Shown here: positions 1 to 64,000 of the stretch, piece after piece
How positions within the stretch are numbered: position 1 is the first letter of the stretch
Layout of the letters: every line of letters begins with the position of its first letter
Source of the DNA: Pseudoxanthomonas sp. NC8
GTDB taxonomy: Bacteria > Pseudomonadota > Gammaproteobacteria > Xanthomonadales > Xanthomonadaceae
DNA: 64,000 bases
NCBI GenBank assembly: GCA_025232375.1
Contig: CP060419.1
Coordinates: forward strand, 3,037,001-3,101,000
Direction: 5' to 3'
Program-made: the position numbers and the translations under genes
The notes under the pieces: model-generated
What the model was told of the DNA's origin: nothing
The model's input: only the letters and a program-made list of their open reading frames with translations
The model's database searches: none

Positions 1-100
1 CGCTGAATTCCAGGTCGCCGCGGATGACCACGTCGGCGCCGATCAGGGTGTCGATCGCAAAGCCGTCGCGCTGGGCGGACTTGTTCTTGAATGGATTCAT
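1..100 (-). CDS. Bactofilin (polymer-forming cytoskeletal protein), 3' part outside the window
   Basis: The minus-strand frame starts at an ATG at 98-100 and reads MNPFKNKSAQRDGF, then a segment with IDTLIGADVVIRGDLEF, before running off the window edge. The IGADVVIRGDL stretch is the opening of the bactofilin beta-helix domain (DUF583), which polymerises without nucleotide into filaments at the cell envelope. Its start overlaps the stop of the upstream DUF6776 gene by four bases (ATGA), so the two are translationally coupled. Only 33 residues are visible, so subfamily and length cannot be judged. Confidence 0.75.
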   Translation of the reverse strand, partial: MNPFKNKSAQRDGFAIDTLIGADVVIRGDLEFS

Positions 101-828
101 CTGTTTCCGCCACTCCCCGCGAGGGTCCAATCGAAAGTCTGGTCGGCGCCTCCGGCGCCGCCCCGCAGCGAGACTCGCACACGCTGCGGGGTGAAATCCT
201 TGGGCAGCATCACGTTGCCCGTCAGTTCCTTAAATAGCGGAACGAATAGTCCTGGCCCGGGCTGGATGGCTTCTGGTGCAGGTCGTCCCAGCTCACCGTC
301 GCCAGCTTGCCCGCGCGCACGCCTTCCACCGAGAAGCGCAACTGGCCCTGGCTGATCGCACCACGATTCAGGTTCTGGGTCAGCACCGCCCGGTAGTTCC
401 AGGTACCCGCTTCGGTCGGCGCGAATTCGATCGAATGCACGTTCAGGCCCTTGCGCTGGGCGGTGGAGCCGACCAGGCGCTCGTAGAAGGCCACGTCGGC
501 GCGCAACGCGGCGATCTCCTCGTCGCGCTCGGCCAGCGAGGACTGCAGTTCGTTGTTGGCGGCGCGGCTGATCTGGTCCGAGCGCGACAGCGTGATAAGG
601 CGCTGGTTGAGCTCGTCGAGCTGGCGCTGGCCCTGGGCGGCGGCCCGCTCGGCCGCGCGCAAGCGCCCCCGCGAGTCTCCCGAGCCCGGCGCCGCGTTCC
701 AGCTCGCCAGCATCCACACCGCGGCCAGCGAAAGCAGCCAGGCTGACCAGGATGGCGATGACCCGGCCACGGGCCGGGAACCCGGACGGGCCGGGCACGA
801 TGCGGAAACGGGGGACGGGTTCTGTCAT
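97..828 (-). CDS. DUF6776 family membrane protein (frameshifted in this sequence)
   Basis: Repaired, the protein is about 243 residues. It has a short basic N-terminus (MTEPVPRFRIVPG), one transmembrane segment near residues 25-45, a coiled coil rich in R, E, Q and A (about 55-120), and a soluble C-terminal domain with FAPTEAGTWNYRAVLTQNL. This matches DUF6776, usually found next to bactofilin in Xanthomonadaceae; its function is unknown, though the pairing suggests an envelope or shape role. Two frame changes are present. One is near 748. The other is near 233, where a family-typical Tyr-Phe-Lys-Glu is broken because TTCAAGG reads TTAAGG. The downstream half, through the C-terminus SLRGGAGGADQTFDW, is intact. 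The ATG at 828 was chosen because it precedes the basic leader and the membrane segment. Confidence 0.72.
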   Translation of the reverse strand: MTEPVPRFRIVPGPSGFPARGRVIAILVSLAAFAGRGVDAGELERGAGLGRLAGALARGRAGRRPGPAPARRAQPAPYHAVALGPDQPRRQQRTAVLAGRARRGDRRVARRRGLLRAPGRLHRPAQGPERAFDRIRADRSGYLELPGGADPEPESWCDQPGPVALLGGRRARGQAGDGELGRPAPEAIQPGPGLFVPLFKELTGNVMLPKDFTPQRVRVSLRGGAGGADQTFDWTLAGSGGNR

Positions 829-967
829 CGCGGGGAGTGACCTGGCAGGGGCCGGCCGGGCCCGTACCGATCTGCCTATACTGCGGAGGAGGCGGGCCAG
901 TCTAGCCCAGCCCCCGCCCCTTCCGGGGCCATGCCCCGCACTCGCCGCAGTACGGCAGGAGTGACCC

Positions 968-1558
968 ATGACCGACGCCCACCTGTACGTGATCGGGATC
1001 CTGCTGGCCTGGATGGCGGGGATCCGGGCCTACCTGACCGTGTTCGGAGTTGGCCTTGGCCGGGCTGCTCGGCTGGGTCGACCTGCCGCCGGCACTGGCG
1101 GCAACGCAGTCGTGGTGGGTGCTGGGCACCGCCGGCGCGCTGGCACTGGCCGAGTTCTTCGCCGACAAGATCCCCGGCGTGGATTCGGTCTGGGACCTAG
1201 TGCAGACCTGGCCCGGGTCCCGGCCGGCGCCTTCCTTACCGCGGCCACGCTGTCGCCGGACGGGCAGCTCGGTGCCGGCGCCCTCGCCGCAGGGGCCGGC
1301 GTGGCCCTGGCCAGCCACGGACTGAAAGCCGGTTCGCGCGCATTGCTCAACACCTCGCCCGAGCCGGCCAGCAACTGGATCGCCTCGGCAACCGAAGACA
1401 CGCTGGTGGTCGGCGGGCTGGCGCTGGCGATGGCGCATCCATGGATCGCCCTGCTGCTGGTGGTCGGTATCAGCGTCGTCGGCGCGCTGCTGGTGTGGTG
1501 GATCTGGCGAACGCTCAGCCGTGGCGTGCGGCGGCTGTTCACGCCGACCGGCACGTGA
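968..1558 (+). CDS. DUF4126 family membrane protein (two frame changes)
   Basis: Reading across two breaks gives about 196 residues: MTDAHLYVIGILLAWMAGIR, then LAGLLGWVDLPPALAATQSW, ALAEFFADKIPGVDSVWD, and a C-terminal hydrophobic block ending WIWRTLSRGVRRLFTPTGT. The ADKIPGVDSVWD stretch followed by small-residue-rich helices is typical of DUF4126, a multi-helix inner-membrane family of unknown function. The first break is an extra T in CCTGG at about 1055; the second is a missing C in ACCCTGG near 1203. A good Shine-Dalgarno (CAGGAG) precedes the ATG. The gene is divergent from DUF6776 across 139 bp, which must hold both promoters; no clear consensus is visible there. Confidence 0.7.
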   Translation: MTDAHLYVIGILLAWMAGIRAYLTVFGVGLGRAARLGRPAAGTGGNAVVVGAGHRRRAGTGRVLRRQDPRRGFGLGPSADLARVPAGAFLTAATLSPDGQLGAGALAAGAGVALASHGLKAGSRALLNTSPEPASNWIASATEDTLVVGGLALAMAHPWIALLLVVGISVVGALLVWWIWRTLSRGVRRLFTPTGT

Positions 1559-1633
1559 CCCGGCCACGCCCGACGGACTTGTCCTCATGAACACAGTTGG
1601 CCACATAATGCGGTCCCAGCAGGGGGAAGACTG

Positions 1634-3496
1634 ATGGCCGCACGAGAAAACGCCTCACTGCCGGAGGATTCGGCTGCGCGCCAGCGGCTGCGCGCCGAAA
1701 CTCCGCCACCGCAATACTGGCGCCGCTGGGCCCAGGATGCGCAGCACGACGACGCAACGGAACAGGCCGGCGGCGAACCGCCGTCTGCACGCACCCCCGC
1801 CCCGGGCCCGACGACCTCCGGCCCGCCCGGGCAGGAAGCGGCCGCCGAGTCGCCCTACCGCATCCTCATCGTCGAGGACGACCGCACCCAGGCGCTGTTC
1901 GCGCAAAGCGTGCTGCATGGCGCCGGGATGAAGGCCGAGGTGCAGATGCAACCGGAGGGCGTGATCGAAGCCATCGGCCGCTTCGATCCGGACCTGATCC
2001 TGATGGACCTGCACATGCCCGGGCTGGACGGCATGCGCCTGACCACGCTGATCCGGCAGCAGCAGGGATTCCAGCTGCTGCCGATCGTGTTCCTGACCGG
2101 CGATCCCGACCCGGAGCGCCAGTTCGAGGTGCTCGAAAGCGGCGCGGACGACTTCCTGACGAAACCGATCCGCCCGCGCCACCTGATCGCCGCCGTCTCC
2201 AACCGGATCCAGCGCACCCGCGCCCAGCTGCGCCAGCCGTCGGCCTCGACTAGCACGATGCTGCGGAGCCACCCGGAGACCGACCGGCAGCAACCCGCGG
2301 CTGGCTGCTGCAGCAGGTCGACCAGGCCTTGGCTGATCGCGCCCGCGGCGGCCTGTTCTTCATCGAGATCGCCAGCGCGCTGGGACTGCGCGAGCGCTAC
2401 GGCTATGCGGCCTTCGAACGGCTCATGACCGCGGCGGGCGTCTGCCTTTCGCGGATCGGCGCTCCGGCGCCGGTCGCGCGCCTGAACGACAACAGTTTCG
2501 TGACCCTGGCCCGCGACCTCGACGAGTCCGAGCTCGGACAGCATGCCCAGCGCCTGCGTGCCGGACTGGCCGAGCAGGGCTTTCCGGTGCGCGACGAGGA
2601 GCAGGTGCAGCTGCGCAGCGCCGTCGGCTATACCGCACTGTCGATCGGCTTCGAGGGCGCCGGCCCGGCGCTGGAAGCCACCGAGCGCAGCGCGCTGGCC
2701 GCCCGCCTGCACAGCGACGGCGTTGCCGCGTACGTACCGCGCAGCGACACCGAGGCGCAGGAACGCATGGCGATGCTGGAGGGACAGCTGGAGCTGGCCT
2801 ACCAGCCGATCGTCGCGGTGGCCGGCAACGAACAGGCCCAGTACCAGGTACTGCTCCGCCTGCGCCAGCCCGACGGTACGCTGCTGTCGGCCGGTAAGGT
2901 CGTGCCCGCGGCCGAAGCCAGCGGGCGCATCGCCGACCTCGACCAGCAGGTCATGGAACACGCGCTGGACATGATCGTCACGCGCACGACCGCCGGCAGC
3001 CCGCTGCGGCTGTTCGTGTCGCAGTCGCCGCGCACCCTGGCCCGCGAGGCCTTCGCCGACTGGCTGCTGCAGACGATCGCCGCACGCGGCATCGACGGCA
3101 CCTCCGTGGTCATCGACCTGCGCCTGGGCGATGCGCTGATCCACAGCGTGACCTGGGCGAATTCTGTCGCCGGTTGATGGGCGCGGGCGTGCAGTTCTGC
3201 CTGAGCCAGTTCGATCCGGGTCCGGACGCCGACGCACTGCTGGGCCAGCTGCCGCTGAGCTACGTCCGCATGGCCGGACGCTTCGCCGGCGCGCACGCCG
3301 ACGCGCAGTTGCGTGACCAGCTCCGCAGCACCATCGACCAGGCCCATCGCCTGGGCCTGCAGGTGATCGGCCAGCAGATCGAGGACCCGCAGGCCGCCGC
3401 GGCGATGTGGATGGGCGGCATCGACTACATCCAGGCAACCTGGTGCACTCGGTCGGCACCGAGCTCGACTTCGACTTCCAGAACGCGGTGCTGTGA
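1634..3496 (+). CDS. Response regulator with degenerate GGDEF and EAL domains
   Basis: About 620 residues after joining three frames. Residues 1-72 are a Pro/Ala-rich linker. Residues 75-190 are a receiver domain with the acidic pair EDD (81-83), the phospho-acceptor D125 in LILMDLHMPG and K177 in FLTKPI. The middle section is a GGDEF-like fold whose signature is LNDNSF, so cyclase activity is unlikely. The C-terminal EAL-like domain has YQVLLRL where catalytic enzymes have E-A/V-L, lacks the DDFG metal motif (SQFDPG instead) and lacks the KxD lysine, so it should not hydrolyse c-di-GMP and may instead be a receptor. Frame changes occur near 2280, 3160 (CCTGG context) and 3436 (CCAGGGC reads CCAGGC). 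The stop overlaps the start of the hybrid kinase (TGATG), so they are coupled and probably one signalling unit. Confidence 0.8.
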
Positions 3497-6062
3497 TGCC
3501 GGCACCGGCACCGGCGCAGCGCCGTGTCTGGCCCGTGCTCGCGGCGATGGCCGGCGCATGCACGCTGCTGGCAATCGGCCCAGGGCTGAGCGGGAATGCC
3601 TCGGCATCATGGGGGACCGTGTCGGCGGCCTGGCCTTGGCCACGCTGGTGTTCACCCTGGGCGCGGTGGTGTCCAGCGGCGCCTGGGCGCGCGACCTCAA
3701 CGAGGCCAATGCCCGGGCCGCCGCCGCCGAGGACGAATGCACCCTGCTGCAGCGTGACGTCAACCGCCACGACCAGCTCGAGCAGCAGTTGTTGCAGGCC
3801 AAGCGCGCGGCCGAGTCCGCGGTCCTTAGCCAAGGGCGAATTCCTTACCACGATGAGCCATGAGATCCGCACCCCGCTCAACGGCATCATCCCCATGCTG
3901 GACCTGGTGGCACGCGGCACCCTGGCTCCCGACCAGCGCGAGATGCTGCGCACCGCGCACGAATCCTCGCTGCAGCTGCTGCGAATCGTCGATGACATCC
4001 TCGACTACTCCAAGCTCGAAGCCAACCGGCTGGAACTGGAGATCACCAGTTTCAACCTGCGCGAGCTGCTGGAAGCGGTGCTGCTGCTGATGCAGCGGCA
4101 GGGCGAAGGCAAGGGATTGCACCTGGAACTGAACATCGACCCGAACGTGCGCCTGCCGGTGCGTGGCGATCCGGTGCGCCTGCGCCAGGTGCTCACCAAC
4201 CTGATCGGCAACGCGCTCAAGTTCACCGAGCGTGGAGGCATCTACCTTGGAGTGCGCCGCCTGGGCGAGACCGCGGCCCAGCACATGCTGCGCTTCGAGG
4301 TCCGCGATACCGGCATCGGCATCGGCCACGCGCAGCAGGCACGGCTGTTCCGCGCCTTCACCGGGCCGACGCCTCCACCACCCGGCTTTACGGTGGTACC
4401 GGTATAGGCCTGGCGATCTGCAAACGCATCGTCGACCTGATGGGCGGCCGCATCGGCGTGCAGTCCGAACCGGGCCAGGGCTCGACGTTCTGGTTCGAGA
4501 TCCCGCTGCTGAAAGTCATTGGCGACGTGCAGATCCGGCAGACCGCGCATGACGCGCGGCGGGTGCTGGCGATCACCCCGAACCTGCGCCAGCGCCAGCG
4601 CATCGCCCTGCTGCTGCCCAACTGGGGCATGTCCGTCAGCATCGTCGAGACCACCGGGAGGCGCTGGAACGCCTGCGCCAGCAGACCACCCCTGGGGCAG
4701 CCGGCCAGCTTTGTCGCCGTGGTCGCCGACTACGACGGCCTGCGCCACAGCGCACGCGCGCTGCATCGCGCGCTGACGCGCACGCCCGCATACGCCAACG
4801 TGCGACTGCTGTGGCTGTACGGAGATGAGGAGATCGCCGAGGACCTCCGCGAAGGGACGAGCATGCTGCCCCGCCTGGCACCCGATACGGACTTGCGCAG
4901 CGCCCTGCTTGAGCCCCTGCCCGCAGCCGAAGTGGCCAGTAGCGCCCCCGAACCGGCGCCGGTCGCGCTCCCCGCACCGGAACCCACCCCCTCCGAGCCG
5001 GCGCATCCCATGCCGCCGTCACGGCTGCTGCTGGTCGAAGACAACCCGGTCAACCTGCTCGTGGCGCAGAAGCTGCTGTCCGTGCTCGGCTACGAATGCG
5101 ATACCGCATCCAACGGCGAGGTCGCGCTTTCGCACATGGCAAGCGGCAGCTACGACCTCGTGCTCATGGACTGCCAGATGCCGGTGCTCGACGGCTATTC
5201 GGCCACCCGTCGCTGGCGTGAGCACGAAGCCGCGCAGGCCCCGGGCCGACGCCTGCCGATCGTGGCGATGACCGCCAACGCCATGGCCGGCGACCGCCAG
5301 CGTTGCCTGGATGCGGGCATGGACGACTACCTGTCCAAGCCGGTGGCGCGCGAGCAGCTCGAAGCCTGTCTGCGCCGCTGGCTGCGCACGGCGCCGGCGC
5401 GCAGCGCCGCCCCGCGCCCGCCGGAGCCGTCCCTCGACGCCGGTGACACACCGCCCGCGCCGATTTCGGAACCGGACGTGCCGGCAGCAGCCACGATCGC
5501 AGCCCCGGCAGTCCCCGCGTCGGTAACCGGTGCGGCAGCCGCGGGTCCTGCGCCGGTGACTGCGGGCCCGACGGTACCCGCGGTGTCGATCGAACCGGAC
5601 ATGCCCATCTTCGTTCCTGCAGCCACCGCTGCGCCGGCGACAGAGGCACCGGCCATCGAGGATGCGCCATCGTCGCAGCTGCCTCCGCCGCCGGTGCTCG
5701 AGCCGGAGATGCTGGACGAACTGCGCGAGATCGCCGGCGACGAGGCGCTGACCATCGTCAACCTGTTCCTGGAAGACGCGCCGCGTCTTGTCCGCCTCAT
5801 GGAACAGGCGTCGGCAATCCCCGACATGGAAATGATGCGCGAGGCGGCGCACGCGTTGAAATCATCCAGCGCCAACGTCGGCGCACTGGCGCTATCGGCC
5901 GCGGCCAAGCGCATCGAGCTTGGCGCGCGTGCACGCGCCCTCGACCGGCCCGCGGTGGCCGTCGCCTTGCTGATCGCCGAATTCGCGCGCGCGCGCGTGG
6001 CCTTGCAGGGCTGGCTCTCGACCGCTTCCGCGGCTCAGTCCTCGAGCTTGCTCAGCAGGTAG
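3496..6062 (+). CDS. Hybrid sensor histidine kinase (HisKA-HATPase-REC-Hpt)
   Basis: About 855 residues. The N-terminus has two hydrophobic segments (around [14 protein letters not shown] and [16 protein letters not shown]) and a short coiled coil ([15 protein letters not shown]). The catalytic core shows the H-box [13 protein letters not shown], the N-box [15 protein letters not shown], the G1 box DTGIGIG and the G2 box [20 protein letters not shown] receiver domain follows with [15 protein letters not shown] and the acceptor Asp in [13 protein letters not shown]. After a long Pro/Ala linker there is an Hpt domain with the phospho-His in [15 protein letters not shown]. No periplasmic sensory domain is visible. 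Frame changes lie near 3590, 3830 and 4362; at the last, ACCCAGGCC reads ACCGGGCC and breaks QADAS. The 3' end overlaps the convergent bfr gene by 28 bp. The partner is probably the coupled receiver/EAL-like protein upstream. Confidence 0.85.
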
Positions 6063-6504
6063 TTGGGTTCGCCGATCCGGTCGATGAGGTCGAGCTGGGT
6101 CTCGAGCCAGTCGACGTGCTCCTCCTCGGAGTCGAGGATCTTCGCGAACAACTGGCGGCTGACGTAGTCGCCGATGGACTCGGCATGGGCGATGGCCTCG
6201 CGTAGCACAGGCAGCCCTTCCATCTCCAGGTAAGGTCGCACTCGAGCAGCTCGCGTGGCGTTTCGCCGATGCGCAGCTTGCCCAGCGCCTGGAAGTTCGG
6301 CAGCCCTTCAAGGAACAGGATGCGCTCGGCCAGCCAGTCGGCGTGGCGCATCTCGTCGATCGATTCCTTGTACTCGTGCTCGGCCAGTTCCTTGAGGCCC
6401 CAGTTCTTCAGCATCTTCGAATGCAGGAAGTACTGGTTGATCGCGGTCAGTTCGTTGTACAGCGCCTTGTTGAGGTACCCGATGACCTTGGCGTCGCCCT
6501 TCAT
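6035..6504 (-). CDS. bfr: Bacterioferritin
   Basis: Encodes about 156 residues beginning [20 protein letters not shown]. The di-iron ferroxidase ligands sit at canonical positions: E18 in YNELTA, E51 and H54 in DEMRHADW, and E/H in the C-terminal EEEHVDW. M52 is the usual haem ligand of bacterioferritins. The protein forms a 24-subunit shell that oxidises and stores iron. A frame change at about 6235 breaks the segment ECDLKLEMEGLP; the observed text has CCTTACC where the family needs CTGAAGCTG. The ATG at 6504 was preferred over an upstream one at 6537 because bacterioferritins start MKGDxKVI. The gene lies 78 bp downstream of bfd on the same strand, the standard store-and-release pair. Confidence 0.92.
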
Positions 6505-6582
6505 GGCCTGCTCCAGCGTGCGGAAAACGGCATGCACTCTAGCGCGCCACCGCGGAGGGTGGGATAACGCGAATCGTGTGCA

Positions 6583-6833
6583 TCACGGCCGCAAGCCGTG
6601 ATGCGTCAGCCAGCGATCGGACGGGCGGAGGTCAGGCCGCGCGCAGGCCAGGATCGGCAGCGGCAGTTCGGCCTGCATCTCGGCGATCATCGAAGCGGCC
6701 ATGCCCATAAGCAGGAACCGCAGCTGGCGCCACAGCCGGTACGCATGGTCAGCTCGCCGATGCTGCCGCACCCGTTGTCCACGGCCTCGCGGATCTGGCG
6801 ATCGGTGACACCATTGCAGAGGCAGACATACAC
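6583..6833 (-). CDS. bfd: Bacterioferritin-associated ferredoxin
   Basis: Starting at a GTG at 6833 the protein reads VYVCLCNGVTDRQIREAV and then GCGASCGSC, the C-x-C...C-x2-C arrangement of the BFD-like [2Fe-2S] fold. Bfd docks on bacterioferritin and passes electrons through its haem to release stored iron. A frame change near 6710 (CCTGGGC context, shown as CTTATGGGC) joins this to a C-terminal extension MAASMIAEMQAELPLPI ending THHGLRP, for a total of about 83 residues, slightly longer than the classic 64-residue E. coli form. A Fur-like palindrome lies 44 bp upstream, which fits iron-repressed expression. Confidence 0.85.
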
Positions 6834-6876
6834 GGGCGCATACCGGTGGATGGAACTGGCACCATTCCAGCAAAGA

Positions 6877-6891
6877 TGAGAATAGTTGTCA
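6877..6891. promoter_or_regulatory. Fur-like box upstream of bfd
   Basis: The sequence TGAGAATAGTTGTCA fits the 7-1-7 Fur dyad TGATAAT-N-ATTATCA at 11 of 14 arm positions, with both outer TGA/TCA ends perfect. It lies in an AT-rich patch 44 bp upstream of the bfd GTG and 30 bp downstream of the rppH stop. Fur control of bfd is established in other proteobacteria; here it is inferred from sequence alone. Confidence 0.55.
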
Positions 6892-6920
6892 ATTACAGCC
6901 GCCGGGCCGGGCCCCTGCAT

Positions 6921-7521
6921 TCAGGCCGATGAACGCTGGCCCCGCGCGCCCCTCGGACGCTTGCGCGGGCGCTCGTGGCCGGCGCTGCTCCCGGGCAGCC
7001 ACGCCTCCTGGGCAGCGGACGGCATCTGCCGCAGCGTCGCCCCGCTGTCTCCGGCCAACGGTGCAAGGTGCCGCAGCGCGCGGGCATAGACCCCGCGCTT
7101 GAAGCTGACCACGTGCTCCACCGGGTACCAGAAGTCGACCCACCGCCAGCGATCGAACTCCGGTGTCTCTGTCGCATCGAAGCGCACCAGCGACTCATCG
7201 CCGAGCAGGCGCAGAAGGAACCAGACCTGCTTCTGGCCGATACAGACAGGACCTTCGCCCCCGCGGCGCACGGCCCTGCCCGGCAGCCGATAGCGCAGCC
7301 ATCCCGGGGTCGCACCAAGCACTTCCACGTGCTCGGGCGACAGTCCGGTTTCCTCGTGCAGCTCGCGGAACATGGCCTCCGTCGGGGTCTCGTCGCTGCG
7401 CATTCCCCCTTGCGGAAACTGCCAGCCATCCCGGCGCACGCGACGCGCCCAGAACACCTTGGCCATCCGGGCGCATCAGCACGATCCCGACGTTGGGCCT
7501 GTATCCGTCCGGATCGATCAC
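6921..7521 (-). CDS. rppH: RNA pyrophosphohydrolase (Nudix)
   Basis: Reads [20 protein letters not shown] from a GTG, then [19 protein letters not shown] after a break. The Nudix box is complete: G-G-M-x5-E...REL-HEETGL. The family removes pyrophosphate from the 5' end of mRNA to trigger decay. Conserved RppH segments FWARR, WQFPQGG and [11 protein letters not shown] are all present. The frame change at about 7461 is an extra A in GGCCAGGTG. The C-terminus carries a basic tail rich in R, P and K (about 30 residues) that the E. coli enzyme lacks in this form. The gene ends just before the Fur-like box of bfd. Confidence 0.92.
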
Positions 7522-7698
7522 GATGCGGACTCCAGAAATATTTCAACTGGCCCGACTCTGCCATGGCCCCGTCGGGGCCACAAGCGCCGCATTGACAGCG
7601 CGGTATGGAACATGAAGAATTCGCGGTTCTCCGCGCCGCCACGCACCCCGGGCTCACGCTCAGGATGATTCCAAGGCCAGCGGAACCGTTGGAATACT

Positions 7699-7775
7699 GG
7701 CTATGTAGCTCAGCCGGTTAGAGCACGGCACTCATAATGCCGGGGTCGGTGGTTCGAGTCCACCCATAGCCACCA
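7699..7775 (+). tRNA. tRNA-Met (CAU anticodon), elongator type
   Basis: A 77-nt cloverleaf with acceptor stem GGCTATG/CATAGCC, D-loop AGCTCAGCCGGTTAGAG, anticodon loop CTCATAA, T-loop GGTTCGAGTCC and an encoded 3' CCA. The strong similarity to proteobacterial elongator tRNA-Met argues against tRNA-Ile2, which shares the CAU anticodon. It differs from initiator tRNA because position 1 pairs. Confidence 0.95.
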
Positions 7776-7808
7776 GTTTTTCCAGCAAAATCAATGATTT
7801 AAAGTGAG

Positions 7809-7837
7809 AAAAGCCCGCCATCGATGCGGGCTTTTTT
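7809..7837 (+). terminator. Intrinsic terminator after tRNA-Met
   Basis: Stem GCCCGC (7813-7818) pairs with GCGGGC (7826-7831) around a CATCGAT loop, followed by six T and preceded by four A, so it could act in both directions. It lies 37 bp after the tRNA CCA. Confidence 0.85.
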
Positions 7838-7941
7838 GCGTCCGGCAGAGTCCGCGCCGCGCAACGGCACCCTGTCATGGAGCCTGTGGCAGCGCCTATG
7901 ATCGGCCCTCGGCCGGTGAGTGGCCGGTTCCGGGGAGATCA

Positions 7942-10417
7942 ATGAAGGCGGCAATCCCAGGGGCTGCGGCCCTTTGTTTCTGCGCGGGTGCGGTCAAGGC
8001 CGAATCCAGGCTCAAGCTCAACGAACAGGGCTATCTGGAGGCGCCTGGACTGAATGTCACGGTCTTTGCCGACATCTATCCGGACGGCCACCAGACCGGC
8101 GTCACCGTCATCCAGCATGGCGAGCGCGTGGCCGCCAACGGCGATCTACGCCTGGAGCCGTCGCCGGGACAGTGGTCGCCGATGCCCGCCGCGGTCGGCA
8201 AGCCGGTACTGGATCCGGTCGCCGGCGCGGTGACCCAGACCCTGCGATATCCCGACGAAAGCAAGGATCGCAAGGGCTTCAACCCGATCGAATATCCGGA
8301 CCTGCACTTCACCTACCACGTGCGCGTGGCGCCGCTGGAGGGCAACGCGTTCCAGGTGGTCGTCGACCTCGACAAACCGTTGCCGGTGGAGTGGGAAGGC
8401 AAGGTCGGCTTCAACTTCGAACTGTTTCCCACCGACCTGTTCGGCAAAGTCGCAGCTGATGGACGATGCGTCGGGCACCTTCCCGCGCCAGGCCAACGGC
8501 CCGGTCCGCAACGACCACGGCCAGCTCGTCGCCGCACCGATGGCAGCAGGCAGGACGCTGATCGTCGCCCCCGAAAGCGACCTGCAGCGCCTGCGGATCG
8601 AGAGCCGCAGCGGGCGCCTGGAACTGCTCGATGGACGCGGCAATTTCAACAACGGCTGGTACATCGTGCGCGAGACGACGCGTCCTGGCGCCACCGCCAA
8701 CGCGGTGTCCAGGTGATCACGCCGAACGTCGATCCCGGCTGGCGCTACGCCCCGGTGGTGCAGGTCTCGCAGGTCGGTTACCGGCCGGGTAAGGCGAAGA
8801 CGGTGGTGATCGAACAGGACAAGCGCGACCAGCGCGCCGATCCGCTGGTCCTGTACCGCATGACCGAAGCCGGCCCGCGTGAAGTGGAACGCTTCACGCC
8901 AAGATCGTGGGGCCAGTTCCTGCGCTACCAGTACCTGACCGCCGACCTGGGCAAGGTCACCGAGCCGGGCATGTACGAGCTCGAGTATCGCGGTCGCAGG
9001 ACGCACGCCTTCCGCATCGCCGACGACGTGTACGACCGCGGCGTGTGGCAGCCCACGCTCGAATATTTCCTGCCGGCGCAGATGTGCCACATGCTGGTCC
9101 AGGAGAACTACCGCACCGCCTGGCACGGACTGGACCACCGGGACGACGCGCGCATGGTAAGGCCGGGCGTGCACTTCGACGGCTACGACCAGGGCGCGGA
9201 CAGGTTGACCCGCTACAAGCCCGGCGAGCGCGTGCCCGGCCTGACTTCCGGCGGATGGCACGACGCGGGCGACTACGACCTGCGCGTGGAGAGCCAGATG
9301 GGCACGGTCTGGCTGCTGGCGAAGATGGTCGAGGAATTCGGCCTGGACTACGACAGCACCAGCATCGATAAGGCGAAGAAGCAGGTACAGATGTTGAGGC
9401 CCGACGGCGCCAGCGACGCACTGCAGCAGGTCGAACACGGCCTGCTCAGCGTGCTCGGCGGCTACCGGGCGATGGGCCGCACCTATCGCGGCATCATCGA
9501 ACCGACGCTGGCGCAGTACACGCTGCTGGGCGACGTCACCACGCAGAGCGATGGCCTGCAGTACGACCCGTCGCTGGCCTGGCGCGCGCACCGGCACGAC
9601 CTCGTCCATCGCCGATGACCGCTGGGTGTTCACCGAGGACAACCCCGACCGCGAGCTGGACACGGCCGCGGGCCGCAGCCACGGCCGCGCGCGTGCTGCA
9701 GAAGACCAATCCGCGCATGGCCGCCGAAGCGCTGGCCGCGGGTAAGGGACCTCTATGCGCGCGCGATCGACCGCGCCGACAAGCTGAAACCGAAGGTATT
9801 CGCCTCGGCCGAACTCGCCCGCAGCACGCGCGAGCGCGCCTACGTGGACCGCCTGCTGGCGATGAAGTCCGACATCGTCGCCCACATCGATAAGGCGGGC
9901 CCGTCGCTGGCCGAAGCGCTGCCACTGATCGACGATGCCGCCTTCCTGCGCGAGGTCGACGCGGCCGTGCAGGCGCGCATAAGGCCCGGCTGGCCGAACA
10001 GGCCACGCATACGCCGTACGGGGTGCCGTACGTGCCGTACATCTGGGGGCCGGCTGGGACATCCAGAAGTTCGGCGTGGACCAGTACTTCTTCCGCAAGG
10101 CCTTGGCCGCAGCACACGCCGGACACCCTGCAGATGGAAGCGCTGAATTTCGTGCTGGGCGTGCACCCGGGCAACAACACCGAGTCGTTCGCCTCCGGCG
10201 TGGGCGCGCGGTCGGCGACGGTCGCCTATGGCACCAACCGCGCCGACTGGAGCTACATCCCCGGCGGCGTCATCTCCGGGACCGCGCTGATCCGGCCGGA
10301 CCTGCCGGAGCTGAAGGTCTGGCCGTATTTCTGGCAGCAGCGCGAATACGTCATGGGCGGCGGCGCGGAGAACTTCATGTTCCTGGCGCAGCCGCATCGC
10401 AGCACGACGGGCGATAG
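7942..10417 (+). CDS. Glycoside hydrolase family 9 (cellulase-like), secreted; many frame changes
   Basis: About 825 residues when joined. It begins MKAAIPGAAALCFCAGAVKA, a signal peptide, followed by a long N-terminal beta-rich region. An Ig-like CelD N-terminal domain covers roughly residues 260-350 (VVQVSQVGYRPGKAKTVVIE). The GH9 catalytic domain shows TSGGWHDAGDYDLRVESQM, where the paired Asp residues are the catalytic-base region of the family, and NFVLGVHPGNN and GTNRADWSYIPGG near the C-terminus. Expected activity is on beta-1,4-glucans; the substrate is not readable. At least seven frame changes are present (near 8445, 8705, 9580, 9660, 9740, 9985, 10050 and in the last codons), most in CCTGG, CAGG or TAAGG contexts. 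The stop at 10415-10417 assumes one lost G in CAGGCC at about 10390. RBS GGGGAG precedes the ATG. Confidence 0.75.
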
Positions 10418-10540
10418 GATCGCTTGCGCCCCACGGTCGCCGGCCGCGAGCGGACCGGCGGCTGGCCCACGCCCGGATCCGCGGCGCCCGCGTGGTTCCA
10501 CTCGATGGCGCGGCTGCGCCCCGCCATCGGTGGAGAGGCC

Positions 10541-11930
10541 CTACAGCGTGTTCCTGTAGATCACGCCGTCCTTCATGATCACCTTGAAGCTCTGTTCCGG
10601 ACGGGTGATGAGCGAGATGTCGGCGACCGGGTCGCCGTCCACCAGCAGCAGGTCGGCCAGCGCGCCCTCCTTCACCACGCCGATCTCGCCCGGGTAGGGG
10701 TTGCGCTTGCCGGTGAGCTGCAGAAGCTCGCCGTTGGTGCCGGTGGCCATGACCAGCGCTTCGGCAGGCGTGTACCAGCGGGTCAGGCTGGCCAGGATCG
10801 CACCCTGCTGCGTGGCCAGCGTGGCGGAGAACAGCACGTCGGTGCCCCACGCGGTCTTGAGCTTGTACTTCTTTGCAAGATCGTAGGCATGGTTGTTGCC
10901 GACGAAGACCTCGTCGGCCTTCTGCCGTTCGAACGAACCCGGCGGGAACGCTTCGGCCAGTGCGTCCGGGAACGGCTGGATGCTCAGCCAGACGCCCTTC
11001 TGCCCGATCAGGCGGGCGGTGTCGTCGTCCATCAGGCTGCCATGTTCGATGACCTTGACCCCGGCATCGATGGCTTCGCGGATCGCCTGGGACGTATAGG
11101 CGTGCACGGTGACATAGGTGCCCCAGTTGCCGGCCGCTTCCACCGCCGCGCGCAGTTCCGCCGGAGTGAAGGTGACCGCATCCAGAGGGCTGTGCGGCGA
11201 GGACACGCCACCGCCGGCGGTCAGCTTGATCTGCGAAGCGCCGCGCATGAGTTGTTCGCGCACGCGCATGCGCACCTCGTCCGGGCTGTCGGCGATGGCG
11301 GTGTCGCCTTCCAGGTCGGTGGGGCCGGGCGCCCCCATCGTCCGCGGCAGGTCGCCGGCCTGGCGGAAGTCGCCGTGGCCGCTGGTCACGCTGATCATCG
11401 CCCCGGACGGGTAGATCCGCGGACCGGGCAGGATGCCTTCGTCCACCGCCTGCTTCAGGCCGAAGGAGTTGCCGCCGACGTCACGCACGGAGGTGAAGCC
11501 GCGCATCAGGGTACGGGTGGATTCGGCGGCGGCGATCGCGGTCAGGTAGCGGTGGTCGCCGGAAAGGATCGCGCCCAGCGAGGGAGCCGCCATCATGCTG
11601 TGCCAGTGCGCGTCGATCAGGCCGGGCATCAGCACGCGGCCTGCGCCCTCGATGACCTGCTGCATGCTAAGGCTCCGCTGCAAGCGCCGGACCGATGCGC
11701 TCGATCCGGTTGCCGCGGACAAGCACGTCCTGCGCAGGCGACACCCGCCCGGAGCGCCCATCGAACACGCGCACGCCGCGGAACAGGACCGGTGGCCGGC
11801 CCGCCGCAGCGGCGGCCACCGCATCGCCGGCAACGACACCGGGCATCGGCCCATGCGCAGCGACGTCCTGCGCTGGACCAGCGGCACCGAGGCATACAGC
11901 CGCGGCGAGGATCTTCAGCATCGTGCGCAT
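10541..11930 (-). CDS. Secreted metal-dependent amidohydrolase (imidazolonepropionase-like)
   Basis: About 462 residues. A signal peptide (MRTMLKILAAAVCLGAAGP) leads into the beta-sandwich strand VRVFDGRSGRVSPAQDVLV, then the barrel starts with PGLIDAHWHS, the HxH metal ligands. Further barrel motifs include GFTSVRDVGG, QIKLTAGGGVSSPHSP with the likely carboxylated Lys, VHAYTSQAI, VIEHGSLMDD and KTAWGTDVLFS, the final Asp ligand. These are features of the amidohydrolase superfamily branch that includes prolidase-like and dipeptide-cleaving enzymes; the substrate is unknown. The frame change at about 11670 falls where GCCTGGCATG reads GCCTTAGCATG. It is convergent with the GH9 gene across about 120 bp that holds no other gene. 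Confidence 0.82.
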
Positions 11931-12092
11931 GCCAGTTACCTCACGTTGGATGGATCGATCCTGTCAGGATGCGCCCGCCATCGCTCCACAACGGCCGCCA
12001 CCGGCGACCGTCGGGCCCCGGCCCTCGCATCCCGGGCCCGGGCGGAACCGTGGCCGCATGCCCGTACCGCGCACGGGCATGGGCCGACACCG

Positions 12093-12692
12093 CTATCCCT
12101 GCGGCACGCCCCGCATGTTCGGCAGCTGGTGGGCGATGCCCTTGTGGCAGTCGATGCAGGTACGCTCCCCGGTCCGCAGCCACAGGCCATGGACCTGCGC
12201 CGCGCGCGGGCTCTGCCGGGTGAGGTCCATCGAATCGAAATCGTGGCAGTTGCGGCATTCCAGCGAATCGTTCGCCTTCAGCCGGGTCCATTCGTGGTTG
12301 GTAAGGACGAGACGTTCGTCGAGGAACTTCTCGCGGGTGTTGATCGTGCCGAAGATCTTGCCCCAGACCTCCTTGGAGGCCTGCATCTTGCGCGCGATCT
12401 TGTCGGTCCAGTTGTGCGGGACGTGGCAGTCCGGGCAGGTGGCGCGCACGCCGGAGCGGTTGGTGTAGTGGATCGTGCCCTTCAGCTCCTGGAACACGTT
12501 GTTACGCATCTCATGGCAGCTGGTGCAGAACTTCTCGGTGTTGGTCGCCTCCAGCGCGGTGTTGAATCCACCCCAGAACAGAACCCCAGCGATGAACCCG
12601 GCCACGGTGAGGACACCAAGGCTGTAGTAGCGGCTCGGCGAACGCAGCGTCCGCCAGAAGCCCAGCGCGTGAGGCTTGATCCGCGCCCACAT
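12093..12692 (-). CDS. napC: Tetrahaem cytochrome c NapC
   Basis: 199 residues, one membrane anchor ([21 protein letters not shown], around residues 22-42) and four CxxCH haem sites: FCTSCH, TCPDCH, ECRNCH and TCIDCH. NapC is the quinol dehydrogenase that passes electrons from the quinol pool to NapAB. It is the last gene of the nap cluster, 3 bp after napB. The frame is intact although one CTG codon appears as CTT in a CCTTACC context at 12299. Confidence 0.96.
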
Positions 12693-12695
12693 GGC

Positions 12696-13256
12696 TCAGT
12701 TCCCTCCCGGCGGCGATGCGGTAAGGACACTGTCGATGTCCTTGAAGCCGTTGGCCACCAGCGTCGGCGCGTCGGTCTGGACCACGTGGCACTGGCTGCA
12801 GAAGTAGCGGCGCGGCGAGATCGTGGTAAGGAACTGGTCGTCGCGGTCCATGTAGTGGGTCACGCTGACCGGCGGGGCGCGGAAGGTCGCCGCGTTCGCC
12901 CGCGCATGGCAGAGCATGCAGCGATTGCTGTTCCTGTCGACCTGGTAGCCATCGATGGTGTGCGGAATCGTCGGCGGCTGCATCGGGTAGTTGCGCACCC
13001 GGCGGATGTCGGTGTTCTCGACCCGCGCCATCGGCGGCGGATGGCCTTCCTTGTCCACCGGGACGCCGCGCCGGATCGCGTCGATCTGGCCGCTTCCGGG
13101 AATGAAGATCGCGCGCGCACCGACCGGGACCGGTTCGGCGGCCGCGCGGGTGGATCCGGTCCGCTCGTGGCTGCCGAACATCCAGCCGGCCGCGAACACC
13201 AGCACCGACAGGAGCACGATAAGGCCGGCGACGACGAGCATGGGCTTGTTGCGCAT
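12696..13256 (-). CDS. napB: Periplasmic nitrate reductase dihaem subunit NapB
   Basis: 186 residues. An uncleaved or cleaved hydrophobic leader ([20 protein letters not shown]) precedes a periplasmic domain with two haem motifs, CMLCH and CSQCH, and the NapB-typical segments [15 protein letters not shown] and [10 protein letters not shown]. NapB relays electrons from NapC to the [4Fe-4S] cluster of NapA. It is 10 bp downstream of napA. No frame change; three CCTTACC or CCTTATC silent variants are present. Confidence 0.95.
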
Positions 13257-13266
13257 GGTGGGTCTC

Positions 13267-15766
13267 CTAGGCGGCCACGACCTTGACGGCGCACTTCTTG
13301 TAATCGGTCTGCTTGGAGATCGGGTCGGTGGCGTCGAGCGTGACCTTGTTGATCAGCTGGCCGGCATCGAACCGGGGCACGAAGATCACCCCCGGCGGCA
13401 TCCGGTTGCGCCCGCGCGTCTCCACCCGCGAGCGCATTTCCCCGCGCCGCGACACCACCCGGACCTCGTCGCCGCGCTTGAAGCCGCGCGCGCGCGCATC
13501 GTCGGGGTTCATGAACACGCACGCGGCCGGGAACGAGCGGTACAGCTCCGGAATGCGCATGGTCATCGAGCCGGAGTGCCAGTGTTCGAGCACCCGCCCG
13601 GTGACCAGCCACAGGTCGTAATCGGAATCGGGCGATTCGGCGGGCGGCTCGTAGGGCAGCGCCCACACCACCGCGCGGTTGTCGGGGAAGCCGTAGAACT
13701 TGTGTCCCTCGCCCGGCTTCACGTACGGGTCGGCGCCCTCGATGTAACGCCGGCGCGTCTCCTTGCCATCCACCACCGGCCAGCGCAGGCCGTGCGCCTT
13801 GGTGGTACATGTCGAACGGCGCCAGGTCGTGGCCGTGGCCGCGACCGAAGGCCGCGTACTCCTCGAACAGGCCCTTCTGCACGTAGAAGCCGAAGTGGTG
13901 CGACTCCCTGGTTGGCAACACCCTCCTGGATATCGGCCAGCGGGTAGCGGTCCACCTTGGCCGTTGCCGAACAGCACCTCGAACAGGGTCTTGCCCTTGA
14001 ACTCCGGGTTGGCCGCCAGCAGTTCCGCCGGCCAGCATTCGTCGGTGGTGAAGCGTTTGGAGAATTCCATCAGCTGCCACAGGTCCGATTTCGCCTCGCC
14101 GGGCGCGTCGACCATCTGGTGCCAGAACTGGGTACGGCGCTCGGCATTGCCGTAGGCGCCCTCCTTCTCCACCCACATCGCGGCCGGCAGGATCAGGTCG
14201 GCCGCCTGCCCGGTCACCGTGGGATAGGCGTCGGACACGACGATGAAGTTGTCCGGATTGCGGTAGCTGGTAAGGCCTCCTCGAGGATGTTGGCGGCCGC
14301 CTGCATGTTGTTGTTGACCTGCACCCAGTAGGCGTTGAGCTTGCCGTCGCGCAGCGCGCGGTTCTGCTCCACGGCGTGGAAGCCGGGCTTGGGATTGATC
14401 AGCCCGTGTGGAACTTTCCAGATCTCCTCGGCGTGCTTGCGGTGCTCGGCGTTGGCCACGAGCATGTCCGCCGGCAGGCGGTGGCTGAAGGTGCCGACCT
14501 CGCGCGCGGTGCCGCAGGCCGAAGGCTGGCCGGTCAGCGAGAACGGGCTGTTGCCGGGCGTGGAGATCTTCCCGGTCAGCAGGTGGATGTTGTAGACCAT
14601 GTTGTTGGCCCACACCCCGCGGGTGTGCTGGTTGAAGCCCATGGTCCAGAACGAGGTGACCTTGATGTCGGGGTCGGCGTACAGCTCGGCCAGCTGCTCC
14701 AGCCAGCCGCGCTCGACCCCGGACATCTCCACCGCCTTGTCCAGCGTGTACGGCTTCACGAACTCGGCGAACTGTTCGAAGCTGATCGGCTCGCCGCCGC
14801 CCGGGTCGTCCGCGTTGGTGGCCGCCTGCTGCAGCGGATGCTCCGGGCGCAGCCCGTAGCCGATATCCTGCTTGCCCTTCTTGAAATTCAGCCGGTTCTC
14901 GACGAAAAACCTGTTGACCCGCCCGGTCTGGATGATGTGGTTGGCGATGTAGTTGAGGATGACCAGGTCGGTCTGTGGCTTGAACACGATCGGGATGTCG
15001 GCCAGCTCGAAGCTGCGATGCTCGAAGGTCGACATCACCGCGACCTTGACGTGCGGATGCGACAGCCGCCGATCGGTGACCCGGGTCCACAGGATCGGGT
15101 GCATCTCGGCCATGTTCGAGCCCCACAGCACGAACGCGTCGGCCGCCTCGATGTCGTCGTAGCAGCCCATCGGCTCGTCCATGCCGAAGGTGCGCATGAA
15201 GCCCATCACCGCCGAGGCCATGCAGTGGCGCGCATTGGGATCGATGTGGTTGCTGCGGAAGCCGGCCTTCATCAGCTTGTTGGCGGCGTAGCCTTCCCAG
15301 ATCGTCCACTGGCCGGAGCCGAACATGCCGATGCCGTCGCCGCCCTTGGCCTTGAGCACCTTCTTGAACTGCTCGGCCATCACGTCGAACGCCTCGTTCC
15401 ACTCCACCGGGGTGAAGTCCCCGTCCTTGGCGTAGACCCCGCCCTTCTTGCGCAGCAGCGGCTTGGTCAGGCGGTCCTCGCCGTACAGGACCTTGGACAG
15501 GAAGTAGCCCTTGACGCAGTTGATGCCGCGGTTGACCTCCGACAGCACGTCGCCGTGGGTGGCCACCACGCGGCCGTCGCGCACCGCGACGTTCACGCTG
15601 CAGCCGGTGCCGCAGTAGCGGCACGGCGCCTTGTTCCAGGTGAGGGCGGTCATGTCGCCTTCGGTGACGACGTTGGTGCTTCCATGCCTGGCGCCGGCAG
15701 GCCGGCGGCGGCGGCGGCCGTGGCGATGGCGCTGTTGCGGATGAAATCGCGGCGAGTAGTGCTCAT
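13267..15766 (-). CDS. napA: Periplasmic nitrate reductase catalytic subunit NapA (frameshifted)
   Basis: About 833 residues. A twin-arginine signal ([20 protein letters not shown]) is followed by the [4Fe-4S] motif [10 protein letters not shown]...NCVKGYFL, then the Mo-bis-MGD domains ([40 protein letters not shown] with the Mo-ligating Cys in RHCMAS, and [17 protein letters not shown]). The C-terminus has [13 protein letters not shown] and [15 protein letters not shown]. It reduces nitrate to nitrite in the periplasm. Five frame changes: near 15670, 14272 (CCCTGACC reads CCTTACC), 13963 and 13800 (CCAGG reads CCAAGG), and 13910. All fall in highly conserved segments, so an active gene with consensus errors is likelier than a pseudogene. 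Its ATG overlaps the napD stop by 4 bp. Confidence 0.93.
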
Positions 15767-16059
15767 GCGGGAACTCCGCTGGCGTTGGCTTTGGTCAGGG
15801 GTTCGTCGAGCGCGTGCGCGGGCTCGACGTGGTGGCAGACGAGCAGCACGTTCAGCACGCCCGCCACGTCCTTGAGCTGGTCGATGCGGTCCAGCGCCGC
15901 GCGGCCATCGGTCGACTCGCACAGGACCACGCTGCGGGTCGGGCCGGGGATGGCGATCTCCAGGTCCGCGTGCCCGGCCACGGCCGCGGCCAGCGCCGGG
16001 CCCGCATCCTCGCGGTGCTGGATCACGAAGCTCGCGATATGGACTTCGGGCTCGCTCAT
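15763..16059 (-). CDS. napD: NapA signal-peptide chaperone NapD
   Basis: 98 residues beginning [20 protein letters not shown], with [14 protein letters not shown]-like ferredoxin-fold strands ([18 protein letters not shown]) and [14 protein letters not shown] near the end. NapD binds the twin-arginine signal of NapA and holds it back until cofactor loading is complete. It overlaps napF upstream and napA downstream by ATGA junctions, so all three are translationally coupled. The upstream in-frame start was rejected because it would extend the protein into napF. Confidence 0.93.
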
Positions 16060-16559
16060 GCCATGGCCTCCTGCGGCAGCGCCGCCAGCGTGATCGCACC
16101 GACCGGACAGATGGCCACGCAGGCGCCGCACCCGCTGCAGCGCGCGGCATCGACGGTGGCGGCGCCGCGCGCGCCCGGCGCCACGTGGATGGCCGACTCG
16201 GGGCAGACTTCACGGCAGCTGGCGCAGACCACGCCATGCGCGGGCAGGCAGCCCTCATGGACGCTGGCACGCAGTTCCCACGGCGGTGCCACGGAGGCCT
16301 GCAGCGCACCGCTGGCGCAGGCCTGGACGCAGTCGCCGCAGAACGTGCATTCGCCGCGCGTCGGATCGAAGCGCGGCAGGCCGTCGCCATCGCGGACCAG
16401 CACCTGCTCGGGGCAGGCACGAACGCAGTCGTCGCAGCGCGTGCAACGCTCGGCGAAAAGACCGGCTTCGACCGCCCGGGGCGGACGCATCGCGACCGTC
16501 CCGACTGGCGACTCGCCGAACAGCAGGGCACGTCGTGTCAGCGGGGCCGGGGCGGACAT
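16056..16559 (-). CDS. napF: Ferredoxin-type protein NapF
   Basis: 167 residues from MSAPAPLTRRALLF. It carries four cysteine clusters for [4Fe-4S] centres: CTRCDDCVRACP, CTFCGDCVQACA, a third VCASCREVCP, and CSGCGACVAICP. NapF is a cytoplasmic iron-sulphur protein that interacts with NapA before export and supports its maturation. The ATG at 16559 is one base after the napE stop region. No frame changes. Confidence 0.92.
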   Translation of the reverse strand: MSAPAPLTRRALLFGESPVGTVAMRPPRAVEAGLFAERCTRCDDCVRACPEQVLVRDGDGLPRFDPTRGECTFCGDCVQACASGALQASVAPPWELRASVHEGCLPAHGVVCASCREVCPESAIHVAPGARGAATVDAARCSGCGACVAICPVGAITLAALPQEAMA

Positions 16560-16560
16560 T

Positions 16561-16735
16561 TCAGGGTCCGGTCGGCGGGCCGGCGAAGACCATCTGCCAT
16601 ATCCCACCTTAAGGAAGCCGTAGCCGGCCACCGCGAGTATGGCGATCAGCGGGAACACCACCGCCACGACGAGCAGGGAACAGGGCGCTCCTGGTTCTTC
16701 GTCGCCGGGACATCCGGGTCTCGGTTCTGCTCCAT
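16561..16735 (-). CDS. napE: NapE small membrane protein (frame-broken)
   Basis: About 57 residues: MEQNRDPDVPATKNQERP, then LLVVAVVFPLIAILAVAGYG as a single membrane helix, and a C-terminus WQMVFAGPPTGP that is the NapE signature (family end GPPGP). Two breaks: one near 16682, and one near 16610 where a CTGGTG stretch reads CTTAAGGTG. Function within the Nap system is not established. It is the promoter-proximal gene of napEFDABC. Confidence 0.8.
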
Positions 16736-17056
16736 GTGCCTACCTTCGCAGGATGGGGAACGCAGCAGGATTCCGCCCGGAGGCTACCACAGCCCGGGTA
16801 AGCGGGTGATTGGCGTTGGTCGCACGATGGTGCGTCGCGGCGCGACGACGCGCGGGCGTGGACAGGCCGGTAATGGTGCCGGCGCCGCGCGCCCGCCGCC
16901 GGCATCGATCGACGATGCAATGCACGATCCATCAGGCAACGCGCCGACGCCTGCCGGCGCCTGAGCGGAATTGCGTGCCGTCCCATCCGTGCCGCGCTCC
17001 ACGCCGCGCGTGCAGTCGCCACGGCCGTTGGCCGGTGCGGCAACGCGCGTCGCGCC
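16736..17056. other. Intergenic region upstream of napE, no gene seen
   Basis: These 321 bp separate the cobA stop from the napE start and must contain the nap promoter. I looked for an FNR-type dyad (TTGAY-N4-RTCAA) and found none. Short GC-rich dyads such as GTCGCGGCGCGAC occur but do not fit a known operator. Open frames here are short shadows without family features. Confidence 0.4.
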
Positions 17057-17856
17057 CTATCCGCCGAAGGACACGCGACGTGGTGCGGGTGCGGCCATCG
17101 GCGTCGCTTCGGCGCAGGCCTCGGCCAGCGCCGGCCCGACCAGGATTCAGGCCCGGCAATCCCGCTTCCAGCGTGGCGGCGGCCGCGACCAGCCCGTGCA
17201 GGCAGGTGATAAGGCGCCGCTCGCCCGGCTGGCTGGCCGCCTGCACCACCGCGGCCGGGGTATCGGCCGGCAGGTGCCGCATCAGCCCGCTGGCGATCGA
17301 TTCCAGCCGACCCATGCCCATGTAGATCGCCGGGGTGGTGCCGCTGCGCGCCAGCGTCGCCCAGTCCGGTTCGCCGTGGTCGGCGGTGTGCGCGGTAACG
17401 AAGGTGATGCCGTGGCAGTGCTCGCGGTGGGTCAGCGATACACCGAGGGAGGCAGCAGCCGCGAACGCGGCGCTGATGCCGTTGACGATCCGCACCGGAA
17501 TTCCGGCCTCGCGCAGGAAGGCGATCTCCTCGCCGGCGCGGCCGAACATCAGCGCATCACCGCCCTTGACCCGGACCACGCGCAGTCCCTGCAGCGCGTA
17601 GCGCCGCATCAGCCGGCAGATGAAGGCCTGCGGCGTGGAGCGGCAGCCGCCGCGCTTTCCGACCCGCACGACACGCGCCTGCGGGGCGAACTCGACGATC
17701 TCAGGATTGACAAGTTCGTCGAGCAGCACGACCTCGGCCTGCGCCAGCGCGTACCGCCTTGAGCGTGAGCAGTTCCAGGTCGCCGGGGCCGGCGGACAGC
17801 AGCACGACTTCGGCGGGCACGCGGCGTGGCGCGGACAGGTGCGGGGGCGTTGCCAT
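17057..17856 (-). CDS. cobA: Uroporphyrinogen-III C-methyltransferase
   Basis: About 267 residues. The N-terminus has EVVLLSAGPGDLELLTLKA, the first SAM-binding motif of the SUMT family. It continues with VVLLDELVNPEI, RVGKRGG, RVKGGDALMFGRAGEE (the signature RLKxGDPxxFGRxxEE with Ala for Pro), VNGISAAFAAAASLGVSLTHR, TPAIYMGMGRL and LILVGPALAEA. The enzyme makes precorrin-2 for sirohaem, the cofactor of NirB encoded in the same operon. Two frame changes are present (near 17745 in a CCCTGG context and near 17150). Repair of the second gives a natural end at 17057, ...RRVSFGG, instead of a spurious tail. It is 43 bp downstream of nasA. Confidence 0.9.
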
Positions 17857-17899
17857 CACGGGCTCCAGGGGATGCGTGGAAAGTGGGGAATGCGCGGGG

Positions 17900-20669
17900 T
17901 CATGCGCTGGCGACCTCGCGCGCGAGCCGGGTCAGCTGCGGAACGCAGGAACCGCAGACCGTGCCGCAGCCCAGGCGCTGCTTGAGCGCGGGCACGTCGG
18001 CGCCGCCGCGCACCTCCGCGCGGATCGCAGATTCGGTGACCTTATGGCGGCACACGCACACCACCGGGTCGCGGGCGACCTCGGCCACCGCCGAGAACGC
18101 GCCCAGCCGCGGCCCGCGCCAGTTGCCACCGGCCAGCGCGGTACGCAGCAGCGATTCGCCGCCGGGCTGCGTATCGATCCAGAGCAGGCCGTCGACGAAG
18201 TTGCTGCTTTCCTCGCTGCGTAAGGCCACGCGCTTGAGCAGGCCGCGGCGGGCGTCGCGGTACTCCAGCGTGTCCGTGCCGGCGGCCAGCGCCAGCGCCG
18301 CGTCCAGCGCCGCCAGCCACTCCGCCGGCATGGCTTGGCCGGCAGCTGCGTGCATCACCAGTAAGGCGCTGCCGTCTTGGGCGGCCGGATCAGGCTGCAG
18401 CGAGAGCCCCGCGTAGCCGCACTCCCTCAGCAGCGGCTGCACCGCCGCACGCAGCGCGAGCACGTCGCCACGGCGCGCGGCCAGCAGGTGCCACCCGAAC
18501 TCGGCCTTCTCCACCCGCACCGCCGCGTGCTTGAGCTCGGGCTGGCGCGAACGCGCGTCGAAGGCCGGCTGGCTGACCTCGTTGATGCCGCCGCTGGACA
18601 GGTACTGCCCGCTCCAGTGCATGGCCGCGAACACCGTGCCCGATCCGACCTCGTCGGACAGCTCCAGTGGCAGCACCAGTTCGCCGCGCTTGCTGGACAC
18701 GCGCACCAGCTCGCCGGCCTTCAGGCCGCGCCGCACCGCGTCGTCCGGGTGCATGCGCAGGCCGGGCTCGGGGCTGTGCGCGAACAGCGCCGGCACACGC
18801 CCGGTGCGCGACATGCCGTGCCACTGGTCGCGCAGCCGGCCGGTGATCAGGCGCAGCGGATAGCGCGCCGAGGTCGGCTCGGCCACCGGCCTGTATGGCG
18901 TGGCATGGAAGCGCGCGCGGCCATCGGCGGTGGCGAACACGCCATCGGTGTAGCGGCGCGCCTGCCCCTGCGATCCGCCGGCCGGGAACGGCCACTGCTG
19001 CGGACCCTCGTCCTCCAGCCGTGCGTAATCCAGCCCACCGATGTCCAGGTCGCGGCCGACCGTGAGCGCGCGATGCTCCTCGAAGATCGCTGCCGGCGCG
19101 TCGGCCCGGAACAGCGGCTCGGTGCCCGGCGCGCCCAATCGCGCCTCGATCCGGCGCGCGACCTCGCGCACGATCCACCAGTCCGGCCGCAAACGCGGCC
19201 CGCGGCCGGCACCGCGGCACGCACGCGCGAGATGCGGCGCTCGGAGTTGGTGACCGTGCCGTCCTTCTCGCCCCAGGTACTGGCCGGCAGCAGCGCATCG
19301 GCGTAGGGCACCGTGTCGGTGTCGGCGAAGGCCTCCTGCACGACCACGTACTCGGCGCGCTGCAGCGCCTCGCGCGCTTGGCCGATGTCGGGCATCGAAT
19401 GGACCGGGTTGGTGCAGGCGATCCACACCGCCTTGACCTTGCCGGCGCGCACCGCCTCGAACAGTTCCACCGCCGCCAGCCCCGGCTTGCCCGACAGGCT
19501 GCCCGGGGCCAGCTTCCACAGCGCCTCGACCTCGGCGCGGTGGTCCTCGTCGGTGATCTCGCGGTGCGCCGCGAGCATGGTCGCCATGCCGCCGACCTCG
19601 CGCCCGCCCATCGCGTTGGGCTGGCCGGTGAGCGAGAACGGGCCGGCGCCGGGACGGCCGAGCTGGCGCGTGGTAAGGTGCAGGTGGATCAGCGCGAGGT
19701 TCTTGTCGGTGCCGTGCGCGGACTGGTTCAGGCCCATGCAGTACAGCGACAGCGCCGCCGGGCTGCGACCGAACCATTCGGCGGCGGTGACCAGGTCCTG
19801 CGCCGGCACGCCACAGATTTCGGCGGCCATCCGCGGCGTGTAGTCGCGCAGCAGCTGCTTGAGGTCGGCGAAACCGGTGGTGTGCGCGGCGATGAACGCC
19901 TCGTCCAGCAGGCCCTCCCACATAAGGTGGTGGAGCATGCCGTTGAACAGGGCCACGTCGGTGCCGGGCTGGATCGCCAGGTGCAGGTCGGCCATGGCCG
20001 CCGTATCGGTGCGGCGCGGATCGACCACGATCCAGCGCACGCCCGGATCGCGCGCCTTCGCCTCTTCCAGCCGGCGGAACAGCACCGGATGCGCATAGGC
20101 GGCATTGCTGCCGGCGAACAGCACGGTCTTGGCGTGCTCCGGGTCCTCGTAGCAGGTCGGCGGGCCGTCGGCGCCGAACGCCAGCTTGTAGCCGGTCACC
20201 GCGCTGGACATGCACAGGCGCGAGTTGGTGTCGATGTTGTTGGTGCCGAGCAGGCCCTTGGCCAGCTTGTTGAAGACGTAGTAGTCCTCGGTCAGCAGCT
20301 GCCCGGAGATGTAGAACGCGACCGCATCGGGGCCGTGCCGCTCGACGATGCGCGCCAGCCGGTCGGCCACCGTGTCCGTGAGGCCCCAGTCGACCGGCCG
20401 CCGCGGATCCTGGCGGCGGCTGCGCAGCTCCGGCACCAGCACGCGCCCCTGCGTGCTGCGCGCGCTGTCGGTAAAAGGGTAAGGCCCTTGCTGCACAGGC
20501 GGCCGAAGTTGGCCGGGTGCGCCGGGTCGCCTTCCACGCCGGTGATGCGCTCGCCGCCGGCGGTGCGTTCGCTGTGGACCAGCACGCCGCAACCGACGCC
20601 GCAGTAGCAGCAGGTCGAGCGCGTGGTGCGGCGCTCGCCGGGTTGCAACGGGGCGCCGGCACCGTCCAT
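17900..20669 (-). CDS. nasA: Assimilatory nitrate reductase catalytic subunit
   Basis: About 922 residues. The N-terminal [4Fe-4S] motif is CCYCGVGCGVLV...LCSKG. Mo-bis-MGD domains follow (NNIDTNSRLCMSSAVTGYKL with the Mo-ligand Cys, GSNAAYAHPVLFRR, GLNQSAHGTDKN, SLTGQPNAMGGREVG). The C-terminal BFD-like domain CVCRHKVTESAIRAEV...CGTVCGSCVPQL binds a [2Fe-2S] cluster, as in Klebsiella-type NasA. There is no twin-arginine signal, so it is cytoplasmic, in contrast to NapA. It reduces nitrate to nitrite for NirBD. Frame changes lie near 20475 (a double CCCTG site) and 19205. Its ATG overlaps the nirD stop by one base. Confidence 0.93.
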
Positions 20670-21040
20670 CAGGCAGCCACCTCCGCTGCGGCGACGCCGT
20701 CACCCGCCGCGGCCAGCGACAGCGCCAGCCACACGTCGCCATCGCGCAGCTGCACCGGGTACTTGCGCGCGCAGCCCACGTCCGGCGCGCAGGCCTGGCC
20801 GCTGTCGAGCTGGATGTTCCAGCCATGCAGCGGGCAGGTCACCGTATCGCCGGAGACAATGCCCTGCGACAGCGGTCCGCCCTTGTGCGGGCAACGGTCG
20901 GCCAGCGCGAACACGCGCGCGGCCGCCGGCCGGAACAGGGCGATGTTGTCGCCGCCCGCGCACTCGAGCACGCGCGAGCCCAGCAGCGGGATGTCGTCGA
21001 TCGTGCAGACACGGACCCAGGTTCCATCGGCTGCGTGCAT
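20669..21040 (-). CDS. nirD: Nitrite reductase small subunit NirD (Rieske-like)
   Basis: 123 residues, no frame change. Rieske-type ligands: CPHKGGPLSQG and CPLHGWNI, with the family ends LLGSRVLEC and KYPVQLRDGDVWLAL. NirD supports the NADH-dependent sirohaem nitrite reductase NirB in the cytoplasm. It starts 1 bp after nirB and overlaps nasA by one base. Confidence 0.94.
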   Translation of the reverse strand: MHAADGTWVRVCTIDDIPLLGSRVLECAGGDNIALFRPAAARVFALADRCPHKGGPLSQGIVSGDTVTCPLHGWNIQLDSGQACAPDVGCARKYPVQLRDGDVWLALSLAAAGDGVAAAEVAA

Positions 21041-21041
21041 G

Positions 21042-23517
21042 TCAGTCCTCCAGGGCCACGGCGATCTGCCGGTCGGCGTGCGGTGGGGCCAGCTTCAGCG
21101 GTGCGTACTCGCGTGCCTGGGTGCCCGCGATCCGCGCCGCCCACGGGTCGGGCAGGCCTTCCAGCGCGAACAGCAGCCGCTCGTACAGCGCGACGCGGCT
21201 GGCCGCGTCCTCGACCACCTTCTGCTTGACGTACTCCAGGCCGACACGCTCGATGTAGTGCACGGTGCGGTCGAGGTAATAGGCCTCCTCGCGGTACAGC
21301 TGCAGGAAGGCGCCGGTGTATTCCTTCACTTCGTCGGCGGTCTTCACCTTGCACAGGAAGCGCGCGACCTCGGTCTTGATCCCGCCGTTGCCGCCGACGT
21401 GGATCTCCCAGCCCGAATCCACGGCGATGATGCCGACGTCCTTGATCCCGGATTCGGCGCAGTTGCGCGGGCAGCCGGACACGGCCAGCTTGACCTTGTG
21501 CGGGCTCCACATGTTGGCCAGCATCGTTTCCAGGTCGATGCCCATCTGCGTGCTGTTCTGGGTGCCGAAGCGGCAGAACTCGCTGCCCACGCAGGTCTTC
21601 ACCGTGCGGATCGACTTGCCGTAGGCGTGGCCGGAGTTCATGCCCAGGTCCTTCCAGACCCCGACCAAGGTCTTCCTTCTTCACCCCGAGCAGGTCGATG
21701 CGCTGGCCGCCGGTGACCTTGACCATCGGCACCGCGTACTTGTCGGCCACGTCGGCGATCCGGCGCAGCTCACTGGAGTTGGTCACCCCGCCCTTCATCT
21801 GCGGGATCACCGAGAAGGTGCCGTCCTTCTGGATATTGGCGTGGGCGCGCTCGTTGATGAAGCGGCTCTGCGGGTCGTCCACCGCCTCGCGCGGCCAGGT
21901 CGAGAGCATGTAGTAGTTCACCGCCGGGCGGCAGGTGGCGCAGCCGTTGGGCGTGCGCCATTCCATGAAGGCGTAGGCTGGGCGTGGCTCACGAGGTGGT
22001 GCTCGCGGATGGCCTTGGCGCACCTCGCCGTGGGTCAGGCTTGTGCAGGCGCACACCGCCTTGGTCTTGGGCGTCTCCTGGAAGTTGGAGCCCAGGCAGT
22101 TCATCAGGATCTGCTCGACCAGCCCGGTGCACGAGCCGCAGGAACTGGCGGCCTTGGTGTGCTTCTTGACCTCGTCGACGGTGAACAGGCCCTGCTCGCG
22201 CACCGCCTTGACGATCGTGCCCTTGCACACGCCATTGCAGCCGCAGACCTCGTCGCTGTCGGCCATCGTGGCCGCGCGGTCCTGGCCGCCGGTGCCGGCA
22301 TCGCCCAGCGCGGTCTCGCCGAAGGCCAGCGTGTCGCGGCGGTCGCCGACCACGCTGCCATCCTTGATCTGCTTGAAGTACCTAAGGCGCCGTCGCCGGT
22401 ATCGCCATACAGGCAGGCACCTACCAGCTTGTCGTCGCGGATCACCAGTTTCTTGTACAGGCCACCGGCCGGATCGGAGAGCACGATCTCCTCGGTGCCC
22501 TCGCCGCCCATGAAATCGCCGGCCGAGAACAGGTCGATGCCGGTGACCTTCAGCTTGGTCGACGACACCGAGCCCTTGTAGATGCCGATGCCGTAGGTGG
22601 TAAGGTGGTTGGCGCAGATCTTGGCCTGCTCGAACAGCGGCGCGACTAAGGCCGTAGGCGATGCCGCGATGGCTGGCGCATTCGCCGACCGCATACACGC
22701 GCGGGTCGTAGGTCTGCAGCGTGTCGTTGACCACGATGCCGCGGTTGCAGTGGATGCCGGACGCCTGCGCCGGGGCCGTGTTCGGACGGATGCCGGCGGC
22801 CATCACCACCAGGTCGGCCGCAATCTCCTCGCCGTCGGAGAAGCGCACCGCGGCGACCTCACCGTCGGCATTGCCGACGATCTCGGTGGTGGAGGTGTTG
22901 AGGCGGAAGTCCAGGCCGCGCTCGGCCAGCGACTTCTCCAGCAGCGCGCCGGCAACCGGATCGAGCTGGCGCTCCAGCAGCCAGCCGGTAAGGTGGACCA
23001 CGGTCACTTGCATGCCGCGCAGCTTCAGGCCGTTGGCCGCCTCCAGCCCGAGCAGGCCACCGCCGATCACCACCGCATGCTTCTTCACCTTCGCGGAGTC
23101 GATCATCGTCTGCGTGTCGTGGATGTCGCGATAGCCGATCACGCCCTTCAGGTCCTTGCCCGGCACCGGCAGGATGAACGGCACCGAGCCGGTGGCCAGC
23201 AGCAGGCGGTCGTACTCCGCCTCGGTGCCGTCGGCGGCGACCACCTTGCGGTGGACGCGGTCGATCGCGGTGATCTCCTTGCCCAGGTGCAGGGTGATGC
23301 CGTTCTCGGCGTACCGGGACAGCGGGTTGAGCACGATCTCGTCGAAGGTCTGCTCGCCGGCCAGCACCGGCGAGAGCAGGATGCGGTTGTAGTTCGGATG
23401 CGGTTCGGCGCCGAACACGGTGATCTCGTACATGTCCGGCTGCAGCTTCAGCAGCTCCTCGAGCGTGCGGATGCCGGCCATGCCGTTGCCCACCACCACC
23501 AGTCTTGGCTTCTTCAT
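21042..23517 (-). CDS. nirB: NADH-dependent nitrite reductase large subunit NirB (frameshifted)
   Basis: About 825 residues. The N-terminal FAD/NAD domain starts PRLVVVGNGMAGIRTLEELL and contains AVVIGGGLLGLEAANGLKL. A BFD-like [2Fe-2S] segment has CGCNGVCKG...SSCGSC. The C-terminal half is the ferredoxin-like and sirohaem domain with CVGSEFCRFG and SGCPRNCAESG, the four Cys that bind [4Fe-4S]-sirohaem. It reduces nitrite to ammonium. Frame changes: 22650 (GGCCTGGTC reads GGCCTTAGTC), 22384 (GCCTGGTAC reads GCCTTAGGTAC, restoring the conserved WYF), about 22000, and 21667 (an extra T in CCTGG). Each repair recovers a family motif, so the gene is probably intact in the organism. Confidence 0.94.
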
Positions 23518-24003
23518 CGTTCGTTCCGGTTGTGCGCCCCGGTAAAGGTGCGGGTCATGAAAGTGCTGAAGGGGTCTTCGACGTAGCCGTCGAACGGACC
23601 GCAGACATCGAAGCCATAGCGCCGGTAGAGCGCGCGCGCCGGCGCGAATTCGGGCTGGCTGCCGGTTTCCAGGCTCAGCCGGCGGTAGCCGCGCTGCTCG
23701 GCCTCGTCGAGGATCCGCCGCATCAGCGCACCGGCCACGCCGCGGCCACGATGGGCCGGCGTCGTGCGCATCGACTTGATCTCGCCGTGTCCGCGGTCCA
23801 GCTCGCGCAACGCCGCGCAACCGCGCAGCTCGCCGCCGGCCCACGCGCTCCAGAAGGTGACGTCGGCCCGGCGCAGCTTGGGTAAGGTCCAGCGCGTGCA
23901 CGCTCTCCGGCGGCGAGAGCCGGTACATGTCGTCCAGGTGCTCGCGCAGCAGCGCGGCGATCTCCGGGCCGGTCAGCGGGTCAACCACGATCTGCAGGTC
24001 CAT
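23514..24003 (-). CDS. GNAT family N-acetyltransferase inside the nas operon
   Basis: About 162 residues: [60 protein letters not shown] with the acetyl-CoA-binding R/Q-x-x-G-x-A loop (RGRGVAG), and [19 protein letters not shown]. This is a complete GNAT fold of the YsnE/PA4866-like kind; substrate unknown. It lies between narK (3 bp gap) and nirB (4 bp ATGA overlap), so it is cotranscribed and translationally coupled with nitrite reductase. One frame change near 23882 (CCTGCCC reads CCTTACCC). Why an acetyltransferase should be tied to nitrate assimilation is not clear. Confidence 0.85.
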
Positions 24004-24006
24004 GGC

Positions 24007-25215
24007 TCAGACCCGCGCCGTACCGGCCGCGGCCCAGTGCATGCGCCAGCGCTGCTTGACGCCGATAAGGACAGCGAGGCGGCCAGCGCGACGCCGGCGA
24101 ACAGCCACAGGCCCGGCGCGTAGGAGCCGGCGTGCTGTTTGACCACGCCCAGTCCGGCCGCGAGCAGGAAGCCACCGACGCCGCCGGCCATGCCGATCAG
24201 GCCGGTCATCAGCCCGATCTCGGCGCCGAAACGCTGCGGCACCAGCTGGAACACCGCACCATTGCCCGCACCAGGCACAGCAGGGTGAGCACGAACAGCG
24301 CCACCGTCGCGGCCGCGCCGCCCACGCCCAGCGCCGCGGTGGCGACCAGCACGGTGACGGCGACATAGACCATCTGCAGCGAACGCGTGCCGCCGATGCG
24401 GTCGGCGATCACCCCGCCGAGCGGGCGCATCAGCGAGCCGGCCAGCACGCAGGCCGCGGTGGCCCAGCCGGCGATCTTCGGCGCGAAGCCGAACTCGTCG
24501 TGGAAGTAGCCCGGCAGCGCGCTGGCGAACCCGGCGAAGCCGCCGAAGGTGATCGCGTAGAAGAACGTGAACCACCATGAGTCGCGGTTGCCGACCAGCA
24601 CCTTGGCGTAGTCGCCGAGGTTCTTGCGCGCCACCGGCACCGGCGCGTCCTTGGTAAGGCTGGCGAACACCACCAGCACCAGCACCAGCGGGATGCAGGT
24701 AAGGCCGAACACGTTCTGGTAGCCGAAGGCAGTGGCCAGCACCGGCGCGAACAGCGCGGCCAGCACCGTGCCCGAGTTGCCGGCCCCGGCAATGCCCATC
24801 GCCGTGCCCCTGGTGCTCGGGCGGATACCAGCGCGAGGCCAGCGGCAGGGCGACCGCGAAGGACGCACCGGCCACGCCCAGCATCGCGCCCAGCAGCAGC
24901 ACCTTGGCCGAGGCTGTCCACGCCGACCCGCCAGGCCACGAGCAACGCCACGATCACCACCGCCTGCGCAAGCATGCCGGTGCGCCGGGCGCCGATGCGA
25001 TCGGCCAGCAGGCCGAGGAACAGCCGCAGCACCGCGCCGCACAGGATCGGCACGGCGACCATCAACGCGCGCTGCTGGGTATCGAGCTGCAACGCCTGGG
25101 CGATCTGCACCTGCAGCGGACCGAGCAGGTACCAGACCATGAAGCTCATGTCGAAGTAGAGGAACGCCGACAACAGGGTGGGTGCGTGTCCGGCTTTCCA
25201 GAAGGATCGGTTCAT
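24007..25215 (-). CDS. narK: Nitrate/nitrite transporter of the NarK/NasA MFS family
   Basis: About 403 residues with 12 predicted helices. It opens [20 protein letters not shown], then [25 protein letters not shown] and the nitrate signature [18 protein letters not shown], followed by [19 protein letters not shown] and a second signature [19 protein letters not shown]. These two Gly-rich signatures define nitrate/nitrite porters. The branch is that of assimilatory porters, consistent with being first in the nas operon. Frame changes: 24908 (CCAGG reads CCAAGG), 24808 (CAGGGC reads CAGGGGC), about 24275 and 24065 (CCCTGATC reads CCTTATC). Confidence 0.92.
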
Positions 25216-25267
25216 GCCACGCCATCTCCGTATGGGCCGCCCGTGGGGGAGCGGTGATGTGGGTACG

Positions 25268-25302
25268 AAAAAAAAGCGCCCCCGGTTCGCACCGGAAGAC
25301 GC
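25268..25302 (-). terminator. Intrinsic terminator in the nas operon leader
   Basis: On the minus strand the RNA can fold GCGUCUUCCGG against CCGGGGGCGC around a UGCGAA loop, followed by eight U. It lies 53 nt upstream of the narK ATG, so it ends transcription before the operon unless relieved. The 5' arm overlaps the last hexaloop hairpin at 25297-25310, so the two folds exclude each other. Confidence 0.85.
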
Positions 25303-25379
25303 CGTTGTCTGTGGGTGGCCTGGCCGTCGTTGGCCGGGCTACCGGGTCAGGTTGTGGACGGGCACGCCGTTGTGTCCGT
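25297..25379 (-). promoter_or_regulatory. ANTAR-target leader RNA: three hexaloop hairpins
   Basis: On the transcribed minus strand there are three stem-loops with six-base loops. The first (25358-25379) is ACGGACAC-AACGGC-GTGCCCGT, eight pairs with one A/C mismatch. The second (25319-25338) is CCCGGCC-AACGAC-GGCCAGG, seven pairs with one mismatch. The third (25297-25310) is AGAC-AACGGC-GTCT, four perfect pairs. All loops fit AACGRC, with A at position 1 and G at position 4, the known recognition rule for ANTAR-domain antiterminators. The third hairpin uses the bases of the terminator 5' arm, so NasT bound to the hairpins should allow read-through into narK-nirBD-nasA-cobA. nasT itself is encoded 1.4 kb upstream. 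Confidence 0.85.
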
Positions 25380-25391
25380 ATCCATGACTAC

Positions 25392-25406
25392 GCAACCGCC
25401 ATGCCA
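25392..25406 (-). promoter_or_regulatory. Sigma-54 promoter of the nas operon
   Basis: The minus strand reads TGGCATGGCGGTTGC, matching the -24/-12 consensus TGGCAYG-N4-TTGC with GG and GC exactly ten bases apart. Predicted start of transcription is about 25380, immediately before the first hexaloop hairpin at 25379, so the leader would begin directly with the regulatory RNA. Confidence 0.75.
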
Positions 25407-25514
25407 ACTTGTGGCGCAGTGCAGCATCGCGCTGAAACAGCAGTGATTTCAGCCGCTTGTGCCGCCCACCCGACGATCCTGGACGACACCGGCGGCGCCG
25501 GCCGCGGGCGCGCA

Positions 25515-25531
25515 TGCACCGGAGCGGTGCG
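25515..25531. promoter_or_regulatory. NtrC-like enhancer site
   Basis: TGCACC-GGAGC-GGTGCG matches the NtrC dyad TGCACC-N5-GGTGCA with one mismatch. It lies about 110 bp upstream of the sigma-54 promoter, a usual distance for NtrC activation by looping. Together they predict induction by nitrogen limitation, with nitrate specificity added by the NasT leader. Confidence 0.65.
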
Positions 25532-25643
25532 GCTTGGCACTGTCTGCGTGCATCTCGCACCATCACTGCGCACGCGAGTGAGGCGGCCTCCGGAGCGGTG
25601 GCGCCGGGTACCACGCGCGCCGCGGTCGAGCCCGCCAGGCGGC

Positions 25644-26718
25644 TCAGGACGCCGCGGACGGATCCATGGCGGCCTCGCCGGCCGTGGCCTCCACGCGCAC
25701 GCGCGCGGCCGCTTCGCGGTAGCTGTCGAGCCGGTACACATCGGCCAGCCATGCGTCGTCGCCATCCTCGGGGGCCGCCGGTGGCAGCCAGCGCCAGCGG
25801 CGGAACTGCTGCAGGAACCAGCGCCCGTTCGCCAGCCGCGGCAGGTTCGCCGCGCCGCCCGCATGGAACTGCAGCGCCTCGTCCGCGGCCACGTCCGCAC
25901 GTGGCACCAGGCCGGTGGTAAGGCGCGCCGCCGGCAGGCCGATCGCCTCCGGCGCCGCCAACCACTGCGCGGCCTGCTCGCGATTCGCGACCGAGGCGTC
26001 GAGCCAGCGACAGGCCTCGAGCACCGCCGCGGTCAGCGCGGTTGCGAGCTCGGGCTGCAGCGCGGCGAAGTCGCGACGGCAGGCCAGCACCTTTTCCGGA
26101 TGGCCCGGTAAGGCCCTGGCCGCTGCGCAGCACGCGATGGCCTGCGCCGATCGCTCGGCGTGTTCGCCCCACGGTTCGCCGGCGCAGAAGCCGTCCAGTT
26201 CGCCGTCGGCCAGCGCCTGCGGCATCTGTGGCGGCGGCAGGGTCACCGCTTCGATGTCGCGCATCGGGTCCACGCCCTGCCGCGCCAGCCAGTCGTACAG
26301 CCACAGCGCATGCGTGCCGGTCGGGAAGGTCTGCGCGAACACCGCGCGCCGCGGCAGCGCGCGCAGCGCGTCGGCCAGCGGGCGACCGTCGGCCAGCGCC
26401 GCGGCCAGCGCCGACGACACGGTGATCGCCTTGGCCGTTGCGGTTCAGGCCGAGCAGGATCGCCAGGTCCGCGCGCGGCCCACCGATACCGGTCTGCACC
26501 CCGATCACCAGCGCCTCCATCGCATGGGCCGCGTCCAGTTCACCGGACAGCAGGCGGTCGCGCAGCCCCGCCCAGGACGCCTGCCGGTGCAGCCGCAGCT
26601 GCAGGCCATGGCGCTGGTCCAGGCCGAGCCGGACCGCCACGTGCAGCGGCGCGGCGTCGAGCAGGGGCATGAAGCCGACGTCGAGCGTGCGCGGTCCGGC
26701 AGGTGCGGGGGTCGTCAT
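25644..26718 (-). CDS. nasS: Nitrate-sensing NrtA/CmpA-like protein NasS
   Basis: About 358 residues. It begins TLDVGFMPLLDAAPLHVA and contains HAMEALVIGVQTGIGGPRA, FPTGTHALWLYDWLARQG, DGFCAGEPWGEHAERSAQ and LACRRDFAALQPEL, the NrtA-type nitrate-binding fold. No signal peptide is present, as expected for a cytoplasmic NasS rather than a transporter component. In other proteobacteria NasS sequesters NasT until nitrate or nitrite binds. One frame change at about 26433 (GGCCAGGCG reads GGCCAAGGCG). It is 37 bp downstream of nasT and the start at 26718 follows directly from the operon layout. Confidence 0.88.
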
Positions 26719-26755
26719 TGCGGGTTCGTCCGGTGGGTCATGCGGGTCGTGTGCC

Positions 26756-27331
26756 TCATCCCAGCAGCTCGGCCATCGACAGGACCCGCCGGGCCACGTC
26801 GGCCAGCTTCAGTCCCTGCTTCATCGCCTGCTGGCGCAGCGCGGCATAGGCCTCCGCTTCGCCCATCCCGCGCCGTTCCATCAGCAGCGCCTTGGCGCGG
26901 TCGATGTCCTTGCGGTCGCCCAGCTTCTGTTCCAGTTCGTCCAGCCGCTGGCGCACGTGCGACTGCTGTTCGAAGCGGGCCATGGCCACGCGCAGGATCG
27001 GCGCCAGCCGGGTCGGCGACAGCCCGTCGACCACGTAGGCGGCCACGCCGGCGCCGAGCGCGTCGCGGATCAGGTCGTCGTTGCCGTCGGCCGAAAACAT
27101 CACCACCGGCCGCGGCGCGTGCCGGTGCAGCATCGCCAGCTGTTCGAGGGTGTCGCGCGAGGGCGAGTCGACGTCGAGGATCACCACGTCCGGCTGCCGC
27201 TCCTGCACCGCACGGAGCAGCCCCGCGGCGGCGGCCACGTGCGGCAGCACGTCATGGCCGGCATCCCGGAGCGCCTGCTCCAGTTCGGCGATGGGCTTGT
27301 CCGTGTCGTTGACCAGCAGGACGCGAAGCAT
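26756..27331 (-). CDS. nasT: ANTAR-domain response regulator NasT
   Basis: 191 residues, intact. The N-terminus is a receiver-like domain (MLRVLLVNDTDKPIAELE, with the Asp in VVILDVDSPS; the usual second acidic residue of the pocket is present as ND). The C-terminus is an ANTAR RNA-binding bundle: RKDIDRAKALLMERRGMGE, EAYAALRQQAMKQGLKLADV, ARRVLSMAELLG. ANTAR proteins bind hexaloop hairpins and block terminators. The cognate leader sits upstream of narK in this same window. The ATG at 27331 was chosen because it opens the receiver beta-1 strand. Confidence 0.93.
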   Translation of the reverse strand: MLRVLLVNDTDKPIAELEQALRDAGHDVLPHVAAAAGLLRAVQERQPDVVILDVDSPSRDTLEQLAMLHRHAPRPVVMFSADGNDDLIRDALGAGVAAYVVDGLSPTRLAPILRVAMARFEQQSHVRQRLDELEQKLGDRKDIDRAKALLMERRGMGEAEAYAALRQQAMKQGLKLADVARRVLSMAELLG

Positions 27332-27367
27332 CGGGGCGTCGGGGCACGTAAGGGGGATTCGCCACCG

Positions 27368-27384
27368 ATGTTGCCATGCAACAT
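27368..27384. promoter_or_regulatory. Perfect 7-bp palindrome upstream of nasT
   Basis: ATGTTGC-CAT-GCAACAT is a perfect dyad with a three-base spacer, 36 bp upstream of the nasT ATG and about 95 bp from the copD stop. It stands out against the GC-rich background and could be an operator or part of a promoter. No known regulator is assigned. Confidence 0.4.
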
Positions 27385-27480
27385 GAAGCCGCGGCGAGCC
27401 CCGCTGTCGCAGCGCTGCGTCCCGCGGGCGGCCGGCGGGCGGAAACCGCCTGCCCCGGCGATCCGCCAACCACCCGGCGG

Positions 27481-27915
27481 CTACAGGTGGAACATCGCCT
27501 TGGTAAGGATCGCGATCGCCAGCACGTGCAGCAGCACGCTGCGATGCAGGCGCTGCGAGCGGGGTCCGTCCAGGCGGCCATGCCGCTGCCAGTGCATGGC
27601 GGCGAGGAAGTGGCAGAAGACGCTGGCCGCCAGCGCGATCTTGATCGACAGCAACAGGCCGAACGTGCTCGGCAGCGGCCGCGCCAGCGCACCGCGGTGA
27701 TGCTTAAAGTAAGGCCGATCCCGGCCGCGTACAGCAGCGCCAGCACCGCCGGCATCAGCCTGCGGGCCTGCGCGGCGAAGGCCGCTTAAGGCGGCGGGCG
27801 GCGGCCGCGGGCAGGCGCCTGCGCACCCCGGCAGGAGCAGCACCTCCACCAGCACGGTGCCGGCAAAGGCGATCGCGGCAAGCAGGTGGCACAGCAGCAG
27901 CGTCAGGTAGGCCAT
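27481..27915 (-). CDS. CopD family membrane protein (frameshifted)
   Basis: About 145 residues: MAYLTLLLCHLLAAIAFAGT, VLVEVLLLP, ALLYAAGIGLTLSIT, then STFGLLLSIKIALAASVFCH, FLAAMHWQRHGRLD and ILTKAMFHL. Four hydrophobic helices with His residues suit the CopD/YebZ-like family (copper or haem handling in the membrane). Frame changes near 27830 and 27695. Its promoter region holds an FNR-type box centred 107 bp upstream of the ATG. The function in this nitrate-related context is unknown. Confidence 0.65.
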   Translation of the reverse strand: MAYLTLLLCHLLAAIAFAGTVLVEVLLLPGCAGACPRPPPAALSGLRRAGPQADAGGAGAAVRGRDRPYFKHHRGALARPLPSTFGLLLSIKIALAASVFCHFLAAMHWQRHGRLDGPRSQRLHRSVLLHVLAIAILTKAMFHL

Positions 27916-28015
27916 GGCGCCAGCGTGGACCGCGCGCCGTGGCGGCGCCTTGATCCGGGTCAGGCCGCGACGAAACCCTCCCCCGGCTGAAGGGTTGCGC
28001 CGCACCTGCCGCAGA

Positions 28016-28029
28016 TTGACCTGCATCAA
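28016..28029. promoter_or_regulatory. FNR/Anr box between copD and hemN
   Basis: TTGAC-CTGC-ATCAA matches TTGAT-N4-ATCAA at nine of ten arm positions. Its centre is 42 bp before the hemN ATG and 107 bp before the divergent copD ATG. A class II site (centre at -41.5) would give a usable copD start with a leader of about 65 nt, whereas for hemN the start would fall at the ATG. So it may activate copD, act at a leaderless hemN promoter, or repress. The fnr gene lies just downstream. Confidence 0.75.
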
Positions 28030-28064
28030 GGACATGCCCGCCCCGCCGGACCTAGCCTGTCGCC

Positions 28065-29466
28065 ATGGCCACCCTGTCCTCGCTCTTCGACCCGCAGCTG
28101 CTCCAGCGCTATGACGTGCCGGGGCCGCGCTACACCTCCTACCCGACCGCGCCGCACACGCGCCCGGTTTCGGCGAGGCGGAACTGCGCCAGGTGGCGGC
28201 GGCCAGCAACGGCGATCCGATCCCGCGGCCGATCTCGCTGTACCTGCACATCCCGTTCTGCACCAGCCCGTGCTTCTACTGCGGCTGCAACCGGATCATC
28301 ACCCGCGACACCGGCCGCGGCGCCGCGTACCTGACCCGGCTGTACCGCGAGATCGCGATGGCCTCGGCGCTGTTCGACCGCGACCGCGACGTGGAGCAGG
28401 TCCACTTCGGCGGCGGCACGCCCAACTTCCTCGACCCGGCGCAGATCGCCGAGGTGGTGGACGTGCTGCGCCGGCACTTCTCCTTCGCCGGCGGCGCGAA
28501 GATGGACTGCTCGATCGAGCTGGACCCGCGCTTCGTCAGCCCCGCCGAGATCGGCCAGCTGGCGGCGATCGGCTTCAACCGCGCCAGCCTGGGCGTGCAG
28601 GACTTCGACCCGGTGGTGCAGCAGGCGGTCAACCGCGTGCAGGGGGTCGAGCAGACCCTCGGCATCATCGAGGCCTGCCGCACCCACGGCTTCCGCTCGG
28701 TCAACGTCGACCTGATCTACGGCTTGCCGAAGCAGACCTGGAAGGCTTCTCGCGCACCCTCGACATCACCCTTGGCCGCGCGCCCGGACCGCCCTGGCGA
28801 TCTACGGCTACGCGCACCTGCCGCAGCTGTTCCGCCCGCAGCAGCGGATCCACGCCGCGGACCTGCCCTCGGCCGAGGCCAAGCTGGACCTGCTGCGCCT
28901 GGCGATCGACAAGCTCGGCGCGGCCGGCTACCAGTACATCGGCATGGACCACTTCGCCCTGCCCGAGGACGAACTGGCCCGCGCCCAGCGCGAAGGCGGC
29001 CTGCACCGCAACTTCATGGGCTACACCACCCACGCCGAGAGCGACCTGGTCGGCGCAGGGGTGAGCGCGATCAGCCACATCGGCGCCAGCTTCAGCCAGA
29101 ACCCGCGTGACATCGGCAGCTGGGAGCAGGCCATCGACGCCGGCCGCCTGCCGGTCTGGCGCGGCATGCACCTGGACGAGGACGACGTGATCCGCGCCGA
29201 CGTGATCCAGGCGCTGATGTGCCACGGCACGCTGGATTTCGACGCGCTCGGCAGGCGCCACGTGATCGACTTCCGCGACTATTTCCGCGGCGCGCTGGAG
29301 CGGATCGCGCCGCTGCAGGACGACGGGCCTGGTCGAGCTCGACGCCCGCGGCCTGCGCGCCACCTCGCGCGGACGGCTGCTGCTGCGTATCATCGCCATG
29401 TGCTTCGACCGATATCTCACGCCCGCCGCGGACGCGGCCACGCCCCGGTACTCGCGCACCGTCTGA
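28065..29466 (+). CDS. hemN: Oxygen-independent coproporphyrinogen III oxidase
   Basis: About 465 residues. It starts [20 protein letters not shown] and [10 protein letters not shown], then [19 protein letters not shown] with the radical-SAM triad CxxxCxx[64 protein letters not shown] and [16 protein letters not shown]. HemN makes protoporphyrinogen IX without oxygen, needed for haem under anaerobic nitrate respiration. Frame changes near 28168, 28745, 28790 and 29328 (two in CCTGG contexts). It is followed after 19 bp by fnr on the same strand, as in Pseudomonas hemN-anr. Confidence 0.94.
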
Positions 29467-29485
29467 GTATGGCGGGAGCCGTCGC

Positions 29486-30227
29486 ATGAGCCCTGCCTGG
29501 CGTCGTATTCCCGCGCACCGGCCCCGGCGTGATGGCCGATGACGGCGATGCGCTGACCTTCTGCTCCACCTGCGCCTTCTCCCAGGCCTGCCTGTCCGAA
29601 GGCATGGACAAGCACGCGCTGATGGACCTGCACGTGCTGGTCGAACACGTCGGCCCGCTGCACCCCGGCGAGCACCTGTTCCGCGAGGGCGACCCGTTCA
29701 CCGCCATCGCCGCGGTGCGCGCCGGCACGGTCAAGACCTACCAGATCGACCGCAACGGGCACGAGCAGGTGCTCGGCTTCCACCTGCCCGGCGAGGTGAT
29801 CGGCCTCAACGGCATCCACGGCGACCGCTACCCCTGTAATGCCGTGGCGCTGGACACGGTGATGCTGTGCCGCTTCTCGTTCCCGAAGATCGCGCTGCTG
29901 GCCCAGCGCCTGCCCAACCTGCAGCAGCACCTGTTCAAGCTGATGAGCCGCGACATCGGCGTGGCCTCGCTGTTCGCCCGCGACAACACCGCCGACGAAC
30001 GCATGGCCGCGTTCCTGCTCGGCCTGTCGCGGCGGCTGGCCGCGCGCGGCTTCTCGCCACGCCGCTTCCAGCTGACCATGTCGCGCACCGACATCGCCAA
30101 CTACCTGCGCCAGGCCCCGGAAACGGTGAGCCGGGTGCTGCGCCGCTTCGAACACGAAGGCCTGCTGCACATCAAGCAGCGCGACGTGGAGATCCTCGTA
30201 TGGAGCGCCTGGAGGCGCTGGCTATAA
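29486..30227 (+). CDS. fnr: FNR/Anr oxygen-sensing transcription regulator
   Basis: About 247 residues. The N-terminal cluster ligands are [10 protein letters not shown] (C-x2-C-x5-C) plus the fourth Cys in [10 protein letters not shown], matching FNR [4Fe-4S] oxygen sensing. The cyclic-nucleotide-fold strands include [19 protein letters not shown], and the C-terminal winged helix includes [21 protein letters not shown] with the recognition helix E-x2-S-R. These four cysteines distinguish it from Clp/CRP. The start at 29486 gives [13 protein letters not shown] and requires one frame change near 29525; an ATG at 29532 would keep the frame intact but shorten the N-terminus. It overlaps the convergent lipase gene by a few bases. 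Confidence 0.93.
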
Positions 30228-31946
30228 CGGTCCTGCGCGAGTGACCGCGTAGTCCGCGATCACGCGCGGGCCGGCATCCACCTTTTCCTGCCCCGGCAGC
30301 GGCGGATCGCACGGCCGCTGCCGTTCCTCGCGAAGGATGCCGATGACCTGCGCGACGACCTCCGGATCCCGGTACAGCGCATGCCCGTGGTCGACGACCA
30401 GCGTCGAAGCCGCGCCTGGAAGGATCGCGCTCTCCAGCGGCACGAAGCCGTCGCTGCCCTGCCCGTGCAGGTTGCCGGCAATGGTGTGGTAACGGACGCC
30501 CGGCGCCGGCAGCAGTGACTGGCCGGCAAGACGCACCGGCTGCACCGCCTGCAGCGTGGTGATGCTGTTGAGCCGGGCGAAGCGGTAGCTCTCCAGCACC
30601 TCCGGCCGCACTGCCGCCGGCTGCGAGGTAAGGCGCCGCAGCGCCTGGATCTCCGGCGCCCTGCGCCCGACCAGCACCCGCGCGATCCGCCCGGGCAGGC
30701 TCGACGCGGTCGGGCTGCCCTTGTGCGGGGCCGCCATCATGACCAGCGCGCATGCGCCCGGATACGGCTTGAGCAGGAAGGTGTCACGGATTCCAGCCAC
30801 GTCTGCGGGCTCGCCCTGGAGTTCCTCCGGCGGCACGGTGAATGCGGCGTCCCACAGCACCCGGCCACTGTCGACGGTGAGCATGCGCGAGACCACGCCA
30901 CCGAGGCTGTGGCCGACGAGCACCATCTTCCGCCGCGCCGGATCGTCGCCCTCGGGATCGAGCAGCGCCCACATCCGGTCCAGGTAGGCCTGCACCCGCA
31001 GGCGCGAAACCAGCAGCGGCGCATTGGTCTGGAACACGACATGGACCACCTGGTAGCTGTCGCGCAGCTCCGGATCGGCCCACAGCGCACCCGAAAGTTC
31101 GGACCAGATGATCGGATGGCTGCCCAGCCCGTGGACCATCACCACCGGTGTCTTGCGCGGGTCGTAGTCGCGCAGCAGGTACACGCCGGCGCGGCCGCCG
31201 ATGCCGTCGCCACCGAGCAGGCCATAGATCCCCTGCCGTGGCAGCCGCGACACCGAGGCGCCGAGCGCGTAGAAGGACAGCGCATCGAAGTAAAGCGGCA
31301 CCTCGCGCCCGCCGATCCGCGCCTGCGGCATCTTCGCCGGGTCGACGATGCGCAGCAGCGTCGCGCCGTCGGCGCCATGCTCGATCCACGCGGTCGCCCA
31401 CTGGTGGATGCCCTCGTCCGGATACAGCTCGCAGCGCGGATCGTCCTCGCAGCGCGCGGTGCGCAGCACGACCGGAAGTCCGAAGCCCGGCTGCCGGAAA
31501 TTCCAGTCCGCAGGCAGCGGCACGTCCTGCGCCGGAATGATGGTGAACGCACCACGGAACATCGCGCTCGCGCCTTCGATCCTGACCTCGACGTCGCGGC
31601 CGGCGATGCGCGCCGGTCCCGGCGACCAGCCGTGCGGGTGGCGGCGGAATCCGGCGAGCAGCGCCTTGGTCGGAGCAGTGGCCGGTAAGGGCGATGCCCT
31701 CGTCCACCGGTGCGCCTTCGCCGGCCAGCACCGCCTGGATCCCGACTGCGCAGTCCAGCAGCAACCGGGTGCGATGCGGTGAATCAGGCAGGCGTTCCGC
31801 CCCTGGCGCGCCAGCGCCGTGGCCTGTTCCAGCGAAGGTGGCCCACCGCCAGCCGGCGGCGGCGCGGTAGCGCACCCGGCCAGCACCAGCACCAGTGCCA
31901 GCGTGGTCCATCCCCGCCACCGTGGGCGGCGGCGGACCGCCGTCAT
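30222..31946 (-). CDS. Lipoprotein with alpha/beta-hydrolase (lipase-like) domain
   Basis: About 575 residues. The leader ends LVLVLAGCATAPPP, a lipobox (L-A-G-C), so it is anchored by lipid at a membrane. The C-terminal half is an alpha/beta hydrolase: VVMVHGLGSHPIIWSEL (oxyanion loop HGLG), MVLVGHSLGGVVSRML (nucleophile elbow GHSLGG), and late SDGFVPLESAILPGA with VVDHGHALYRDP carrying the likely Asp and His. The N-terminal half has no family I recognise. Two frame changes near 31780 and 31672 (CCAGG reads CCAAGG). Possibly a lipase or esterase; not linked to its neighbours. Confidence 0.75.
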   Translation of the reverse strand: MTAVRRRPRWRGWTTLALVLVLAGCATAPPPAGGGPPSLEQATALARQGRNACLIHRIAPGCCWTAQSGSRRCWPAKAHRWTRASPLPATAPTKALLAGFRRHPHGWSPGPARIAGRDVEVRIEGASAMFRGAFTIIPAQDVPLPADWNFRQPGFGLPVVLRTARCEDDPRCELYPDEGIHQWATAWIEHGADGATLLRIVDPAKMPQARIGGREVPLYFDALSFYALGASVSRLPRQGIYGLLGGDGIGGRAGVYLLRDYDPRKTPVVMVHGLGSHPIIWSELSGALWADPELRDSYQVVHVVFQTNAPLLVSRLRVQAYLDRMWALLDPEGDDPARRKMVLVGHSLGGVVSRMLTVDSGRVLWDAAFTVPPEELQGEPADVAGIRDTFLLKPYPGACALVMMAAPHKGSPTASSLPGRIARVLVGRRAPEIQALRRLTSQPAAVRPEVLESYRFARLNSITTLQAVQPVRLAGQSLLPAPGVRYHTIAGNLHGQGSDGFVPLESAILPGAASTLVVDHGHALYRDPEVVAQVIGILREERQRPCDPPLPGQEKVDAGPRVIADYAVTRAGPL

Positions 31947-32063
31947 GGGCGCCGCGCGAAGGTGCCGTCCGTGGCACGTCCACGCGTCATGCACGGACAC
32001 ATCCCCGGGTCGAATGGTCGACGACGGGAGCATGGTTTCCCGAAGCGCGGCACGCGGAGGATG

Positions 32064-32585
32064 TCAGCGCGCGGTCGCGGCCTGCACGCTGCGCGGCTCG
32101 CGGCGCAGGCGCAGCACCTGCCAGCCCGCGCCGGCGAGGTAGACCAGGAAGCCGATGCCGACCAGCATCTTCAGCGTCGCGTCCTCCGGCCCGCTGAACA
32201 CCGGATCGCCGAGCGGCAGGCGCGTGCCGGTTTCGGTCAATCCCGGGATCAGGTGGAAGAACAGGGTCAGCGAGTAGCCGAGCGTGGCCACGTAGCGCGA
32301 CAGCCCGCGTCCCGCGTGTCCCCACCGCTCCGCGGCATGGGCGACGGCGAGCACGGCCAGGGTCAGGATCGCCAGCACGTGCGGTGGGCCGAATCCGCCA
32401 TGGCGGAAGATGAAGAGGCCGGTCACCGCGGTCACCGCGGTCAGCACCACGTAGCCGCGGCCGGCGCGCGTCGCGGTGCCGATCCGGCCATGCCGGGCCA
32501 GCGCCACGATTCCACTTGCCACCGCGGACAACGCGATCAGCGTATGCAGGAATCCGAACTGCGACAGGTTGAACGTGTCCAGCAT
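32064..32585 (-). CDS. Small membrane protein, five to six helices
   Basis: 173 residues, intact. Hydrophobic helices include FGFLHTLIALSAVASGIVAL, YVVLTAVTAVTGLFIF, VLAILTLAVLAVAHAAERW, YVATLGYSLTLFFHLIPGL and LVGIGFLVYLAGAGWQVLRL. His residues inside several helices (HTLI, FRHGGFGPPHV, FFHLIPG) recall DUF2306-like or cytochrome b561-like folds, but I cannot name the family securely. It sits between two alpha/beta hydrolase genes on the same strand. Confidence 0.6.
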   Translation of the reverse strand: MLDTFNLSQFGFLHTLIALSAVASGIVALARHGRIGTATRAGRGYVVLTAVTAVTGLFIFRHGGFGPPHVLAILTLAVLAVAHAAERWGHAGRGLSRYVATLGYSLTLFFHLIPGLTETGTRLPLGDPVFSGPEDATLKMLVGIGFLVYLAGAGWQVLRLRREPRSVQAATAR

Positions 32586-32641
32586 GGCGGCTCTCCGGTC
32601 GTGGGTGGCTGGCCGTCCTCGGCCGGTCGATGGCGTTGCGC

Positions 32642-33610
32642 TCAGGCGCGCGCGAACGCGAGCAGGTCCTCATTGAGCTGCTCGCGGCTGGTGTCGCCCA
32701 GCGAGTGCGAGCCGCCCTTGTAGATCTTCAGCGTCGCCCCCGGAACCAGCTTCGACGACAGCAGGGCCGACGCGCCGATCGGCACGATCTGGTCGTCATC
32801 ACCATGGATGATCAGGGTCGGCACGTCGAACTTCTTCAGGTCTTCGGTGAAGTCGGTCTCGGAGAAGGCCTTGATGCAGTCGTAGGCGTTCTTGAAGCCG
32901 GACTGCATGCCCCAGGTCCACCACGAACGGATGTTGCCTTCGGACACCTTGGCGCCAGGACGGTTGTAGCCGAAGAACGGACCGCTGGCCACGTCGAGGA
33001 AGAACTGCGCGCGGTCGGCGAGGTAGGCCTGGCGGAAGCCGTCGAACACCGACAGCGGCAGGCCACCGGGATTGGCCGCGGTCTTCACCATGACCGGCGG
33101 CACCGCGCCCATCAGCACCGCCTTCTTCACCCGCCTTGGTGCCGTGGCGGCCGATGTAGCGCGCCACTTCGCCGCCACCGGTGGAGTGGCCGATCATGAC
33201 CACGTCCTTGACGCCCAGGTGCTCGAACAGCTGCCCGGGTCGTCGGCGTAGGTGTCCATCTCGTTGCCGTGCCGGGGCTGGCTCGAGCGGCCATGGCCGC
33301 GGCGGTCATGGGCGATGCAGCGGAAGCCATTGCTGGCGAGGTGGAGGATCTGCGGATCCCAGGCGTCGGCGCTGAGCGGCCAGCCGTGGCTGAAGGACAC
33401 CACCGGGCCGGAGCCCCAGTCCTTGTACCAGATGGTCGTTCCGTCGCGGGTGGTGAAGGTGGCCATGCGTCGATCCTCGTGTGGGGGACTGGGTTGGGAA
33501 GCACTGGCCGCCGGCCACGGCAGCGCGGCCGCGGCCAGCGCGGCGCTGCCTGCGACGAGCACGCGGCGCCGCTGGGGGTCGGCGACCAGGTCGCCATCCG
33601 GGTTGCGCAT
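32642..33610 (-). CDS. Secreted non-haem chloroperoxidase-like alpha/beta hydrolase
   Basis: About 325 residues with a twin-arginine-like leader ([20 protein letters not shown]). Mature part: [55 protein letters not shown], the nucleophile elbow [27 protein letters not shown] with the acid Asp, and [11 protein letters not shown] with the His. This is the arylesterase/chloroperoxidase branch; many members act as perhydrolases or lactonases. Frame changes near 33240 and 33135. Starting at 33610 keeps the export signal; a start at 33466 would give the cytosolic family-typical MATF. It follows the two-component genes on the same strand. Confidence 0.8.
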
Positions 33611-33706
33611 CGCGATGCCTCGGCCTTGCCATGGGTCGTTGCATGCAGGATGCGACCGCCACCGGCGAGCCGCTTGCACATCCGTGCGCCACGCACCGCG
33701 CGTGGA

Positions 33707-34361
33707 TCAGAGATCGAAGATGCCGCGCTTGATCGCGATGGTCACCGCGTGGGTGCGGTCATTGGCGCGGAGCTTGGCGAGGATGCTCTTCATGTGCGCC
33801 TTGACCGTCTCCTCGGCGATGCCCGGGTTGCGCGCCACGCGCTTGTTGGCGTTGCCGCCGGCCACCTCGCGCAGCACTTCCACCTCGCGGCTGCTGAGCG
33901 ACTCGTCGGCCACGTGCGCGGTAAGGCTGTCGGCGATCTCGGCGGGCACGCGCCGCCCGCCGGCGTGCACCGTGCGGATCGTGTCGACCAGCTCCCGCCG
34001 CAGCATGCTCTTGAGCAGGTAGCCGTGCGCGCCGGCACGGAACGCGCGCAGCGCCTGCACGTCGCCCCTGGTAGGTGGTCAGCACCACGATCCGCGCGGC
34101 CGGGTGGCGGGCGCGGATCGCCTGGATCGCGGCGATGCCGTCCATGCCCGGCAGCTGCAGGTCCATCAGCACCACGTCGGGCCGGTGCCGTTCGTACAGC
34201 TCGACCGCTTCGGCGCCATCGGTGGCCTCGCCCTGCACGCGCATGTCCGGCTGGGTGCCGAGCACGGCGGAGATGCCCTCGCGCAGCAACGGATGGTCGT
34301 CGACGACGAGCACGCGGATCGGCTCGCCGGCATGGGGGCCGGGGGCATCGTGATTGGCCAT
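33707..34361 (-). CDS. NarL/FixJ-type response regulator
   Basis: About 217 residues: receiver IRVLVVDDHPLLREGISAVL with the acceptor Asp in VVLMDLQLPGMDG and Lys in YLLKSML; C-terminal LuxR-type helix-turn-helix SSREVEVLREVAGGNANKRV with KAHMKSILAKLRANDRTHAV. One frame change at 34065 (CCCTGG reads CCCCTGG on the plus strand). It begins 12 bp after the propeller histidine kinase stop, so the two form one two-component pair. Targets are unknown; the divergent AraC gene and the neighbouring hydrolases are candidates. Confidence 0.9.
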
Positions 34362-34372
34362 GGCAGTGGGGG

Positions 34373-37369
34373 TCAGGCCGGTCTTGGGCTGAAGATAGCG
34401 CGCAGCCATGTCCAGCGCGAGACCCTCAGGCTCGGGCGGTAGGCGCTGCCCGCGGCGATCCGCAATTCGACCTCGGTCCCGGCGTCTGGCCGTGACCATA
34501 CCCGCAGCTGCGCACCGACCCGCTCGGCACGCTCACGCATGCCGTGCAGGCCCCAGTGGCCGGCGCGACCGCCGCGCTCGAGCGTCTGCGGATCGATGCC
34601 CCGGCCATCATCGAACACGCGCAGCCGCATCTCGCGCGGGCCATAGGCGATCTCCACGCCGATGCGGCCGGCCTGGCGTGGCGGCAGGCATTGAGCATCG
34701 CCTCGCGGCCGATCCGGTACAGCTCGTCGCGCACGATCGGGTCCAGCATTTCCGCGCTGCCGGTCGCGGTGACCTCGAAACACGCCTCGCACAACGGCGC
34801 CAGTTCCTCGCCCACGGCTTCCAGCAGCTCCTCCAGGTCGCCGGCGTCCGGCGCGGTGGCGCGCAGGTCGAGCACGCGGTCGCGCCCCTCCACCAGCACG
34901 TCGTCGGCGCGTTGCAGCGCCTGTTCCATCGCGCTGCGCGCCGGATCCAGCGGCGGCAATGTCTCGGAGACGGCCTGGAAACGCAGGATCAGGCCATGGA
35001 TGCTCTGCAGCAGCGTGTCGTGCAGTTCACGGGCGATGCGCTCACGCTCGGCGTGGCGCTCCTGCAGGCGGCCACGGATGTGGCGACCCAGCTGTTTCAA
35101 CCGCATCAGGTAGGCCAGCCACAGGCCGCCGACCGCGGTCAGCACACACAGCAGCAGGAACCACCACGTCTGGTAGAACGCGGGGCGGATGCGCAGCGAC
35201 TGCACCGCCGGCTCACGGCTCCACACGCCATCCTCGTTGGCGGCGATCACTTCGAAGCGGTACTCGCCCGGGGCGAGGTTGGTATAGAAGGCCTGCCGGC
35301 GCGGACCGGCGTCCTGCCACGCCTCGTCCACGCCGTCGAGCCGGTAGCGGAAGGCCACGCGCTCGGGCGCGCCCAGGCTGGTACTGGTGTAGCTGATCAC
35401 GAGGCTGCGGGTGAGCGCCGGCAGCTCCAGCCCGGGGTCCGGCGTGTACTCGCGCCCGCCCGCGGACACCGAGCGCAGCAGCACCTGCGGCGGCCGCGGG
35501 TTGTAGCCCACGCGCGCCGGCTCGATCAGCGCCACGCCCTGGTTGGTGGAGAACCACAGGCGGCCATCTTCCCTATGAGATGGGGTCGGGGTCGCGTTGG
35601 ACTGCACGGCCACGCCCAGCAGGCCGTCGCGTTCGTCGAACAGGCGGTATCGCGGACGCTCGCCGTGCGCGAACGCGGCGGCCTGCGCCGCCTCCATCAC
35701 CACCACGCCGCGCCCGCCGTTGAACCAGAGGCTTCCGTCGGCCGCCTCGGCCATGCCGGTGACCGCCACCAGACCGGCCGCGTCCGCGCGCTCCAGTCTT
35801 ATGGAAGCGGCTTCCGTCGAAGCAATAAGGCCGCGTTCGCCGGCCACCGGGAAGTGGCCGCGTCCGGGCAGCAGCGCGGTGACCGCGCCCACGTCCAGCC
35901 CCGTCGCCGGCAACTGTCCATGCCGGCCGCCGGCGTGCCAGAACACGCGCCCGTCGGTATCGGCAGTCCACAGGCGACCGGCCGCGTCGAACGCCATCAC
36001 CCGTGGCAGCGTCACCTGCGCCGGCACCCGCAGCTGCCAGCCGGCCGCATCGTGCCGGTACAGCCCGCCGCCGAGCAGGCTCATCCACAGGGCGCCGTCG
36101 GGCGCGACCGCCAGCGCCTGGACGTCGTAGCTGGTCACGGTCGACGACGCCAGCGGCGGCAGCGGCACTTCGCGCAAGGCGCCGTCGCGCCAGTGCCACA
36201 GCGCGCTGCCGAGCAGCCACAGGCCGTCGCCACCGTCACCCACGATCGACAACACGTCCGGCAGTCCGCCGGTCGCGTGCCAGCGACCGTCGCGCTGGCG
36301 CAGCAGGCGTCCGCCGGTGGCGATCACGATTCCGTTCCGCGTGCCGGTAAGGCCAGGCCGCGATGCGCGGTGTCCTGCGTCGCAGCAACCATCCTCGCGT
36401 CGCGCCGGCGGAAGCGGTTCAGGCCGAGGTTCGTGCCGACCCAGATGTTTCCCTCCACGTCCTGCAGCACCGGCACGGCCATGTCCGAGCTGAGCCCGTC
36501 ACGGCGGCGGAACGCCCGCACCGCGCCATCGGCGTCCAGGCGGACCACCCCGCCTTCACGTGCATCGGTCAGCCACAGCCGCCGGTCGGCCGCCACCACC
36601 ATGCGCTTGGCCGGGGTACGTTGGGCCGGGCACCTGTTCGACCCGCACCGTTCCGCCATCCGCGCAGGCGTCGCGTCCCGTACAGGGCATCCGACACCCA
36701 CAACATCCCGTCGGACTCGGCCAGCACGGCTTCGCGCCCGATCGCCACCGGCAGCGGCTCGAAGCGCGGCTGGCCATGCCGTCGCCGCAGCAGCTGCGAG
36801 GCAGTGGCCACCCACACGTCGCCCCGGGCATCGGCGTGCACCCAGAAGGCCGGGCCCTCGGGGACTCCGTCGTCCAGGCCCTGCGGGTGCCAGCGATCAC
36901 CCTGCCAGTACGCCAGCCCGCCGGTGGTGGCGGCCCAGACGTGGCCCGCCGCATCCCCGGTAAGGCGGTACACCGCCCCGTCGGGCAACTGCTCCCCCGG
37001 ACGGAAATGGTCCAGGCGGTCGCCCCGCAGCCGGCTGGCGCCGCCGCTGAAGTAGCCGACCCAGACTTCCCCGGATCGCGCAGCAGCAGCGCGGTGACAT
37101 TGCCCGACAGCCAGTGCGCGCCTCGCGGTGGGGCCACCGGCGAGAAGCCGGTCCCGTCGAAGGTGTAGATGCCGCTGCCGGTTCCCAGCCACAGATGGCC
37201 ATCCGGCGCCTGCTGCAACGCCCATATATCGGCGGGCGCGCCGTCGCGCGTGGTCCACGCGGTGTGCTGCAGGTCCGCCAGCACCTGCACCGGCGCCGGG
37301 TCTGACGCCCGCGCAGCCGGCATGCAGCAGGCCGCCCATGCCAGGACGAGCCCGCATACCGATCGCCAT
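34373..37369 (-). CDS. Sensor histidine kinase with periplasmic beta-propeller (Reg_prop, Y_Y_Y, HisKA_3)
   Basis: Nearly 1000 residues. After a signal peptide a run of propeller repeats follows, each around D-G-x-LW (GHLWLGTGSGIYTFDG, GEVWVGYFSGGASRL, GHVWAATTGGLAYW, GNIWVGTNLGLNRF, GALWMSLLGGGLYR, GSLWFNGGRGVVVM). Then a Y_Y_Y domain (AFRYRLDGVDEAWQDAG, NLAPGEYRFEVIAANEDGVW), one membrane helix (WWFLLLCVLTAVGGLWLAYL), and a HisKA_3 core with the phospho-His in RIARELHDTLLQSIHGLIL and ATPase motifs FDDGRGID and HWGLHGMRERAERVG. Such kinases often sense polysaccharide or envelope signals, but the ligand here is unknown. Frame changes near 37345, 37075, 36620, 36352 and 34690. Its regulator is the adjacent LuxR-type gene. 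Confidence 0.85.
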
Positions 37370-37591
37370 CGTGGAAGTCCGCTAGCCTGGGTCGTCGTCG
37401 CCGTCGCGCGTGGGCTTCCTTTTACCGCACCCGGCCGCGACCGTGCCGCGTCCGCAGCGGCTCCCCCGATCGGGTTACTCCCCGGGCACGCCGATTGGGG
37501 TACCCCGCCCGGGGCGGCCGGCGCAGCCTAGACACCGGCAATCCCCCATCGCGCGCGTCGGCGGACGCCGCCCGGCCACGGTACACGCCCA

Positions 37592-38008
37592 TGCACGCCC
37601 TGGGACCTGCACGCCGATCCACGCAACCACGCCGGACTCAACGAACGCGCGTTCCAGCGCGCGCACGCCTTCATCGCCAGCCATCTCGGCGAGCCGCTGT
37701 CGCTGGCCGGCATCGCCGCGGCGGCCTGCATCAGCCGCTTCCACTTCGCCCGCCTGTTCCGCGCCCGCACCGGCTGCAGCCCGATGGAATACGTGATGCG
37801 CCTGCGCCTGGAGCGGGCGCGGGAAATGCTCGCCCGCGAAGACGGCTGCATCGCCGATACCGCCGCGGCGCTGGGCTTCTACGACCAGAGCCACTTCACC
37901 CGCACGTTCCGCCGCATCCACGGCATCCCGCCCCGCGTATTCCGGCTCCGCTCGCGCTGCGCGACGGCGTCCACCGCGCATTCCCACCTGCCCGACGCAC
38001 ATCCCTGA
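37592..38008 (+). CDS. AraC-family transcriptional regulator (short form)
   Basis: About 138 residues: [40 protein letters not shown], then [20 protein letters not shown] and [20 protein letters not shown], and the second helix-turn-helix [20 protein letters not shown] with RRIHGIPP. It contains only the DNA-binding HTH_18 domain with no sensory domain, like SoxS/MarA-type or redox-linked short regulators. One extra C near 37602 (CCTGGG reads CCCTGGG) breaks the start region. It is 16 bp upstream of wrbA and probably controls that operon. Confidence 0.82.
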
Positions 38009-38023
38009 GCGAGGAATCCACCC

Positions 38024-38620
38024 ATGGCCAAGGTCCTGGTCCTGTACTACTCCGCCTACGGGCACATCGAAACCATGGCCGCGCTATCGCCGAAGGCGCC
38101 GCCGGCGCCGGCGCGCAGGTCGACATCAAGCGCGTGCCCGAGCTGGTCCGGCCGAAGTGGCCAAGGCCGCGCACTACCGGCTCGACCAGCCCGCACCGGT
38201 GGCCACCGTCGCCGAGCTGGCCGACTACGACGCCATCGTCATCGGCACCGGCACCCGCTTCGGCCGGATGAGCTCGCAGATGGCCAACTTCCTAGACCAG
38301 GCCGGCGGCCTGTGGGCGCGCGGCGCGCTGCACGGCAAGGTCGGCTCTGCGTTCACCTCCACCGCCACCCAGCACGGCGGCCAGGAGACCACGCTGTTCT
38401 CGATCATCACCAACCTGCTGCACTTCGGCATGGTGATCGTCGGCCTGGACTACGGCCACGCCGGGCAGATGACCTGGACGAGATCACCGGCGGCTCGCCG
38501 TACGGCTCGAGCACGATCGCCGGCGGCGACGGCTCGCGCCAGCCCACCGACAACGAACTGCAGGGCGCGCGCTACCGGGGCCGCGTCGTCGCCGAGACCG
38601 CGATCCGCCTGCACGGCTGA
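38024..38620 (+). CDS. wrbA: NAD(P)H:quinone oxidoreductase, WrbA type
   Basis: About 199 residues: [19 protein letters not shown] (flavodoxin-like FMN loop), [70 protein letters not shown] and MVIVGLDYG, ending [16 protein letters not shown]. WrbA reduces quinones by two electrons and protects against redox cycling. Three frame changes (near 38085, 38152 and 38474; the last is ACCCTGG reading ACCTGG). First enzyme gene of a small redox-related run behind AraC. Confidence 0.9.
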
Positions 38621-38653
38621 CCTTCCCCCAACCCACGTCAAGGAATCCGACCC

Positions 38654-39308
38654 ATGGCCAAGGCCACCGTCGCCGCTGCCGCCAGCCTGCTGACCCCGGA
38701 CGACCACGTCCTGATCCTGATCGACCACCAGTCGCAGATGGCCTTCCCGGTGCGTTCGATCGACGTCGCCCTGCTGCGCACCAACACCGGCCTGGTCAGC
38801 AAGGCCGCCGCCGGCTTCGCCGTGCCGACCCTCCTGACATCGGTGGCGATGGCCAGCTTCTCCGGCCCGCTGTTCCCCGAAATCACCGAGGTGTTCGCCG
38901 ACGCGCAGGTGACCGACCGCACCACGATGAACGCGCAGGAAGACGCCAACGTCATTGCCCGGATCAACGCGGCGGGGTAAGGACAAGCTGGTGATCGCCG
39001 GGCTGTGGACCAGCGTGTGCATCGTCGGCCCGGTGCTGTCGGCGCTGGAGCAGGGCTTCCGGGTCTACGTGATCACCGACGCCTGCGGCGATGTCAGCGA
39101 CGAGGCGCACGAGCGCGCGGTGCAGCGCATGCTGCAGGCCGGTGCGCAGCCGCTGACCAGCCTGCAGTACCTGCTCGAGCTGCAGCGCGACTGGGCGCGC
39201 AGCGCCACCTACGAGCTGGTTACCGGCATCGCGCGGACCAACGCCGGCGGTTACGGCATCGGCATCCAGTACGCCAAGTCGATGTTCGGCGCGCAGGAAG
39301 GCCACTAG
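38654..39308 (+). CDS. Isochorismatase-family cysteine hydrolase
   Basis: About 218 residues: [20 protein letters not shown] with the catalytic Asp, a mid-domain Lys in [14 protein letters not shown] and the nucleophile Cys in [14 protein letters not shown], then [20 protein letters not shown]. The Asp-Lys-Cys triad is complete. Members closest by wording are YcaC-like hydrolases of unknown substrate. One frame change near 38973: GGCAAGGAC reads GGGTAAGGAC, creating a false stop. It is 33 bp downstream of wrbA. Confidence 0.85.
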
Positions 39309-39453
39309 GTGCACCGCTCCGGGCCTGCCGGTCGTCGTCGCGCCGTACGTCGCTCCCTCCCCGACGCAGTGACGCCGGCGACCGTGCAGGCCCTCCTCGC
39401 AGGACAGCAACGCGCGGCCGGCCTGGAAGGCGGGCCCCCGCGCACCCACGCCG

Positions 39454-41401
39454 ATGCATGACCCGACCCGACGACGTCTGCTGCAAGGCTTCGCGCTCGC
39501 CGCAGCGGCAGCGCCGTTCGCCACTTCCGCGCGCAACCGGAGCGCCCCGATGGCCGACCTGATCGTCCGCAATGCCCGCATCGCCACGCTGGCGGCGCCA
39601 TCGGCGCCCGCACCGGCTCAGGCCCATGCGCTGGCAGTGCGCGATGGCCGCGTGCTGGCGGTCGGCGACGAAGCCGAGGTCATGGCCCACGCCGGCGCTG
39701 CCACCCGCGTGATCGACGCCGGCGGGCGGCGCGTGGTCCCCGGCCTCAACGACAGCCACACCCACCTGATCCGCGGCGGCCTGAACTACAACCTGGAGCT
39801 GCGCTGGGATGGCGTGCGCAGCCTTGGCCGAGGCCATGGCCATGCTCAGGGCCCAGGTCGACCGCACGCCGGCGCCGCAGTGGGTGCGCGTGGTCGGCGG
39901 CTTCAGCGAGCACCAGTTCGTCGAGAAACGCCTGCCCACGCTGGCCGAGCTCAACGCGGTCGCGCCGGACACGCCGGTCTTCCTCCTGCACCTGTACGAC
40001 CGTGCCCTGCTCAACCGCGCCGCGCTGCGCGCGGTCGGCTACGACAGGAACACGCCCGACCCGCCCGGCGGCATGATCGAGCGCGACAAGGCCGGCAACC
40101 CGACCGGCCTGCTGCTGGCCCGGCCCAACGCGCTGATCCTGTACGCCACGCGCTGGCCAAGGGCCCGCGCCTGCCGCTGGAGTGGAGTAAGGCCAATTCC
40201 ACCCGCCACTTCATGCGCGAGCTCAACCGGCTCGGCATCACCTCGGTGATCGATGCCGGCGGCGGCTTCCAGAACTACCCGGAGGACTACGAAGTCATCC
40301 AGGCCCTGCACGCGGCCGACCAGCTGAGCGTGCGCATCGCCTACAACCTGTTCACCCAGAACCGCGGCGGCGAGCGCGCCGATTTCGAACGCTGGAGCGC
40401 GTTGCTGCGCCCGCGCCGGGGCGACGCGATGCTGCGCCACAACGGCGCCGGCGAGATGCTGGTGTTCTCCGCCGCCGACTTCGAGGACTTCCGCGAGCCA
40501 CGCCCGGAGCTGGCGCCGGCGATGGAAGGCGAACTCGAAGGCGTGGTGCGCCTGCTGCTGGAAAAGCGCTGGCCGTTCCGCATCCACGCCACCTACGACC
40601 AGAGCATCGGCCGCATCCTCGACGTGTACGAGAAGGTCGCGCGCGAGGTGCCGTTCGACGGCCTGCGCTGGACCATCGACCACGCCGAGACGATCTCGCC
40701 GCGCAACATCGACCGCGTCCGCGCGCTCGGCGGCGGCATCGCGATCCAGCACCGGATGGCCTACTGGGGCGAGTACTTCGCCGAACGGTATGGCGCCAGT
40801 GCACTGGCACACACGCCACCGGTGCGGCGCATGCTGCAGGCCGGCGTGCCGGTCGGCGCCGGTACCGACGCCACCCGCGTGGCCAGCTACAACCCGTGGG
40901 TGGCGCTGCAATGGCTGGTCACCGGCCGCAGCGTCGGCGGCCTGCGCATGTACGGCGAGGACAACCTGCTCGACCGCGAGCAGGCGCTGCGCCTGTGGAC
41001 CGGCGGCAGCGCGTGGTTCTCCGGCGAGGAGGCCGACAAGGGCCGGCTCGAGCCCGGATGCCTTGGCCGACTTCGCGCTGCTGTCGGCCGACTACTTCGC
41101 GGTCGCCGACGACGCCATCGCCGACATCCACAGCGAGCTGACCGTGGTGGATGGACGGATCGTACACGGCAGCGGCGGCTTCACCGCGCTGGCACCAGCG
41201 CTGCCGCGGCCGATGCCCGACTGGTCGCCGGTCAACCTCGCGCGCGCGCCGATCGCTCCCGTTCCGGCGCATGCGCACGCGCATCCGCATCACGGCGGTG
41301 CGTGCCGCGTGCACGACCACGGTCGCGCCCCGGCCACGCCGCCGGTCGGCGACGCGAACGCCTTCTGGGGCGCACTCGGCTGCAGCTGCTTCGCCTTCTG
41401 A
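39454..41401 (+). CDS. Exported YtcJ-like metal-dependent amidohydrolase
   Basis: About 648 residues. A twin-arginine signal (TRRRLLQGFALAAAAAPFA) leads into DLIVRNARIATLA, then GLNDSHTHLIRGGLNYNLEL (HxH metal ligands), FRIHATYDQSIGRILDVYEK, DHAETISPRNIDRVRALGGG, GAGTDATRVASYNPWVAL and FALLSADYFAVADDAIAD. This is the YtcJ/amidohydrolase_3 family; substrates are unknown. A His-rich tail (HAHAHPHHGGACRVHDHGRA) near the C-terminus is unusual and may bind metal. Frame changes at 39823 and 41062 (CCTGG reads CCTTGG) and near 40150. The stop overlaps the ATG of the next gene (TGATG), implying coupling with the MFS transporter. Confidence 0.85.
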
Positions 41402-43035
41402 TGGCCGCGACCGGTCCCGCTGCAACGGCTGCGCCCGGCCCCTGGTCGCCGCTGCGCCAGCCGGTGTTCCGCGGGCTGTGGCTGGCGATCCTGGTGGGCA
41501 ACATCGGCCTTATGGATGCACGACGTCGCCGCGGCCTGGGTGATGGCCGAACGCACCGCCTCGCCGCTGTGGGTGTCGGCGGTGCAGGCGGCGACCACGC
41601 TGCCGGTGGTGCTGCTGGTGCCGATCGCCGGAACCTGGCCGACATCGTCGACCGGCGCCGCCGCTACCTGCTGCTGGCGCAGTGCTGGATGTTCGCGGTG
41701 GCCACCGTGCTGGCGCTGCTGGCCGGTAGCGGCCAGCTGGCGCCGCCCGCGCTGCTGGTGCTGACCTTCGCCCCTGGCCTGCGGCACGGCGATGGCGCTG
41801 CCGGCCCGGGCGGCGATCGTGCCCGAGCTGGTGTCCCGTCCCATGCTCGCTCCGGCGGTGGCGCTCAATTCGCTGGGCATGAACATCGCCCGTTCGGTCG
41901 GCCCGGCGCTGGGCGGCGTGGTCGTCGCGCGCTGGGGCGCGGGCTGGGCATTCGCGGCCAATGCCGCCACGTTCCTCGGCGTGGCCCCTGGTGCTGCTGC
42001 ACTGGAAGCGCCAGGCGCCCGCCAGCGCGCTGCCACCGGAGCACGTGCTCGGTGGCCTGCGCGCCGGATTCCGCTATGCCGCGCATGCGCCCGCCTTCCG
42101 CGCCGTACTGGGCAAGGCCGCGTGCTTCTTCGTCTTCGCCGGTGCGCTGCCGGCCCTGCTCCCGATCGTGGTGCGCAACGAGGTCGGCGGCGGTGCGGGC
42201 ACGTTCGGCCTGCTGCTCGGCTGTATTGGCATTGGCGCGATCGCCGGCGCGCTGCTGCTGCCGACGCTGCGCGCGCGGCTGGATGCGGACGCGGTGGTGC
42301 TGGGCGGCGCGCTGCTGTGCGCGGCGACCCTGCTGGCGCTGGCCCAGGTCCGCGAGGTGGTGGTGCTGGTGCCGGTGATGCTGGTCAACGGGCTGGCCGC
42401 GGATCGGCGTGCTGTCCTCGCTCCAGGTCGGCGCGCAGACCACCGTGCCGGCTGGGTCCGCGCACGCGCGCTGTCGCTGTACATCCTGGTGTTCGCCTCC
42501 GGCATGGCCGCCGGCAGCCTGCTGTGGGGCGCGGTCGCCCAGCACGCCGGCACGCCCGTTGCGCTCTCGCTGGCGGCGACGACGCCGGTCGCGGCGACGC
42601 TGCTGGCCACCCGCTTCCGCCTCGCCGCCGGCGAACGGCTGGACCTGATGCCATCGGCGCACTGGCCGCAGCCGGTGGTGGCCGGCACGCCGCCGCTCGA
42701 TCGCGGCCCGGTGCTGGTCACGGTCGAATACCGGATCGACGACGCCGACCGCGACGCATTCAGGAATGCGTGCACCTGCTCGGCCGCAGCCGGCGGCGCG
42801 ATGGGGCGCTGCAATGGGCCGTGATGGAGGACACCGCACAACCAGGCGTGTGTACCTGGAGTACTTCGTCGTCGCCTCGTGGCTGGAGCACCTGCACCAG
42901 CACGCGCGCGTGACCGGCGAAGAGCGCGCGCTGCAGGACCGCCTGCGCCGCCTGCACCGCGGCGACGCGCTGCCGATGGTGCGGCACTTCCTCGGCTGCG
43001 CGGCGGGCGCGGCCCCGACCGGACCGGCGCGATGA
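41401..43035 (+). CDS. MFS transporter (MFS_3/EntS-like) with C-terminal soluble domain
   Basis: About 545 residues. Twelve-helix N-terminal part: PVFRGLWLAILVGNIGLWMH, VSAVQAATTLPVVLLVPIAG, LADIVDRRRRYLL, ALNSLGMNIARSVGPALGGV, AFRAVLGKAACFFVFAGAL and LYILVFASGMAAGSLLWG. The C-terminal 100 residues form an ABM-like soluble domain (VTVEYRIDDADRDAF, QWAVMEDTAQPGVYLEYFVV, LPMVRHFLG), a known fusion in this family. Frame changes: 41510 (CCTGTGG reads CCTTATGG), 41633, 41772 and 41987 (CCCTGG with one C lost or gained), near 42410 and 42465, 42770 and 42850. The substrate is unknown; coupling to the amidohydrolase suggests one pathway. Confidence 0.85.
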
Positions 43036-43267
43036 ACTGGCGCCTGGCCATTGCGGTGGCGCTGGGACTGGCGATCGGTTTCGCCTGCGGACTCAGCGGC
43101 GTTCCGGTGCCGTCGCCGCCGGTGCTGGCCGGCGCCTTGCTGGTGGTGGCGATGACCCGGGCTACCGGGGCGCCGACGCCTGGCTGGCGCGACGCGACCG
43201 GCGTGGAGCGAGCCAGCGCGCGCACTGCGGCGGGCCGGACGGCGAAAGCCGGACGGCATCGCGATGA
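43032..43267 (+). CDS. XapX-like small membrane protein, first copy
   Basis: A hydrophobic start MNWRLAIAVALGLAIGFACG followed by a short P/S-rich turn (VPVPSPPVLAG) and ALLVVAMT resembles XapX/DUF1427 mini-proteins (two helices around a PAPP turn). The frame breaks near 43160. The likely end is the TGA at 43265-43267, read in a frame with HCGGPDG, which overlaps the next ATG by four bases. The exact C-terminus is uncertain. The start overlaps the MFS stop by four bases. Confidence 0.55.
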
Positions 43268-43425
43268 TCCTGTTCCTCGCCGGCGTGGTCACCGCGCTGC
43301 TGATCGGCATCGGCTGCCGCCTGCTCGACCTGCCGCTGCCGGCGCCGCCGCGCTGGCAGGGCGCGCTGCTGGTGGTGGCGATGACCGTCGGCTTCCTCGC
43401 CGCCGGCCAGCTGATGGCGGGCTGA
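43264..43425 (+). CDS. XapX-like small membrane protein, second copy
   Basis: 53 residues, intact: MILFLAGVVTALLIGIGCRL, LDLPLPAPPRWQGALLVVAM, TVGFLAAGQLMAG. Two hydrophobic helices are separated by LPLPAPP, the hallmark of XapX domain proteins. It shares the GALLVVAMT stretch with the preceding gene, so the two look like a tandem duplication. Function unknown; XapX genes commonly sit beside transporters and isochorismatase-like hydrolases, as here. Confidence 0.6.
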   Translation: MILFLAGVVTALLIGIGCRLLDLPLPAPPRWQGALLVVAMTVGFLAAGQLMAG

Positions 43426-43449
43426 GCGCAGGCCGGCGTCGCGCCCCGG

Positions 43450-43640
43450 TCAGGCCGGGAGGCGCGCGAGCAGTTCGTCGGTGGCCAGCAGCACGTGCGC
43501 GAACGTGGGGCCGTTGACCGCGTGGGCGGCATGCATGCCGTCGGCACTGAACGCGGCGGTGGCGTCCTTCACCCGGGTCACGCGGATGAACACCCGGACT
43601 CCCGCCGCGCGTACGGCATCCAGCACGCGCGGCGCCTGCC
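43450..43640 (-). pseudogene. 3' remnant of an isochorismatase-family gene
   Basis: The minus strand encodes VLDAVRAAGVRVFIRVTRVK, DATAAFSADGMHAAHAVNGP and TFAHVLLATDELLARLPA to a stop at 43450. DGMHAAHAVNGPTFAH is the conserved C-terminal segment of isochorismatase-like cysteine hydrolases. The N-terminal two thirds with the Asp, Lys and Cys catalytic residues are absent; the aldo/keto reductase stop lies at 43641. It is therefore a truncated relic, unless a large deletion exists in the assembly. Confidence 0.55.
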
Positions 43641-44676
<1,036 letters not shown>

Positions 44677-45201
44677 GGTCTTTGCTCCGGAGCGCGGCGG
44701 GGACGGCGCGACCACCGATGCTGTCGCGCCGCGGCCGACGCTTATTGGATGCACGTGCGCAACTGCGGCATACCCGCCGTGCGCTCCGCGGCGCGGCGCC
44801 CGTCGCCGGCACGGCAACCCGCGCTCGGCCGCTCCGGCCTTGGCGCCCGCTTGCTGCACGACAGCCGTCGCCTGCAGCCGATGCCGCGGCCGCGGCCGCT
44901 TTCGCATGCGGCGGCACGCCGGCTGCGTGTCACGCCTGCGCGGCGATGGCATATGCATGGACATATCGTTACAAGCAAGGTGCATAACGGATTGCGCGTT
45001 CCGCTATGGACGGCGGGGCAATCGCCTATTTAGATTTCGTTCCGGGGAATGACTGCGACGCAGCCACGCTGATTCCGGGATTCCCGCCTCCACCGGAACC
45101 GCAGTGACCCACCACACCTGCCGCTGTCCTGGCGCACGCCGGGCCGGGCGGTCGCGTATCCGCGATCCGGCTGCCACCACCGCCACGGACACCTTGCACG
45201 C
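44677..45201. other. 525-bp intergenic region with two AT-rich dyads, no gene seen
   Basis: No protein with family features is readable on either strand. Two inverted repeats stand out in an AT-rich island: ATATG-N6-CATAT at 44951-44966 and ATAACGGA-N8-TCCGCTAT (seven of eight pairs) at 44984-45007. They lie about 200-250 bp upstream of the membrane anchor gene and may be operators for the cluster that starts there or for the divergent aldo/keto reductase. Confidence 0.4.
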
Positions 45202-45837
45202 ATGAGCAGACATCCGAGCGCCACCCGACATCCCTACGCCTGGGCGCTTGCGGGCGTGTTGCTCGGCGCCGGCGCGGTGCTGGCGGCGCAGAAGTCGATC
45301 GGCCCCGGTGACCACGCCATCGCCGCCAGCGCCTCCGCACCCGTTCCCGGCCCGAAGCAGGCAGGCGCGGCGCACGAGCGCTTCATCGCACCGCTGGACC
45401 GGCAGGCCGACACCGGCGAGGTGTCGATCGCCAGCACGCAGCTTCCCTTCCGCACCGACACCTTCCGCATCGCCTGGCTTCCGGCGACGACGCCGGCCAC
45501 GAGATCGAGCAGAAGCTTCGCGCCGCCGCCGGCACGACCCCTGGCCTACCACTGGTCGGTCGAAGGCATCGGCAATCCCGAAGAGTTCTACGCCGACCTG
45601 CATGGCCATGCGCCGCCGGCGCCCGGCTACCGCGAGGCCAGCTACCGCCGGGGCGGCGGGTTGCAGGACAGCGGCAGTTTCACCACGCCGTTCGATGGCA
45701 TCCACGGCTGGCTCTTCAAGAACGATTCGGCCGGCGCGGCGACCGTGACCCTCCAGGTCGCCGGCTTCTACGAGCCGGTGACCGCCGCCGAGCTCGCGCA
45801 GATCGAACGGCAGATCGAAACCCTCGCCACACCCTGA
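45202..45837 (+). CDS. Membrane-anchored periplasmic protein (transmembrane anchor family)
   Basis: 211 residues. One helix near the N-terminus (YAWALAGVLLGAGAVLAAQK) anchors a periplasmic domain. Conserved-looking segments are LAYHWSVEGIGNPEEFYADL, HGHAPPAPGYREASYRRGGG and FDGIHGWLFKNDSAGAATVT, which resemble proteins annotated as transmembrane anchor proteins with a GxHGWxxxN signature. Molecular function unknown. A possible frame change near 45490-45530 disturbs the centre (TPATRSSRSFAPPPARP reads as out-of-frame text). First gene of the run up to 57.4 kb. Confidence 0.6.
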   Translation: MSRHPSATRHPYAWALAGVLLGAGAVLAAQKSIGPGDHAIAASASAPVPGPKQAGAAHERFIAPLDRQADTGEVSIASTQLPFRTDTFRIAWLPATTPATRSSRSFAPPPARPLAYHWSVEGIGNPEEFYADLHGHAPPAPGYREASYRRGGGLQDSGSFTTPFDGIHGWLFKNDSAGAATVTLQVAGFYEPVTAAELAQIERQIETLATP

Positions 45838-45865
45838 TCCCTCACCGACCATCCGAATCGAGCCC

Positions 45866-46833
45866 ATGCCACCACGCAACGTTCTACTGCTCGCGACCTT
45901 GCTGGTCGCGCTTCCCGCCGCGGCGCAGTACCGCGATGCGGAGAAGGCCGACGCCATCACCCGGGCATCGGCCGACACGATCCTCGGCAAGCCCTACGCC
46001 GGACCGGCGGTCGCCACGCCGCGCGGTGCCGACGGCAAGCCGCTGCTGACCGGCTTCTGGAAGCTGCTGCACGAGGCGGGCAAGCCCGACGGCAACCTCG
46101 GCAAGGACCGCCCGGGCTTCGCCCTGCCCTACACGGCGCGCGGCCGCGAAGCGCTGGCCGCCAACTTCCGCACGATCGACCCCGAGGCGCGCTGCATCAT
46201 CACCGGCAATCCGCGCCTGCTCACCAGCGTGCTGCCGCTGGAAATCCTGCAGACGCCGGGCCGGCTGGGCATCTTCCACCAGCTGGGCTGGCATCGCTGG
46301 GTCTGGCTGGACGGCCGCAAGCCGGATACCGATCCGGACCCGCGCTACCTGGGCAATTCGATCGGCCACTGGGAAGGCGACACCCTGGTGATCGAGTCCA
46401 CCGGCAGGACAGCGCCGACGGCAAGGTGTGGCTGGACGACAACGCCAATCCGATCAGCAGCGGTGCGCGCGTGGTCGAGCGCTGGACGCGGCCCGACTTC
46501 CACCACCTCAATATGGAACTGACCTACACCGACCCGGCGTACTACAGCGAGCCGGTCACCTACCGGCGCAGCTGGGTGCATGGCGAGCGCGGCGAATACC
46601 TGCAGGAGTTCTCCTGCGAATGGAACACCTGGTGGGTGGTGAACAACCTCGAGCCCGGTCCCGGCGCGATCGGCGCGAATGGAAACCGCGGCTTCGGCCC
46701 GGACAACCAGATCGTCCCGGACCTGCCGCTCGGTGCGACCGAGGGCAACCGCGGTACCGGCTACTGGCTGTACCGCAAGAACAGCAGAAAGCCCTCGGAC
46801 CTGCCGCAAGCGCGGGCCGGCGGCGCACCGTGA
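45866..46833 (+). CDS. Secreted protein of an uncharacterised family, copy 1
   Basis: About 322 residues with signal peptide MPPRNVLLLATLLVALPAAA. Core motifs: DGKPLLTGFWKLL, NLGKDRPGFALPYT, EARCIITGNPRLLTSVLPLE, ILQTPGRLGIFHQLGWHRWV, PDPRYLGNSIGHWEGDTLVI and VVERWTRPDFHHLNMELTYT. The same order occurs in the next gene, so they are paralogues (roughly 40-50 percent alike by eye). The GHWEGDTLVxxxxG and ERWTRPD motifs belong to a widespread secreted family with no assigned function. A frame change near 46405 removes a few bases before the WLDDNANP segment. RBS spacing is normal. Confidence 0.65.
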
Positions 46834-46850
46834 GCGGAGACGCCTGGACC

Positions 46851-47768
46851 ATGAACATGAATCGACACATCCCATCCCGCCTTGTCCATGGCGCTGCTGG
46901 CCGGACTCGCCGCGCCCGCGTGGTCGCAGGACGCACCCGCCACGCCGAAGGCCGCCGCCTCGCCGTCGTTCGAGCTGACCGCGCAGGACCTGCGCGGCAC
47001 GCCCTACACGGGGCCCAAGGTGGCGACACCGCGCGGACTCGACGGCAAGCCCGACCTGAGCGGCTACTGGCGCCCGGTCCGGGTCGAGGACAAGCCCGGC
47101 GGCAACCTCGGCAAGGACGAGCCCGGCTTCATCCTCCCGTACAGCGAGCTGGGCAAGCGCGCGCTGCTGTACAGCCAGAACCATACCCGTGACCCGGAAG
47201 CGTTCTGCGTGCTCGGCGGCATTCCGCGCCACAACGCCAGCGGCCTGCCGTTCGAGATCCTGCACACGCCGCAGCGCCTTACCACGCTCTACAACTACAA
47301 CACGCACCGCTGGGTCACCATCGGCGCCGACGCCGAGCCGCCGGCGCATCCCGACCCGCGCTACTTCGGCCACGCCACCGCGCGCTGGGACGGCCAGACC
47401 CTTGTGGTCGAAACGGTCGGCCTGCGCGACAGCAGCAAGGACTTCATCTGGCTGGACGAGAACGGCAACCCGACCAGCGACCAGACCCGCGTGGTCGAAC
47501 GCTGGACGCGGCCGGACTTCCACCACCTGCAGCTGGACATGACGGTGTACGACGCCAAGTACTACACCCGTCCGATCCGGTTCCAGCGCTTATGGGTGCA
47601 CGGCCAGCGGGGTAAGCGTATGGGCGAATACGCCTGCAACGAGAACAACATCGACGCCGACCACCTGGGACCGGGCGCCGGCGTGATCGGCCCGGATGGA
47701 AACCGCGGCTTCGGCTACGACGACCCGCTGCCGGAAAATCCCCCGGCCCCGAAGCATACGGACTGTAG
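46851..47768 (+). CDS. Secreted protein of an uncharacterised family, copy 2
   Basis: About 305 residues, paralogue of the preceding gene. Signal peptide after repair: MNMNRHIPSRLSMALLAGLA ending in AWSQ. Shared motifs: LDGKPDLSGYWRPV, NLGKDEPGFILPYSELGKRA, EAFCVLGGIPRHNASGLPFE, ILHTPQRLTTLYNYNTHRWV, PDPRYFGHATARWDGQTLVV and VVERWTRPDFHHLQLDMTVY, and a late Cys in GEYACNENNID. One extra T at about 46881 (CGCCTGTCC reads CGCCTTGTCC) breaks the leader; the stop at 47766-47768 assumes one more frame change just before it. The conserved single Cys in the first half of both copies may matter, given the redoxin gene that follows. Confidence 0.65.
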
Positions 47769-47777
47769 GAGCGCGAC

Positions 47778-49078
47778 ATGGACCTTGGAACGATCACCCG
47801 CCACGCGGGCTAAGGCCCGCCGGATGCTCGGGCGCGGGCTGCTCGCGGCCCTGCTGGCGAGCGCCGCGGCGACCACCAGCGCGGGCGCGAAGGAACTGCC
47901 GCGCGCACTGGCCGGCGACTGGCGCGGCGAGTTCACCCTGCAAGGGCAGCCGCTGCCGTTCAACTTCCGGATCCGGGGCGGCGAGCTGGCACAGGCCCGG
48001 CTGGTGCTGGTGAACCAGCCGCGCAACGAGGCCTTCGCGATCGAGGAGCGCGGCGGCGGCCGCTACGCCGTGCCGTTCCGCAACCACGACACCGAGCTGC
48101 AGTTCCAGCTGCAGGCCGACGGCAGCGTGGCCGGCACGTACCACAACCTGATCGCCAAATCGCCGGGACGGCGACCTGGCCTTCGTCGCCCGCCGCGGCG
48201 CGACGTGGCGATTCGTCCCGACCACCTCCGCCAACGGCGGGGCCAGCCTCGGCGGCACGTGGCGCATCGCCACCGTGGCCGCCAACGGAACCCGCCGCGA
48301 GCGCATCGCGGTGCTCAAGCAGGACGGCAACCACGTGACCGGCGTGCTGCTGTCCCCGACCGGCGACTCGCGCGCGCTCGAGGGCAACGTGGTCGACGGC
48401 CAGCTGCGCCTGTCCGGCTTCACCGGACCGGCGCCGTCGCTGTACCACGGCGCACTGGCGGCCGACGGCAAGCTCGCCGGGACCGTGTACGGCCTGCGCA
48501 ACAACCAGGCGTTCGAGGCGGTGCGCGACGACACCGCGACCCTGCCCGATCCCTACAGCTTGACCCGCGCCACCAGCGACGGACCGGTGCGCTTCACCTT
48601 CCCGGACGCCAACGGCACGCCCGTCTCGCTGGACGATCCGCGCTACCGCGGCAAGGTCGTCGCGGTGCAGATCCTGGGTACCTGGTGCCCGAACTGCGCC
48701 GACGAAACCCGCTTCCTCGCCCTATGGTACAGCAAGCACCGCAGCCGTGGCGTGGAAGTGGTCGGGATCGCGTTCGAGCAGGAAGACGACGCGCAGCTGG
48801 CCGCGCGCACGCTGCCGCGCTACCGCGAGTTCTACGGCATCGACTACGCGCTGCTGTTCGGCGGCAGCCTGGACAAGGCCGCGGCCGGCGTGCGGCTGCC
48901 CTGGCTCAACGAAGTCGTCGCCTATCCCACGCTGGTCCTGCTCGACCGGCAGGGACGCGTGCGCGAGATCTACACCGGCTTCAACAGCCCCGAGACCGGC
49001 AAGCCCAACCGGGACTTCGTCGATCGCTTCAACGCCACCGTCGACGCACTGCTGGCCGAACCGGTCAGCGGCAGCTGA
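47778..49078 (+). CDS. TlpA-like thioredoxin-fold protein, exported
   Basis: About 433 residues. A leader (MLGRGLLAALLASAAATTSA, internal start at 47822, or longer from 47778) precedes a beta-rich N-terminal domain (LPRALAGDWRGEFTLQGQPL). The C-terminal thioredoxin domain has VVAVQILGTWCPNCADETRF (redox motif CPNC), HRSRGVEVVGIAFEQEDDAQ and LPWLNEVVAYPTLVLLDRQG with the cis-Pro region. This is the periplasmic TlpA/ResA type with an AhpC/TSA-like insertion. Frame changes at 47812 (GGCAAGGCC reads GGCTAAGGCC) and near 48170. Placed directly after the two secreted paralogues, it may maintain their thiols or deliver electrons to a partner in the cluster. Confidence 0.75.
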
Positions 49079-49314
49079 GCGGCATGGAACTCGTCCTCCC
49101 GCCTCGCCGCCCCGCCGCACGGACGCAGCGCGTCCGTGCGCGCCGATGTTGAAACCGCCGTGACCCGGTGACGCCGGCGGCCGCGCCGCCGCACCCGCCT
49201 CCCCAGAGCCGACCAGCGCCGCCCCGCACCACGGGGCGCCTCGCCCCTGCGCGCGTGCCGCCCCAAGGCGCGGCGCCGCGCGGCCGCCCCGCACCCCATT
49301 CCAGAGGATTCCCG

Positions 49315-51912
49315 ATGTCGCGGAACAACCGTTTTCCGATCCACCGCCGCAGCCTGCTCGCGCTGGCGGTCCTGGCCTCGTTCCCGGCGCTGGCGCAGGC
49401 TGCACCCGCCACCGCCGGCGCAGCGGACATCGCGGCCGATGCGGTCACCCTCGACGACGTGGTCGTCACCGGCACCCGCGCCGAAGGACGCACGGTCCGC
49501 AACGCGGTCGCGCCCATCGACGTGGTGACCGGCGAAGCCATCGAATTGGCGAACAAGGCCAACCTGCTCGAGCAGCTCGGTACCAACCTGCCGTCGTTCT
49601 TCGTGCCCAACGTGCCCACGCCCAACGTCGGCAGCATGGTCCGCGCCGGCCAGCTGCGCGGGCAGAATCCCGGCCACACCCTGGTGCTGGTCAACGGCAA
49701 GCGCCGCCACTCCACCGCGTTCCTCGGCGCCGGCGGCTTCAGCGCCGCCGCACCGGTGGACCTGTCGCTGGTCGGCAGCGGCGCGATCAGCCGGATCGAG
49801 GTCCTGCGTGACGGCGCCTCGGCGATCTACGGGTCCGACGCCATCGCCGGCGTGATCAACATCATCACCGACCAGTCCGCCGAAGGAGGCAGCGCCTCGG
49901 CGCGCTACGGGCAGTACGCCGAGGGCGACGGCGAGACCACCGTGCTGCAGTTCAGCCTGGGGCCTGCCGCTCGGTAAGGCCGGCCACCTGCGCCTGTCCG
50001 GCCAGTACGACGACCAGAAGATCGTGGTGCGCAACAGCCCGGTCAATCCGAAGCTGCTCTACTACTTCCCGATCAATCCGGTTACCGGCAGGGAAATCCT
50101 GCCGTCAGGCACGCTGAGCACCTATCCGCAGCTGCCCGCCGGTGCGATTCCCAACCCGCGCGAAGCCAGCCGCGACAACAATGCGTGGAAGAACCGCGGC
50201 AAGGCGCCGTTCACCCTGTCCACGCTCAATGCGGACGTGGGCCTGCCGATCACCGACAACGCCGAAGCCTACGGCTTCTTCAGCTACGGCCAGCGCGACT
50301 CCAGCGCGCCGCAGAACTTCCGTACCCCCAACCGCAACGAGAACATCCGCGCGATCTATCCCGATGGCTTCACCCCCGTGGAGGAGATCGACGAGGAGGA
50401 CTACTCCGGCCTGGTCGGCGTGCGTGGCGACGGCTGGCATGGCTGGGACTGGGACCTGAGCACGGTCTACGGCCGCAACCACATCGACGTCTACGTCAGC
50501 AACTCGATAAACGCCACCTACGGCCTGGACAGTCCCACCGAGTTCTACATCGGCGACCACGACTACCGCGCCTCGACCACCAACCTCGACCTGCGCCGGC
50601 ACGTGGACCTGTTCTCCGTTCCCAGCGAGCTGTCCATCGGCGCCGAATACCGGCGCGAGAACTACCGGCAGGGCGCCGGCGACCCGGAGGGCTACACCCA
50701 CGGCGGCAAGCGGGTGCTGGACGGCCCCAACGCCGGTAAGGCGCTGGGCAATTCGCTGGCCGTCTCCCAGGCCCTGCCGGCGTACCGCCCCGAAGATGCG
50801 CAGGACGTCACCCGCGACAGCTCCGCCTTCTACCTCGGCCTTGGCGCTCACGCCGGCCGAGCAGTGGACGGTGGACCTGGCCGGCCGCTACGAACACTTC
50901 TCCGACTTCGGTGGCAACGCCACCTGGCGCGCCTCGACCCGCTACGACTTCAACCCGCGCTTCGCCCTGCGCGCCACGGCCAGCACCGGCTTCCACGCCC
51001 CGGCACTGGCCGCGCTGTCGTACCGCTCGGTCGGCAACGCCAATACCAGCACCAACTACGTCCTGTCGGTGAATTCGGCCGAAGCCCGCGCCCTCGGCGC
51101 CAGCCCGCTCGAGCCGGAGACCTCGCGCAACTACAGCTTGGGCACGGTGGTGGAGCCGCTCGACGGGCTGGTGGTCGCCGTCGACGTCTACCAGATCGAG
51201 GTGTTCGACCGCATCACCCAGGTCGCCAGCTTCAACACTGCCGCGCGCCCGCTGGGCCCCGCCGCGCCGGCGCCGCGCTGTCCGCGCAGCTGACCGGCGG
51301 CCGCATCCTGCGCGGCGACGGCATCAGCTACTTCGTCAACTCCTCCGACACCCGCACCCGCGGCCGGAGATCAATGCCGACAAGCAGTTCGAACTGGACA
51401 ACGGCGACCGCATCGGGCTGTCGTACGCCGCCGCGTTCAACAAGCTCGACCTGACCCGCATCGCGCCGCCCCCGCCGGTGCTCGCCAGCTACGGCATCAC
51501 CCTGCTGGACAACAGTGCGGCGATCAACCTGCGCAACTCGGTGCCCAGCGAGCGCCACATCCTCTCGGCCAACTGGAAGCACGGCGGCTGGGAATTCAAC
51601 CTGCGCCAGAGCTACTGGGGCTCGCTCGAGCGCTCGGGCACGATCGCCGTCCCGCCGACCAGCGGCCCCTGGGCCGGCGTCACCGAATACAGCTACGACA
51701 TCGGCAGCCTCTGGACCACCGACGTGGACATCGGCTACGCCTTCGACGAACAGCTGCGCGTGTCGCTGGCCGGCAACAACATCTTCGAGGCCATGCCTAC
51801 GCGCACGCCCGATCCGCTGCTGGCCGCGCAGGCGATCTACGACTGGCAGAACAACGGCGCGATCGGCCCCGAAGGCCGCTTCGTGTCGTTGCGGGTCGAC
51901 TACCGCTGGTGA
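49315..51912 (+). CDS. TonB-dependent outer-membrane receptor, copy A
   Basis: About 865 residues. Signal peptide (SLLALAVLASFPALAQAA) then the TonB box-like LDDVVVTGTRAEGRTVRNAV and a plug domain with LVNGKRRHSTAFLG, GSGAISRIEVLRDGASAIYG and SDAIAGVINIITDQS. The barrel ends with LRVSLAGNNIFEAMPTRTPD and a terminal aromatic FVSLRVDYRW, the outer-membrane insertion signal. Ligand unknown. Frame changes near 49965 and 50842 (CCTGG contexts), 51265 and 51362. It follows the redoxin gene after 236 bp of very GC-rich DNA with no gene. Confidence 0.88.
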
Positions 51913-51961
51913 ACCGGCGGCGGCCGCGGGCGGCCGCCCATCCGGTAGCAATGAGCATGCG

Positions 51962-51999
51962 ACGCCGCCCTGGCCCCGCGCCCGGGCGGCGTTTCCTTT
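51962..51999 (+). terminator. Intrinsic terminator after TonB receptor A
   Basis: ACGCCGCCC (51962-51970) pairs perfectly with GGGCGGCGT (51984-51992), followed by TTTCCTTT. It lies 50 bp after the stop of receptor A and between convergent receptor genes. Confidence 0.75.
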
Positions 52000-52128
52000 C
52001 GTTGCCGGTGCGCGCACCGGCACCACGCCTGGCCCGCCGGCGTGGATGCCCGGCCCGCTCCGCGTGTCGCCGCTGCCGCGGGCCTGTCCGAAGATCGCGA
52101 GTGCGCGATCACCGCGGGACATCCTTCC

Positions 52129-54205
52129 TCAGAACTTGAAGCGCACGCCGAGCCGCAGCGTGCGCGGCTCGACCACGCGGCTCAGGCGTCCTTCGACCGG
52201 GCCGTCGGCGTCGATCGCCGGAAGGTAGGACTCGTAGTGGTAGGTGATGTCCTTGTCGTCGCTGCCGAGCAGGTTGAGCACTTCGGCGTACAGCTCGTAG
52301 CGCGGCTGCTTCCAGGCCGCGCGCAGGTTGAACACGTCGCTGCCGTGCGCGCGTTCGCTGCCGTCCTCCACCAGCGGGTAGGGCCCCAGGTGGCGCCAGC
52401 GCACGCTGGCCTCCCAGTGTTCGCGCACCGCCGACATCCCGACCTGGCCGGCGTTCTCGAAGGCGTTGGGGATCTGGTCGCCGTTGCGGTAGCGCGAGTG
52501 GCTGGCGGTCCAGCTGGCGTCGATCGCCAGCCACGGCCGCGGCCGCCAGAAGCCGACCAGCTCGTAGCCGTGGCGACGGCTGGCCTCGGTCGGCTCCACC
52601 GCGTTGGAATCGCCGACGAAGCGCAACTCGCTGTCCACGTCCAGCCACCAGTACACCGCGCTGGCGCTGAACTCGCCGCGTTCGTAGCGCAGGCCGGCCT
52701 CGCGGCCGACGCCCTCCACCAGCGCCGGCACCGGATCCTGCAGGTTGACCGCGCCGCGCACGTCGTTGGAGTGGAAGCCGCGGCCCCAGTTGGCGTACAG
52801 CTCGACCGGCTCGGCCAGCTGCCAAGGCCACTGCCAGCTTCGGTGACAGCAGGCTGGCGTCGCCACGGCCGGTACCCAGCGCCTGCGCCTGCGCGTCGCG
52901 CGCGTCCACGTCGTAGCGGTAGTGGTCGCCGCGCAGGCCGCCGATCACGCGCAGCGTCGGCACGGGGGTCCAGGTGCCCTCGCCGTAGATTCCCAGCGAG
53001 CCCTCGCCGACCCGGTACAGGCCCAGCGATTCGACCGGCTGGCGCGCATCGGTGTGCAGCACGCCGACCCGGCCGATGTCGTCGTAGCGGACTTCGGCGC
53101 CGGCGGCGAACTCGAACGCGCCGCCCGGGCGCCAGTGCTTCGCCGCGCGCCCGCCGTAGACCTCGCGCCGGTCCAGCTGCAGGATCTGCGCGCTGTCGCC
53201 GGCCGCGTCGGCATAGGTCGGGTTGGAGTACATGCTCCAGTCGTAGTGCTGGGCATAGGCATTGGCGCTCCAGTCCTGTCCCGAGAGGCCGGCGTTGAAG
53301 ATGTAGCGCGTGGTCTCGCCGGTGGCGCTGGGGTCGAGCGTGCAGTACACGTCCGCGCAGATCGCGCTGCCGATGGCGCGATCGGGGATCTGTTCGGTCG
53401 GCTGCCAGCGCGCGTGGTAGGCGTGCAGGCCCACAGGTCGAGCCGGCCCCACGGCGTGTCGCGGACGTACTTGGCGAAGCCCGAGCCGTGGGCCAGGTCC
53501 TCGGGCTGCTGCCACGGGCCGTCGTAGGTCCGCCACTGGCCGATCACGGTGAGCGTGCCGCCGCCGGCATCGTCGAAGCTGCCGCCGGCCGCGACCCGGC
53601 GCCAGCCGTGGCTGCCGGCCTCCACCCCGAGCCAGCGGTCCTGCAGCCGGTCGATGGTGCCATCTCCGAGGCGCCGGTAAGGCGAAGTCGCCACCGTCGG
53701 CGCGATACGGGCCCTTGCGGTAGTCGAGGCGGCTGATCGCCTCGGGGATGAAGCCGTTGAGGTCCAGGTAACCCTGCCCATGGCCGTGGCTGCGCAGGTT
53801 GATCGGCACGCCGTCGACGTAGGTGGCGAAGTCGCTGCCGTGGTCGAGGTTGAAGCCGCGCAGGAAATACTGGTTGGCCTTGCCGGACCCCGAATGCTGC
53901 GCGGCGACGAAGCCGGGGATCGATTCGAGCAGCTCGGCGACCTTCAGCAGCGGCCGCACCACCAGGTCGTTGCCGCCGACCGAGCCCTCGCTGGCGGCCG
54001 TGGTGATCCCGATCCGCTGCTCGCCGCGGGCGAAGGTGACCTCGATCGCGTCCAGCTCGGTGGTGCCCGGCGCGGACGCGGCGGACTCGGCGAAGACGGC
54101 CGATGGCGCCAGCGCGGTGATCGCAACCAGTACGGCCAGCGACAGCGGCCGCCGCGGTGGCGGAGAAACGCGGGAAAGGGCGGTGCGGCGGACAGGTGCA
54201 GGCAT
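52129..54205 (-). CDS. TonB-dependent outer-membrane receptor, copy B
   Basis: About 692 residues. Signal peptide (RRPLSLAVLVAITALAPSAV) and plug domain with LDAIEVTFARGEQRIGITTA, VAELLESIPGFVAAQHSG, ANQYFLRGFNLDHGSDFATY and VDGVPINLRSHGHGQGYLDL, followed by a barrel (GEGTWTPVPTLRVIGGLRGD, YANWGRGFHSNDVRGAVNL) ending LRLGVRFKF. The HGSDFATYVDGVPIN wording is common in receptors of unassigned ligand often annotated for siderophores or sugars. Frame changes near 53680 (CCCTGACC reads CCTTACC), 53435 and 52820. Receptor B is convergent with A and divergent from the membrane regulator. Confidence 0.87.
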
Positions 54206-54470
54206 GCGCAGCGATCGGAACACGGAGGAACGCCACCGTCGCCATCCGGCCGCCTGCTGTCAGGTTATTTACGGTTAACGGCCCGCGTAAACATTGTTGA
54301 CGCCGCGATCGCGCCCCGCCCGTTGCAGGTGCGGATGCGCCGGACCGGGCTGTCGCCGGACCGTGTTTCCGGCTGCGCGGTGCACGCGAGCATTTGCACA
54401 TGCGCTTTGAGCATAAGTTGCGCAAGGCGGCGCGGCCCTGCGCGTGGCCTGCGTCCCTAGAATTCGACGC
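54206..54470. promoter_or_regulatory. Divergent promoter region between receptor B and the membrane regulator
   Basis: 265 bp with two AT-rich patches: around 54262-54300 (TTATTTACGGTTAACGG and GTAAACATTGTTGAC) and around 54393-54425 (TTTGAGCATAAGTTGCGCAA, the last eight bases palindromic). These are likely promoter and operator elements for one or both genes. No named box is recognised. Confidence 0.45.
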
Positions 54471-55843
54471 ATGGACGACACCCGCCGGCTTTTGCTCGAG
54501 CATGCCCCGAGGATCCGCGACTAAGGCCCTGCCGAAGAAGCAGGGTCTGCTGCATCGGCTGTTCGACTACCTTGGTCGAACGCTCTGCCGAGGGTGCGGC
54601 CCTGCGCGAGGCGGACATCGCCGTGGACGTGTTCGGCCGCGGCGCGGATTTCGACTCGTCGCATGACGCCACCATCCGCGTCTACATGCACCGGCTGCGC
54701 GGCCGGCTGGAAGCGTTCTACGCCGATGCCGGCAGCGGCGAACCCTTCCGGGTGATGCTGCGCAAGGGCGAATACCGGCTGGGCGTGGAGCGGCACGCGG
54801 ACGCCGGCGGCGCCGCGGAGATGTCCACGGCCAGCGCCGTACACGGGCGCGACGATGACAGCGGCGGCGCGCGGCCGCGGCATGCCGGTCCGCGGTGGCC
54901 CGCGCGGCATGGCCTGCGCTGGGCGCTGGCCGCCACGCTGGTCGTGTCGCTGCTGGGCAATGGCGTGGCGCTGTGGCAGGGCGCGTGGTCGGCCACGCCG
55001 GCGGGCGACCCGCTCGCCGCACGCCTGCGCCAGGCACCCGCGTGGTCCGGCCTGTTCGCGGACGAGCGACCGGTGCTGCTGGTGCTCGGCGACTACTACA
55101 TCTTCGGCGATGCGGGCGAGCCGGCCGGGCACGTGCCCGACGCCGCCGACGTGCGCCAGCTGGTCCGCGACTTCGACGTCAACTCCGCCGCCGACCTGCA
55201 TGATCTCGTCGTCCGCAGGCCCGGGCTGGGCGAACGCTACGTCAACCTGGAGCTGGGCTACCTGCCTACCTCCAGCGCGTTCGCGTTGCGCCAGCTGCTG
55301 CCGGTGCTGGCCGCGCCCGGCCGCCGCGTCGAGGTCGTGATGGCCTCGCAGCTGCGGCTGGACATGCTCAAGGACGCCCACGTCGTCTATGTCGGTTTCC
55401 TCAGCGGCATGGGGCCGCTGCGCGACTTCACCTTCGCCGGCTCCCGCTACGCGCTGGGCCGCAGCTACGACGAGCTGGTCGACCAGGAAAGTAAGGCGCA
55501 CTACCTCAGCCAGGCCGGCACCACGCTGCAGGGCGACGCGATGTACAGCGACTACGGCTACGTGGCCGCGTTTCCCGGACCCGGGGGTGGTCGGGTGCTG
55601 GTGGTCACCGGCACGCGCGACGTGGCGGTGATGCACGCCGCCGAAGTCCTCGGCGACCCCGCCGCCCTGCAGGAGCTCGACGCGTCGCTGCCCGGCAGCG
55701 GCGACTTCGAGGCGCTGTACGAGGTCAACGGCATCAACCACACCAGCATCCGCGGTCGCCTGCTGCGCGCTTCGCCACGGACGACACTGGACGTGTGGCA
55801 CCCCGCCGCGGACGTCGGCCTCGCCGCGCACCTGCCTCGCTGA
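54471..55843 (+). CDS. Membrane-bound winged-helix regulator (ToxR/CadC-like)
   Basis: About 455 residues. Residues 1-105 form a winged-helix DNA-binding domain (LLHRLFDYLVERSAEGAALR, EADIAVDVFGRGADFDSSHD, IRVYMHRLRGRLEAFY, RVMLRKGEYRLGVE), then a cytoplasmic linker, one membrane helix (WALAATLVVSLLGNGVALWQ, about 143-165) and a periplasmic domain of about 290 residues (LVLGDYYIFGDAGEPAGHVP, VVMASQLRLDMLKDAHVVYV, GRVLVVTGTRDVAVMHAAEV) of no recognised family. The architecture predicts a one-component sensor that reads the periplasm. Two breaks: 54521 (GACAAGGCC reads GACTAAGGCC, a false stop) and 54572 (TACCTGGTC reads TACCTTGGTC). Confidence 0.72.
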
Positions 55844-55906
55844 CGGAGCCGCGATCAGCGTCGCGGGAAATGGCGGAAGCGGCGAGGCTGCCGCCCGCGG
55901 CCGGAG

Positions 55907-56376
55907 CTAGAGCAGGCCGACCACCCGGCCCGCCGCCGCGACGCCGAGCCAGAGCAGCAGCGACACCACCGCCAGCAGCCGTTGCGCCGGGACCGGCGAG
56001 GCGCGTGCGACCAGGCGCTGCAGGCCGGCCTGCACCGGCACGGCCAGCACCAGCAGCGCGGCCTTGGCCTGGAAGGCCGGATTGACCGCGTACTTCAGCG
56101 GATCGGCGACCAGCAGCCAGCCGCCCGTGGCCACCGCCAGGCCCAGCCCGGACCAGAACCACGGGCGCAGCACTTTACCACGCGGACCGCGGGAATCGTC
56201 GGCAGGCGCCAGTCCAGCACCCTCAGCGCCACCACCAGCGCGACGCCGCCGAGCAGGGCGATGCCGATCAGGTGCACGGCCATGACCAGGCCGAAATAGA
56301 CGTAGTTGGAGCCGTTGAGCGCATGGCTCACGCCCGTGGCCGCGAGCCACTCGAAGAACGGATGTGGAGCGATCAT
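55907..56376 (-). CDS. DUF6644-like membrane protein, copy 1
   Basis: About 156 residues: MIAPHPFFEWLAATGVSHAL, VYFGLVMAVHLIGIALLGGV, VALRVLDWRLPTIPA, GLGLAVATGGWLLVADPLKY, QAKAALLVLAVPVQAGLQRL and LLAVVSLLLWLGVAAAGRVV. Four to five helices with the HLIGIALLGG pattern and a conserved His early in helix two fit DUF6644. A frame change near 56178. It is downstream of a second copy of the same family. Confidence 0.65.
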
Positions 56377-56395
56377 CGGAAGCGTCCTGTCAGGT

Positions 56396-56896
56396 TCAGA
56401 CAATAAAGGCGATCAGGCGACCGGTGACGATGATGGCGGCCCACAGCAGCAGCGAGGCGATGCCGGCTAAGGCTGGGCACGCCGGGGCGGGCGCGCGAGC
56501 GTGTCCCAGGACGCGCCGTGCCGGAGCAGCACGCGGTGTAAGGCATGAACGCATTGCCCGCCGCCAGCACCAGCAGGGCCAGCTTGGCCTGCAGCGCGGG
56601 GTTGGTGTAGATCCTCGAGGCCAGGGCAGGAACAGCAGCAGGCCGGTCACCACCATAAGCACTGCGCCCAGCCAGGTCAGCGGCAGCAGTTGCCTGCTCA
56701 GGCCGCTGATCGGAACTTCCGGAAGCGCGAGCCCGATAAGGCGCAGGTCGACGATGGCGATGGTGCCGGCGAGGAGGACGATCGCCAGCACGTGCACGAC
56801 GTTGAGCGCCGGGAACAGGTACAGCGACTCGCGGATCGCCTCGCTGAGCGGCAGGTCGTAGAGGCGTTCGGCGAATACGCTCACCAGGCTGGTCAT
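56396..56896 (-). CDS. DUF6644-like membrane protein, copy 2
   Basis: About 166 residues: MTSLVSVFAERLYDLPLSEA, LYLFPALNVVHVLAIVLLAG, TIAIVDLRLIGLALPEVPIS, LLPLTWLGAVLMVVTGLLLF and a last helix LLLWAAIIVTGRLIAFIV. The VVHVLAIVLLAGTIAIVDLRL helix parallels HLIGIALLGG...ALRVL of copy 1. Frame changes near 56620, 56530 and 56468, several in CAGG or TAAGG contexts. Starts 27 bp after the DUF6152 gene stop. Confidence 0.65.
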   Translation of the reverse strand: MTSLVSVFAERLYDLPLSEAIRESLYLFPALNVVHVLAIVLLAGTIAIVDLRLIGLALPEVPISGLSRQLLPLTWLGAVLMVVTGLLLFLPWPRGSTPTPRCRPSWPCWCWRRAMRSCLTPRAAPARRVLGHARAPAPACPALAGIASLLLWAAIIVTGRLIAFIV

Positions 56897-56923
56897 GGGT
56901 CCTCCCTGCGCATCAACGCCGGA

Positions 56924-57384
56924 TCACGGCGCGCTGGCGGCCGCGGGCGTTGCAGCCGGGCGCGCGCGGGTCGGATCACCCGGCCCGCCGTCTCCCGGGG
57001 TGCCGCCGTTGATGATGCGTCCGTCGGGCAGGGTCACCAGGCGCCCGTCGACGATGCGCGCACCGGTCTTGGCGAGGTAGCCGTCGACCACGAGCGTGTC
57101 GCCGATCTTGATGTCGCCCTTCTTGAAGCCGCGGCGCGAAAGCGCGCCGGGACCGGCGCCCTCGATCGCCCAGCTGTTGACGTTGCCCTTGGAGTCGACC
57201 ACGTTGATGTGGAAGTAGCTGTGCGGGTTGGTCCACTCGATCTTGGTCAGCTGGCCCTTCAGCCGGATCGGCTTGCTGGCGTCGAACATCGCCGCGAAGG
57301 AATGGTGGGCATGCGCGCTCGCCGCCATGGGAGAAACGAGGTGGCGAACAACGCGGAAAGGGCGAATCGGCTTCTGCGGTTCAT
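56924..57384 (-). CDS. DUF6152 family exported protein
   Basis: About 153 residues. Leader RFALSALFATSFL ending AASAHAHHSFAAMFDASKPI, the HAHHSFAAxFD signature of DUF6152, then LKGQLTKIEWTNPHSYFHIN, VNSWAIEGAGPGALSRRGFK and LVVDGYLAKTGARIVDGRLV. The fold is an OB-like beta barrel; the HHSF and NPHSYFHI His residues are conserved and could bind metal. Function unknown. One frame change in the leader near 57328. First gene of a three-gene minus-strand unit with the two DUF6644 copies. Confidence 0.82.
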
Positions 57385-57541
57385 GGCGTTTCCGGTCAAC
57401 CTGAATAGGTGGGTCGAAGTGTAGAAGCACGTCGCGCGCTTGCCTTATGAGCTTTGCTGCTTTGCAGATTCCAACGGCAACCACGGGCACGGGGCACGGC
57501 CGAAGCGACAATGCGCCGTCCCCCGATCCACGGTTGCCGAC

Positions 57542-57970
57542 ATGCCCCGCATCGCCCTGTTCCTGCTGCCGTTCGCCTTCCACGCCGGCGCAGCGCTGGC
57601 CGCGACCACGCCCGCCGACGTGCAGGCGCACCGCGAGCGGATGCTGGCGGCGCAGGAGCTGAAGTTCGAGATCATCGAGACCCTCGCCACCGGCTCGACT
57701 GGGGCGTGGCCGGCAACGTGGATGCCATGCTGCCGCTGCTGGAAGCGGAGATCGCCTACTGGGACCAGACCGGCCTGGCGGACGTGGCCAGCCTGGCCCG
57801 CGACAACCTCGGGCAGGTGCGTGCGGTGCGCGCGGCGGCACTGGCCGCAGGCGCCGACGAGGCCGCGGCGGCCTTGGCAGCGGGTCGAGGCCGGTTGCTC
57901 CGGGTGCCACGATGCGCACCCCGAGCGGTGGGTCAGTGTGCATGCAGCTGGCCATGGTCGCGGCCCGTGA
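57542..57970 (+). CDS. Cytochrome c-prime-like (class II) periplasmic protein
   Basis: About 142 residues: signal peptide (MPRIALFLLPFAFHAGAALA), helices HRERMLAAQELKFEIIETLA and DMLPLLEAEIAYWD-like text (VDAMLPLLEAEIAYWDQTGL), and a C-terminal haem site EAGCSGCHDAHPERW. One CxxCH near the C-terminus within a helical bundle is the class II layout. Cytochromes c-prime bind NO in related bacteria, which would suit the NO reductase gene that follows, but that link is inference. Frame changes near 57700 and 57890. It converges with the small gene at 57933-58165. Confidence 0.65.
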   Translation: MPRIALFLLPFAFHAGAALAATTPADVQAHRERMLAAQELKFEIIETLATGSTGAWPATWMPCCRCWKRRSPTGTRPAWRTWPAWPATTSGRCVRCARRHWPQAPTRPRRPWQRVEAGCSGCHDAHPERWVSVHAAGHGRGP

Positions 57971-58165
57971 AAACGCGGGAGAGCCGCGAACTGACGTAGC
58001 TGTGGTCTTCCGGCGCGGCCAGCAGCAGGGTGGCGCGGGTCAGCCCGGCCCGCACCTCCGCTGGGTGGTACGGCCGGCGACGCGGTAGAGCTGGTCGAGC
58101 TGGCGGGCGATCTCGTCGATCATCCCGTCCAGCTCCTCACGGCTCTTGAAGGCTTGCCTGTCCAT
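57933..58165 (-). CDS. Small hypothetical protein
   Basis: About 77 residues after one repair near 58062: MDRQAFKSREELDGMIDEIA, RQLDQLYRVAGRTT, then RAGLTRATLLLAAPEDHSYV and SSRLSRVFTGRDHGQLHAH. Mostly helical and charged; no family recognised. It overlaps the 3' end of the cytochrome gene on the other strand by 38 bp. Confidence 0.45.
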
Positions 58166-58334
58166 GGCCCATCCCCGATCGCGAAGATGCGACCGACATT
58201 GGCCACGATGGGGTTACCCGTCGGTTAAAAACGCCCGCTGCAGTGCTGACGATCGGTTAGCAGCTCATGGCGAACCCGCATCAACGCCGCCCCGGGCCTG
58301 CCGGTGGCGGCCGGGGCAGGGGAATCGGGGTGGC

Positions 58335-58348
58335 TTGACCTGCGTCAT
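58335..58348. promoter_or_regulatory. FNR/Dnr-type box upstream of the NO reductase gene
   Basis: TTGAC-CTGC-GTCAT fits TTGAY-N4-RTCAA with one mismatch at the last base. It shares TTGACCTGC with the copD-hemN box. A class II site here puts the start of transcription near 58383, 25 nt before the ATG, leaving room for the AGGAGAG ribosome site. It may serve FNR or an NO-sensing paralogue such as Dnr/Nnr. Confidence 0.65.
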
Positions 58349-58407
58349 GGAGGCCGCGGGCCGCGGCGCCGAACATGCCGGCCATCCCCCGAGGAGAGAG
58401 CCGCGTC

Positions 58408-60708
58408 ATGAATTCCACCCGCAAGCTCTGGGCAGGCCTTGGCGGTCCTGCTCATCGCTTCGTTCGCCGTCCTGCTCTGGGTCGGCAGCGAGATCCACCG
58501 CCAGGCGCCACCGATGCCCGAGCAGGTGGTCACCACCGACGGCACCGTGGTCTACACCCGCCGGGACATCGAGACCGGACGCCAGGTCTGGCAGTCCATC
58601 GGTGGCCAGCAACTGGGCTCGATCTGGGGCCACGGCGGCTACGTCGCCCCGGACTGGGGCGCGGACTGGCTGCACCGCGAGGCCGAGGCCATCCTCGACC
58701 TGTGGGCCGCGCGCGAACACGGCGTGGACAGCTACAGCAAGCTCGACGCGCCGACCCAGGCCGCCTACGCGCAGCGCGTGCAGGACCTGCTGCGCCCGAA
58801 CACCTACGACGCCGCCACCGGCACGATCACGATCGACGCCGACCGCGCCGCCGCGATCCAGGCGGTCGCCGCGCACTACGCGAGCGTGTTCAGCAACGAC
58901 CCGGCCACCGCCGGGCTGCGCGAGGCCTACGCCATGCGCAACGACACCGTGCCCGACGCCGAGCATCGCCGGCAGCTGACCGGCTTCTACTTCTGGGCGG
59001 CGTGGTCCTCGGTCACCGAGCGCCCGGGCTCCGAGATCACCTACACCGCCAACTGGCCGCATGACGAACTGGTCGGCAACACGCCGCCATCGAACCTGTT
59101 CATGTGGACGGTGTTCAGCGTGCTGTTCCTGATGGCCGGCATCGGCCTTCTCGGCTGGCACTACGCGGTCAACCACGGCGAAGAGATGGCGCCGGTGCTG
59201 CCCAGGTCCGATCCACTGGCCTCGATCAAGGTCACCCCGTCCATGCGCGCCACCGCCAAGTATTTCTGGGTGGTGATCGCGCTGTTATAGTCCAGATCCT
59301 GCTGGGCGCCACCACCGCGCACTATCAGGTCGAAGGCCAGGAAGCCTACGGCTTCGCCCTGTCCGAGATCCTGCCCTACTCGCTCACGCGCACCTTGGCA
59401 CACGCAACTGGCGGTGCTGTGGATCGCCACCGCGTGGCTGGGCATGGGCCTGTACATCGGCCCGGCGATCTCCGGGCATGAACCGAAGTTCCAGCGCCTG
59501 GGCGTGAACGTCCTCTGGACCTGCCTCATCGTCATTGTCGTGGGCTCGTTCGCCGGGCAGTGGCTGGCGGTGATGCAGAAGCTTGGCCTGGACAAGAACT
59601 TCTGGTTCGGCCACCAGGGCTGGGAATACGTGGACCTGGGCCGCTTCTGGCAGATCTTCCTGTTCGTCGGCCTGCTGCTGTGGCTGACCCTGGTCGGCCG
59701 CGCGCTGTGGCCGGCGATGCGCAAGGGCAGCGAGTCGCGCTCGATCGTCGGCCTGCTGTTCCTGTCGGTGGTCTGCATCGGCCTGTTCTACGCGGCCGGC
59801 CTGATGTGGGGCGAGCACACCCACCTGTCGATGGTCGAGTACTGGCGCTGGTGGGTCGTGCACCTGTGGGTCGAAGGCTTCTTCGAGGTGTTCGCGGTGG
59901 CGGTGATCGCCTTCCTGTTCACCCGCCTGGGCCTGCTGCAGACCCGCAGCGCGACCATCGCCGTGCTGTTCGCCACCATCGTGTTCATGGCCGGCGGCGT
60001 GCTGGGCACCCTGCACCACCTGTACTTCACCGGCACGCCGACGGCGGTCATCGCCCCTGGGCGCGAGCTTCTCGGCGCTGGAAGTGGTGCCGCTGGCCTA
60101 CGTCGGCTTCGAGGCCTACCACAACTACAAGCTTGGCAAGGCCACGCCGTGGATGGCCAAGTACAAGTGGCCGATCATGTTCTTCCCAGCGGTCTCGTTC
60201 TGGAACCTGGTGGGCGCCGGCCTGTTCGGCTTCCTGATCAACCCGCCGCTGCCGCTGTACTACATGCAGGGCCTGAACCTGACCGCCAACCATGGCCACA
60301 CCGCGCTGTTCGGCGTGTACGGCATGCTCGGCATCGGCCTGATGCTGTTCTGCCTGCGCGGCCTGAAGCCGGACCTGAAGTGGAGCGAGAAGCTGCTCGG
60401 GACCTCGTTCTGGGCGCTCAACATCGGCCTTGGCCGGCATGTCCGCCTTCACCCTGCTGCCGCTGGGCATCCTGCAGCTCAACGCCGCGATCAAGCACGG
60501 CTACTGGTACGCCCGCTCGGCCGAGTTCATGCAGCAGCCGATCGTCGACCTGCTGGTGTGGATGCGGGTGCCGGCCGACTCGCTGTTCAGCGTCGGCGCG
60601 GTGGTCCTACTTTGGTTCGTGTTCCGGCTTTGGGTCTCGCCGAGGCGCGAATCGCCGGTGCCGTCGGCCACGGCGGTCGCCGCGGCGGCGCTCACGCCCA
60701 AGCACTGA
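58408..60708 (+). CDS. norB: Quinol-dependent nitric oxide reductase (qNor)
   Basis: About 767 residues, the single-chain qNor length. The N-terminal cytochrome-c-like periplasmic domain (VVYTRRDIETGRQVWQSIGG, SIWGHGGYVAPDWGADWLH) has no haem c motif, as in NorZ/NorB of this class. The haem-copper-oxidase core shows RTWHTQLAVLWIATAWLGMG, WWVVHLWVEGFFEVFAVAVI, GTLHHLYFTGTP and LNLTANHGHTALFGVYGMLG with the haem and FeB histidines. It reduces NO to N2O using quinol. Frame changes at 58437, 59287, 59394 and 60428 (CCTGG reads CCTTGG in three of them) and 60057 (CCCTGGG reads CCCCTGGG). With no nitrite-to-NO reductase in view, NO detoxification is the safer role. Confidence 0.94.
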
Positions 60709-60733
60709 GCCACGCGCACCTGCAATGCAAGAC

Positions 60734-60763
60734 CATCGGGGCCGCCATCGTGCGGCCCCGATG
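60734..60763. terminator. Perfect 12-bp hairpin after the NO reductase gene
   Basis: CATCGGGGCCGC (60734-60745) pairs with GCGGCCCCGATG (60752-60763) around CATCGT. There is no T-tract on either side, so it may be a bidirectional RNA-stabilising or terminating structure between convergent genes rather than a classic intrinsic terminator. Confidence 0.6.
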
Positions 60764-60818
60764 CGTTGTGGCGCGGGGCGCGGTGCCGCACTCGTCGCGG
60801 CGGGCGCCGGTATCGGAC

Positions 60819-61213
60819 TCAGGCGGCGCTGTCGCGGGTGCCGGCGGCGCCGTTGCGCAGGTGCTGCACGGTGGCGACCAGCGTCTTCGCATCGAATGGC
60901 TTGGTACACAGGGGCAATCCCTGCAGCGACGCAGGCAGCGCGCCTTCATCGAGGCCGCTCATCAGCAGCACCACCGCGCCCTTCTCCTGGCCAGCGCCGC
61001 GACCGGTTCGGAGGTCTCCCGTTCCAGTCGCACGTCGAGCACGGCCACGTCCACGCGGCCGGCATTCCCGAGCAGGCTCAGGGCACTGCCCACCGAGGAG
61101 CACGGCCCGAGCACTTCCGCCCCTTCGTCTTCAAGGCATTCGGCCAATGCGGTGGCAAGGATGTAGTTGTCTTCCACCACGAGGATCCGCGTGCTCGTCA
61201 ATCCGCCCTTCAT
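60819..61213 (-). CDS. Stand-alone receiver-domain protein
   Basis: About 132 residues: STRILVVEDNYILATALAEC, LGPCSSVGSALSLLGNAGRV, the phospho-Asp in DVAVLDVRLERE, then VVLLMSGLDEGALP and the conserved Lys in LPLCTKPFDAKTLVATVQHL. A single REC domain with no output domain, like CheY- or Sma0114-type relays. One frame change near 60988 (CCTGG context). No partner kinase is adjacent. Confidence 0.8.
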
Positions 61214-61480
61214 CACGTCCTCCAGCCCTGCGAACACCGTAGGTGCGCACGCGTTAAGGCCGGGGCAAGCCGGCGCGGCAACCCGCGCGGCGACGATGCG
61301 GCGATGAACCATTCACGCGAACGCGTCACGGCACCTGCATCGCCACTGCGCTGGACAAGTGGATGCCGGCCGCGGCCACCTGGCGGATGACGCGATGCAC
61401 GAATCCCCGCATGTCGAGGCCCACGCGCATGCCGACGCGGACCTGGCGCGCGACCTGCGCAACGCGCCCGGCTCGACGCC

Positions 61481-61933
61481 TCACCCGCGCCCGGATACCG
61501 TTGCCGGCGGCCGGGCCTTGCCTTCCGTACCACCCTCGGCCGCGTCGCCGGGCTTCTGCACCTCGCGCCGGGCCGCCTTGTCGGCCAGTGCCTCGTACTT
61601 GCGACGCAACGCTTCCAGCTCCTTCTCGTCCAGCTCTTCCATGTTGAGCAGCGTGTTGTCCGCCGCGCGGGTGACCCGGATCAGCTCGTCCAGCTTCAGG
61701 TGCAGCGCGGTGGTGTCGGCGTTCTGGGTGTGCTGGATCAGGAACACCATCAGGAAGGTGATGATGGTCGTGCCGGTGTTGATCACCAGCTGCCAGGTGT
61801 CGTTGAAGCCGAACAGCGGGCCGCTGCAGGCCCACACGACCACCACGCCCATGGCCATGCAGAACACCCAGGGTGTGCCGGCCGCGTGCGAGGCCTTCTT
61901 GGCGATGTTGTTGAAGATCGATCGGGGCTTCAT
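61481..61933 (-). CDS. Low-affinity iron permease family protein
   Basis: 150 residues, intact. MKPRSIFNNIAKKASHAAGT, WVFCMAMGVVVVWACSGPLF, GFNDTWQLVINTGTTIITFL and MVFLIQHTQNADTTALHLKL match the PF04120 family, with DELIRVTRAADNTLLNMEEL after the two helices. The family name comes from yeast Fet4-related proteins; the bacterial function is not established. A charged C-terminal tail follows (ELEALRRKYEALADKAARRE). Confidence 0.85.
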   Translation of the reverse strand: MKPRSIFNNIAKKASHAAGTPWVFCMAMGVVVVWACSGPLFGFNDTWQLVINTGTTIITFLMVFLIQHTQNADTTALHLKLDELIRVTRAADNTLLNMEELDEKELEALRRKYEALADKAARREVQKPGDAAEGGTEGKARPPATVSGRG

Positions 61934-62189
61934 GGGCGGGATCCCTCGCGTCCGGGGCGCCACCAGCGTCGTCCGCGTCCAGTGGAGCGCCGGTGAAAGC
62001 CGGGCGTCCACGTCGCCATCGCCGGCAGGCCGGTTCACGGTGCCGGGGAGGCCGCGCTGGCGTGGCGCCGTCGATCCCGGTGCGGCGCGTGCCCTCCACC
62101 CGGGCACGTCGCGCCTTACCGTCCGCACGACGTGCCTTTCACGGTGTGCTTCCACCCCGGCAGCGTCCACTGCAGGCCCCGCATTCCAG

Positions 62190-62630
62190 ATGGGCCCCAT
62201 GCGCCGCGAACCCCTCCACCCGCCGGCCGCCGCCGTCACCCCCGGTGTGACCAGCAGCATGGGCAGCGCTGCCCGGAACGACGTGTTGCGGCATCTCCCA
62301 TCCGCGGCGACCGGCCTGCGCGAACCAGGCAACCCCTGCCATCCGGTGGACGTGGTTCCGCCGCGGTCCGCGGCCCTCGCGGTGTACGCGCATTCCAGTG
62401 AAGGCGCCAGCGAATGGTTCGCCGGATCGTTCGACGGCATCCGCTGGTGGTCCACGCAGGTGCCAGCGGACGGCGCGCACTGGCGGGTGATCGGCTGGCG
62501 CGCGCTCGACCCGGACGGCCCGGCCACGCGCGTGGATTGTGGCGGCGCGAAGATTCCGGACGGCGGACCACGGCTGTTCCGCGTGGATCCGGCGACCGGA
62601 CACGGACCCTTCCACGCCGGCGGCGCCTGA
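62190..62630 (+). CDS. Hypothetical protein
   Basis: About 146 residues. The C-terminal part SAALAVYAHSSEGASEWFAG, SFDGIRWWSTQVPADGAHWR and VIGWRALDPDGPATRVDCGG has uneven, protein-like composition with several Trp, which argues for a real gene; the first 50 residues are Pro/Arg-rich and less convincing. Start may be 62190 or 62199. The opposite strand is also open here, so assignment is tentative. No family recognised. Confidence 0.35.
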   Translation: MGPMRREPLHPPAAAVTPGVTSSMGSAARNDVLRHLPSAATGLREPGNPCHPVDVVPPRSAALAVYAHSSEGASEWFAGSFDGIRWWSTQVPADGAHWRVIGWRALDPDGPATRVDCGGAKIPDGGPRLFRVDPATGHGPFHAGGA

Positions 62631-62646
62631 TCGCCCGCAGACCGGC

Positions 62647-63306
62647 TCACGCGCCGGTCTGCCGGTGTGGCGCCGCCACCGGCTTGGACTCGGGCGATTT
62701 GTCCATGGCGCAGCCAGATCGACAGCAGCACGATCGAAAGCACCGCGACGAACTCGCTCTGCCAGTTCTGGAACGACTCGAACCAGAACCGTGGCCCGCC
62801 GAGATGCTCGACCAGACCGATCGGTGGCTTGCCCGCGGCGCCACGTTCGTCGTTCTCGTGCACCCAGCTGCCCCAGCCGTGCATGGCGAAGGAGCCGAGG
62901 AAAAGCAGCAGGAACGCCAGGGTCAGCGAATGCGCGTACAGCCAGCGTACGGTGGCACCGGCGCGCACCGGCCACGGCGTGGGTCCGGGCTCGATCCTCT
63001 CCTGCTCCTGCGCCGGATCCAGCGGCCGCGATTCTGCCGAACCGCGTTGCCGCAGCCATACCGTGAGCAGCACGTACATGCCCATCTGCAGGAATTCGCT
63101 TTCCCAGTTCTCGAAGGTGGCCGAGATGAAATGGCCCGAACGCAGGTAGGCGGCCAGCGCCAGCGGCCCCTGCCCCGCATCCACGCGTGCCTCGTTGTCC
63201 ACCGACCAGCCGGTCAGCACCTGCCCCGCCAGAACATAAGGAACAGGCTGGTCAGGACCAGCGACAGGCCATTGCGCCTCCAGAACGGGTAGTTGGGCGG
63301 GGACAT
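62647..63306 (-). CDS. DUF6766 family membrane protein
   Basis: About 220 residues: MSPPNYPFWRRNGLSLVLTS, GQVLTGWSVDNEAR, the repeated motif SATFENWESEFLQMGMYVLL and WFESFQNWQSEFVAVLSIVL, and a C-terminus DKSPESKPVAAPHRQTGA. The two copies of NWxSEFxxM/V followed by a helix and WLR are the DUF6766 hallmark. Inner-membrane protein of unknown function. Frame changes near 63228 (TTCCTGGCG reads TTCTGGCG) and 62707. Confidence 0.78.
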
Positions 63307-63401
63307 GGTTCGACCAGGTTCGGGGTGCGCGCCACGCTGGACCGGCGAGCGTCGAACCGGCGTGAACCACCGCGTGCCTGCCGCGCGGTTCGCAACTTCC
63401 G

Positions 63402-64000
63402 TCAACGCCTTGCCGGTGCGCCGACACTCACCCAGGCCGGCGCATGGTCGCTGGCCTTCTCCTGCACCCGCACCCAGCGGTCGACGCCGGCGTCCTTCAG
63501 CGTGGCGGCGAGCACCGGGTTGAGCAGCAGGTGGTCGATGCGCAGGCCACGATCGCGTTCGGCGTGCTGGCGGAAGTAGTCCCAGAACGTGTAGATGCGC
63601 GCTTCGCCATGCACCTTCCGCACCGCATCGGTCCAGCCCTGCCCGAGCAGGTCGCGGTACGCATCGCGTGCCTCCGGCTGCAGCAGCGCGTCGCGGCGCC
63701 AGCCCTTGGGGTCGTAGATGTCCATGTCGGTGGGCACCACGTTGAAGTCGCCGACGATCGCCACCGGGTGCGGCTGCGCGACCAGCACCTGCGCACGACG
63801 GGTAAGGCGCTGCATCCAGCGCAGCTTGTAGTCGAACTTCGGGCCCGGCTGCGGATTGCCGTTGGGGGCGTAGATCGCGGCGACGAGCACGCCATGCACC
63901 GCCGCCTCGGGTAGCGGCTCTGCGTGTCGCTGGCGTCGCCAGGCAATCCGCGCCGGCTCTCCACCGGCGTCACGCCGCGGCCAAGCAGTGCCACGCCATT
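63402..64000 (-). CDS. Exonuclease III family endonuclease, 5' part outside the window
   Basis: Visible C-terminal part of about 200 residues: NGVALLGRGVTPVESRRGLP, VAAIYAPNGNPQPGPKFDYK (YAPNG loop), VAIVGDFNVVPTDMDIYDPK with catalytic Asp and Asn, and a C-terminal LRIDHLLLNPVLAATL with ASDHAPAWV (the Asp-His pair). These are the AP-endonuclease/exonuclease III signatures for base-excision repair. One frame change near 63905. The start lies beyond the window end. Confidence 0.9.
   Translation of the reverse strand, partial: WRGTAWPRRDAGGEPARIAWRRQRHAEPLPEAAVHGVLVAAIYAPNGNPQPGPKFDYKLRWMQRLTRRAQVLVAQPHPVAIVGDFNVVPTDMDIYDPKGWRRDALLQPEARDAYRDLLGQGWTDAVRKVHGEARIYTFWDYFRQHAERDRGLRIDHLLLNPVLAATLKDAGVDRWVRVQEKASDHAPAWVSVGAPARR

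Follow-up and report, generated by a model that had tools for sequence, protein, structure and literature searches.

The control region in the gap between nasT-nasS and narK-nirBD-nas, on the minus strand of the 64,000-nucleotide stretch of Pseudoxanthomonas sp. NC8 DNA analyzed here (the window), probably serves as the attenuator leader of the narK-nirBD-nas operon, in which transcription would be started by NtrC and sigma-54, read-through would be permitted by NasT, and an extra hairpin at the 5' end of the transcript, H1, would act as an added recruitment hairpin; this reading is assigned a probability of about 0.8. Homology gives good support to the view that the region is an antitermination leader of an already-known kind, started from an NtrC/sigma-54 promoter and controlled by NasS-NasT. 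What is new is the third hexaloop, which is a recurrent variant of a known device in which H1 has a putative role.

NasT leaders are reportedly the subject of Romeo et al. (2012) and Wang et al. (2012). The targets of ANTAR proteins are described as carrying two hexaloops in which A1 and G4 are important, and the terminator shares sequence with the distal one of the two hairpins (PMC3369931, PMC3369936). NasS and NasT come apart when nitrate or nitrite is present, and the Paracoccus nasA leader is bound by NasT (PMC3795266); in Pseudomonas the leader has a promoter of the NtrC/sigma-54 type (PMC12830290). For the use of two hairpins by a dimeric ANTAR protein there are competing models, a simultaneous one having been followed by a successive one: the structure of EutV with RNA, in which the protein holds G4 flipped out, and the accompanying assays suggest that both loops cannot be held by one dimer and that binding proceeds successively rather than simultaneously, from the recruitment hairpin to the antiterminator (PMC8934654). 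A conserved natural leader with three loops, together with relatives that have lost loop 1 or loop 2 and kept the stem, constitutes a ready-made test set for this problem, and the findings below suggest that searches which employ a two-loop definition overlook a recurrent three-loop layout.

Organization of the control region

The features of the region and the adjoining genes are collected in Table 1. The NtrC-like dyad that the earlier note had claimed for this region was recovered as an exact match to GCACC-N5-GGTGCA (0 mismatches, 25515-25530, minus strand), with no other exact match in the window; genome-wide the pattern has 12 matches at 10 places, compared with 4 for the reversed control pattern. 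All dyads were scored against what we take to be the NtrC consensus. Two weak dyads lie 21 and 41 bp upstream of dyad 1, so that three NtrC-like dyads, 20-21 bp apart, stand in tandem (25515-25572) instead of one. The well-spaced -24/-12 promoter of the earlier note is likewise exact and has the correct GG-GC spacing, and its start at the foot of the first hairpin agrees with the promoter geometry, in which transcription begins 12 nt past the C of the -12 element.

Table 1. Features of the control region and adjoining genes in the window, upstream features first
Feature	Positions	Strand	Basis or remark
nasT, receiver-like + ANTAR antiterminator, 191 aa	26756..27331	-	Pfam matches
nasS, NMT1-like nitrate/nitrite sensor, two frames here	25644..26718	-	Pfam NMT1_2
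Dyads, sigma-54 box, start, H1, H2, H3, terminator	25572 down to 25268	-	transcription order
NtrC-like dyad 3, weak	25556..25572	-	9/12 fixed bases
NtrC-like dyad 2, weak	25536..25552	-	9/12 fixed bases
NtrC-like dyad 1	25515..25531	-	11/12 fixed bases of the assumed consensus
sigma-54 promoter TTGGCAT-N5-TTGC (-24/-12)	25392..25407	-	sole exact match in window
Predicted transcription start	25380	-	12 nt past the -12 C, promoter geometry
H1, extra loop at transcript 5' end, hexaloop AACGGC (25366-25371)	25358..25379	-	folding
H2, hexaloop AACGAC (25326-25331)	25314..25343	-	4+3+3 bp, two 1x1 mismatches
H3, antiterminator, hexaloop AACGGC (25301-25306)	25297..25310	-	4 bp stem
Intrinsic terminator stem	25276..25303	-	mutually exclusive with H3
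U8 tract of terminator	25268..25275	-	sequence
narK-type nitrate/nitrite MFS transporter	23973..25215	-	TIGR00886 matches on pieces

The three AACGRC stem-loops proposed earlier are all present at the positions given for them, with the A1 residues of H1, H2 and H3 at 25371, 25331 and 25306, and the description requires one amendment: the H1 stem of this genome has 3 bp next to the loop, followed by an A.C mismatch and 4 bp more, unlike the 8 continuous pairs of the alignment consensus. The sharing of bases between the U8 terminator and the third hairpin stands as claimed. The 5' arm of the terminator consists of G4-G5-C6 of loop 3 and the whole 3' arm of H3 (shared positions 25297-25303), and because everything from G4 of loop 3 onward is thus used twice, the terminator and H3 cannot coexist. 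When successively longer prefixes of the transcript are folded, those of 88-104 nt have H3 in their minimum-energy structure, and those of 108 nt and longer have the terminator in its place; H1 and H2 persist once the terminator is complete, with H3 melted.

A chance origin of the hairpins is ruled out by a shuffle test, in which two AACGRC hairpins occurred in 0/5000 dinucleotide shuffles of the 131-nt leader and one occurred in 49/5000, compared with three in the real leader; under a loose rule (A..G.., stem of at least 3 bp), three or more hairpins occurred in 19/5000. Only five AACGRC hairpins with stems of at least 3 bp are found in the whole 64 kb on both strands, three of them in the leader. 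The folding energy of the leader is ordinary (z = -1.56, with 11/200 shuffles folding as well), so the evidence resides in motif, position and conservation and not in stability. By the definition of an ANTAR target, which asks for at least two hairpins with A1/G4 hexaloops, stems of at least 3 bp and a cognate ANTAR protein in the genome, the leader has three such hairpins, the distal of which overlaps the terminator, and NasT is present. The linkers of the folds, 3 nt between H2 and H3 and 14 nt between H1 and H2, fall inside the range of 2-25 nt, which stems from actinobacterial ANTAR targets (PMC8164766).

Regulatory proteins and neighbouring genes

The product of nasT matches the Pfam families ANTAR (66.5 bits, cut-off 27.3) and Response_reg (48.3 bits) and the PDB chains 1s8n (Rv1626), 6wsh (which we take to be EutV) and 1qo0 (AmiR); it is the sole ANTAR match found in the genome, and its nearest named NasT rows belong to Lysobacteraceae and [Pseudomonas] boreopolis. 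By our own mapping from the 6wsh alignment (offset 2), NasT keeps the EutV residues R142, K143, E160, Y164 and M172, of which E160, Y164 and R142 coordinate G4 of the loop and M172 is essential (PMC8934654). The same mapping places K, G and K at N173, R175 and R177, three residues whose joint change abolished binding by EutV (PMC8934654), and R at K147, and these differences count against a simple transfer from EutV.

The two pieces of NasS match Pfam NMT1_2 with 138.8 and 84.4 bits, and nasS is a single 360-aa frame in a same-genus relative (L195). The first gene after the leader is narK, with a broken frame and an approximate downstream end; pieces of the NarK transporter, NirB, NirD and assimilatory nitrate reductase lie downstream. 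An rpoN-like (sigma-54) gene scores over its cut-off, in pieces, while the NtrC-like protein reaches 507.6 bits on its main piece compared with a cut-off of 558.6, the gene being split. There are in fact two rpoN-like genes, both in pieces (G000:C1:1230415-1231810 and 1755507-1756884). The genome is one contig of 3.54 Mb with a completeness of 57% and many broken frames, so many of the breaks are probably sequence errors; within the window the frames of nasA, nirB, narK and nasS are broken (17900-26718), and rpoN and ntrC are split as well.

Proposed mechanism

The combination of the dyads, the -24/-12 box, three AACGRC hairpins, a terminator and an adjoining NasT gene points to a NasS-NasT antitermination leader; these sequence elements, their conservation and covariation and the gene context are observed, and from them we infer all steps of binding, regulation and kinetics as well as what H1 does. 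When nitrogen is limiting, the tandem dyads, which lie some 110-165 bp upstream of -24, would be occupied by phosphorylated NtrC, and sigma-54 polymerase would be driven to begin transcription at about 25380. As long as nitrate is absent, NasT would be held by NasS, the terminator would form, and transcription would end at roughly 105-112 nt. Once nitrate or nitrite is present, NasS would release NasT, which would dock on the hexaloops and stabilize H3, whose loop and 3' arm the terminator needs, and the polymerase would read through. The earlier note had proposed the same start under nitrogen limitation and the same read-through, and both find support in the anatomy of the leader, with NasT and NasS encoded upstream and nitrate/nitrite genes downstream.

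The hairpins H2 and H3, with an A1-to-A1 distance of 25 nt compared with 24 nt between A29 and A53 of the eutP pair (PMC3369931), would form the ordinary recruitment/antiterminator pair of ANTAR leaders. H1 would be an added recruitment hairpin which, as the first structure to leave the polymerase, offers NasT an earlier docking site, and from H1 NasT, or a second dimer, may serve H2 and then H3. The graded or cooperative binding that the earlier note had suggested for a third hexaloop is speculative, and the work on EutV with RNA speaks for successive binding (PMC8934654).

Relation to described leaders

Among the closest described systems is the NalA/P11 leader of nirBD in Pseudomonas (RF00625), which resembles the window in its sigma-54 promoter, NtrC control and NasT antitermination (PMC12830290) and whose consensus has a hexaloop overlapping the terminator, but which differs in having two hexaloops in the part of the consensus shown. 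The narK RNA motif (RF03032) also begins in the sigma-54 box and has one hexaloop hairpin followed by a GACAAAGACGUC segment corresponding to H3, but it is without H1. The eutP, nasF and amiE leaders share the A1/G4 hexaloops and the terminator overlap and are described with two hairpins (PMC3369931, PMC3369936). The nasA leader of Paracoccus denitrificans, which is NasT-dependent and, as here, lies between nasTS and the structural genes, has two hairpins (HI and HII) that were named and mutated, and the mutated NtrC site in that organism precedes nasT, unlike the site in the window (PMC5424462). The EutX/Rli55 RNA has three hexaloops, a dual motif with an extra one, as in the window, but it is said to sequester EutV and is not the nitrate attenuator of an operon (PMC8934654).

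In the available parts of the open-licence literature, we found no description of a nitrate leader with three hexaloops, and PMC8164766 makes no mention of third, tandem, three or more than two hairpins. In the search with ANTAR-target RNA models that the earlier note had proposed, the Rfam models score the window below their cut-offs, which counts against the present reading: 25.5 bits compared with a gathering cut-off of 70 for P11, and 24.6 bits compared with 43.2 for narK (covering positions 31-70 only).

Conservation in the family and the putative role of the extra hairpin

From a comparison of the leader with 247 genomes of the family, a number that includes the window's own, at least 26 loci were taken as leaders (L009-L032, L035, L036), with L034 and L037 left outside. 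Background matches from BLAST and the covariance search, such as L033, L038, L060 and L089-L091, were rejected as having no such leader by eye. The alignment, A1, comprises 25 leaders (L025, a near copy of L024, was omitted) in 24 distinct rows; a “hairpin” of the automatic consensus fold formed by the -24/-12 sequence (columns 3-5 with 13-15) was discarded as promoter and not RNA. The overall layout, a matching sigma-54 box and the H3 core recur in all 26 leaders. All 26 leaders have a dyad with at least 9/12 fixed bases, a weak one in several, at a distance of 112-149 nt upstream from the -24 T; in 22/26 there is one at 144-149 nt, and dyads often form a pair about two helical turns apart. 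In 6/26 leaders the best dyad has just 9/12, a score matched by 11-24% of shuffles there, and the dyad at the usual place in L032 is likewise 9/12.

The paired structure is conserved along with the layout. Among the 24 distinct rows, H1 pairs in 93.2% of cells with both-sided changes at 6/8 pairs, and the outer helix of the terminator pairs in 98.3% of cells. Over all three helices together, the covariation score is reached by 0/500 shuffles and the number of both-sided pairs by 3/500, and pairing is destroyed when the partners are slid by 1-3 columns. Loop 3 is AACGGC in 24/24 rows, loop 2 is a hexaloop in 23/24, and loop 1 has A1 in 23/24 and G4 in 22/24, with positions 5 and 6 more variable. 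The conservation of three loops in relatives, which the earlier note had proposed to check, is borne out, with all three intact in 21/24. Its description of a third hexaloop as unusual holds for the literature, which describes two, but not for the sequences, given the 21/24 and the three-loop leaders of other Proteobacteria; the possibility that the third loop is peculiar to this genome is contradicted by the family and class leaders alike. The spacing between loops 1 and 2 is 39-41 nt in 21/24 (range 36-42) despite indels in the linker, and that between loops 2 and 3 is 18-26 nt across rows.

Three leaders have lost a hexaloop and kept its stem, that of H1 in L029 and L032 and that of H2 in L013, in whose genome (L196) the nasT, nasS and narK frames are open by eye. 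Since these 3/24 leaders lie beside open nas frames, three loops are not essential everywhere. Loss from H1 or H2 with H3 always kept fits a successive model, from recruitment to antiterminator, with the reservation that the family leaders were found by similarity and that H3, their most conserved part, is therefore favoured by the sampling. As a separate observation, the CAA trimer 3' of H1 (25352-25354) is near-invariant and is TGA in L029 and L032, the two leaders without loop 1.

The same losses raise the tentative alternative that any one upstream hexaloop suffices and that H1 and H2 are interchangeable recruitment sites, as the open frames beside the leaders without loop 1 or loop 2 would allow. 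Both loops are nevertheless kept in 21/24 leaders, which suggests selection on each, and in eutP a linker longer by 20 nt abolished antitermination (PMC8934654).

It is unlikely that H1 is mainly a hairpin for 5'-end stability whose AACGRC loop is incidental or a relic. In its favour, the distance from the C of TTGC to the start of H1 is 12-14 nt in 25/25 aligned leaders, which places H1 at about +1 to +3, the very 5' end of the transcript, and the H1 stem stays in L029 and L032 without its hexaloop. Against it are the retention of A1 and G4 of loop 1 in 22/24 rows while positions 5 and 6 vary more, and three loci of the wider class (L045, L048, L049) in which the extra hexaloop lies just downstream of nasT; no sigma-54 box was found there in the 280-base stretch scanned, so that in these loci the transcript probably does not begin at H1.

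A role of H1 and H2 as a spare pair or decoy, by which the terminated RNA of about 110 nt titrates NasT, is improbable. The persistence of H1 and H2 and the melting of H3 upon completion of the terminator, the sequestration of EutV ascribed to EutX (PMC8934654) and the cataloguing of the Pseudomonas homologue by Rfam as an sRNA (P11) speak for it, and the H1-H2 spacing of 40 nt, compared with 24 nt in the eutP pair (PMC3369931), speaks against it. More doubtful still is a combination in which the third hexaloop provides two devices, a docking ladder from H1 to H2 to H3 and a terminated RNA that titrates NasT with H1 and H2; were it true, the nitrate threshold would go up with each aborted round, the switch would be sharper than in two-loop leaders, and lineages could tune it by gain or loss of H1. 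The reading of H1 as an added recruitment hairpin remains the preferred one.

Three-loop leaders beyond the family

A covariance model, R1, built from A1, matched 36/369 genomes of the class, two of them of the window's genus. Because R1 was made from mostly three-loop leaders, its class-wide matches favour three loops. Of the 28 class loci (L041-L068), 25 were read (L046, L066 and L068 were left out), and eight, in six families, have three hexaloops ahead of the terminator (L045, L048, L049, L050, L051, L053, L062, L064); many others have two. In the window's own genome, R1 gave just one match at E <= 0.01, and a search for further leader targets with the narK family gave one credible match, this leader, the next best having E 0.44. 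No match to the leader was found in plasmid records at E 1e-5.

Owing to this bias of R1, a second survey was taken by NasT protein only, using the best 80 named NasT loci of a longer list. Leader-like matches were called in 42/80 loci, 46 in all, of which L132:777 looks spurious and L159 is counted twice; no leader was called in the family members L099, L101 and L102 (L101 and L102 are incomplete), and L115 was unscored. At least two strict hexaloops upstream of the antiterminator were present in 12/46 matches, whereas shuffling of the upstream stretches leads one to expect a total of 1.76 strict hexaloops. Ambiguous cases among the 12 are L141 and L148, and L172 probably arose by chance; the remainder come from [Pseudomonas] boreopolis, Xanthomonas euroxanthea, Luteimonas, a Hydrogenophilales MAG, Chromobacterium haemolyticum, BD1-7 bacterium, Methylotenera, Paramagnetospirillum and Candidatus Thiodiazotropha taylori. 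Such three- and four-loop leaders in other Proteobacteria indicate that the third loop is recurrent. In Pseudomonas, all 7 leaders called (6/7 loci) are two-loop. The leader of Candidatus Thiodiazotropha taylori (L134, about 4826-4898) has four hexaloops, the antiterminator included.

A quick NasT tree of 44 rows was labelled by locus as 12 three-loop, 27 two-loop and 4 ambiguous, partly by eye; the labels of L100, L104 and L142 came from inspection in the survey, and family members without a scored leader are absent. The three-loop label changes 6 times on this tree, with at least 3 changes forced by starred branches, and the window, five kin rows and Chromobacterium form an all-three group on a starred branch. 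From this pattern the third loop looks old in the window's lineage and appears to have been gained or lost repeatedly.

Some genomes have two NasT-type leaders a few kb apart (L126, at 2701 and 4651; L113, at 4654 and 7836). In one genome of the same genus there is a second sigma-54 leader with three hexaloops (L194, about 1840-1960, minus strand), which precedes a formate/nitrite transporter gene (211.1 bits, PF01226) followed by an N-formylglutamate amidohydrolase gene.
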